A stretch of DNA of 35,450 nt from Synergistaceae bacterium (lineage in GTDB: Bacteria; Synergistota; Synergistia; Synergistales; 79-D21), in NCBI GenBank assembly GCA_029267465.1, contig JAJUIT010000004.1, positions 1 through 35,450 on the forward strand, read 5' to 3'. Of this stretch, positions 1-35,450 are shown one piece after another. The notes beneath the pieces were generated by a model. That model saw only the letters and a list, made by a program, of their open reading frames with translations, was not told the origin of the DNA and did not search any database. Made by a program: the position numbers and the translations under genes. Each line of letters starts with the position of its first letter. Position 1 is the stretch's first letter.

Positions 1-726
1 CCGCCGAGGGAGGTCGAGCGCTGGGCCTGCGAAAACGGGATCGTTCCCAGCCGCTACGAGAGAAGCATCGGAACGCTTGGCCTGGAGGGACAGGCGCGGC
101 TTTTGGGATCCACGGCCGCCGTTGTGGGATGCGGAGGGCTCGGGGGGCTCGTCGTGGACCTTATGGCCAGGGCGGGAGTCGGGCGCCTCGTCCTGGTGGA
201 CGGGGACACGTTTTCGGACCACAACCTGAACCGGCAGCTTCTGTGCGACGAATCGAACCTCGGCCAGTCCAAAGCAAAAATCGCGGCCGTTCGAGCATCC
301 GCCGTCAACGGGGCGGTCGAGACGAGGGTCGTGGAAGCTTTCCTGGATTCCCTCAACGCCGCCGAAATCCTTTCGGGGTGCGACGTGGCTGTGGACGCCC
401 TGGACAGCAACAGCGCCCGGAAGACCCTCCGGCGCGCCTGCCGTGAAGCCGGGATCCCCATGGTCCACGGGGCGATCGCGGGTTTCTGGGGGCAGGTCGG
501 GGTCTTCCTCCCGGAGGACGCGGCTCCCTGGGACGGGCCGGATGGAAGCCTCCCCGACCGGGGAATCGAGCTCGAAACGGGAAACCCGCCCTTCACTCCC
601 GCCTTCGTGGCTTCCCTTGAAGCGGCGGAGGCCGTCAAGATCCTGGCCGGTGTTTCCAAACCGTTACGGCACAGGCTCCTGTGGGTCGACCTGGACCGGG
701 GAGAGTTCCACAAGCTTCGTCTCTGA
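1..726 (+). CDS. ThiF/MoeB/HesA-family E1-like adenylyltransferase, 5' truncated by window edge
   Basis: Frame is open from base 1 (..RYERSIGTLGLEGQARLLGSTAAVVGCGGLGG..). GxGGLG nucleotide-binding loop, D-x-D (VLVDGDTFSDHNLNRQ) and NxxR/Q motifs of the ThiF fold. Confidence 0.85.
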   Translation, partial: PPREVERWACENGIVPSRYERSIGTLGLEGQARLLGSTAAVVGCGGLGGLVVDLMARAGVGRLVLVDGDTFSDHNLNRQLLCDESNLGQSKAKIAAVRASAVNGAVETRVVEAFLDSLNAAEILSGCDVAVDALDSNSARKTLRRACREAGIPMVHGAIAGFWGQVGVFLPEDAAPWDGPDGSLPDRGIELETGNPPFTPAFVASLEAAEAVKILAGVSKPLRHRLLWVDLDRGEFHKLRL

Positions 727-742
727 GGACGGTTCTCAACCT

Positions 743-798
743 TTGTAACACTCCTGTAACTTTCGCGTAAAACGCCCGTGATTTCCCGCCGGTATACT
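743..798 (+). promoter_or_regulatory. Candidate Pho box and -10 upstream of pstS
   Basis: 7-mers in 11-nt register: TTGTAAC(743) CTGTAAC(754) GCGTAAA(765) CCGTGAT(776), then 10 nt, then TATACT (793-798). Confidence 0.75.
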
Positions 799-836
799 CC
801 GATCGTCCAAACTCATCCTCCAAGGGGGAATCACGT

Positions 837-1652
837 GTGAAAAAGCTGAGCATCCTGTTTGTCGCGCTCTTCGTAGGGGTTCTTGCCGCCGGTGCGGCCT
901 TTGCCGGCAACCTGGTCGTGAACGGCTCCACCACGGTCCTTCCGATCTCCCAGTCCGCGGCAGAAGCCTTCATGGCGGAGAACAAGGACGTGAAGATCTC
1001 CGTTTCCGGCGGCGGCAGCGGCAACGGCATCAAGGCTCTCATCGACGGAACCTGCGACATCGCCAACTCCTCCCGTTTCATGAAGGATGCCGAGGCCAAG
1101 CTCGCCATCGAAAAGGGAGTCTACCCGGTGCCTTTTGCCGTCGCCATCGACGCCATCGTTCCGATCGTCAACCCCTCCAACCCCGTCAAGAACCTGACCA
1201 CGCAGCAGCTCCAGGAAATCTACACGGGCAAGATCACCAGCTGGAAACAGGTCGGCGGTGAAGACAAGCCGATCGTCGTGGTGGGACGGGACACCAGCTC
1301 GGGGACCTACGAGGTCTGGGAAGAAAAGATCCTGAAGAAGGAAAAGGTCACTCCGAAGGCTCAGGTTGTCGCCTCCTCCGGCGCCATGCTCCAGACGGTC
1401 TCCAGGAACAAGTACGCCATCGGCTACGACGGGCTCGGCTACGCCGACGACAAGTCCGTCAAGATGCTGACCGTCAACGGCGTCAAGGCCGATGCCAAGA
1501 CCGCCCGCAGCGGCAAGTACCCGGTTTCCCGCTACCTCTTCGTCTTCACCAAGGGCTGGCCGACGGGCGACGTCCTCGACTTCGTCAACTTCATGCAGAG
1601 CGATGAGGGACAGAAGATCGTCGTGAAGCAGGGCTTCGTCCCCCTGCGCTAA
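837..1652 (+). CDS. pstS: Phosphate ABC transporter substrate-binding protein PstS
   Basis: Signal peptide; NGSTTVLPISQSAAEAF, SGGGSGNGIKALIDGTCDIANSSR, GRDTSSGTYEVW motifs; followed by pstCAB-phoU. Confidence 0.95.
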   Translation: MKKLSILFVALFVGVLAAGAAFAGNLVVNGSTTVLPISQSAAEAFMAENKDVKISVSGGGSGNGIKALIDGTCDIANSSRFMKDAEAKLAIEKGVYPVPFAVAIDAIVPIVNPSNPVKNLTTQQLQEIYTGKITSWKQVGGEDKPIVVVGRDTSSGTYEVWEEKILKKEKVTPKAQVVASSGAMLQTVSRNKYAIGYDGLGYADDKSVKMLTVNGVKADAKTARSGKYPVSRYLFVFTKGWPTGDVLDFVNFMQSDEGQKIVVKQGFVPLR

Positions 1653-1708
1653 CACTTGGGACCAGGCCTGGGGAAGAAATCATCCTGGACAGGGAACCTG
1701 ACCGGGAA

Positions 1709-1735
1709 GCCCGCATCCAAAACAGGGGTGCGGGC
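1709..1735 (+). terminator. Intercistronic hairpin between pstS and pstC (attenuator or mRNA-stability element)
   Basis: GCCCGCA (1709-1715) pairs with TGCGGGC (1729-1735); no strong T-tract follows. Confidence 0.45.
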
Positions 1736-1767
1736 CCCGGCTTGGCCATGAAAGAGGGGATCCGGTC

Positions 1768-2649
1768 TTGAAGGAAGCGATGAAGGGAGACATCCTCCCG
1801 AGAAGGATCATTTCCGGCTTTGCCCTGACGGGGATGGCGATCATGATCTTCATCCTGTTTTTCCTGGTGAAGGAGAGCCTCCCCATCCTCAGGGAGACAT
1901 CTCTCCTTCAGATCCTTGGCGGGAAAGAATGGTACCCGACCTACGCCCCGCCGTCGTTCGGCATGCTTCCCCTGATCACGGGATCGGTCGCGGTGACGCT
2001 GCTTTCGGCCCTTCTCGCGATTCCCCTGAGCCTGGGGCTGGCGATTTTCCTCTCGGAGGCCTGCCCGCGCCTTCTTCGGGAGTTCTTCAAGCCCACCCTG
2101 GAAATCCTGGGGTTCCTTCCTTCCGTCGTCCTGGGCTTCATCGGGATGATGGTCCTCGCTCCCTGGCTGCAGGAACGTTTCGATCTCATGACGGGGCTGA
2201 ACCTTTTCAACGCCTCCGTCCTGATGGGCATCATGATCGTTCCGATCGTCGCCTCCATCGCGGAGGACAGCCTCTCCTCCGTTCCCGACGACCTTCGGGA
2301 CGCTTCCTACGCCATGGGAGCAACGAGGTGGGAAACCACGACCCGGGTTGTTTTTCCCGCCGCCCTGCCCGGAATCCTCGAGGCCTGCCTCCTGGGGGTC
2401 ATGCGGGCCGTGGGAGAAACGATGGTGGTCCTGATGGCCGCGGGAGGGTCCGCGGTGATCCCGAAATCCGTCTTCGACGCCGTCCGGCCCCTCACCTCCA
2501 CCATCGCCGCGGAGATGGGAGAAACCCCGGTGGGATCGGGACACTACCACGCCCTGTTTTTCGCGGGGCTGCTGCTGTTTCTCTTCACGTGGGCGATCAA
2601 CCTCTTCGCCGCCCGGATCGAAGCTCGCGGAAGGAGATGGCGCGAATGA
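1768..2649 (+). CDS. pstC: Phosphate ABC transporter permease PstC
   Basis: Multi-TM permease with EAA-like loop ([26 protein letters not shown]); position between pstS and pstA. Confidence 0.93.
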   Translation: MKEAMKGDILPRRIISGFALTGMAIMIFILFFLVKESLPILRETSLLQILGGKEWYPTYAPPSFGMLPLITGSVAVTLLSALLAIPLSLGLAIFLSEACPRLLREFFKPTLEILGFLPSVVLGFIGMMVLAPWLQERFDLMTGLNLFNASVLMGIMIVPIVASIAEDSLSSVPDDLRDASYAMGATRWETTTRVVFPAALPGILEACLLGVMRAVGETMVVLMAAGGSAVIPKSVFDAVRPLTSTIAAEMGETPVGSGHYHALFFAGLLLFLFTWAINLFAARIEARGRRWRE

Positions 2650-3500
2650 AATCCCGTTTTTTGAAGGACCGTCTCGCAACCGCCGTTCTTTGGAGCTGCA
2701 TGGGGGCTGTCCTCGTCATCCTGGGAGGGATCCTCGTGTTCCTCATCGTCCAGGGAGCGGGAGCCCTTTCCTGGGAGTTCTTCACCCAGCCGCCGCGCGA
2801 CTCCATGACGAAAGGCGGGATCCTGACCCCCCTGGTCGGAACGGTCCAGCTGGTGCTCGTGGCCATGGCTTTCGCGTTCCCGGTTGGCGTCTTGACCGCG
2901 GTCTACCTGAACGAGTATGCCTCCGGGGACCGGTTCACCAATATCCTTCGTCTCGCGGTCCGGAGCCTGGCAGGCGTGCCCAGTGTCGTCTTCGGGCTGT
3001 TCGGGCTGAGCTTCTTCGTGATTTTCCTCAAGTTCGGATCGAGCCTTCTCTCGGCTGGGCTCACCCTGGGATGCCTGGCCCTGCCCGTCATCGTCGGTGC
3101 GTCCGAGGCCGCCCTCAAGGCGGTGCCGCAGGACTACCGGGACGCCTCCTACGCCATGGGGGCCACCCGCTGGCAGACCATCCGCAAGGTCGTCCTGCCG
3201 GCCGCTTTCCCGGCGATCCTGACCGGCGGCATTCTGAGCATCGGCCGCGTTGCAGGCGAAACCGCCCCGATCATCTTTACCGGCGCCGCCTTTTTCACGC
3301 CCGACATCGCGAGAAGCCTCTTCAGCCAGGTCATGGCGCTTCCGTACCACGTGCTGATCCTGGCCACGGCCGGGACCAACATCGATGAGACGCGAGGCAT
3401 CCAGTACGGAACGATCCTCGTCCTGCTGCTGGTCGTCCTCGGAATCACGCTGACGGGCGTCATCTGGCGCGCGCGGCTGCGAATGCGTTCCTCCCGCTAG
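2646..3500 (+). CDS. pstA: Phosphate ABC transporter permease PstA
   Basis: ATG at 2646 preceded by AAGGAG and overlapping the pstC stop; [13 protein letters not shown] and [26 protein letters not shown] motifs. The ORF track extends it artificially to 1929. Confidence 0.93.
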
Positions 3501-3529
3501 CCTCGGGAAAAAGGAAAGGAGAACCCACG

Positions 3530-4288
3530 GTGTCCAGGATGAAATTCCAGATTTCCAACCTGAATCTGTATTACGGGCCAACCCAGGCGTTGAAGGACGT
3601 GTCGATCGACCTGCCCGAAAGCTCCGTAACCGCCTTCATCGGCCCATCGGGCTGCGGGAAAAGCACGTTTCTGCGCTGTCTGAACCGGATGAACGATTTC
3701 ATCCCGCGGTGCCGCGTGGACGGTCGGGTCCTTCTCGACGGAACCGACATTTACGCCCCGGGCACCGATGTCATCTCTCTCCGCAGGAGGGTGGGGATGG
3801 TTTTCCAGAAGCCGAACCCGTTCCCCACCTCCATCTTCGACAACGTCGCCTACGGTCCCCGGCTCCACGGGGTCACGGACCGGAGCACCCTGGAGGGGAT
3901 CGTCCGGCAGAGCCTGGAGGGGGCAGCCCTGTGGGATGAAGTCCGGGACAAGCTCTCTTCCCCCGCTCTCTCCCTTTCCGGAGGGCAGCAGCAGCGCCTC
4001 TGCATCGCCCGGGCGATCGCCGTCCAGCCGGAGGTCCTCCTCATGGACGAACCCACCAGCGCCCTGGATCCCATGTCCACGGCGCGAATCGAAGAACTCG
4101 TCAGGGAATTGAAAACGAAGTACACTGTCATCATCGTTACGCACAACATGCAGCAGGCTGCCCGCATTTCCGATCTCACCGCCTTTTTCCTCCTGGGCGA
4201 GATGGTGGAGGCGGGACCGACCCAGGACATCTTCACCTCTCCTGCCGACCGAAGAACGGAAGACTACATCACCGGACGGTTCGGATAG
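3530..4288 (+). CDS. pstB: Phosphate ABC transporter ATP-binding protein PstB
   Basis: Walker [10 protein letters not shown], signature LSGGQQQR, Walker [13 protein letters not shown]; PstB-like N-terminus. Confidence 0.96.
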
Positions 4289-4316
4289 GCAAGAACGGAG
4301 AAAGGGAGACCAGACC

Positions 4317-5006
4317 ATGACTGAACTCAACGTGAGAAAGACCCAGGACGAGGCCCTCGACCGCATCCGGGAACAGCTTCTCAAGCTCGGCAACCTGGCC
4401 CAGGATGCCATCCGGAAAGCCGTGTGGGCGCTCGAGAAGCAGGACGAGACCCTTTCGAGGGAAGTCCTGGAAGGGGACGACGTCCTCGATGCCCTGGCTT
4501 CCGAAATCGAAGAGGGATGCCTGCTTTTCACTGCACGTTTCCAGCCGGTTGCCCAGGACCTGCGGACCATTTCGGCGATCAACCGGATGGCCATCGACCT
4601 GGAGCGGATCGGGGACCTCGGGGTCAGCATCGCCAAGATCACCCGCTTTTTCTTCGGCAAGACCCTCATCAAGCCCCTGATCGACATCCCCCGAATGGCC
4701 GCGATCGTCGAGGAAATGATCGACGGGACGCTCCGCGCTTTCATCAACCGGGACGTCGAGGAAGCGAAACGGGTCTGCGCGATGGACGACATGCTCGACG
4801 ACCTGGACCGGCAGATCTTCAACGAGCTGCTCCTGCTGATGATCGAGAATCCCCGGGTGATCGAACAGGCCACCCAGCTCGTCCTGGTTTCCAGGGCCCT
4901 GGAACGGGCCGGCGACCACACGACGAACCTCGCCGAAAAGACGATCTACATGGTGACCGGGAAGCACGTGAAAGCCAGCGATTTTCGAAGGAAACGGGAG
5001 GAATAG
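4317..5006 (+). CDS. phoU: Phosphate transport system regulator PhoU
   Basis: PhoU repeats (ExARDIA-like: RTISAINRMAIDLERIGDLGVSIAK; ALERAGDHTTNLAEKTIYMVTG); operon position. Confidence 0.94.
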   Translation: MTELNVRKTQDEALDRIREQLLKLGNLAQDAIRKAVWALEKQDETLSREVLEGDDVLDALASEIEEGCLLFTARFQPVAQDLRTISAINRMAIDLERIGDLGVSIAKITRFFFGKTLIKPLIDIPRMAAIVEEMIDGTLRAFINRDVEEAKRVCAMDDMLDDLDRQIFNELLLLMIENPRVIEQATQLVLVSRALERAGDHTTNLAEKTIYMVTGKHVKASDFRRKREE

Positions 5007-5009
5007 CTC

Positions 5010-5726
5010 TTGGCGGGCGAGCGTATCCTGGTTGTCGACGACGAACTCGCGATCTCCGAATTGATCTCCGAGGCCCTCAAGCGGCAGGGGTACCGCATCG
5101 ACACGGCTTCCGACGGCGATACCGCCCTGGAAAAAGCGGAAACCACCCTGCCCGATCTCATCCTGCTGGACCTCATGCTGCCCAAGCTGGACGGCTGGGA
5201 GGTCTGCCGCAGGCTCAAGAACCAGGCCTCGACACGGCGCATCCCCATCATGATGCTCACCGCCCGCCGGGACGAGCGGGAAGTCATCGCGGGCCTGGAA
5301 ATCGGGGCAGACGACTACCTGAAAAAGCCCTTCTCCCTGGGGGAGCTGGTCGCCCGGGTCAAGGCCCTGCTGCGGAGGAGCGCTCCCGATCAGGCCTCGG
5401 AGAAGGGAGTCCAGATCGGTCCCCTGAAGGTCGATTTTGTCCGGGAAGAAGCGTTCCTTTCCGGGAACCTCCTTTCCCTGTCCCCGACAGAATACCGCCT
5501 GCTGGAAACCCTGGCCCGCCACCCCGGGCGAATGGTGAGCCGCGACGAGCTTTTGGCCAAGGTCTGGGGGTACGTGGTGGGCGACACCCGGACGGTGGAC
5601 GTCCACGTGTTCAGGCTGCGCAGGAAGATCGAGGCCGACCCCGAAAACCCGAGGCTGCTACACACCGTCCGGGGGCGGGGGTTCCGGCTGGACTGGGAGG
5701 AAAACCATGAAGACCCTGCGAGGTAG
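5010..5726 (+). CDS. phoB: OmpR/PhoB-family response regulator
   Basis: Receiver domain (VDDE, LLDLMLP, LTAR, KPF) plus winged helix (SPTEYRLLETLARHPGRMVSRDELLAKVWGY); adjacent to phoU and phoR. Confidence 0.9.
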   Translation: MAGERILVVDDELAISELISEALKRQGYRIDTASDGDTALEKAETTLPDLILLDLMLPKLDGWEVCRRLKNQASTRRIPIMMLTARRDEREVIAGLEIGADDYLKKPFSLGELVARVKALLRRSAPDQASEKGVQIGPLKVDFVREEAFLSGNLLSLSPTEYRLLETLARHPGRMVSRDELLAKVWGYVVGDTRTVDVHVFRLRRKIEADPENPRLLHTVRGRGFRLDWEENHEDPAR

Positions 5727-7449
5727 GATGTTCGCCCTCGTGGCGGCGACGATCCTGCTGGCCCTTGCCCTGGGACTCACCTTCGTCACGGACGTTCTTC
5801 GGGACCGGCTCAAGGAACAGGCCAACCGGGAGCTTTCCATCCAGACGGCCGCCTTGACGGAGGTCATCCAGACCCAGGGCCTGGAAGCGGTTTCGGCAAA
5901 CCTGGACGAATGGCACCGCCTCCTCGGGGGACGCATCACCATCATCAGCGAAAACGGGCGGGTCCTCCTGGACAGCCTGACGGACGCGGAAAGCCTGGAA
6001 AGCCACGGCCGAAGGCCGGAGGTCAAGGCTGCCCTCGAAGAAGGGCAAGGGCAGGATATCCGCTTCAGCCGAAGCATCGGCACGAACATGATGTACCTGG
6101 CCCGGAGGGCCAAAACCCCCGACGGCCAAGATCTGATCGTGCGGACAGCCTACCCCCTCTCCTACCTTGAGGGGATCGTTTCCGCCGCCCGGAACCGGCT
6201 CATGATGGGGCTTTTCCTCGCGGCCGCGGTGGCCGTGGCCATCGGAACGCTTTTCCTGCGGGGGATCACCCGCCCCTTATCACGGCTGACGGAAGCCGCC
6301 ATCCGCCTTGAACGGGGGGACCCGGCGGTCTTCCCGATGGACGGGACCGAGGAGGTCCGCACCCTTTCCCGGGCCCTCCAGAGAATGGCCGACCGCCTGC
6401 AATCCTCCATGGAGGAAACCCTGAAGGAAAAAACGACCCTTCGAGCGCTCCTTGAATCCCTTCCGGTCGCTGTCCTGGTCGTCGACAGCCGCGGAAGCGT
6501 CGCCTACGCGAACCAGGCCCTGGGAACGTTTCTGAGGGAGAAACCCGAGAAAATCGAGGGGCTTCCTGTCCAGGGCATCCTCAAGGCCCCGGAGCTCACC
6601 GGGCTCATCGAAAGGGCCCGGGCCGGGCAGGCCAGCCAGGTTTCCTTCATCCTCCGCGAGAAGGAGGAACGCTTCATCAACGCCCAGGCCGCGCCGACTC
6701 CCTACGGAACGGTGGCGGTGCTGGCCGACCTGACGGAACGCCATCGAATGGAAGAGGCCAAGAGCGCCTTTGTGGCCGATGCCAGCCATGAACTGCAAAC
6801 CCCCCTTACGGTCATCCGGGCGGCAACCGAGCTGCTGGCGGACGACTCCCTTTCGGAGGAGGAGCGGCACCGTTTCCTGCAGAGGATCATCGAACAGCAG
6901 GAACGGATGACCGGTCTGGTCGAAGACCTGCTTCTCCTTTCCAGGCTGGAGTCCGGGGTGCCCGTGGAACGGTCGGAAAACGTGGACCTTTCGGCGCTTG
7001 TGTCGTCGCTGGTCGAAGGAGCCCGCCTGGCACCGGAGGCCGAGAAGCTGCAGTGGGAGGTTTCCCTCCCCCCGAAAGCGGAGGCCAAGGCCCGCCAGGA
7101 AGAGTTGCGGAGGGCCTTCGGCAACCTGATCGACAACGCCGTCAAGTACACCCTCAGGCGTTTCGGGGAAGGGATCGGAGGGGTCATCCGGATTTCGCTC
7201 GAACGGAAAGAGAATGGGTGGCTTTTCTCCATCCAGGACAACGGCGTGGGGATCCATCCCTCCATGCTTGACCGGATTTTCGAGCGGTTCCAGCGGGCCG
7301 AAGCGCATCGAAGCCGGAACCACGACGAAAAAGGGGGCTACGGGCTGGGCCTTTCCATCGCCAAGCGGGTGGCCGAAAGCCACAAGGGCTGGATCCGCGT
7401 GGAGTCCCCCGGCGAGGGAGCCAAGTTCCTGCTCTGGCTCCCCGCCTAG
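5707..7449 (+). CDS. phoR: PhoR-like sensor histidine kinase (two TM, HAMP, PAS, HisKA, HATPase)
   Basis: H-box ADASHELQTPLTVI, N-box NLIDNAVKYT, G boxes DNGVGIHPSMLDRIFERF and GYGLGLSIAKRVAESHKG; overlaps the phoB end. Confidence 0.9.
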   Translation: MKTLRGRMFALVAATILLALALGLTFVTDVLRDRLKEQANRELSIQTAALTEVIQTQGLEAVSANLDEWHRLLGGRITIISENGRVLLDSLTDAESLESHGRRPEVKAALEEGQGQDIRFSRSIGTNMMYLARRAKTPDGQDLIVRTAYPLSYLEGIVSAARNRLMMGLFLAAAVAVAIGTLFLRGITRPLSRLTEAAIRLERGDPAVFPMDGTEEVRTLSRALQRMADRLQSSMEETLKEKTTLRALLESLPVAVLVVDSRGSVAYANQALGTFLREKPEKIEGLPVQGILKAPELTGLIERARAGQASQVSFILREKEERFINAQAAPTPYGTVAVLADLTERHRMEEAKSAFVADASHELQTPLTVIRAATELLADDSLSEEERHRFLQRIIEQQERMTGLVEDLLLLSRLESGVPVERSENVDLSALVSSLVEGARLAPEAEKLQWEVSLPPKAEAKARQEELRRAFGNLIDNAVKYTLRRFGEGIGGVIRISLERKENGWLFSIQDNGVGIHPSMLDRIFERFQRAEAHRSRNHDEKGGYGLGLSIAKRVAESHKGWIRVESPGEGAKFLLWLPA

Positions 7450-7472
7450 AAAACGGTCCTGGAGGCCGAACC

Positions 7473-8141
7473 TTGCTGCGCGTGAAATTCAAAACCCGGC
7501 CGGCGGCAGCCCTGCTGACGGCCGGGTTCTTCCTTTTCGCGGCCGGAGCCGGATGGGCCATTGGCTCTTTCGACCCGGCGGTTTTAGACTCCCTGGGAAA
7601 AATGGGATGCTCGCCAAGCGACCTGCTTGCCTGGGGCGAAGAGGTTCCCGGCTCCTGTCTGTTCACGGTCTGGGCCTGGCCGGCCGCCCGGCAGAGGGAA
7701 GCCGCGGCCCTGGCGCTCCACATCCGGTCCGTGAACCCTCGGTTGACTCCCCGGGCCTCCTGGAGGATGGCCGGAGCCTTCGTCGTCGCTTCCGTGCGCT
7801 TCGGGCTCCCTCTCGACCTGGCCGTCGCGGTGGCTCGTGCCGAGAGCGGATTCAACCCTGCCGCGAAAAGCCGTGCGGGAGCGACCGGCGTGATGCAGGT
7901 AAGGCCGGACGTCCACCGCGATCTTTTGGCTTTCCGCTTCGGGGCCCCGGAGGCCTGGAGCCTCGTGGACCCGGAGAAGGCCGTTCTGGCCGGGTGTTTC
8001 CTCCTGGCCGGCTACCTGAGGGAGGAAGGAACAGTGGAAAGGGCCCTGTCGAGATACCTGGGCAGCTTCGACGCTTCGTACCAGGACCGAGTACGGCAAT
8101 ACCGCAGGGAGGTTCAGCTCAACATAAACAGTTCCCCTTGA
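7473..8141 (+). CDS. Secreted SLT-type lytic transglycosylase domain protein
   Basis: Signal peptide; AVAVARAESGFNPAAKSRAGATGVMQVRP (ES..NP.A.S..GA.G.MQ). Confidence 0.8.
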   Translation: MLRVKFKTRPAAALLTAGFFLFAAGAGWAIGSFDPAVLDSLGKMGCSPSDLLAWGEEVPGSCLFTVWAWPAARQREAAALALHIRSVNPRLTPRASWRMAGAFVVASVRFGLPLDLAVAVARAESGFNPAAKSRAGATGVMQVRPDVHRDLLAFRFGAPEAWSLVDPEKAVLAGCFLLAGYLREEGTVERALSRYLGSFDASYQDRVRQYRREVQLNINSSP

Positions 8142-8232
8142 GGTTCCACCCCCCTTGCCCCAGGGTCTTTTTAATATCCTAAAGTTTGCCTTTTAAAAAA
8201 AGACGCCAAACTGTACATAAGCAAATCTCCTA

Positions 8233-8261
8233 TAGACAACTTTTTCCCGTGTGGATACAAT
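8233..8261 (+). promoter_or_regulatory. Candidate sigma70-type promoter upstream of the GT8 gene
   Basis: TAGACA (8233-8238), 17-nt spacer, TACAAT (8256-8261), inside an AT-rich intergenic stretch. Confidence 0.45.
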
Positions 8262-8306
8262 ACTTATGCGAATCAATTAAATACATCTCATGTTTATCAA
8301 TGAGGA

Positions 8307-9366
8307 ATGGTTTGCTTGCCTACTCTTTCGGCCCCAACCCAAATCCCGCACGGGAGTCTTGCGCAGACAACACGGAATCGCTGCGGGGATGCAGCTGACC
8401 TGGAAACCGCAGAGGGAATTCACATCCTTTTTTGCGCGGATGAGCACTATGCTGCCCACTTGGGAACGGCGATCTCCTCGATCCTTGCCAATGCCGCCCC
8501 AACGGATCGGTTGCATTTTCACGTGCTCTCCGACGGACTCTCACCCGAGACGGAACGGAAACTTAAGGCAACGGTAGAGGGAGAAACCAGTTCGATCCGG
8601 TTCCTCCAGTCCGATCCAGACCTGAGAGAATATGCCCTGGCCGTGTCTCTGGAATCAAAAATTCACGACCTGCCAAAACTGAGCTACTACCGCCTGAGGA
8701 TGGGCTCCCTCTTCCCTGAACTGCGCCGCCTTCTCTACCTCGACTGTGACTTGATTGTGCGCGGAAGCCTGTCTCCCTTGTGGAACACCCCCTCTCCTTG
8801 GAAACACACTAGCCGCGGTCGAGGACCAGGGGAGGGAGGCCTTAATGGATAGCGAAAAGCGAACGCTGGGAGTCCAGCGGTATTTCAATTCGGGGGTGCT
8901 CCTCGTTGACCTGGATGCCTGGCGAAGCCGCGAAACGGAAGATCGACTCCGCGAATTCGGGGAAAAGCGCCGTGACATCCCGAGACTCTGGCACGACCAG
9001 ACGATTTTGAACGCCGTCCTCGGAAACGAAATCCTGTTCCTTCCGGTTGAGTGGAACCTCATGGTGCATTGCCTGCAAGAAGGACGACGAGGCCAGCCGG
9101 AAGCTGCACGGGCCTCAGTGGCCCACTTCACAGGAAACGCGAAACCCTGGCGCTACAATCCGCATGCCCTTCCCTTCTCCGAAGAATATTGGAGATACAG
9201 AAGCACGACTCCCTGGGGAAAGGATTTTCCCTTCAATTCTCTAAAACGGCAATTCCTTTGGGAAAAGATCCGCCTTGCCTGGAGACACCCGAGGGATTTC
9301 CTGCAATCCCTTATCGGGCTTGAAGCCCCATGGGAACCCGCCATCCCGAAAGGACTGGAACCCTAA
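8307..9366 (+). pseudogene. Family 8 glycosyltransferase (LPS glucosyl/galactosyltransferase type), split by a frameshift
   Basis: N-terminal half in the 8307 frame (IHILFCADEHYAAHLGTAISSILAN...LLYLDCDLIVRGSLSPLWNT); C-terminal half in the 8755 frame (PLLGNTLAAVEDQG...RYFNSGVLLVDLDAWR...HDQTILNAVL). The junction lies in ACACCCCCTC near 8785-8795. True start codon uncertain. Confidence 0.8.
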
Positions 9367-10353
9367 ATGAAACACAGGGAAAGGATATCCGTAATCATTC
9401 CCATGTTCAACGCGGCATCGACGATCGGGGTCCCGCTCGAATCCCTTGCCCGACAGGATTTCTGCCCCGAAGAGATCGAAGTCGTCCTGGTGGACGATGG
9501 TTCTACCGACAACACGGTCCAGGTTGCCCGAAGCTTCCTGGAGCGGGTCCGGTTCAGCTGGAAAATCATGGAAGCCAACCACCAAGGGGTCAGTTGCGCG
9601 CGAAACGTCGGGATTGAAAACGCAGCGGGAGAATATGTCTTTTTCCTCGATGCCGATGATGAACTGCCGCCGGATTTCCTCTCAACGGTTTTCTCCTCCA
9701 TGGAGAGGAAAAGCGCGGATCTGGCGTGGATCTGGAAGGTTTTTCACGAAAAAGAGCTCCGCAAACTGGCAAGGCACCCGATCTCCAAGACAGAAGACGG
9801 CCCCTCCTGCCTCCTGGCTTACCTGAAAAAACCCTGGAATGCCCAGGTATTCGTTCGCCGCTCGCTGCTGGACGAGTGCGGAATCCGTTATTGCCCAGGT
9901 CTGAAATATGCTGAGGATGTCGATTTCTTCGTGCGGCTTCTTTTCAAAGCCCAGAGGGTTCATGTGGAAACCGCAACCTGTTACCTCTACCGCAGGAATC
10001 CGCACCAGGTGACTCGAACGATCAACCGAATTAAAGCCCGGGAAGCGGCGGACCGGACGTTTCACCAGCTATCATGCTTTCTGGAGGCCCAGAACGCCCC
10101 ATTTGAAATTATCGCCGAGATGAAACGCTTCGAGGCAAGGTCGCGGCTCAACCTTCTCAGGGAACTATGGAAAAACAGGCTTTTAAGCAAGTTCTTTGGG
10201 CTGATGGAGAGCGCAGAAACGAAGGAAATCCTTACACGTTCTCAAAAAGGGTTTCTTTCGCCAAAATGGATTTTCAGAGCCTGGTTTCTAGAGACCGTCT
10301 TTTTCCTGGTAAAGCGATTCCCTCAATTTTTCCAAAACAAACCTTCTCGTTAA
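9367..10353 (+). CDS. Family 2 glycosyltransferase
   Basis: ISVIIPMFNAASTIGVPLESLARQ, VLVDDGSTDNT, GVSCARNVGIENAAGEYVFFLDADDELP. Confidence 0.92.
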   Translation: MKHRERISVIIPMFNAASTIGVPLESLARQDFCPEEIEVVLVDDGSTDNTVQVARSFLERVRFSWKIMEANHQGVSCARNVGIENAAGEYVFFLDADDELPPDFLSTVFSSMERKSADLAWIWKVFHEKELRKLARHPISKTEDGPSCLLAYLKKPWNAQVFVRRSLLDECGIRYCPGLKYAEDVDFFVRLLFKAQRVHVETATCYLYRRNPHQVTRTINRIKAREAADRTFHQLSCFLEAQNAPFEIIAEMKRFEARSRLNLLRELWKNRLLSKFFGLMESAETKEILTRSQKGFLSPKWIFRAWFLETVFFLVKRFPQFFQNKPSR

Positions 10354-10369
10354 ACCTGCCCCCCTGATT

Positions 10370-10409
10370 CGGCAACAACCCCGTACCATCCCTGCAACAG
10401 TTGGGTTAC
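10370..10409 (+). promoter_or_regulatory. Degenerate Pho-box-like array upstream of the Agt-like gene
   Basis: 11-nt register: CGGCAAC(10370) CCGTACC(10381) CTGCAAC(10392) GGGTTAC(10403); no convincing -10 identified. Confidence 0.35.
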
Positions 10410-10486
10410 TCCCCCTTTCCTGCAGGCGGCGGACCTGCCATCCTTTTCCCGGAATCGCTTGAAACCGGGAAAGGGAGGTGCCCGTT

Positions 10487-11518
10487 TTGAAGATCTGCAT
10501 CGCCACGGACGCCTGGACTCCCCAGGTCAACGGAGTCGTGAGAACCCTGACGGAAACGGAAAGACGCCTCCGGAAGATGGGACACGAGATCTTTCTGCTG
10601 ACCCCGGAGCGCTTCGCCACGGTCCCCTGTCCCACCTACCGGGAAATCCGCCTGGCCTGGAGCCTTTGGGAAGTCGATCGTTTCCTGCGGGACTTTCTCC
10701 CCGACGCGATTCACATCGCGACGGAAGGGCCCATTGGGTTCTCCGTCCGGGCCTGGTGCCTCAGGGAAGGGTTCCCCTTTACGACTTCGTTCACGACCCG
10801 TTTTCCCGAGTATGTTCGTTCGCGCTTCGGGCTTTCCGCCGAACTGCTGTACCAGGGGCTGCGCTGGTTTCACGCCCCCTCCTCGGCGGTGATGGTGGCC
10901 ACCGCTTCGCTTCAGGAAGAGCTACAGGGACGCGGTTTTGCCAATCTCGTCCGATGGTCGAGAGGGGTGGACACCAGCCTGTTTTGCCCCTCGCTGCCAC
11001 GCCATTCCGTTCGAAACCGTCCGGTCTTCCTTTACGTCGGCCGCGTTGCCGTTGAGAAAAATCTCCCGGCCTTCCTGGACCTGGATTTGCCCGGGACAAA
11101 GCGCGTTGTGGGCTCGGGCCCCGACCTGGAGGCTCTCCGCAGGACCTACCCGGCCGTGGAGTTTTCCGGCACCCTGGAAGGGCTTGATCTTGCCCAGGCC
11201 TACGCAGAGGCCGACGTTTTCGTGTTTCCCAGCAAAACCGACACCTTCGGGATCGTCATGCTGGAGGCTCTCGCCTGCGGAACGCCTGTCGCCGCCTACC
11301 CCGTGACGGGTCCTCGAGATATCCTCAGGCAGCACGTGACCGGAGTGATGGATCTCGATCTTCGGAAGGCCTGCCTGGAGGCCCTTTCCCTTGACCGGGC
11401 CGCCTGCCGGCAGGACGCCCTTCTATGGTCCTGGGACCGGTGCACGCGGCAATTCCTGGAAAACCTCCGGCCGCGTTCCTTTTCGAAGCTCGTTCACAAT
11501 CCTGTTGGAGGGATGTAA
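10487..11518 (+). CDS. GT4 family glycosyltransferase, Agt-like (diacylglycerol glycosyltransferase candidate)
   Basis: MKICIATDAWTPQVNGVVRTLTETERRLRKMGHEIFLLTPERFATVPCPTYREIRLAW...DAIHIATEGPIGFSVRAWC...LVRWSRGVDTSLFCP; C-terminal EALACGTPVAAYPVTGP. TTG start at 10487 is 8 nt after GGAGG; the track uses an alternative GTG at 10478. Confidence 0.8.
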   Translation: MKICIATDAWTPQVNGVVRTLTETERRLRKMGHEIFLLTPERFATVPCPTYREIRLAWSLWEVDRFLRDFLPDAIHIATEGPIGFSVRAWCLREGFPFTTSFTTRFPEYVRSRFGLSAELLYQGLRWFHAPSSAVMVATASLQEELQGRGFANLVRWSRGVDTSLFCPSLPRHSVRNRPVFLYVGRVAVEKNLPAFLDLDLPGTKRVVGSGPDLEALRRTYPAVEFSGTLEGLDLAQAYAEADVFVFPSKTDTFGIVMLEALACGTPVAAYPVTGPRDILRQHVTGVMDLDLRKACLEALSLDRAACRQDALLWSWDRCTRQFLENLRPRSFSKLVHNPVGGM

Positions 11519-11547
11519 AACCCCTGTAAGGGCGATCGGATTACACT
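11491..11547 (+). promoter_or_regulatory. Candidate Pho box and -10 upstream of the GT28 gene
   Basis: 11-nt register: CGTTCAC(11491) CTGTTGG(11502) ATGTAAA(11513) CTGTAAG(11524), then 11 nt, then TACACT (11542-11547); same geometry as the pstS site. Confidence 0.65.
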
Positions 11548-11596
11548 CGCGGCGAACCCGTTAGGGCTTTAATCCTTTTATCCGGGAGGAATCCGA

Positions 11597-12742
11597 TTGA
11601 AACCCGTCCTTTTGGCCTACTCCGGCCCCGGGCAGGGGCACAAGATGGCAGCCATGGCCCTGCGGGAAGCCTTTCTAGCCGAAAAGGCGCCCGTCATCTG
11701 CCTGGACACCCTCACCACGGCGATGCCGTTTTTCCGGTTCCTCTACGCGGGGCTCTACAAGGGAATGGCCCGTCACGCCCACACGGCCTGCGAGCAGGTT
11801 TACCGGCTCACGGACCGGGTCCGCCGGAAGAGTTCCATGGGGCGGGCCATTGACTGGTGGAGCCTTCAGAACACAACGGTCTTCCAGGCCCTGGCGAAAA
11901 CCCTCTCACCCGAAGCGGCCGTCTGCACCCATTTCCTTCCCATGGCCCTCCTGTCCCTCATGAGGGAACGGGGGGACTTCAACGGGCAAATCCACGTCGT
12001 CATCACCGACTACGATCTCCACGGTTTCTGGGTCGACCCTGGAGTGGACCGCTATTACGCCGCCTCGGTCCAGGTCCGCGACCGGCTGGCCGCCAGGGGA
12101 ATCCCCGACGCACGGATTGCGGTCACCGGCATCCCGGTTCGGGAAAGCTTTACGAGGCTTGCCCTTTCACCGCGGATTCCCAGGCCGCTTCCGCTTCGGA
12201 TTCTCTTCCTGGCCTATTCCATCGCCCGCGAAACCGCGCTGTCGATCATCGACAGCCTCTCATCGATCGGTCCGTCCGTCCGCCTCGCCGTCGTCGGGGA
12301 AAGGGAACTCTCGAAGAACCGCCCCAAAGCTTCGGTCAGCTGGTTTGAACGGGTCGAAAACCTGGCCCCTCTCATGGCAGACGCCGACCTCCTCGTCACC
12401 AAGCCGGGAGGGCTGGTCTGCTCCGAAGCGCTCTCGGCGGGGCTGCCCATGCTCTTCACCTCCCCGATCCCCCTGCAGGAAACCCTGAACGCACAGTACC
12501 TCCAGGGGCAGGGCGCCGGGATCTTCTGCGAATCCCCGGCGGCCCTGGCAGGAGAGGTCCGAAGGATCCTGGCCGATCCCGGAATCCTTCGGAGGATGGG
12601 ACACGCCTGCCAGCGCATGTCTGCCCCGGACGCCGCCCGGGCAATCGCCCGCAGGGTCCTCGGCAGGCGCCCCCAGGTTCCGGAATGGGAAGCCCCCGCT
12701 GCCCTCTGTCACCCCGGAGGAAACCGGCCGTGCTTTCCGTGA
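11597..12742 (+). CDS. GT28/MGDG-synthase-like glycosyltransferase (diacylglycerol glycosyltransferase candidate)
   Basis: SGPGQGHKMAAMALREAF, VITDYDLHGFWVDPGVDRYYAAS, VTGIPVRESF, LLVTKPGGLVCSEALSAGLPMLFTSPIPLQETLNAQYLQGQGAGIF. TTG start preceded by GGGAGGA. Confidence 0.82.
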   Translation: MKPVLLAYSGPGQGHKMAAMALREAFLAEKAPVICLDTLTTAMPFFRFLYAGLYKGMARHAHTACEQVYRLTDRVRRKSSMGRAIDWWSLQNTTVFQALAKTLSPEAAVCTHFLPMALLSLMRERGDFNGQIHVVITDYDLHGFWVDPGVDRYYAASVQVRDRLAARGIPDARIAVTGIPVRESFTRLALSPRIPRPLPLRILFLAYSIARETALSIIDSLSSIGPSVRLAVVGERELSKNRPKASVSWFERVENLAPLMADADLLVTKPGGLVCSEALSAGLPMLFTSPIPLQETLNAQYLQGQGAGIFCESPAALAGEVRRILADPGILRRMGHACQRMSAPDAARAIARRVLGRRPQVPEWEAPAALCHPGGNRPCFP

Positions 12743-13614
12743 GAACCGCCTTCCTGTCCGACCTTCACCTTGGCTCCCGGTGGTGCCGGGCAGAGGAGCT
12801 TTCGGCCTTCCTCGATCTCCTCGAGTGCGAAACCCTTTTTCTCGTCGGAGACATCGTCGACGGGTGGTCCCTGAAGAGGAAATTCCGCTGGCCGGATGCC
12901 CATGCGGAAGTCCTGGCGAAAATCCTGGATTTCGCCGCAAACTGCCGGGTCGTCTACGTGACCGGAAACCATGACGCGTTCCTGGACAGGCTTGCGGGGC
13001 GGAAACTGGGCAACATCGAAATCCGCCTTTCCGCGATCCACGAGACCGCTCGGGGGATTCGGATGGCGGTTTTCCACGGAGACGAAGTGGACCGGGTGTC
13101 CTCCGAACAGCCCTGGCTGGCGCATCTCGGCGATTTGGCGTACACGGCCGCCCTGTGGGCAAACCGGGGAGCCAACGTTCTCAGGAGGGGGTTGGGGCTT
13201 GAATACCGCTCCTATTCCAGGATGCTCAAGCAGAAGGTCAAGGAAGCCGTCAACTACGTCAGCGGCTTCGAGAAAAAACTGGCTGAAGAGGCGCGCCGCC
13301 TCGGCACAGACGGAGTCATTTGCGGCCACATTCACAAGCCCGCCTGGGAAGAAACCCGCGGTGAAGTTTTCTACGGAAATTGCGGCGATTGGGTTGAAAG
13401 CTGCTCCGCCCTGGTGGAAAAGCATGACGGGGAGATGGAGGTCCTGGACTGGGAGACCCTGAAGCAAACGGCAGGGGTCCCAGTGGTGACCCAAAACGGA
13501 GAGATGGTCTACCGGTTTCCCCTGCCGGAAGCGGCTTCCTTCTGGGCAGGCGCCCTGCTTTCCATGAACGTGGGTCCCACGGATCTTCGGGACGTCCTGG
13601 AGACACGCCGGTGA
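12730..13614 (+). CDS. Calcineurin-like metallophosphoesterase, PlcP-type phospholipase C candidate (COG2908, often annotated UDP-2,3-diacylglucosamine diphosphatase)
   Basis: FLSDLHLGSRWCRAEEL, LVGDIVDGWSLKRKFRWPDAHAEV, VYVTGNHD, VFHGDEVD, VKEAVNYVSGFEKKLAEEARRLGTDGVICGHIHKPAW, NCGDWVESCSALVEKHDG. GTG start at 12730. Confidence 0.8.
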   Translation: MLSVRTAFLSDLHLGSRWCRAEELSAFLDLLECETLFLVGDIVDGWSLKRKFRWPDAHAEVLAKILDFAANCRVVYVTGNHDAFLDRLAGRKLGNIEIRLSAIHETARGIRMAVFHGDEVDRVSSEQPWLAHLGDLAYTAALWANRGANVLRRGLGLEYRSYSRMLKQKVKEAVNYVSGFEKKLAEEARRLGTDGVICGHIHKPAWEETRGEVFYGNCGDWVESCSALVEKHDGEMEVLDWETLKQTAGVPVVTQNGEMVYRFPLPEAASFWAGALLSMNVGPTDLRDVLETRR

Positions 13615-13840
13615 CCCTCGATCCGGCTTTCCTCCTGGAGCAAATCCTGTCGGAGAAGGCCGCTCGGATTGCCTTCCAGCCCATCGTGGACCTTTCCGAT
13701 GGGTCGTTTTCGGTCACGAGGCCCTTGCCAGGGGAAAGGGAGCCCTGGACGATTTCGGAGCAGGGAACTCCGGGCTCCGGATCCTGATGGAGTGCTGACC
13801 GTCTTTTCTCAAGCTCGACCGCGGCATCATTTTCCAAGCC
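13611..13840 (+). pseudogene. Decayed EAL-domain (c-di-GMP phosphodiesterase-like) gene remnant
   Basis: GTGA overlap with the upstream stop; frame 1 LLEQILSEKAARIAFQPIVDLSDGS, then +1 frame VFGHEALARGKGALDDFGAGNSGLRILMEC*, then a third frame FLKLDRGIIF. These are consecutive EAL motifs with a large internal deletion. Confidence 0.75.
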
Positions 13841-14019
13841 CCTCCGGTTTTTCCGCCTGCTTCTGGCAGCGGAACCTCCAGGTTGGAATCCCTTTAAATT
13901 AACTTTCGTTTCTTTCAAAATTCCAGGGATTCCCGAATCTCCCGCGATCGGCACTGCTCTCCGCCTATTAGTAAACTACTTTCTACTAGAGGTTTATATT
14001 TAACATTGGAGTACAATAC

Positions 14020-14047
14020 TTGCGCCGTTTTTCTCATTCGGTATAAT
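14020..14047 (+). promoter_or_regulatory. Candidate sigma70-type promoter of the second lytic transglycosylase gene
   Basis: TTGCGC (14020-14025), 16-nt spacer, TATAAT (14042-14047). Confidence 0.5.
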
Positions 14048-14078
14048 AGGCCAATTCGCAAAGGGAGATTGAAAACCG

Positions 14079-14810
14079 ATGCGGAAAAGCCTCAGGAAGG
14101 GAGGAAACTTCATGGCGAGCTCGAATCCGAGCCGATTTCTGAAGTTTCTGGCCTTTGCCGGAGTTTCGCTGGCGACTCTCTGCTTGGCTCTGCAGCCTGT
14201 CAATGCGCTTGATTTCAGCTTTGGCCGGAAACCCTTGGATCCTTCAGTTCAAAACGCGCTGGCACAGATGAAACTGACCCCGCAGAACTTCTTCAAATGG
14301 CAGTCGGAAAAACCCACATCCCTCCTTCTGCAAATCCACCGCTGGCCCGCCGAAAAGCAGCAAATGACCGCAGCCCTGGCCCTCTACATCCGGAGCCAGA
14401 ATACGAACGTTTCTGCCCGGGACATTTGGCGGCAGGCGGCGGCCTTCGTCTATTACGCCGAAAAATACCGGCTGCCGGTGGACATGGCGGTGGCGGTGGC
14501 ACAAGTGGAAAGCCGGTTCGACCCTTACGCGAGAAGCGACGAGGGAGCCCTCGGCCCCATGCAGGTCCTGTGGAGGATTCACAGCAGGCTGCTGAGAAAC
14601 CACCTGAACTTCTCCTCTTCCAAGGAACTGCTTGACCCGGAGAAGGGCGTGGCTGCGGGGTGCCTTCTACTGTCCCGCTACATGAAGGCCCACCAAACGG
14701 AGAAGAAGGCCCTGGCTCGATACCTGGGAGCCCCTTCTTCCCGGTACTTCAAGGCGTTCTCGAAATACCTGGACCGGTTCCGGGAACACCTGACCCTGGC
14801 CGAACTCTGA
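14079..14810 (+). CDS. Secreted SLT-type lytic transglycosylase domain protein (paralog of 7473..8141)
   Basis: AVAVAQVESRFDPYARSDEGALGPMQVLWR; shares ALALYIRS, LPVDMAVAVA, LLDPEKGVAAGCLLLSRYM and ALARYLG blocks with the 7473 gene. The real start may be ATG at 14112. Confidence 0.8.
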   Translation: MRKSLRKGGNFMASSNPSRFLKFLAFAGVSLATLCLALQPVNALDFSFGRKPLDPSVQNALAQMKLTPQNFFKWQSEKPTSLLLQIHRWPAEKQQMTAALALYIRSQNTNVSARDIWRQAAAFVYYAEKYRLPVDMAVAVAQVESRFDPYARSDEGALGPMQVLWRIHSRLLRNHLNFSSSKELLDPEKGVAAGCLLLSRYMKAHQTEKKALARYLGAPSSRYFKAFSKYLDRFREHLTLAEL

Positions 14811-14818
14811 TCGCGCGC

Positions 14819-15802
14819 CTAATAGCGAGGGCAGCGGTGCCAGCGCAAAGCCGTCTGAAGGATCTCCTCCAGCGAGGTGAAGCGGGGACGCCAGCCGAGT
14901 TCCTTCAGCGCCAGGGTGCTGTCTGCCACGAGAAATGCCGGGTCGCCTTCCCTCCGGGAGGCGATCCGGCGTTCGATTTTCGCGCCCAGGACACGTTCTG
15001 CCGCCTCTAGCACTTGCTTCACGGAAAACCCGCATCCGTTTCCCAGGTTGTACGCGCGAACACCGGGCGAGGCCCGCAGGGAATCCAGGGCCTTCAGGTG
15101 CGCATCCGCCAGGTCACAGACATGGACGTAATCCCTCACGCAGGTTCCGTCCGGGGTGGGATAGTCGTCCCCGAAAATCAGTACCGGTTCTGACGAATTC
15201 GAGAGGGCACTCTTCAGGATGTTCGGGATGAGGTGCGTCTCGGGATCGTGGCTTTCCCCGATGCTTCCCTCCGGGTCGGCCCCGCAGGCGTTGAAGTAGC
15301 GGAGCGAAACCGAGGCCAGGCCGTAAGCCCGCCAGAAATCGGCCAGGATCTGCTCGACCATCTGCTTGGTCCAGCCGTAGGGGTTGATGGGGACCAGGGG
15401 GTGATCCTCCCGGATCGGGATTTCCAGGGGCGTGCCGTAGACCGCCGCAGAGGACGAAAAGACGAACCTCCCGATCCCTCGCGCCACCATCGCCTGCAGG
15501 AGGTTCAAGGTTCCCGCGACGTTGTTCCCGTAGTACAGGGACGGCTGCCTGACCGATTCCCCCACCTGGATCCGGGCCGCAAAGTGGAAGACCGCGTCGA
15601 AGGGCTTCATCTCGAGCACGCCGTTCACATCGGCGGGGTTGTTCAGGGTTCCCTCGAAAACCGCGGCTCCTTCCTGCAACGCTTCCCGGTGACCCGTTTC
15701 GAAGCTGTCGAAGACCGTCACGTCAAATCCTTCATTTAGCAGGCGCTTCACCATGTGCGAGCCGATATACCCCGCACCTCCGCAAACCAGGATCCGTTCC
15801 AT
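14819..15802 (-). CDS. galE: UDP-glucose 4-epimerase
   Basis: ILVCGGAGYIGSHMVKRLLNEGFDVTVFDSFETGH, SSSAAVYG, NPYGWTKQMVE, RYFNACGADPEGSIGESHDPETHLIP, DYPTPDGTCVRDYVHVCDLADAH. ATG at 15802 rather than the track's extended start. Confidence 0.95.
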   Translation of the reverse strand: MERILVCGGAGYIGSHMVKRLLNEGFDVTVFDSFETGHREALQEGAAVFEGTLNNPADVNGVLEMKPFDAVFHFAARIQVGESVRQPSLYYGNNVAGTLNLLQAMVARGIGRFVFSSSAAVYGTPLEIPIREDHPLVPINPYGWTKQMVEQILADFWRAYGLASVSLRYFNACGADPEGSIGESHDPETHLIPNILKSALSNSSEPVLIFGDDYPTPDGTCVRDYVHVCDLADAHLKALDSLRASPGVRAYNLGNGCGFSVKQVLEAAERVLGAKIERRIASRREGDPAFLVADSTLALKELGWRPRFTSLEEILQTALRWHRCPRY

Positions 15803-15816
15803 TCGAGCCAGACCTC

Positions 15817-16149
15817 CTATGCCTTGTAGAGTAGAGCGATTCCCGAAACGATCAGGGCGAGAGCGACCCCTTGCCGCAGGCCCAGCGGCTCCCCCCAGAC
15901 AAAGTGAGCCAGGACAACGACCGCGACGTAGCTCAGCGACACGCTGGGATAGGCGACCGAAAGGGGGATTTTCTTCAGGGCCACGATATAGAAGAGCGAG
16001 GCAAAGCCGTAGGAAAACAGTCCAGCAAGGGTGGAAGGGTTCAGGAAAAGGCGGAGTCCCTCGGCTTTCGTGAGGGATCCGGTTTTCAGGAAATACTGCC
16101 CCAGGACCGTCAGTCCGATGGAGACCGCCAGGGCCAAGAGGTGCATCAT
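15817..16149 (-). CDS. Small EamA/SMR-like DMT-family transporter
   Basis: About 110 aa with four hydrophobic segments (MMHLLALAVSIGLTVLGQYFLKTGSL...IPLSVAYPSVSLSYVAVVVLAHFVWGEPL...VALALIVSGIALLYK); start overlaps the xthA stop by 4 nt. Confidence 0.75.
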   Translation of the reverse strand: MMHLLALAVSIGLTVLGQYFLKTGSLTKAEGLRLFLNPSTLAGLFSYGFASLFYIVALKKIPLSVAYPSVSLSYVAVVVLAHFVWGEPLGLRQGVALALIVSGIALLYKA

Positions 16150-16931
16150 CGGTCGAAGACCGCCACGACCGGGGTGTGGTCCGAGGGTTTTTCCCAGGAG
16201 CGCGGGAGGCGGTCCACCCAACAGTCAACGGAGGCGTCCGCAAGGCATTTCGTGGCCAAAACGTGATCGATGCGCCAGCCGATGTTCCGGGCCAGGGAAT
16301 CCTTGACCCGGTAGTCGAAGAAGGAAAACTCCCCCTCGCCGGGACGGTGCTTGCGGAACACGTCCACCAGCCCCCACCCCCGAACCGCCTCGAACGCCCG
16401 CTTTACATCCTCGTGGAAACAGACGTGATCGCGCTTGTTCTCGGGATGGGTCACGTCGATGTCCGTGGGGGCCACGTTGAGGTCCCCGACCCAGAGGACC
16501 GGCTCATCGGGGGAGCACTCCCTCTCCAGGAGAGAGCGCATCCGCCGGAAGAAACGGAGCTTGTAGGCAAAGTCCGGATGATCCAGGGCCTTCCCCTGGG
16601 GGACGTAGGTGTTGATCAGGAACAGTCCTCCCAGCCGTCCACGAATGAGGCGGGGTCCATCTTCCGGCTCTTCCCCGTCGCTGAAACCGATCCGCACCTC
16701 CGACAGCGGTTCGAGGGAGGCGATGGCCACGCCGCTCGTCGCCTTCTGGCCCCGAAAAACGACGGAATATCCCAGCCGGAGGAACGGCTCGGGGTCAAAC
16801 TCAACGTCCTGGACCTTCGTTTCCTGGAGACACAGCACGTCCACTCTGTTATCATTGAGCCAGCGCGTCACCGCAGGCATGCGGCTCCGGATCGAATTTA
16901 CGTTGAACGTTGCGACGCGGAAAAGGGCCAT
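16146..16931 (-). CDS. xthA: Exodeoxyribonuclease III
   Basis: FRVATFNVNSIRSRMPAVTRWLNDNRVDVLCLQETKVQD, GDLNVAPTDIDV, WRIDHVLAT, SDHTPVVAVFD. Confidence 0.93.
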   Translation of the reverse strand: MALFRVATFNVNSIRSRMPAVTRWLNDNRVDVLCLQETKVQDVEFDPEPFLRLGYSVVFRGQKATSGVAIASLEPLSEVRIGFSDGEEPEDGPRLIRGRLGGLFLINTYVPQGKALDHPDFAYKLRFFRRMRSLLERECSPDEPVLWVGDLNVAPTDIDVTHPENKRDHVCFHEDVKRAFEAVRGWGLVDVFRKHRPGEGEFSFFDYRVKDSLARNIGWRIDHVLATKCLADASVDCWVDRLPRSWEKPSDHTPVVAVFDR

Positions 16932-16963
16932 CGGGACACTCCTCCTCAATCCTCTTTGTGCCC

Positions 16964-16991
16964 ATTGTATGGGATGTCCCTGGAATGACAA
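16964..16991 (-). promoter_or_regulatory. Candidate sigma70-type promoter for xthA
   Basis: Minus strand TTGTCA (16991-16986), 16-nt spacer, TACAAT (16969-16964). Confidence 0.45.
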
Positions 16992-17000
16992 GGAGTCTCC

Positions 17001-18029
17001 ATGAAGGAAGGGATTGCCATCCGGAAAAAGCGGAAACCGTTTCCCCTCTGGCTCCTCCCCTTCGTTTCGGTCATCCTTTTCGGCCTGCTGGGCATGCGGT
17101 TCATCCTGGGACTTTCCTGGATGGATTCCCTGTACTACGTGACGACCACCCTGACGACCGTCGGGTACAACCCGCCGGCAAACCTGACCGATGAAGGAAA
17201 GCTGTTTATCGTCGTCTTCCTTGCCGTTGGAATCCTGGTGATTGGGCTCACCCTGGGACAGCTCGCGGAAAAAGTCCTGAATCGCCAGATCCTGGACGCC
17301 CTGGGCAGAAGGAGGGACCGCCGCTTGGAAAAACTATCGGGCCACTGGATCGTCTGCGGGCTTGGGCGCGTGGGTTTGAACGTCGCAGAAGCCATCGCCG
17401 AAGAAAACCTGACCGTCGTGGTCCTGGACATCGACGAGTCGAAGCTTGAACTGGCAAGGGGAAAAGGGTGGTACGCCCTCAAGGCGGACGCCACGCACGA
17501 AGAAAACCTTCGCGCGTGTGCTGTGGAGCGCGCCGCGGGACTGGTCGTTTCAACCTCGAACGATGCCAACAACGTCTACGTCACCGTTTCGGCGCGTTCC
17601 CTGAACAAGGGCCTGCGCATCATTGCCCGGGCTAACGACCCCCAATCTTCCGGGATCCTCTACCGGGTCGGAGCCGACAAGGTCGTGAACCCCCTCCTGG
17701 CGGGCGCCAGCGCGATGGCACGGGCGGCCGTCAAGCCCGCGGTGTCGGATTTCCTGGAGATCGTTCACATTTCCCGCCAGTTCGACCTCGATTTCTATTC
17801 CATCACCCTGGCTTCCGACAGTCCCCTTGTCGGACTTTCCCTCTCCGAAAGCCCCCTTCGTTCGCGGTACAATGTCCTGGTCGTGGCCGTGAAGACCCGG
17901 GAAGAGCAGATGGTCTACAATCCTCAGGGCAGTCACGTCTTCCGGGAGGGCGACGAGTTGGTGCTGCTGGGTCCCCGCGCTGCGACTCCGGAATTGAGAA
18001 GGATCGCCAGCGGCCTCGGAACCGTTTAA
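17001..18029 (+). CDS. Potassium channel with ion-channel pore and RCK (TrkA-N/TrkA-C) domains
   Basis: Pore TTTLTTVGYNPP between two TM helices; TrkA-N GLGRVGLNVAEAIAEENLTVVVLDID; C-terminal TrkA-C-like region. Confidence 0.9.
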   Translation: MKEGIAIRKKRKPFPLWLLPFVSVILFGLLGMRFILGLSWMDSLYYVTTTLTTVGYNPPANLTDEGKLFIVVFLAVGILVIGLTLGQLAEKVLNRQILDALGRRRDRRLEKLSGHWIVCGLGRVGLNVAEAIAEENLTVVVLDIDESKLELARGKGWYALKADATHEENLRACAVERAAGLVVSTSNDANNVYVTVSARSLNKGLRIIARANDPQSSGILYRVGADKVVNPLLAGASAMARAAVKPAVSDFLEIVHISRQFDLDFYSITLASDSPLVGLSLSESPLRSRYNVLVVAVKTREEQMVYNPQGSHVFREGDELVLLGPRAATPELRRIASGLGTV

Positions 18030-18064
18030 CCTAAAGCAGAGCAACCTTTTTTCTTTCCATCCGA

Positions 18065-18124
18065 TTGACGCACCCCCCTTCGAGGGTTACAATATTTATG
18101 GCTCATCATTGATGAGCCATAAAT
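18065..18124 (+). promoter_or_regulatory. Sigma70-type promoter plus perfect palindrome (candidate autoregulatory operator)
   Basis: TTGACG (18065-18070), 17-nt spacer, TACAAT (18088-18093), directly followed by ATTTATGGCTCATCA-T-TGATGAGCCATAAAT (18094-18124). Confidence 0.8.
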
Positions 18125-18144
18125 CGTGGCAGGGAGGTGCCGTC

Positions 18145-18891
18145 GTGCTATCGGGACCCATGGAACAGGAGTATCTGATCCTCGAGATCCTTTCGGAAGC
18201 TACCACTCCCCTTGGAGCCGGCGCCATCCGCCTGGCCCTCGAAGAACGGGGCATGCTCCTGAGCGAAGCCACGGTGGGCCGATTGCTCCGCGAACTCGAC
18301 CACCGGGGATACACGCGAAAATCCGGCTTCCAGGGACGAAGCCTTTCCCCCAAGGGCGCCGAACGTCTTGAATCCCTCCGCGAGGAGCGGGGACATGCCG
18401 TTTCGGCCAATATCCTCCTGGAAGAACTGAAAAGCCAGGGCATCGAGAAAATCCTGGACGTCCTCGTGGCCAGGCGCGCCATCGAACGGGAAACGGCCCG
18501 CCTGGCGGCCCGCATGGCTACCCCCGAGGAAATCGACCGCCTCCGTGACCTGCTGGCCAAGCAGGAACAAGCTCTTCAAAGAAAAGAAAGCGTTGCCCCC
18601 TTCGACGCGGCCTTTCACCGGGAAATCGCCCGCATCTCCCGCAACGCCATTCTCGCTGCCGCCGTCGACCTCATCCGCCAGGACGTGAAGCTCGGCCCCG
18701 CCTTCGAGTACGCCCGCAAGAAAGCGGCCAGCACGCTGGGCTCGGACCACAAGTCCATCATCGACGCCATCGCGGACCACGACGAGGACCGGGCGGAGAA
18801 GGCCATGGTGATGCACGTGGAAAACACCCTTCGGGACGTCCAGCGTTACCTCGACGCGAATCCCGGGCTCAGGAAGGAGACCCGCCGATGA
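18145..18891 (+). CDS. FCD-domain (FadR-like) transcriptional regulator with N-terminal winged helix
   Basis: N-terminal wHTH (LSEATVGRLLRELDHRGYTRK) and FCD-like C-terminus (ARRAIERETARLAARMATPEEIDRLRDLL..FHREIARISRN..DHKSIIDAIADHDEDRAEKAMVMHVEN). GTG start at 18145 with AGGGAGG. Confidence 0.8.
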   Translation: MLSGPMEQEYLILEILSEATTPLGAGAIRLALEERGMLLSEATVGRLLRELDHRGYTRKSGFQGRSLSPKGAERLESLREERGHAVSANILLEELKSQGIEKILDVLVARRAIERETARLAARMATPEEIDRLRDLLAKQEQALQRKESVAPFDAAFHREIARISRNAILAAAVDLIRQDVKLGPAFEYARKKAASTLGSDHKSIIDAIADHDEDRAEKAMVMHVENTLRDVQRYLDANPGLRKETRR

Positions 18892-19721
18892 TTTCCTTCA
18901 CCAAGGTTCACGGGAACGGAAACGATTTCATCGTCATCGAAAACCTCGACCGCCGGTTCGAGACGGAAGAGCTTTCCCGGATCGCGAGCACGCTCTGCCG
19001 GAGAAAAACCGGCATCGGGGCCGACGGCATCCTCGTGGTCGAACCGTCTCAAAGGGCGGACCTCACGATGAGGATCTTCAACAGCGACGGATCCGAGGGG
19101 GAAATGTGCGGAAACGGGGCTCGGTGTTTCGCCCGGTACGCCTTTGAAAACCGCCTTGCCGGGAAAACCATGGCTTTCGAAACCCTCGCGGGGACCATGC
19201 GCGCCGAGGTGAAGGCCCCCAACGTGATCCTGGAGTTGGGAACGATCGACTGCTCGAAGGGCCTCTTTGACGAAACGGTTTCGCTTCTCGGGGAAACGTT
19301 CCCGCTGGCGGCCCTGAGGGTCGGCGTGCCCCACTGCGCCGTCTTCGTTCCCGACCTCGCGTCGCGGTCCCGCCAGGACCTGGTGCTCCTCGGGCGAACG
19401 CTCCGCCACGACGCCTTGCGCTTCCCCCACGGGGTCAACGTCAATTTCGTCCAGAACCTGGGGGAAGGCAAACTCCTCGTGACGACCTACGAACGCGGCG
19501 TTGAGGATCTGACGGATTCCTGCGGAACCGGGTCCACCATGAGCGCCATCGCCGCCGTGAAACGCTGGGGGCTGTCCTCGCCGGTCCGGGTCCTGAACCC
19601 GGGCGGCGTAAACATCGTTCACCTGGACTGGGAGAATGACGGCCGCTCCTGCAGTGCCCGCCTCGAAGGGCCCACCGCGCTGGTGGCCCGGGGTGCGGTC
19701 CTGGAAGAGGCCGGATTGTAA
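18888..19721 (+). CDS. dapF: Diaminopimelate epimerase
   Basis: MISFTKVHGNGNDFIVIEN, MRIFNSDGSEGEMCGNGARCFARYA, TYERGVEDLTDSCGTGSTMSAIAA. Confidence 0.95.
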   Translation: MISFTKVHGNGNDFIVIENLDRRFETEELSRIASTLCRRKTGIGADGILVVEPSQRADLTMRIFNSDGSEGEMCGNGARCFARYAFENRLAGKTMAFETLAGTMRAEVKAPNVILELGTIDCSKGLFDETVSLLGETFPLAALRVGVPHCAVFVPDLASRSRQDLVLLGRTLRHDALRFPHGVNVNFVQNLGEGKLLVTTYERGVEDLTDSCGTGSTMSAIAAVKRWGLSSPVRVLNPGGVNIVHLDWENDGRSCSARLEGPTALVARGAVLEEAGL

Positions 19722-19859
19722 GGGAGGGAGCCCCTGGAAAACAGACCTTCTTTGGAACTTGGCAGCAACCTGCGCGCCGGGGCGGGATCCCTTCCGGAGG
19801 GGCCGTCCCGTCCAGGAGTCCGGAAACCCATACCCGTGGAAGAGAAGGAGGAATGCCCA

Positions 19860-21020
19860 GTGAGAAGAATGCTGTCTTTCGCTCTGGTCCTGGTTTTCTG
19901 CCTCGCCCTTGGCGGAGCCGCCCTGGCGGCGGACACCATCAAGATCGGACACACGGTCTCCCTGACCGGCGGGGCCTCCATGTGGGGGCAATCGGAAAAG
20001 CTGGCCCTGGACCTTCTGATCAAGAAGATCAACGCACAGGGCGGGGTCCTGGGGAAAAAGCTCGAGCTGATCAGCTACGATAACCGCAACGACGCGGTCG
20101 AGGCCGTCAACGTGGCCCGCCGCCTCGTCAACGATGGCGTCGTCGCCGTCATCGGCCCGGCACAGAGCGGCAACTCCATCGCCACGGCGCCGGTCCTCGA
20201 AAACGCGAAGATTCCCATGGTCGTCACCACCGCCACCAACCCCTACGTCACGATCGACAAGAGAACCGGCAAGGTTCGCCCCTTCGCCTTCCGGCCCTGC
20301 TTCATCGACCCCTTCCAGGGAACGGTCGCCGCGAAGTTTGCCTACCGGGACCTGAAAGCCAGGACCGCCGCCATCCTTTACGACGTCGGCTCCGACTACG
20401 GGCAGTGGCTGGCGAAGTACTTCGAGGAGGCCTTCACGAAGGAAGGCGGCAAGGTCGTGGCCAAGGAGGCCTTCCGCTCGGAGGAGCTGGACTACCGCGC
20501 CCAGCTGGGCAAGATGCGCCCGCTGAATCCTGACGTGATCTTCATCCCCACCAGCCAGAAGGAGGCTGCCATGGCCGCCAAGCAGGCGAGAGACCTCGGC
20601 ATCAAGGCCCGCCTGATGGGCACCGACAACTGGGGCAGCCCTGACCTCATCGAGCTTGGCGGGGAGGCGATCAACGGGGGCTATTTCGTCAACCTGACCG
20701 ACCTGGCCGACCCGGCCATCAAGAACTTCGTGGCCGAATACCGCAAGGCGTACGGCGCCGACCCCGTCCTTCCGAACCCCGTCATGGCCCAGGACGCGCT
20801 GCTCATGATCGTCGACGCGATCAAGCGCACCAAGAGCACGGACGGCACCAAGATCGCCGCGGCCCTCGCCACGACCAAGAACCTGCAGGTCACGAGCGGT
20901 CCTTTGACCATCGACCCGAAGACCCACGACCCGCTGGACAAGCCGGCCGTCATCCAGAAAGTCGACGTGGCCACCAAGTCCTTCCCGTTCGTGAAGAAGT
21001 TCTATCCGGGCGGCAAGTAG
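19860..21020 (+). CDS. Branched-chain amino acid ABC transporter substrate-binding protein (LivK-like)
   Basis: GTG start at 19860 with signal peptide; DTIKIGHTVSLTGGASMWGQSEKLALDLLIKKINAQGGVLGKKLELISYDN; Peripla_BP_6 pattern. Confidence 0.93.
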   Translation: MRRMLSFALVLVFCLALGGAALAADTIKIGHTVSLTGGASMWGQSEKLALDLLIKKINAQGGVLGKKLELISYDNRNDAVEAVNVARRLVNDGVVAVIGPAQSGNSIATAPVLENAKIPMVVTTATNPYVTIDKRTGKVRPFAFRPCFIDPFQGTVAAKFAYRDLKARTAAILYDVGSDYGQWLAKYFEEAFTKEGGKVVAKEAFRSEELDYRAQLGKMRPLNPDVIFIPTSQKEAAMAAKQARDLGIKARLMGTDNWGSPDLIELGGEAINGGYFVNLTDLADPAIKNFVAEYRKAYGADPVLPNPVMAQDALLMIVDAIKRTKSTDGTKIAAALATTKNLQVTSGPLTIDPKTHDPLDKPAVIQKVDVATKSFPFVKKFYPGGK

Positions 21021-21029
21021 GTGTTTCCT

Positions 21030-21064
21030 GAGGAGGCTCCGCCCTCCCGAGGCGGGGCCTCCTC
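21030..21064 (+). terminator. Intercistronic hairpin between livK-like and livH genes
   Basis: GAGGAGGCTCCGCC (21030-21043) / GGCGGGGCCTCCTC (21051-21064); loop CTCCCGA; no T-tract, so attenuator or stabilising hairpin. Confidence 0.6.
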
Positions 21065-21096
21065 CGTTCCTGGAAAAGCAAGATAGGAGGGACCCC

Positions 21097-21975
21097 ATGT
21101 TCCTGCAGACCGTCGTCACGGGGCTTTCAATCGGGGGGATCTACGCGCTCATGGCCGTCGGCTACTCCCTGGTCTTCAGCGTCCTTTCCTTCAGCAACTT
21201 CGCCCACGGAGCCGTCATCATGCTCGGGGCCTACATCGGCCTGGGCCTCGTCACGAAGCTTCACTTTGGCCTTGGGCTCGTGGTTTCCGGAGCCATGGCG
21301 GGAGCCGGGCTCATCGCCATCGTCAACGAAAAGCTCGCCTACAGCCTCCTTCGCAAGCGCAAGGCACCCTCCCTCTACATCATGATTTCGGCCATGGGCT
21401 GTGCCGTGTTCCTCGAAAACATGGTCTACGCCACCATCGGATCCCGTTTCTACGCGTTTCCCGCGTTCTTCAAGCAGAGCGTCCTTTGCCTCTTCAACGG
21501 GACCTGCAACATCGCCCTGCTCGACTTGTTTGCCTTCGGCATCTCCATCCTGGCGATCCTCGGGCTTCATCTCTTTCTGATCCACACGCGCACCGGAATT
21601 GCCATCCGGGCGGGGGTTTCCGACATGACCATGTGCTCCCTCATGGGCGTCAACCTAGACCGGCTCATCTCCATCGTCTTCTTCCTGGCGGGAATCTTCG
21701 GGGGAGCAGCGGGGGTCTTTCTCGGCATCAAGTACCTCGTCTACCCGACGATGGGATGGGTCACCAACAAGGCCTACATCGCTGCCGTCATCGGGGGACT
21801 GGGGAGCCTTCCAGGGGCGCTTCTGGGCGGCCTGATCCTGGGGGTGCTCGAAACCTTCGTTTCCACCTACGTGTCCAGCGTCATGCGGGACGTCTTCAGC
21901 TTCGGCCTCCTGATCGCCCTCCTGGTCTGGCGCCCCAACGGCCTCTTCGGCAGAGACACGGGAGAGAAGGTGTGA
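21097..21975 (+). CDS. livH: Branched-chain amino acid ABC transporter permease LivH
   Basis: GLSIGGIYALMAVGYSLVFSVLSFSNFAHGAVIMLGAY; IGGLGSLPGALLGGLILGVLE. Confidence 0.93.
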   Translation: MFLQTVVTGLSIGGIYALMAVGYSLVFSVLSFSNFAHGAVIMLGAYIGLGLVTKLHFGLGLVVSGAMAGAGLIAIVNEKLAYSLLRKRKAPSLYIMISAMGCAVFLENMVYATIGSRFYAFPAFFKQSVLCLFNGTCNIALLDLFAFGISILAILGLHLFLIHTRTGIAIRAGVSDMTMCSLMGVNLDRLISIVFFLAGIFGGAAGVFLGIKYLVYPTMGWVTNKAYIAAVIGGLGSLPGALLGGLILGVLETFVSTYVSSVMRDVFSFGLLIALLVWRPNGLFGRDTGEKV

Positions 21976-21979
21976 TCCG

Positions 21980-22837
21980 ATGAATTACGTCCTTTCCATC
22001 GTCACTCTCGCGGGAATCAACATGATCGCCGTGCTGGGCCTTTCGATCTTCACGGGGTTCACCGGCCTGTTCTCATTCGGCCACGCAGCCCTGGTGGGCA
22101 TCGGGGCCTACGCCTCAGCCATCCTGACCTACTACTACTTCGTCCCCTTCCCGATCGCCCTGGTTGCCGGAATGGCCGCCTCGGCCCTGGTCAGCCTCGT
22201 CATCGGGATCCCGACCCTGAGGGCCCGGCTTCGGAGCGACTATTTCGCCATCGCCATCCTGGGCTTCGGAGAGGCGCTGCGGGTCATCCTGGAGAACCTC
22301 GAGATCACCAACGGCGCCCGCGGACTGCCCGGCATCGAGCCCTTCACGACGCTGCCCATCGTCGCGGGGTGCCTGGCCGTTTCCGTCTGGGTCGCGTCGA
22401 ACTTCCTCCGCAGCCGGTACGGAGCGGCCTGCATCGCAGTCCGGGAGGATCCCGTTGCGGCGGAGATGGCGGGGATCAACCTGTTCCGTACCCGGCTGCT
22501 CTCGCTGGTGGTGAGCGCCGCTTTCTGCGGGCTCTCGGGAGGCCTTCTCGCACACTTCCTTTCGTTCATCCAGCCCGTCATGTTCACGCTGGTGCAGTCC
22601 ACCGCGCTGCTCGCCGCGGTGATCGCCGGCGGCATGGGCAGCATCACCGGCCCGCTCATCGCATCGTTCATCTTCATCGCCATGCCCGAGGCCCTTCGGG
22701 TGGCCCAGATGTGGCGCCTGGTGGCTTACGGGCTCGTTCTCGTTCTGATCATGCTCTTCCGGCCCCAGGGGCTGATGGGCTACCAGGAACTCACCACCTT
22801 CTTCCGGAGGTCCCGAAATGACCGGCCCGCTGCTTGA
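21980..22837 (+). CDS. livM: Branched-chain amino acid ABC transporter permease LivM
   Basis: GFTGLFSFGHAALVGIGAYASAIL; GMGSITGPLIASFIFIAMPEALR. Confidence 0.93.
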   Translation: MNYVLSIVTLAGINMIAVLGLSIFTGFTGLFSFGHAALVGIGAYASAILTYYYFVPFPIALVAGMAASALVSLVIGIPTLRARLRSDYFAIAILGFGEALRVILENLEITNGARGLPGIEPFTTLPIVAGCLAVSVWVASNFLRSRYGAACIAVREDPVAAEMAGINLFRTRLLSLVVSAAFCGLSGGLLAHFLSFIQPVMFTLVQSTALLAAVIAGGMGSITGPLIASFIFIAMPEALRVAQMWRLVAYGLVLVLIMLFRPQGLMGYQELTTFFRRSRNDRPAA

Positions 22838-23597
22838 GGTGAAGGACCTGACCAAGACCTTCGGGGGCATCCGGGCGGTGGACGGCCTGTCGTTTGCCGT
22901 CGCCCCCGGCGCCATCACCGGCATCATCGGCCCCAACGGCGCGGGAAAGACCACCGTCTTCAACCTCGTGACGGGGGTTTACCGGCCCGATGCCGGCAGC
23001 ATCGACTTCGAGGGGCGGTCGCTTTTGGGCATCCGCCCAGACCAGATCGTGGGCGCCGGCATCGCCCGGACCTTCCAGAACATCCGCCTTTTCAACCGGA
23101 GGACCTGCCTGGAAAACGTGCTCACCCCGCTGCTCCAGAAAGCCCCCTACAGCGTTCCCGCGGCGCTCCTGAGAACCCCTGGAGTCCGGAGGATGGACCG
23201 GGAGCTCCGGGAAAAATCGCGCTTTCTCCTGGCCGAGATGGGCCTCGAGAAACTGGCGGACGTCCAGGCATCGGCCCTGCCGTACGGCCTGCAGAGAAAG
23301 CTCGAGATCGCCAGGGCGCTGGCCATGGAACCTCGGCTGCTTCTGCTGGACGAACCCGCGGCGGGGATGAACCCGGAGGAGTCCCGGGCCTTATCGGCCC
23401 TGATCGAGGAAATCCGGGAACGCTTCAACCAGACCATCCTCCTGATCGAGCATCACATGGACGTGGTCATGCGGGTCTGTTCCCACATCGTGGTCATGAA
23501 TTTCGGAGCGCTGCTGGCCGAAGGACCGCCGGAGAAGGTGCGCACAGACGAAAAAGTGCTCCAGGCCTACCTGGGGAAGGAGTACCGGAATGCTTAG
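22818..23597 (+). CDS. livG: Branched-chain amino acid ABC transporter ATP-binding protein LivG
   Basis: LTKTFGGIRAVDGLSF, Walker A GPNGAGKTTVFN, IARTFQNIRLF, Walker B LLLLDEPAAGMNPEES. Confidence 0.94.
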   Translation: MTGPLLEVKDLTKTFGGIRAVDGLSFAVAPGAITGIIGPNGAGKTTVFNLVTGVYRPDAGSIDFEGRSLLGIRPDQIVGAGIARTFQNIRLFNRRTCLENVLTPLLQKAPYSVPAALLRTPGVRRMDRELREKSRFLLAEMGLEKLADVQASALPYGLQRKLEIARALAMEPRLLLLDEPAAGMNPEESRALSALIEEIRERFNQTILLIEHHMDVVMRVCSHIVVMNFGALLAEGPPEKVRTDEKVLQAYLGKEYRNA

Positions 23598-24294
23598 CGT
23601 GACGAGGCTCAACGTTCACTACGGGAAGATCCATGCCGTCCGGGATGCCAGCTTCCGGGTGGGAAAGGGCGAGATCGTCTCCATCGTCGGCGCCAACGGG
23701 GCCGGGAAATCGACGATCATGTGGACCCTGGCCGGCGTCCTGAAACCTTCCTCGGGAGAAATCCTCTTTGACGGGAAACCGCTGCCCGGGAAACCCCACG
23801 AGATCGTCCGGAGCGGCCTGGCCCTCGTCCCGGAGCGGAGACGGCTTTTTGCCGAGCTGACCGTGCAGGAAAACCTCATCATGGGGGCGTACCTCCGCCA
23901 CGACAAGGCCATCGAGGAGGACCTGGAGAAGAATTTCGCCCTTTTCCCGATCCTGAAGCAGCGCCTGAAACAGTACGCCGGGACCCTTTCCGGGGGAGAA
24001 CAGCAGATGCTCGCCATCGCCCGCGCCATGATGAGTTCCCCGCGCATGATCCTCTTTGACGAGCCTTCCCTGGGACTGGCCCCGATCGTGGTGGACACGC
24101 TCATGGAAACGATCCTCCAGCTGCGGGAGAACGGCATGACCGTCCTGCTGGTGGAGCAGAACGCGGGGCGAGCCCTGGAAATTTCCGACCGGGCCTACGT
24201 CCTCGACGTCGGGCACATCGCCAAGGAGGGGCCGGGAAAAGCCCTCCTGGACGATCCCGAAGTGCGGCGCGCCTACCTGGGGGAGCTGGCCTAG
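23590..24294 (+). CDS. livF: Branched-chain amino acid ABC transporter ATP-binding protein LivF
   Basis: NVHYGKIHAVRDASF, GANGAGKSTIMWTL, VPERRRLFAELTVQENL, LSGGEQQMLAIARAMM, LFDEPSLGLAP. Confidence 0.94.
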   Translation: MLSVTRLNVHYGKIHAVRDASFRVGKGEIVSIVGANGAGKSTIMWTLAGVLKPSSGEILFDGKPLPGKPHEIVRSGLALVPERRRLFAELTVQENLIMGAYLRHDKAIEEDLEKNFALFPILKQRLKQYAGTLSGGEQQMLAIARAMMSSPRMILFDEPSLGLAPIVVDTLMETILQLRENGMTVLLVEQNAGRALEISDRAYVLDVGHIAKEGPGKALLDDPEVRRAYLGELA

Positions 24295-24945
24295 TTGTTC
24301 GACCCCTTCGGCTGGTTCGATTTCCTGCCGGAGCGAACCCGCCACCGCCTGGTTTCGGCCTTCGTGATCGCCGTTTGCGCGGCCCTCCTGGCCCTGCGGG
24401 TCCGGGAGTGGCCGCACTTTCTTTTCAAGCCCCTCTGGGTCGCCGAGGTGCTCATCTATTTCGTCTTTATCTGGATGTACGCCGTGCGGGTCGAGCCTGT
24501 CGACCGCTCCAGGGGAGTGCGGGAAATCATCCTCCCTCTCGCGGCCGGCGCCCTGCCCTTCGCCTTCCTGCTTTTCCCCGTGAACCGCCAGGTCGTCTCG
24601 ACCCGGGAGAGGGCCATGGTCCTGTTTGCGGCCATGACCCTTTTCACCTCGTTGACGATCTGGGGAATGGTGACGCTCCGGAAAGCCTTCAGCGTCACCG
24701 TGGAGGCCCGGACCCTCGTCACCGGGGGACCTTACCGGTTCATCCGGCACCCCATCTACACGGGGGAAGCCCTCACGGCCGCCATGGTCGTGATCCTGAG
24801 GCTTTCCCCTCTCAACGCCGCCCTGTTTGTCCTCTTCGCGGCCCTCCAGCTTTACCGCTCCCGCCTGGAAGAGCGAAAGCTCCTGCGGGTTTTCCCCGAA
24901 TACCGTCAAACCGTGGGCTCGGCCTGGTGGTTCTGGAAAATCTGA
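24295..24945 (+). CDS. ICMT/PEMT-like integral-membrane methyltransferase family protein
   Basis: Several TM segments and C-terminal GGPYRFIRHPIYTGEALTA...RLEERKLLRVFPEYRQT (isoprenylcysteine methyltransferase-like). TTG start directly abuts the livF stop. Confidence 0.75.
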   Translation: MFDPFGWFDFLPERTRHRLVSAFVIAVCAALLALRVREWPHFLFKPLWVAEVLIYFVFIWMYAVRVEPVDRSRGVREIILPLAAGALPFAFLLFPVNRQVVSTRERAMVLFAAMTLFTSLTIWGMVTLRKAFSVTVEARTLVTGGPYRFIRHPIYTGEALTAAMVVILRLSPLNAALFVLFAALQLYRSRLEERKLLRVFPEYRQTVGSAWWFWKI

Positions 24946-24992
24946 AGGCTCCTTAAGGTCGCCCCGCCTTTTGCGGACAATGTGTACTATTT

Positions 24993-25040
24993 TATTTATC
25001 ATTCCTTTGTCTTGATAAATAGACATTATGATGTTACACT
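24993..25040 (+). promoter_or_regulatory. Promoter with overlapping inverted repeat upstream of the Synergist-CTERM-like protein
   Basis: TATTTATCA (24993-25001) / TGATAAATA (25013-25021) perfect 9-bp inverted repeat; TTGATA (25012-25017), 17-nt spacer, TACACT (25035-25040). Confidence 0.6.
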
Positions 25041-25112
25041 TTCGTTACCGTCTCCTTCCGTTTTTTCTTCCGGTCAAGGCAACAAAAATCGGGCTGAAAG
25101 GAGCGTGGAGAC

Positions 25113-26951
25113 ATGCGAAGGCGAATTGCCTGGAGTGCTTTTGTATTTCTAGTGCTGTTGTCGGCCGCCGTGGTGGGGGCTGCGACGTTCAACGTCGAGA
25201 AATGGAGCGGCGTCACGACCCTGCCGGTGAACCCGGAAACGGTCGACGGCCTGGTCAGCGATCCCGAAAACAGCTACGCCTGGGCCATGGCGGAATACGG
25301 GGATTACCTTTACGTGGGAACGAACCGCAACTACATGAGGCAGATGTTCGAATCCATGTACGGGGAAGGTCCGCTGCCCATGGGGTTGGACAGCGCTTTT
25401 CCCCCGAAGAACGACTACGCGGGCAAGATCTACCGCAAGCGGCTCGACGGGGCCGGCGACTGGGAACTCTTTTACGATTCGCCGCGGGTTTCCGTCACCT
25501 TTATCGACCCCTCCACCACACCCCCGACGGTCACCTCCGAAGACGTCATCCTGGATTACGGCTACCGGACGATGGAGGTCTACAACGGGGCCCTCTACAT
25601 CGTAACCTACTCGTTTTTCAAGAGCCCCTACTCCCGGGTGCTGAAACTCCCGACTCCTACGGGAACGAGCGCCGACCTCCAGGAGGTCCTGCGTGTAGCC
25701 AACAAGAGCGGGTCGGGGCTGCGCTCCATCGGGGTTTACAACGGCGCCCTTTTCATCGGAACCGAGGAGCTGAACGTCTGGAGGTCTGACAGCAGCGACC
25801 CGGCACCGCAAGGCCCGATACCCGAGTTGCCGATCCGGATGGCTGTCGTAAAGGTCATGGACCGCACGGTTTATTCCACGATCAGCGAAGTCGGCGGCAA
25901 GGCGGGCTGGAAGGCTGTCGGCGATGCTTCATGCTTCCCGGGCGTGGCCTACCTGCCCCAGGAAACCCAGGGTTGGGGCGGCCTGTGGGACTTCATAAGT
26001 TTCAACGGCTGGCTCTACGCCTCCATGGCCGACCCGGTGAACGGCTTCGCCCTCTACAAGAGCGACGGAACCCCCGCATCCGGGGACCTCTGGATCTGGG
26101 TGCCCATCGTGGCGAGCCTGGACGTCAACCCTGGGGCCCAGTTCCCGCAGGGCCTCGGCAACGACCAGAACACGGCTCTCACGATGGCCGTTTTCGATGG
26201 CTACGTCTACGCCGGCACCTTCTCCAACTGGAAGGACCTGATCGCCTACGCCATGAATCCCTCAGAAGAGGCACTGGACGCGATAAGGGAGCACTGGACA
26301 CCTCCTCAGGTCTACCGCTTCGACGCGAACGACGCCTGGGAGATGATCGTCGGTGACAACTCCGGACAGGCGGCCAGTCCTTATTTCGAAAATCCGTCCC
26401 TGAGCGGGTGGCGGGCCGGGTTCTACGACAACGCGGTCATCTCCCAGGATAACTTCTCAACGAACCGCTACATCTGGAGGATGACGGTCCTTGACGGCCG
26501 GCTTTTCATGGGAACCATGGACATGATGACCATCCTAGAAGTGCTCGCAGAGAATTCAAGCGGCGACACCATGCCGGATCTTGTTTTCGCCCTCCGCCAG
26601 GCCAACCCCAACAATCCGCCGGGCTTCGACCTCTATATCACGGAGGACGGGGTGAACATCCAGCCGATCACGCGGGACGGCGGCTTCGGGGAGCTCTTCG
26701 GCGGCACGGGCGACCGCTACAACTACGGCACCCGAACCCTCGTCTCGGCGTCCGACGGGAACCTCTACCTCGGAACTGCCAACCCCTTCAAGGGCTGCCA
26801 GGTCTGGAGAATAAACATCGAAGAGGATCAGGAACCCGGCGGGGGCGGCGGTGGGGGCGGCGGCTGTTCGGCCATCCTGCCCGAACGGTTTTTCCTGCTG
26901 TTCCTCGTGCCGCTACTTCTCTTCCTGGGCGTGATCCGGCAGGTAAAGTGA
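25113..26951 (+). CDS. Large secreted/surface protein with Synergist-CTERM-like sorting signal
   Basis: N-terminal signal peptide; repeated 'YVGTNRNYMRQMFES', 'LFIGTEELNVWRS', 'YLGTANPFKGCQVWRI' blocks suggestive of a beta-propeller; C-terminus GGGGGGGGGCSAILPERFFLLFLVPLLLFLGVIRQVK (Gly linker, CS, hydrophobic helix, basic tail). Confidence 0.8.
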   Translation: MRRRIAWSAFVFLVLLSAAVVGAATFNVEKWSGVTTLPVNPETVDGLVSDPENSYAWAMAEYGDYLYVGTNRNYMRQMFESMYGEGPLPMGLDSAFPPKNDYAGKIYRKRLDGAGDWELFYDSPRVSVTFIDPSTTPPTVTSEDVILDYGYRTMEVYNGALYIVTYSFFKSPYSRVLKLPTPTGTSADLQEVLRVANKSGSGLRSIGVYNGALFIGTEELNVWRSDSSDPAPQGPIPELPIRMAVVKVMDRTVYSTISEVGGKAGWKAVGDASCFPGVAYLPQETQGWGGLWDFISFNGWLYASMADPVNGFALYKSDGTPASGDLWIWVPIVASLDVNPGAQFPQGLGNDQNTALTMAVFDGYVYAGTFSNWKDLIAYAMNPSEEALDAIREHWTPPQVYRFDANDAWEMIVGDNSGQAASPYFENPSLSGWRAGFYDNAVISQDNFSTNRYIWRMTVLDGRLFMGTMDMMTILEVLAENSSGDTMPDLVFALRQANPNNPPGFDLYITEDGVNIQPITRDGGFGELFGGTGDRYNYGTRTLVSASDGNLYLGTANPFKGCQVWRINIEEDQEPGGGGGGGGGCSAILPERFFLLFLVPLLLFLGVIRQVK

Positions 26952-26978
26952 CCTCGCGCATGTACGCCTGAAGCGCTG

Positions 26979-27013
26979 AAGGGCCCGGCCCCCTGAAGGG
27001 GACCGGGCCCTTT
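26979..27013. terminator. Bidirectional GC-rich hairpin terminator between convergent genes
   Basis: AAGGGCCCGGCCCC-CTGAAG-GGGACCGGGCCCTTT between the + strand gene ending 26951 and the - strand gene ending 27024. Confidence 0.7.
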
Positions 27014-27023
27014 GCCTGCCTTC

Positions 27024-27809
27024 CTATTTCCCGCCTTTTCCGCTGCCGGAACCTCCAGAGCCGTTCCCGGAACCCTGCCCCCCGGAACCTTGTCCACTGG
27101 CCCCCTGTCCGCCGGAGCCCTGGCTCCCTCCGGTTCCGCTTCCGGCACCCTTGCTTCCTCCTTGCCCCCCGCTTGTGCCTTGCCCTGGGCCGTTCCCGTC
27201 AAGGGCGCCCACCATGGCCTGAGCGGTGATCCGCTGCTGTGCCATGAGCCGGACCTGCAAAGCCATGGCGGTCCCCCTGTCCCCGGGAGCGTCCTGTCGG
27301 ACCCTTTCCCTGGTGTGCTGCATGATTCGGCTCATTTCCTGCAGGGCATACCCGGAAGAAGCCAGAGCCCCGGCAGCATCCGAGGCCGCCTGGACGCTCA
27401 TTCCTGCCCGGACCGCGGACATGACTGTCGCCATCACCTGTACGGCGTTCTGTTCGCCGTAGGCCTTCACTCCCGAGGCCAAAGCCGTCCCCAGGGCGGT
27501 GCCAACCTGGTTCGCCCGGGTGCGGATGCGATCCTGCAGCCGAACGGGGTCCTTTTCCTCGCCCGAGCGGATCCGGTCCTGCTCGAGATCCGCCTCGAGC
27601 ACGGCATCCGCCAGGAAAGCCTGCTGCGCCGCAAGACGCTTTGCCGTCTGCGTTTCCAGGCGGGCCTGCACCATCGATTGAACCATCGCCTGCTGAAGGA
27701 CCTCTTCCGGCAACGGGGCGGGGACCTCTGCCCCCGAAGCCGGCAGTCCCGACGCCAATGCAGCCAGGACACCGAAAAGTATCGTCACAAAAACCGTCAT
27801 CCTTCTCAT
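27024..27809 (-). CDS. Secreted hypothetical protein with Gly/Ser/Gln-rich low-complexity C-terminus
   Basis: Signal peptide, central Ala/Gln-rich helical region, C-terminal GGQGGSKGAGSGTGGSQGSGGQGASGQGSGGQGSGNGSGGSGSGKGGK. Confidence 0.65.
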   Translation of the reverse strand: MRRMTVFVTILFGVLAALASGLPASGAEVPAPLPEEVLQQAMVQSMVQARLETQTAKRLAAQQAFLADAVLEADLEQDRIRSGEEKDPVRLQDRIRTRANQVGTALGTALASGVKAYGEQNAVQVMATVMSAVRAGMSVQAASDAAGALASSGYALQEMSRIMQHTRERVRQDAPGDRGTAMALQVRLMAQQRITAQAMVGALDGNGPGQGTSGGQGGSKGAGSGTGGSQGSGGQGASGQGSGGQGSGNGSGGSGSGKGGK

Positions 27810-27845
27810 CTTCGTCTTTTCCCTCCCGCGTTCAGGTTTCGGACC

Positions 27846-28493
27846 TCAGAGCGATCCGCCGCGATCGTCCAGGCCCAGCAAGTCCGACCAGGCGGCGCTG
27901 GCCGGATCCGTTTTCCCCTGTTCTTTTTCGAGGAAGGCCACGTGGAGCGTCAGCAATTCCATGTCGGTTCTCAGGGCCCCGATGGCCTCGACCAGGCGGC
28001 GGACCCGTTCCCAGTCCACGTCTTTCTGCCGCAGGAGGCGGGCCACCTCCCTCTGGTATCCGGTCACGGCCTCGGAAAGGGGGAGGGCGGCCAAGGCCGC
28101 TTCCCGGCGGAGGGGATCCTGGGCCTTTTCCCACAGGGCTGCCGATGCGACCCGGCTGTAGGAAGGCGGCAGGCTTCGGATCGCTTTCTGTTGTCCCCAC
28201 CAGGCTCCACCCAGGAAAGCAAAGGCCGCGACAGCGGCCGCGGCCGCCAGGAACACCGCTTTCGGAAACCGGGACGAAAACCCGGTTTCGGAGATCTTCG
28301 GACAGGACGGAGGAACCGGCAAGTCCTTTCCGCTCTCCAGGAGCGAATCCACCCGGCCGAACTCCCGGATGGTTTCCCGGCAGCGGGGGCATTCGGCCAG
28401 GTGTGCCTTGAGGGCTTTCCGCTCCTGCGGGCTGCATTCCCCGTCCATGACCTTGGAAATCAACAATTCCATTTTTTCACAGGACTCACTCAT
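27846..28493 (-). CDS. Anti-sigma factor with N-terminal zinc-binding domain and one TM helix
   Basis: ERKALKAHLAECPRCRETIREF (HxxxCxxC), TM AVFLAAAAAVAAFAFLGGAWW; overlaps the sigma gene by 8 nt. Confidence 0.82.
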   Translation of the reverse strand: MSESCEKMELLISKVMDGECSPQERKALKAHLAECPRCRETIREFGRVDSLLESGKDLPVPPSCPKISETGFSSRFPKAVFLAAAAAVAAFAFLGGAWWGQQKAIRSLPPSYSRVASAALWEKAQDPLRREAALAALPLSEAVTGYQREVARLLRQKDVDWERVRRLVEAIGALRTDMELLTLHVAFLEKEQGKTDPASAAWSDLLGLDDRGGSL

Positions 28494-29088
28494 CGGTTGT
28501 TGCCTCCTCTTCGAACCCGCCTTCCGAAAGGGCCTTTCTCAACGCCTTTCTGGCACGGCAGATCCTCGCAGCCACTGCGTTTTCCGATACCCCCTCTTCG
28601 AGGGCGATCTCCCGGTAGCTCAGGCCCCCGATGACCGCGAGCAACAGGGCGTTCCGTTGCGCTTCGGGGAGGGTCGCCAGGGCAGCCCCGATCCTCTCCC
28701 TTTCCTCGAAATGGGACCATTCCCCTTCGATCGTCTTCGACTGAAAGAAATTGTCTTCCTCCTCTTCCCCGGAACAATCCACGGGAAGGGGCCTTTTTTT
28801 CCGCCACCGGCTTCGTACCGCGTTCCCGGCGATCCGGAACAGGAAGGCTCCGAACCGTTCACTTGGACGGTACCGGGAGGCCGATCGAAAGACCGAGAGG
28901 AACGTCTCCTGGACGACATCCTCGGATTCGGCCCTGTCCGAAAGGGATCGGCAGGCGTAAGCCATCACCCGACTGGACCACCTTCGGTAAAGGGCCTCGA
29001 ACGCTTCCCTGTCCCCCCTGCCGATCCGGGCCATGAGGCTGTCGTCGCTTTCCAGTTCCGCTTGCCGCTCCGCCGGATTGTTCGTCAC
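28486..29088 (-). CDS. ECF (sigma-70 family) RNA polymerase sigma factor
   Basis: EAFEALYRRWSSRVMAYACRSLSDRAESEDVVQETFLSVFRSASRY (region 2); LATLPEAQRNALLLAVIGGLSYREIALEEGVSENAVAARICRARKALRKAL (region 4). Confidence 0.93.
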   Translation of the reverse strand: MTNNPAERQAELESDDSLMARIGRGDREAFEALYRRWSSRVMAYACRSLSDRAESEDVVQETFLSVFRSASRYRPSERFGAFLFRIAGNAVRSRWRKKRPLPVDCSGEEEEDNFFQSKTIEGEWSHFEERERIGAALATLPEAQRNALLLAVIGGLSYREIALEEGVSENAVAARICRARKALRKALSEGGFEEEATTDE

Positions 29089-29119
29089 GGTTCGTCCTCC
29101 CTGCTAGACAAAACGCGAA

Positions 29120-29145
29120 GACCCCCGTTTTCCTGACAGGGGGTC
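29120..29145. other. Hairpin between the MoaD-like gene and the ECF sigma gene
   Basis: GACCCCC (29120-29126) / GGGGGTC (29139-29145); T-rich on the plus strand (29151-29156), so not an obvious terminator for the minus-strand genes. Confidence 0.4.
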
Positions 29146-29227
29146 CACCGTTTTTTCTTCCGACAATTCGTCAGCGAACGTCAACCTTTCCTTCCTCCGA
29201 AAAAACCCGAGAGGATGGGCGATTCCC

Positions 29228-29524
29228 TCATCCGCCGGAGGGGACGGGGAAAACCTCCAATTCGTCGCCCTCCTGCAGGACCGTGAAGGGAAACAACCTC
29301 TTTTCCAGGAACCGCCCGTTCAGGGTCATCAAGAATTCCGGGCGCAGGGTTTTCCTTGCTGGGTCCAGGACAAGGCTGGCTTTCCCGGTTGAAGCAGAGG
29401 CCAGTTTTTCCAGAAGGTCACTGACGGTGTTTCCCTCAGAAAGTCTCACCCGGAGTTCGGCACCCCGGGTTTCCGCCTCCGAGGGCAGTCCACGGAACAC
29501 CACCTGGATTTCCCTACCCGGCAT
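29228..29524 (-). CDS. MoaD/ThiS-like ubiquitin-fold sulfur carrier protein
   Basis: MPGREIQVVFRGLPSEAETRGAELRVRLSEGNTVSDLLEKLA...LMTLNGRFLEKRLFPFTVLQEGDELEVFPVPSGG; C-terminal GG and LxDGDELxxFP-like motif. ATG at 29524. Confidence 0.85.
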   Translation of the reverse strand: MPGREIQVVFRGLPSEAETRGAELRVRLSEGNTVSDLLEKLASASTGKASLVLDPARKTLRPEFLMTLNGRFLEKRLFPFTVLQEGDELEVFPVPSGG

Positions 29525-31361
29525 GGGGCGCATACGCCTCCAGGCCAAGCCTTTTCAGTGTCTCTGCCGTGGGGATGCCCGTCTGGGGGTCAAAGCCCAT
29601 CCGCCGGTAATAGTCGGCCCGCATCTCGTCCCACTTTGCCTGGATGTCCCGCCCCTGGGCAGGACCGTCCACGGGGATGGATCCGTACCGGGCCGAAGGC
29701 CGCTCGTTTTCCGGGTCGAGACCGTGCCTCAGGTTGAAAAGCCGCAGCGCCGTAATGACCCGAAGGCCGGCTTCCCTGGCATCCGCCAGGGTCCAATTCC
29801 AGCCGGTGACCGCGTTGAAGCAGGCCAGGAGGGGTTTGGGGTGCGGGGCCGCCAGGCGGCAGATCCCGAGGCAGTCGTCGAAGGTCCGGTAACCGGCGAA
29901 ATCTCCCACGACTCTCGACACCTCGGAAGGGTCGAACACGTCCTCCAGGGGAGGCTGGTCCACGAACTGCGGGTGGATTCCCGACCAGGAGGACTGGATC
30001 GTTCCCGTGTCCGACACGCAGGTATCGAACAGCTCGGGCCAGCGGCCCCCGCCGCGGTGGTCGTGCCCTCGGGGAGTGACGCCCTTCAACGTGTAGATGG
30101 CCCATTGCTCCGCAGGGCCTTTGACCTTCCGGGAAGCCCTCATGACCCCCTCGGCCAGAAGCGCGCCCAGGAATCCCTCCCGGCGGGAGATGCGGCCCAA
30201 AAGAACGCGGACTGCCTCCACGTTGCCCCAGGACAAATCGAGCCCCTCCGTTTCCGAGAGGGTGAAAACTCCCTTCTCGAAACACTCCATGGCCCAGCCG
30301 ATGGCCCAGGAAGCTTCGTTGCAGTCCAACCCGAGCCGATCCACTTCCCGGGTCAGCATGACCGTGGCTCCGAGGTCCGTGTTCCCGATCTGGGGTCCCC
30401 AGGCGGCCAGCTGTTCGTATTCCGGCTCCTCCCCGGTAAAGCCGGCATAGGGCCCCTCGGTGACGGTCACTTCCTTCACGTGGGAGATCGCGCACCGGAA
30501 ACAGGGCATCGAACGGACCAAAAATTTCGTCCGCAGGGTCTGCCCGTTCATCGACTCGTGCTCCGAAAACAGCGACGTGGTGTAGTTCTTCACGGGAAGG
30601 GCGCCGCTCTTGGCAAGGTTCGAGAAACCTCCGCCGGTTCCCCACTTCCACGTGGTGCCGAAAGCCTTTGCGGCCTCGAAGCATTCCAGGTTGGCCAGCC
30701 TCAGGGCCTGGGGGTCGAAAACCGGCACCTCGAAAGCGCCGCGGCTGGCGACAACCGCCTTGACCCGCTTGGAGCCCATGACGGCCCCTACGCCGTTCTT
30801 GGAGGCCACGTGTCCCCGGTCACCCACGATCGCGGCGTAGCGGACCCCGTTTTGGCCGGCCGGGCCAATGGCGAAAACGCTCACGTCGCGCTCGCCCACC
30901 CCCAGCTCCCCGCGGAGCGCGTCTTCGGTCTCCCAGGCGTCCAGGCCCAAGAGCGCCGAGGCCGGCCGGATTTCAACCCTGCCGTCGTGAACCCAGAGGG
31001 TCACCCACTCCGCTGACCTTCCCCGGAGCACCAGCCCGTCGAAACCGCTCAGCCGCAGGTAAGCGCCGAAATAGCCGTTGGCCTGGGAAATGACGGCCAG
31101 GTTTGTCATAGGGCCCTTCGTGGCGACGTTGAACGTGCCCGAGCCGAACATCATTGTCCCTGCCAGAGGGCCGGCGGTGAAGACCAGGCGGTTTTCCGGG
31201 GCATCCCACTCAACCCCGGGCGGGATTTCCTCCAGGAGGATCTTCGCGCCCAGCCCGGCCCCACCGACCCATTTCCGCGCCGTCAACTCGTCAAGAACCT
31301 CTTCCCTCACGCAGCCGGTAGAAAGGTCCACGTTCGCCAGGCGGCCCAGGTAGCCGTTCAT
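29514..31361 (-). CDS. Aldehyde ferredoxin oxidoreductase (AOR) family tungsten-pterin enzyme
   Basis: MNGYLGRLANVDLSTGCVREE...WVGGAGLGAKIL...NRLVFTAGPLAGT...GPMTNLAVISQANGYFGAYLRLSGFDGLVLRG...GDRGHVASKNGVGAVMGSKRVKAV..., GHDHRGGG, DDCLGICRLA. Start at 31361 or 31373. Confidence 0.93.
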   Translation of the reverse strand: MNGYLGRLANVDLSTGCVREEVLDELTARKWVGGAGLGAKILLEEIPPGVEWDAPENRLVFTAGPLAGTMMFGSGTFNVATKGPMTNLAVISQANGYFGAYLRLSGFDGLVLRGRSAEWVTLWVHDGRVEIRPASALLGLDAWETEDALRGELGVGERDVSVFAIGPAGQNGVRYAAIVGDRGHVASKNGVGAVMGSKRVKAVVASRGAFEVPVFDPQALRLANLECFEAAKAFGTTWKWGTGGGFSNLAKSGALPVKNYTTSLFSEHESMNGQTLRTKFLVRSMPCFRCAISHVKEVTVTEGPYAGFTGEEPEYEQLAAWGPQIGNTDLGATVMLTREVDRLGLDCNEASWAIGWAMECFEKGVFTLSETEGLDLSWGNVEAVRVLLGRISRREGFLGALLAEGVMRASRKVKGPAEQWAIYTLKGVTPRGHDHRGGGRWPELFDTCVSDTGTIQSSWSGIHPQFVDQPPLEDVFDPSEVSRVVGDFAGYRTFDDCLGICRLAAPHPKPLLACFNAVTGWNWTLADAREAGLRVITALRLFNLRHGLDPENERPSARYGSIPVDGPAQGRDIQAKWDEMRADYYRRMGFDPQTGIPTAETLKRLGLEAYAPHAG

Positions 31362-31396
31362 CCGTTCACCCATTCTTCTTTCTGCCCCCCTCGCTC

Positions 31397-32155
31397 TCAG
31401 TCGTCATAAAAAAGCCAGATCCTGCGCGGCTCGCTGTCCAGGACCCTGTAGATTCTTCCTCTTTCTCGATCCCAGGCATAGACACCCGTTCCTCCCACCG
31501 GAACCCCCGCGGCGTTCAGGAACGTCATGCCCTCCATCGTCGCCCTCGTTTCGGTGACCCAGCCGGAAACCCCATGGGCTAAGGGAAGCCTTCCCAGCGG
31601 TTTTCCCGAGGGCCACCCTCCGGTGGGAGGGGGCGGTGCCTTCAAAGACAGCTCCTCCAGCAATTCTCGAACTTCTTCGGGCGCCGCCCGGAAGGCCACC
31701 GTCCGGGCCCGGTCCGAAGCCGCGAGGGCTTCCACCAGAACGCGAGCCAGCCATGGGGCCCGGCCATCCTGCATGGAAAGCAGGGCCTTCGCCCCGTAGA
31801 AAACAGCATCCAGGGCCGCCAGGGGCAAGGGGACCTCCGCGGCCCTCCAGAACCCCTTCACCTCTTCCCACCGTGCCGGGTCCCCGGCCGGGAAAAGGGC
31901 ATCCACCAGCGCCACCGCATCGGCAGCCCGGGCTTCCGGGGACTCGTCGCCCCGGAGGAGCCGTCGCCAGCGTTCGACCGGGGAGCCCTCCCCGGCTTGA
32001 CCGGCCAGCTCTGCCCGCAGCGAAGCTGCACTGGCCATCCCCCGGTCCCGGGCGTCGATCGCCGCCGCCCATTCCTCCAAGGGCCCTGCCGAGGCCGGGA
32101 CCGCCAATTTGAAAATCAGCAGGGCAATCCCGATCCATTCGATTCTCCACCGCAT
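31397..32155 (-). CDS. Secreted hypothetical protein
   Basis: Signal peptide (MRWRIEWIGIALLIFKLAVPASA) and uninterrupted 252-aa ORF; no family recognised. Confidence 0.6.
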   Translation of the reverse strand: MRWRIEWIGIALLIFKLAVPASAGPLEEWAAAIDARDRGMASAASLRAELAGQAGEGSPVERWRRLLRGDESPEARAADAVALVDALFPAGDPARWEEVKGFWRAAEVPLPLAALDAVFYGAKALLSMQDGRAPWLARVLVEALAASDRARTVAFRAAPEEVRELLEELSLKAPPPPTGGWPSGKPLGRLPLAHGVSGWVTETRATMEGMTFLNAAGVPVGGTGVYAWDRERGRIYRVLDSEPRRIWLFYDD

Positions 32156-32343
32156 CGGAAATCCCTCCCTTCCTGCTTCATTGTAAGGCCAATTCTACCG
32201 GAACGACATTGACGCGCCAGACCGAATGTTCTTCCAATCACTACCGTTTAAGATTGACATAGGAGCGCTTCGGTGAAAGAATACAGTAGATTGGTCCTGG
32301 TTTTTTATTCTCATTCTCATTTAAACCGTTGGAGGTGATCCTG

Positions 32344-32556
32344 TTGGGACTCACAAAAGGGGAAAGGAAGTCGCTGATCTTCATGCTCATTGCGATCCTG
32401 GGATTCATGCCCCCGGTGACCAATTGGGCGAACCGGATTGAGCCGTTCGTGCTAGGGATGCCGTTCCTTCTCTTCTGGCAGGGGCTCATGATCTTCGGCA
32501 CCTTCGTCTGCATGGCGCTGGCCTATTTCGTCACGGAAGGAGCGGATAGGAAATGA
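32344..32556 (+). CDS. Small two-TM protein, DUF3311-like, companion of the SSS transporter
   Basis: LIFMLIAILGFMPPVTNWANRIEPFVLGMPFLLFWQGLMIFGTFVCMALAYF; TTG at 32344 7 nt after GGAGGTG; overlaps the start of the symporter gene. Confidence 0.75.
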   Translation: MGLTKGERKSLIFMLIAILGFMPPVTNWANRIEPFVLGMPFLLFWQGLMIFGTFVCMALAYFVTEGADRK

Positions 32557-34037
32557 CCATCACGCTCGTCATCATCTTCGGGTGGCTTCTGGCCACCACC
32601 ATCGTCGGGGTAATGGCGGGCCGCAACCGGGCCTTCAGCATGGAGGAGTATTTCGTTGCCGGCCGGTCGTTCGGCCTGATCCTCTTCTACACGACCGCCG
32701 CTGCGGAAATCTACAGCTCCTTCGCCTTCCTGGGCCTGGCCGGCTGGGCCTACAGCAAGGGCATCAGCATCACCTACGCGCTCGCTTACGGCTCCATCTC
32801 CTACGCCATCTACTTCTTCCTCGGCCCCAGGATCAACCGCCTGGGCAAGAAAATGAACTACATCAGCCAGCCGGACTACCTTGAGGACCGGTACGGCAGC
32901 AAGGCCCTGGGGATCCTCGTGGCCGTGGTCGGCGTCGTGTTTATCGTCCCGTATCTCCAGCTTCAGATCATGGGAAGCGGGCTCATCGTGCAGCTGGCCT
33001 CCGGCGGGGCCATCACCTGGCAGACCGCCGTCCTGATCAGCTTCATCGCGGCGGTCATCTTCGTCTACGTCTCGGGCCTTCGGGGCATCGGCTGGACCAA
33101 CTTCATGCAGGCCATCATCATGCTGATCGGCATGGGCTCCGTCGGGTTCCTGATCTCCAACCACTATTTCGGAGGGGTCGGGAAAATGTTCGAGACCCTC
33201 GCCCAGATCAAGCCGTCCCACCTGACCCTCCCCGACACTTCCGGAAACGGGCTGTTCTGGTACGCTTCCACGGCCCTGCTTTCCGGCCTGGGCTTCTGGA
33301 TGTGGCCCCACCTATTCTCGGCCACGTACAGCGCCAAGAGCGAACACATCGTGCGGCGCAACGCCGTCATCCTGCCCCTGTACCAGCTGGCCATGATCCC
33401 CGTGGTCATCGTGGGATTCGCTGTTGCGGCCAAGGTCGGCATGGATCCCGCTTTCGGGGCCAGAATCGCCAAGCCGGACCAGGCCATGTTCGTGGCCCTG
33501 CTGGACAGCATGCCCCCGTGGATCGTCGGGCTGCTGGGCGCCGGCGGACTGGCCGCTTCCATCTCCACCTCCTCGGGCCTGATCCTCACGGCCGCGAACC
33601 TGACGGCCCGAAACATCCTGCAGAAGGGGCTCAAGCAGGACATGACCGACATGCAGGTCGCCAAGACGGGAAGGCTGCTGGTCCCGGTCTACACGGCCGT
33701 CGCCCTGGCCTTCGCCTTCCTGGCCCCCTCGATGCTGGTGAACCTGCTGATCACGGGGTATTCCGGCATCACCCAGTTCTTCCCGGGCGTGGTCCTGGGG
33801 ATTTTCAGCAAAAAGCCCACAAAGGCCGGGGTCATTTCGGGAATCCTGGTCGGCCTGGTGGCCCTGTTCACCTACCAGTTCGGCGGCATCAAGGCTCCCT
33901 TTGGCCTGCAGCCTGGCTTTGTCGGCCTGATCCTGAACTTCATCACCGTTCTCGTCGTCAGCTCCTTCACGAAACCGGTGGAAGCCGATCGGCTGCAGCG
34001 GTTCGAGAAGATCCTCTCGGCAGAGGAGGCCGCCTAG
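32553..34037 (+). CDS. Sodium:solute symporter (SSS) family transporter
   Basis: RNRAFSMEEYFVAGRSFGLILFYTTAAAEIYSSFAFLGLAGWAYSKG...GAGGLAASISTSSGLILTAANLTARNI; about 13 hydrophobic segments. Confidence 0.92.
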   Translation: MTITLVIIFGWLLATTIVGVMAGRNRAFSMEEYFVAGRSFGLILFYTTAAAEIYSSFAFLGLAGWAYSKGISITYALAYGSISYAIYFFLGPRINRLGKKMNYISQPDYLEDRYGSKALGILVAVVGVVFIVPYLQLQIMGSGLIVQLASGGAITWQTAVLISFIAAVIFVYVSGLRGIGWTNFMQAIIMLIGMGSVGFLISNHYFGGVGKMFETLAQIKPSHLTLPDTSGNGLFWYASTALLSGLGFWMWPHLFSATYSAKSEHIVRRNAVILPLYQLAMIPVVIVGFAVAAKVGMDPAFGARIAKPDQAMFVALLDSMPPWIVGLLGAGGLAASISTSSGLILTAANLTARNILQKGLKQDMTDMQVAKTGRLLVPVYTAVALAFAFLAPSMLVNLLITGYSGITQFFPGVVLGIFSKKPTKAGVISGILVGLVALFTYQFGGIKAPFGLQPGFVGLILNFITVLVVSSFTKPVEADRLQRFEKILSAEEAA

Positions 34038-34040
34038 GCC

Positions 34041-35237
34041 ATGCTGGAGCGGATCAAGAGCCTTGCGGAAGCCTCTGCGGATCTTTTGGCGGAATGGCGC
34101 CACGATTTTCATGCGCACCCGGAGCTTTCGTTCGAGGAAATTGAGACGACAGCCCGGATCCGGGCCCGCCTGGAGGAAATGGGGTACTCGGGGATGCGCG
34201 TCGGCGCCGCGGGAATCCCGACGGGCCTGGTTGTGGACCTGAACCCGGAGAAAACGGGGCCGTGCTTTGCCCTCCGGGCGGACATCGATGCCCTGCCGAT
34301 GCAGGAACTGGGGAACCCGCCCTACAAATCGCAGCGAAACGGCGTTATGCATGCCTGCGGCCACGATTCGCACATCACCATGGTCCTTGGGGCCGCGAAG
34401 ATCCTGAAAGCCCTCGAGTCCGAGCTTCCGGGCCGGGTCCGGTTCATCTTCCAGCCCTCGGAGGAATCCCCCCACCGAAGCGGGGCCAAGGCCATGATCG
34501 AGGAAGGCGTGCTGGAGGGCGTGGACGCCATCTCGGGGCTCCACGTCTGGGGGACCATCCCCTCCGGGGTGATCGGCGTGCATGCCGGGCCATTCATGGC
34601 CGCGGCGGACGAATGGGAGTGCACCATTTTCGGCAAGGGAGGACACGGCGCCGTCCCGCACCTCGCCGCCGACCCGATCGTGGCAGCCGGTGCCGTCATC
34701 GGGGCCCTGCAGACCATCGTGAGCCGGGAGATCGACCCGCTCGAAACCGTCGTCGTCACCTGCGGGCACATGGAGGCGGGGTCGACCTTCAACATCATCC
34801 CCGACCGGGCGTTCCTGCAGGGGACCGTCCGGACCTTCAACCCGGACGTCCGGTCGGAGATGCCGCGGAGGATGGAACGAATCTGCAGCGGGATCAGCCA
34901 GGCCCTCGGCTGCCGGGCGGAATTCCACCTGAAGAACGTGCTTCCCGCCACGGTCAACGACAAGGCGTTCACCGAAGAAGCCGCGGAGGTCGCCCGAAAG
35001 GTCCTAGGCCCGGAAAAGGTGATCGAGATTCCTCCCTCCATGGGCGCCGAGGACATGAGCTACTACCTGCAGAAAGTGCCAGGCACCTTCATGTTCTTCG
35101 GCACGAAAAACGAGGAAAAGGGCATCGTCAACCCCCAGCATCACCCCGAGTACGACGTGGACGACGAGATCCTGCCGAAGGGAAGCGCCCTTCTGGCAGC
35201 GCTGGCATGGAACTTCCTGTCGGGGAAGGCTTCCTGA
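34041..35237 (+). CDS. M20-family amidohydrolase / N-acyl-L-amino acid amidohydrolase
   Basis: RHDFHAHPELSFEEIETTARI, FALRADIDALPMQE, GVMHACGHDSHITMVLGAAK, FIFQPSEE, FGKGGHGAVPHLAADPIVAAG, SMGAEDMSYYLQKVPG. Confidence 0.94.
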   Translation: MLERIKSLAEASADLLAEWRHDFHAHPELSFEEIETTARIRARLEEMGYSGMRVGAAGIPTGLVVDLNPEKTGPCFALRADIDALPMQELGNPPYKSQRNGVMHACGHDSHITMVLGAAKILKALESELPGRVRFIFQPSEESPHRSGAKAMIEEGVLEGVDAISGLHVWGTIPSGVIGVHAGPFMAAADEWECTIFGKGGHGAVPHLAADPIVAAGAVIGALQTIVSREIDPLETVVVTCGHMEAGSTFNIIPDRAFLQGTVRTFNPDVRSEMPRRMERICSGISQALGCRAEFHLKNVLPATVNDKAFTEEAAEVARKVLGPEKVIEIPPSMGAEDMSYYLQKVPGTFMFFGTKNEEKGIVNPQHHPEYDVDDEILPKGSALLAALAWNFLSGKAS

Positions 35238-35257
35238 GGACCTCAGACATAAAAAAG

Positions 35258-35290
35258 CCCCCGCAGCTTTCAGGCGGGGGCTTTTTCTTC
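35258..35290. terminator. Bidirectional rho-independent terminator
   Basis: AAAAAA-GCCCCCGC (35258-35265), 9-nt loop, GCGGGGGC (35275-35282), TTTTTCTT; between convergent genes. Confidence 0.92.
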
Positions 35291-35311
35291 CTGAAAAACC
35301 GTTTCCGCTGC

Positions 35312-35450
35312 TAATCCAGCTTGAATCTCCCGACCACCTCGCGGAGGGTCGCAACACCCCCGCTCAGTTTCTGCGACTCGGCCGCCACCTGCTCCGACGC
35401 CCTCGCGCTCTCGTCCGTGGAGCGCCGGATCGTTTCCAGTGTCTCCACCA
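35312..35450 (-). CDS. Methyl-accepting chemotaxis protein, C-terminal end (runs off window)
   Basis: Minus-strand translation ends ..VETLETIRRSTDESARASEQVAAESQKLSGGVATLREVVGRFKLD*, typical MCP C-terminus. Absent from the ORF track because no start is in the window. Confidence 0.85.

Follow-up and report, generated by a model that had tools for sequence, protein, structure and literature searches.

A GT28 glycosyltransferase gene and the overlapping gene of a PlcP-type phospholipase C form, in our best and fairly confident reading, a PhoB-inducible unit for membrane-lipid remodelling in this Synergistaceae bacterium. We favor this reading because of the identity of the phosphoesterase as a PlcP, a predicted Pho box ranking second in the window, the co-occurrence of GT28 with plcP, the 13-nt overlap of the two genes, the presence of Psd and PgsA, and a polyphosphate kinase (ppk) gene downstream of plcP in related genomes. 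The window, which is the whole stretch of 35,450 nucleotides that was analyzed, is one contig of a 2.06-Mb genome (184 contigs, estimated 94% complete), and comparisons were made within a sample of 188 genomes of the phylum, nearly all from one order.

An ORF check of the window returned GT4, GT28 and the metallophosphoesterase as three adjacent, co-directional ORFs on the + strand (Table 1), as the sequence-only reading had described them, and its placement of this cassette about 3 kb downstream of pst-phoU-phoBR also holds, with phoR ending at 7449. The + strand order is pstS-pst-pstB-phoU-phoB-phoR (837-7449), an slt transglycosylase gene, GT8, GT2, GT4, GT28 and the metallophosphoesterase gene; pstA is likewise among the genes upstream of GT4 by a family profile match, and beyond the metallophosphoesterase gene come a second slt gene and galE on the opposite strand. 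The TTG start of GT4 is preceded by GGGAGGTG, an SD-like sequence that contains a GTG at 10478, and the TTG start of GT28 is preceded by GGGAGGAAT. Between the two slt genes, the genomes of the genus differ; in G009, pst-pho-slt1 and slt2-galE are separated by ~1.7 kb, and this interval holds an ORF resembling the O-antigen-ligase-type (Wzy_C) ORF that precedes GT4 in G008.

Table 1. Coordinates of the genes, residues and predicted regulatory sites in the window.
Feature	Position	Strand	Basis
pstS promoter: PhoB box (four 11-bp repeats) and -10 TATACT	743..798	+	matrix rank 1
pstS, phosphate-binding protein	837..1652	+	PF12849; orthologues in most of the phylum
pstB	3530..4288	+	TIGR00972 above cut-off
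phoU	4317..5006	+	TIGR02135 above cut-off
phoB-type response regulator	5010..5726	+	top NCBIfam match TIGR02154 PhoB, 250 bits, cut-off of 296 not reached
phoR-type sensor kinase	5707..7449	+	sequence, place after phoB, synteny with G008 and G009
Agt-like GT4 glycosyltransferase, 343 aa, TTG start	10487..11518	+	51% identity to P. aeruginosa Agt1 orthologue; tree
ACG codon, Thr at the catalytic-His column	10793..10795	+	alignment; His104 of SAR11 GTcp = His103 of P. aeruginosa Agt1
predicted PhoB box ATGTAAA-ACCC-CTGTAAG, 11 nt, then -10 TACACT	11513..11547	+	matrix rank 2 of 70,850; kept in G008
GT28 glycosyltransferase, UgtP/MGDG-synthase type, 381 aa	11597..12742	+	PF06925, NF010135, PDB matches
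PlcP-type phospholipase C (metallophosphoesterase), 294 aa	12730..13614	+	identities to PlcPs; 42 conserved columns

The phosphoesterase, which matches PF00149, had been called PlcP-like, and this was borne out by sequence identity, conserved columns and phylogeny. Its identity is 48% to the P. aeruginosa PA3219 orthologue (WP_003091510.1), whose gene adjoins that of Agt1, and 44% to the S. meliloti orthologue, whose gene adjoins those of an AHL synthase and a LuxR regulator and which, judged by this sinRI neighbourhood, is probably SMc00171. The two reference PlcPs are 47% identical to each other, in agreement with the 46% published for PA3219 and S. meliloti PlcP (PMC8528852). In the alignment, the phosphoesterase retains every one of the 42 near-invariant PlcP columns, metal-site residues included, and 22 of the 42 are not common to LpxH. 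A phmmer search of the PDB with the PlcP returned no match at 0.01. When the protein was placed in a 62-row tree it fell among the PlcPs, and LpxH was set apart by a branch 9 changes per column long. Most PlcPs of the phylum lie outside a largely proteobacterial group in that tree; those of G044 and G093 lie inside it and look acquired.

Most plasmid records label PlcP relatives 'UDP-2,3-diacylglucosamine diphosphatase', and LpxH models do match the phosphoesterase weakly, far below cut-off (39 of 134 bits; 25 of 190 bits), which would fit an LpxH (UDP-2,3-diacylglucosamine hydrolase) working in lipid A synthesis. That assignment was ruled out, and we give it only a minimal probability, because the genome encodes LpxI, the alternative enzyme for that step, and because the protein carries GNHD where E. 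coli LpxH has GNRD, shares only 24% identity with the latter, and is separated from LpxH in the tree. LpxI and LpxC are both encoded on another contig of this genome (C104), 4 kb apart, and LpxI is found near LpxC in all nine relatives tested, with or without plcP. On its sequence, the phosphoesterase is thus a PlcP and not an LpxH.

The neighboring glycosyltransferase fits the earlier description as a GT28/MGDG-synthase-like enzyme, with matches to PF06925 MGDG_synth (1e-25, 90.9 bits), to PF04101 (22.9 bits, just above cut-off) and to the UgtP model NF010135 (2e-41), the last at 142 of 500 bits and so below the equivalog cut-off. Its best PDB match is the processive DAG beta-glucosyltransferase 9wde, followed by MGD1 (4wyi), and we claim likeness to UgtP only for the way in which the enzyme would work. 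A close subfamily of this GT28 (E < 1e-45, ahead of a clear score gap in the phylum search) is present in 23 genomes of the phylum, and plcP, which was detected in 39 of the 188 genomes overall, occurs in 21 of these 23 (Fisher p 2e-15, not corrected for kinship). The two genes adjoin in several families of the phylum, and in three genomes (G122, G043 and G036) plcP is followed by ppk. Within the same genus, plcP was not found in four genomes; in one of them, G008, the contig ends 35 bp before the expected GT28 start. Because plcP accompanies the GT28 subfamily in nearly all of its genomes, the predicted core of the Pho-regulated unit, and the conserved pair of the phylum, is GT28-PlcP rather than GT4-PlcP.

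The regulation of this pair was examined through promoter sequences. In other genera, a repeat [CT][CT]GT[TA]AC with an 11-bp period lies upstream of pstS, its last unit 16 nt before TATACT. A PhoB-box weight matrix was derived from twelve pstS promoters outside the genus, supplemented with a hand-set -10 term, and scanned over the window, where the highest-scoring of 70,850 positions was this genome's own pstS promoter and the second was the site at 11513-11547. This second site lies in the 78-bp gap before GT28, overlapping the GT4 stop codon and ending 50 bp before GT28; no position in Markov-shuffled windows (n=20) equaled its combined score, and G008 retains the element at the end of its contig. 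In other families, the top match of the whole locus is likewise found directly upstream of gt28-plcP (G122, G185, G025, G123) or directly upstream of plcP (G036). Scores for the five gt28-plcP operons tested, the window included, ranged from 13.2 to 22.6 (p 8e-5), against a background of 259 other upstream regions with a median of 1.9 and a 99th percentile of 15.8. Control of gt28-plcP by PhoB through the predicted box is thereby well supported in silico.

The sequence-only reading had proposed Pho-box-like sites for the cassette and treated its three genes as one Pho-regulated unit. The sites stand at one place only, directly upstream of GT28; the matrix scan of the window gave no comparable site before GT4, and control of GT4 by the box at 11513-11547 was rejected, the site being downstream of that gene. 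Since the predicted Pho promoter lies after GT4 and before GT28, a single Pho-regulated unit of all three genes is not supported. Among the plcP operons of the phylum, 12 of 20 have Pho-box scores under 12, above all copies adjoining a 1,220-aa gene, so that some plcP genes are not obviously Pho-controlled. These boxless copies, together with a distant UgtP-like GT28 paralogue that is widespread in the phylum and present in this genome, would fit a scheme in which PlcP and GT28 made glycolipids constitutively (e.g. as an anchor or for control of membrane curvature) and not for phosphate sparing. We consider such a role improbable here, given that a Pho-box match precedes GT28, that such matches recur before gt28-plcP in other families, and that ppk follows plcP in three genomes.

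The GT4 enzyme had been presented as Agt-like, and the Agt label needs qualification. With respect to family it stands: the protein matches PF13439/PF13692, shares 51% identity with the P. aeruginosa Agt1 orthologue, and groups with GT4s from six other genomes of the phylum, beside plcP-linked proteobacterial GT4s (support 94/94). Like Agrobacterium Agt and SAR11 GTcp (PMC4796936, PMC8231724), it contains the motifs GRVAxEKN (as GRVAVEKN) and FPSxTDTFG (as FPSKTDTFG) and the catalytic Asp, here D255. W-S-R-G-V-D and S-W, which hold the DAG contacts Arg163 and Trp320 (GTcp numbering, assigned by inference), are also kept relative to P. aeruginosa Agt1. A reading as an ordinary Agt is not supported, since the catalytic His is replaced and the dyad is incomplete. 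In SAR11 GTcp the dyad is His104-Asp256, and the His104Ala variant is inactive (PMC8231724); the position of His104 is Thr106 in the GT4 studied here. The seven Agt-like GT4s of the phylum have Thr (five genomes) or Met (two) in this column, whereas His is kept in 57 of 57 proteobacterial relatives compared; five additional homologues encoded on plasmids, of which one is interrupted, have it too. The surrounding alignment is ungapped and unambiguous, and the column is the only one near-invariant in the proteobacterial rows that is changed in all members of the phylum (eight rows, in which the window sequence is counted twice).

Between the window and G008 the GT4 gene has a dN/dS of 0.039/0.293, which points to purifying selection rather than decay. 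Loss of activity would fit this selection less well than an altered use of donor or acceptor, which we take to be the probable effect of the His-to-Thr change. We tentatively suggest, as an idea with a reasonable but minor chance of being right, that the Agt-type GT4 of the phylum gave up its catalytic His and came to use a new donor or acceptor, for instance the monoglycosyl-DAG made by GT28. This GT4 always occurs with a UgtP-like GT28 (except in G008, at the contig end). If the suggestion were true, the phosphate-stress glycolipid would differ from the MGDG/GADG of Proteobacteria.

The position of GT4 directly after GT8 and GT2, within an inter-slt block that varies in the genus and has an O-antigen-ligase-type ORF in G008 and G009, also raises the question of whether GT8, GT2, GT4 and GT28 make up a surface-polysaccharide island that PlcP adjoins by chance. 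Such an arrangement seems quite unlikely for the locus as a whole, as GT28 has the DAG-glycosyltransferase domain PF06925, is found paired with plcP in other families too, and follows plcP in its distribution among genomes. The island is also weakened as a home of GT4, because four other genomes have GT4 by itself, among unrelated genes, and yet plcP is present in six of the seven genomes with the Agt-like GT4 (p 3e-4). GT8 and GT2 themselves probably do belong to a polysaccharide set, because the plcP loci of relatives lack both, a single weak GT2 match excepted.

Returning to the remodelling unit, identities, gene overlap, predicted Pho box and co-occurrence were computed, and from these we infer enzymatic activities, lipid products and inducibility as follows. 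Under phosphate scarcity, PhoR-PhoB would activate the promoter at 11513-11547, and gt28-plcP would be transcribed as one unit. PlcP, as a metal-dependent phospholipase C, would take the phosphate head group off PE and PG, which are likely to be in the membrane because Psd and PgsA are encoded in this genome, and would leave diacylglycerol. GT28 (UgtP/MGDG-synthase type) would then glycosylate the diacylglycerol, so that phospholipid would be exchanged for glycolipid and phosphate recovered. The Agt-like GT4, which would be expressed from a separate promoter, probably glycosylates either this diacylglycerol or what GT28 makes of it, and the His-to-Thr change would have altered the donor or acceptor that it uses. 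The original proposal of phospholipid-to-glycolipid remodelling is thus well supported in silico, by the PlcP identity and by the Pho box of gt28-plcP.

In characterized systems, the DAG used for glycolipids under Pi stress comes from PlcP, and plcP frequently shares an operon with a glycosyltransferase gene (PMC4796936, PMC8528852). The P. aeruginosa PlcP-Agt1 locus (PA3219-PA3218; PMC8528852), whose Agt1 makes MGDG in E. coli, resembles the present one in its orthologous PlcP (48%), its adjacent Agt-clade GT4 (51%) and a Pho box in the locus; it differs in its plcP-agt gene order, in having no GT28 and in keeping the catalytic His of Agt1, and here the Pho box precedes GT28 and not GT4. The likeness to S. 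meliloti PlcP (SMc00171; PMC4796936) is one of sequence (44%), and SAR11 GTcp (PMC8231724) has His104 where the GT4 has Thr106. GT28 shares the MGDG_synth domain with UgtP, a processive DAG glucosyltransferase, and with plant MGD1, but reaches only ~140 bits against the 500-bit equivalog cut-off of UgtP. The closest precedent for GT28-PlcP is in type Ia methanotrophs (PMC9239053), where plcP is linked to a UgtP-like (B. subtilis-type) DAG glycosyltransferase rather than to Agt; these belong to a different phylum, have no Agt homologue directly beside plcP, and their product is putative. Desulfovibrio alaskensis G20 (PMC5193443) is likewise an anaerobe, replaces >90% of its phospholipids under Pi limitation and makes glycolipids with an Agt homologue (Dde_3613), but it too is of a different phylum, and the paper does not mention PlcP.

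No report of PlcP or Pho in this phylum was found in the open-access literature searched, in keeping with the suggestion that the cassette is new to the lineage; its novelty is smaller than proposed, as PlcP-Agt is well characterized and plcP with a UgtP-like partner has a precedent (PMC9239053). The pathway itself is known, and what differs here is the main glycosyltransferase partner, GT28, and the changed Agt-like active site. Lipid remodelling as a means of sparing phosphate is known chiefly from Proteobacteria and marine bacteria; these findings would add an anaerobic lineage, in which the regulatory signature of gt28-plcP is readable from DNA. Anoxic waters and sediments contain glycolipids of unknown makers, for which anaerobes with agt homologues have been named as candidates (PMC5193443), and GT28 may be a second enzyme type to seek. 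The natural swap of His for Thr or Met, conserved in seven genomes, would also provide a direct test of how GT4 enzymes choose their sugar and acceptor.

The stretch between the two paralogous slt (transglycosylase) genes is a variable island within the genus, and relatives carry a Wzy_C O-antigen-ligase-type ORF inside the corresponding block (L186, L187). At its GT8 gene in the window, two overlapping ORFs (8307-8852 and 8755-9366) cover successive halves of PF01501; the split is a frameshift, whether genuine or from assembly error. A distant UgtP-like GT28 is widespread across the phylum, and is also present in the window's own genome.

Coordinates of features in the window and compared loci (L) and genome (G000, the window's own)
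Feature	Location	Record or basis
Second, distant UgtP-like GT28	G000:C9:1173-2252 (L195)	
PlcP homologue and glycosyltransferase	L134 4977-6898	Parabacteroides distasonis plasmid record
Island flanked by two paralogous slt genes	window 8063-13946; L186, L187	
Protein family, about 1,220 aa	L041 9037-12699 (-); also L038, L040, L042	
plcP then polyphosphate kinase	L034 14663-15598; L038 8602-12185; L046 4391-7503	
GT8 gene, split	window 8307-9366	PF01501 matches

In the tree, plcP of two genomes of the phylum (L018 in G044, L022 in G093) nests within an alphaproteobacterial group, which suggests separate acquisition. In the Parabacteroides distasonis plasmid record, the PlcP homologue (44%) adjoins a glycosyltransferase weakly similar to the window's GT28. 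A plcP copy without a Pho box lies directly downstream of a gene for the about 1,220-aa family, which has no Pfam match. Polyphosphate kinase follows plcP at three loci, with a CHAD-domain gene additionally following in L038 and L046; this gene order points to a phosphate-storage link.
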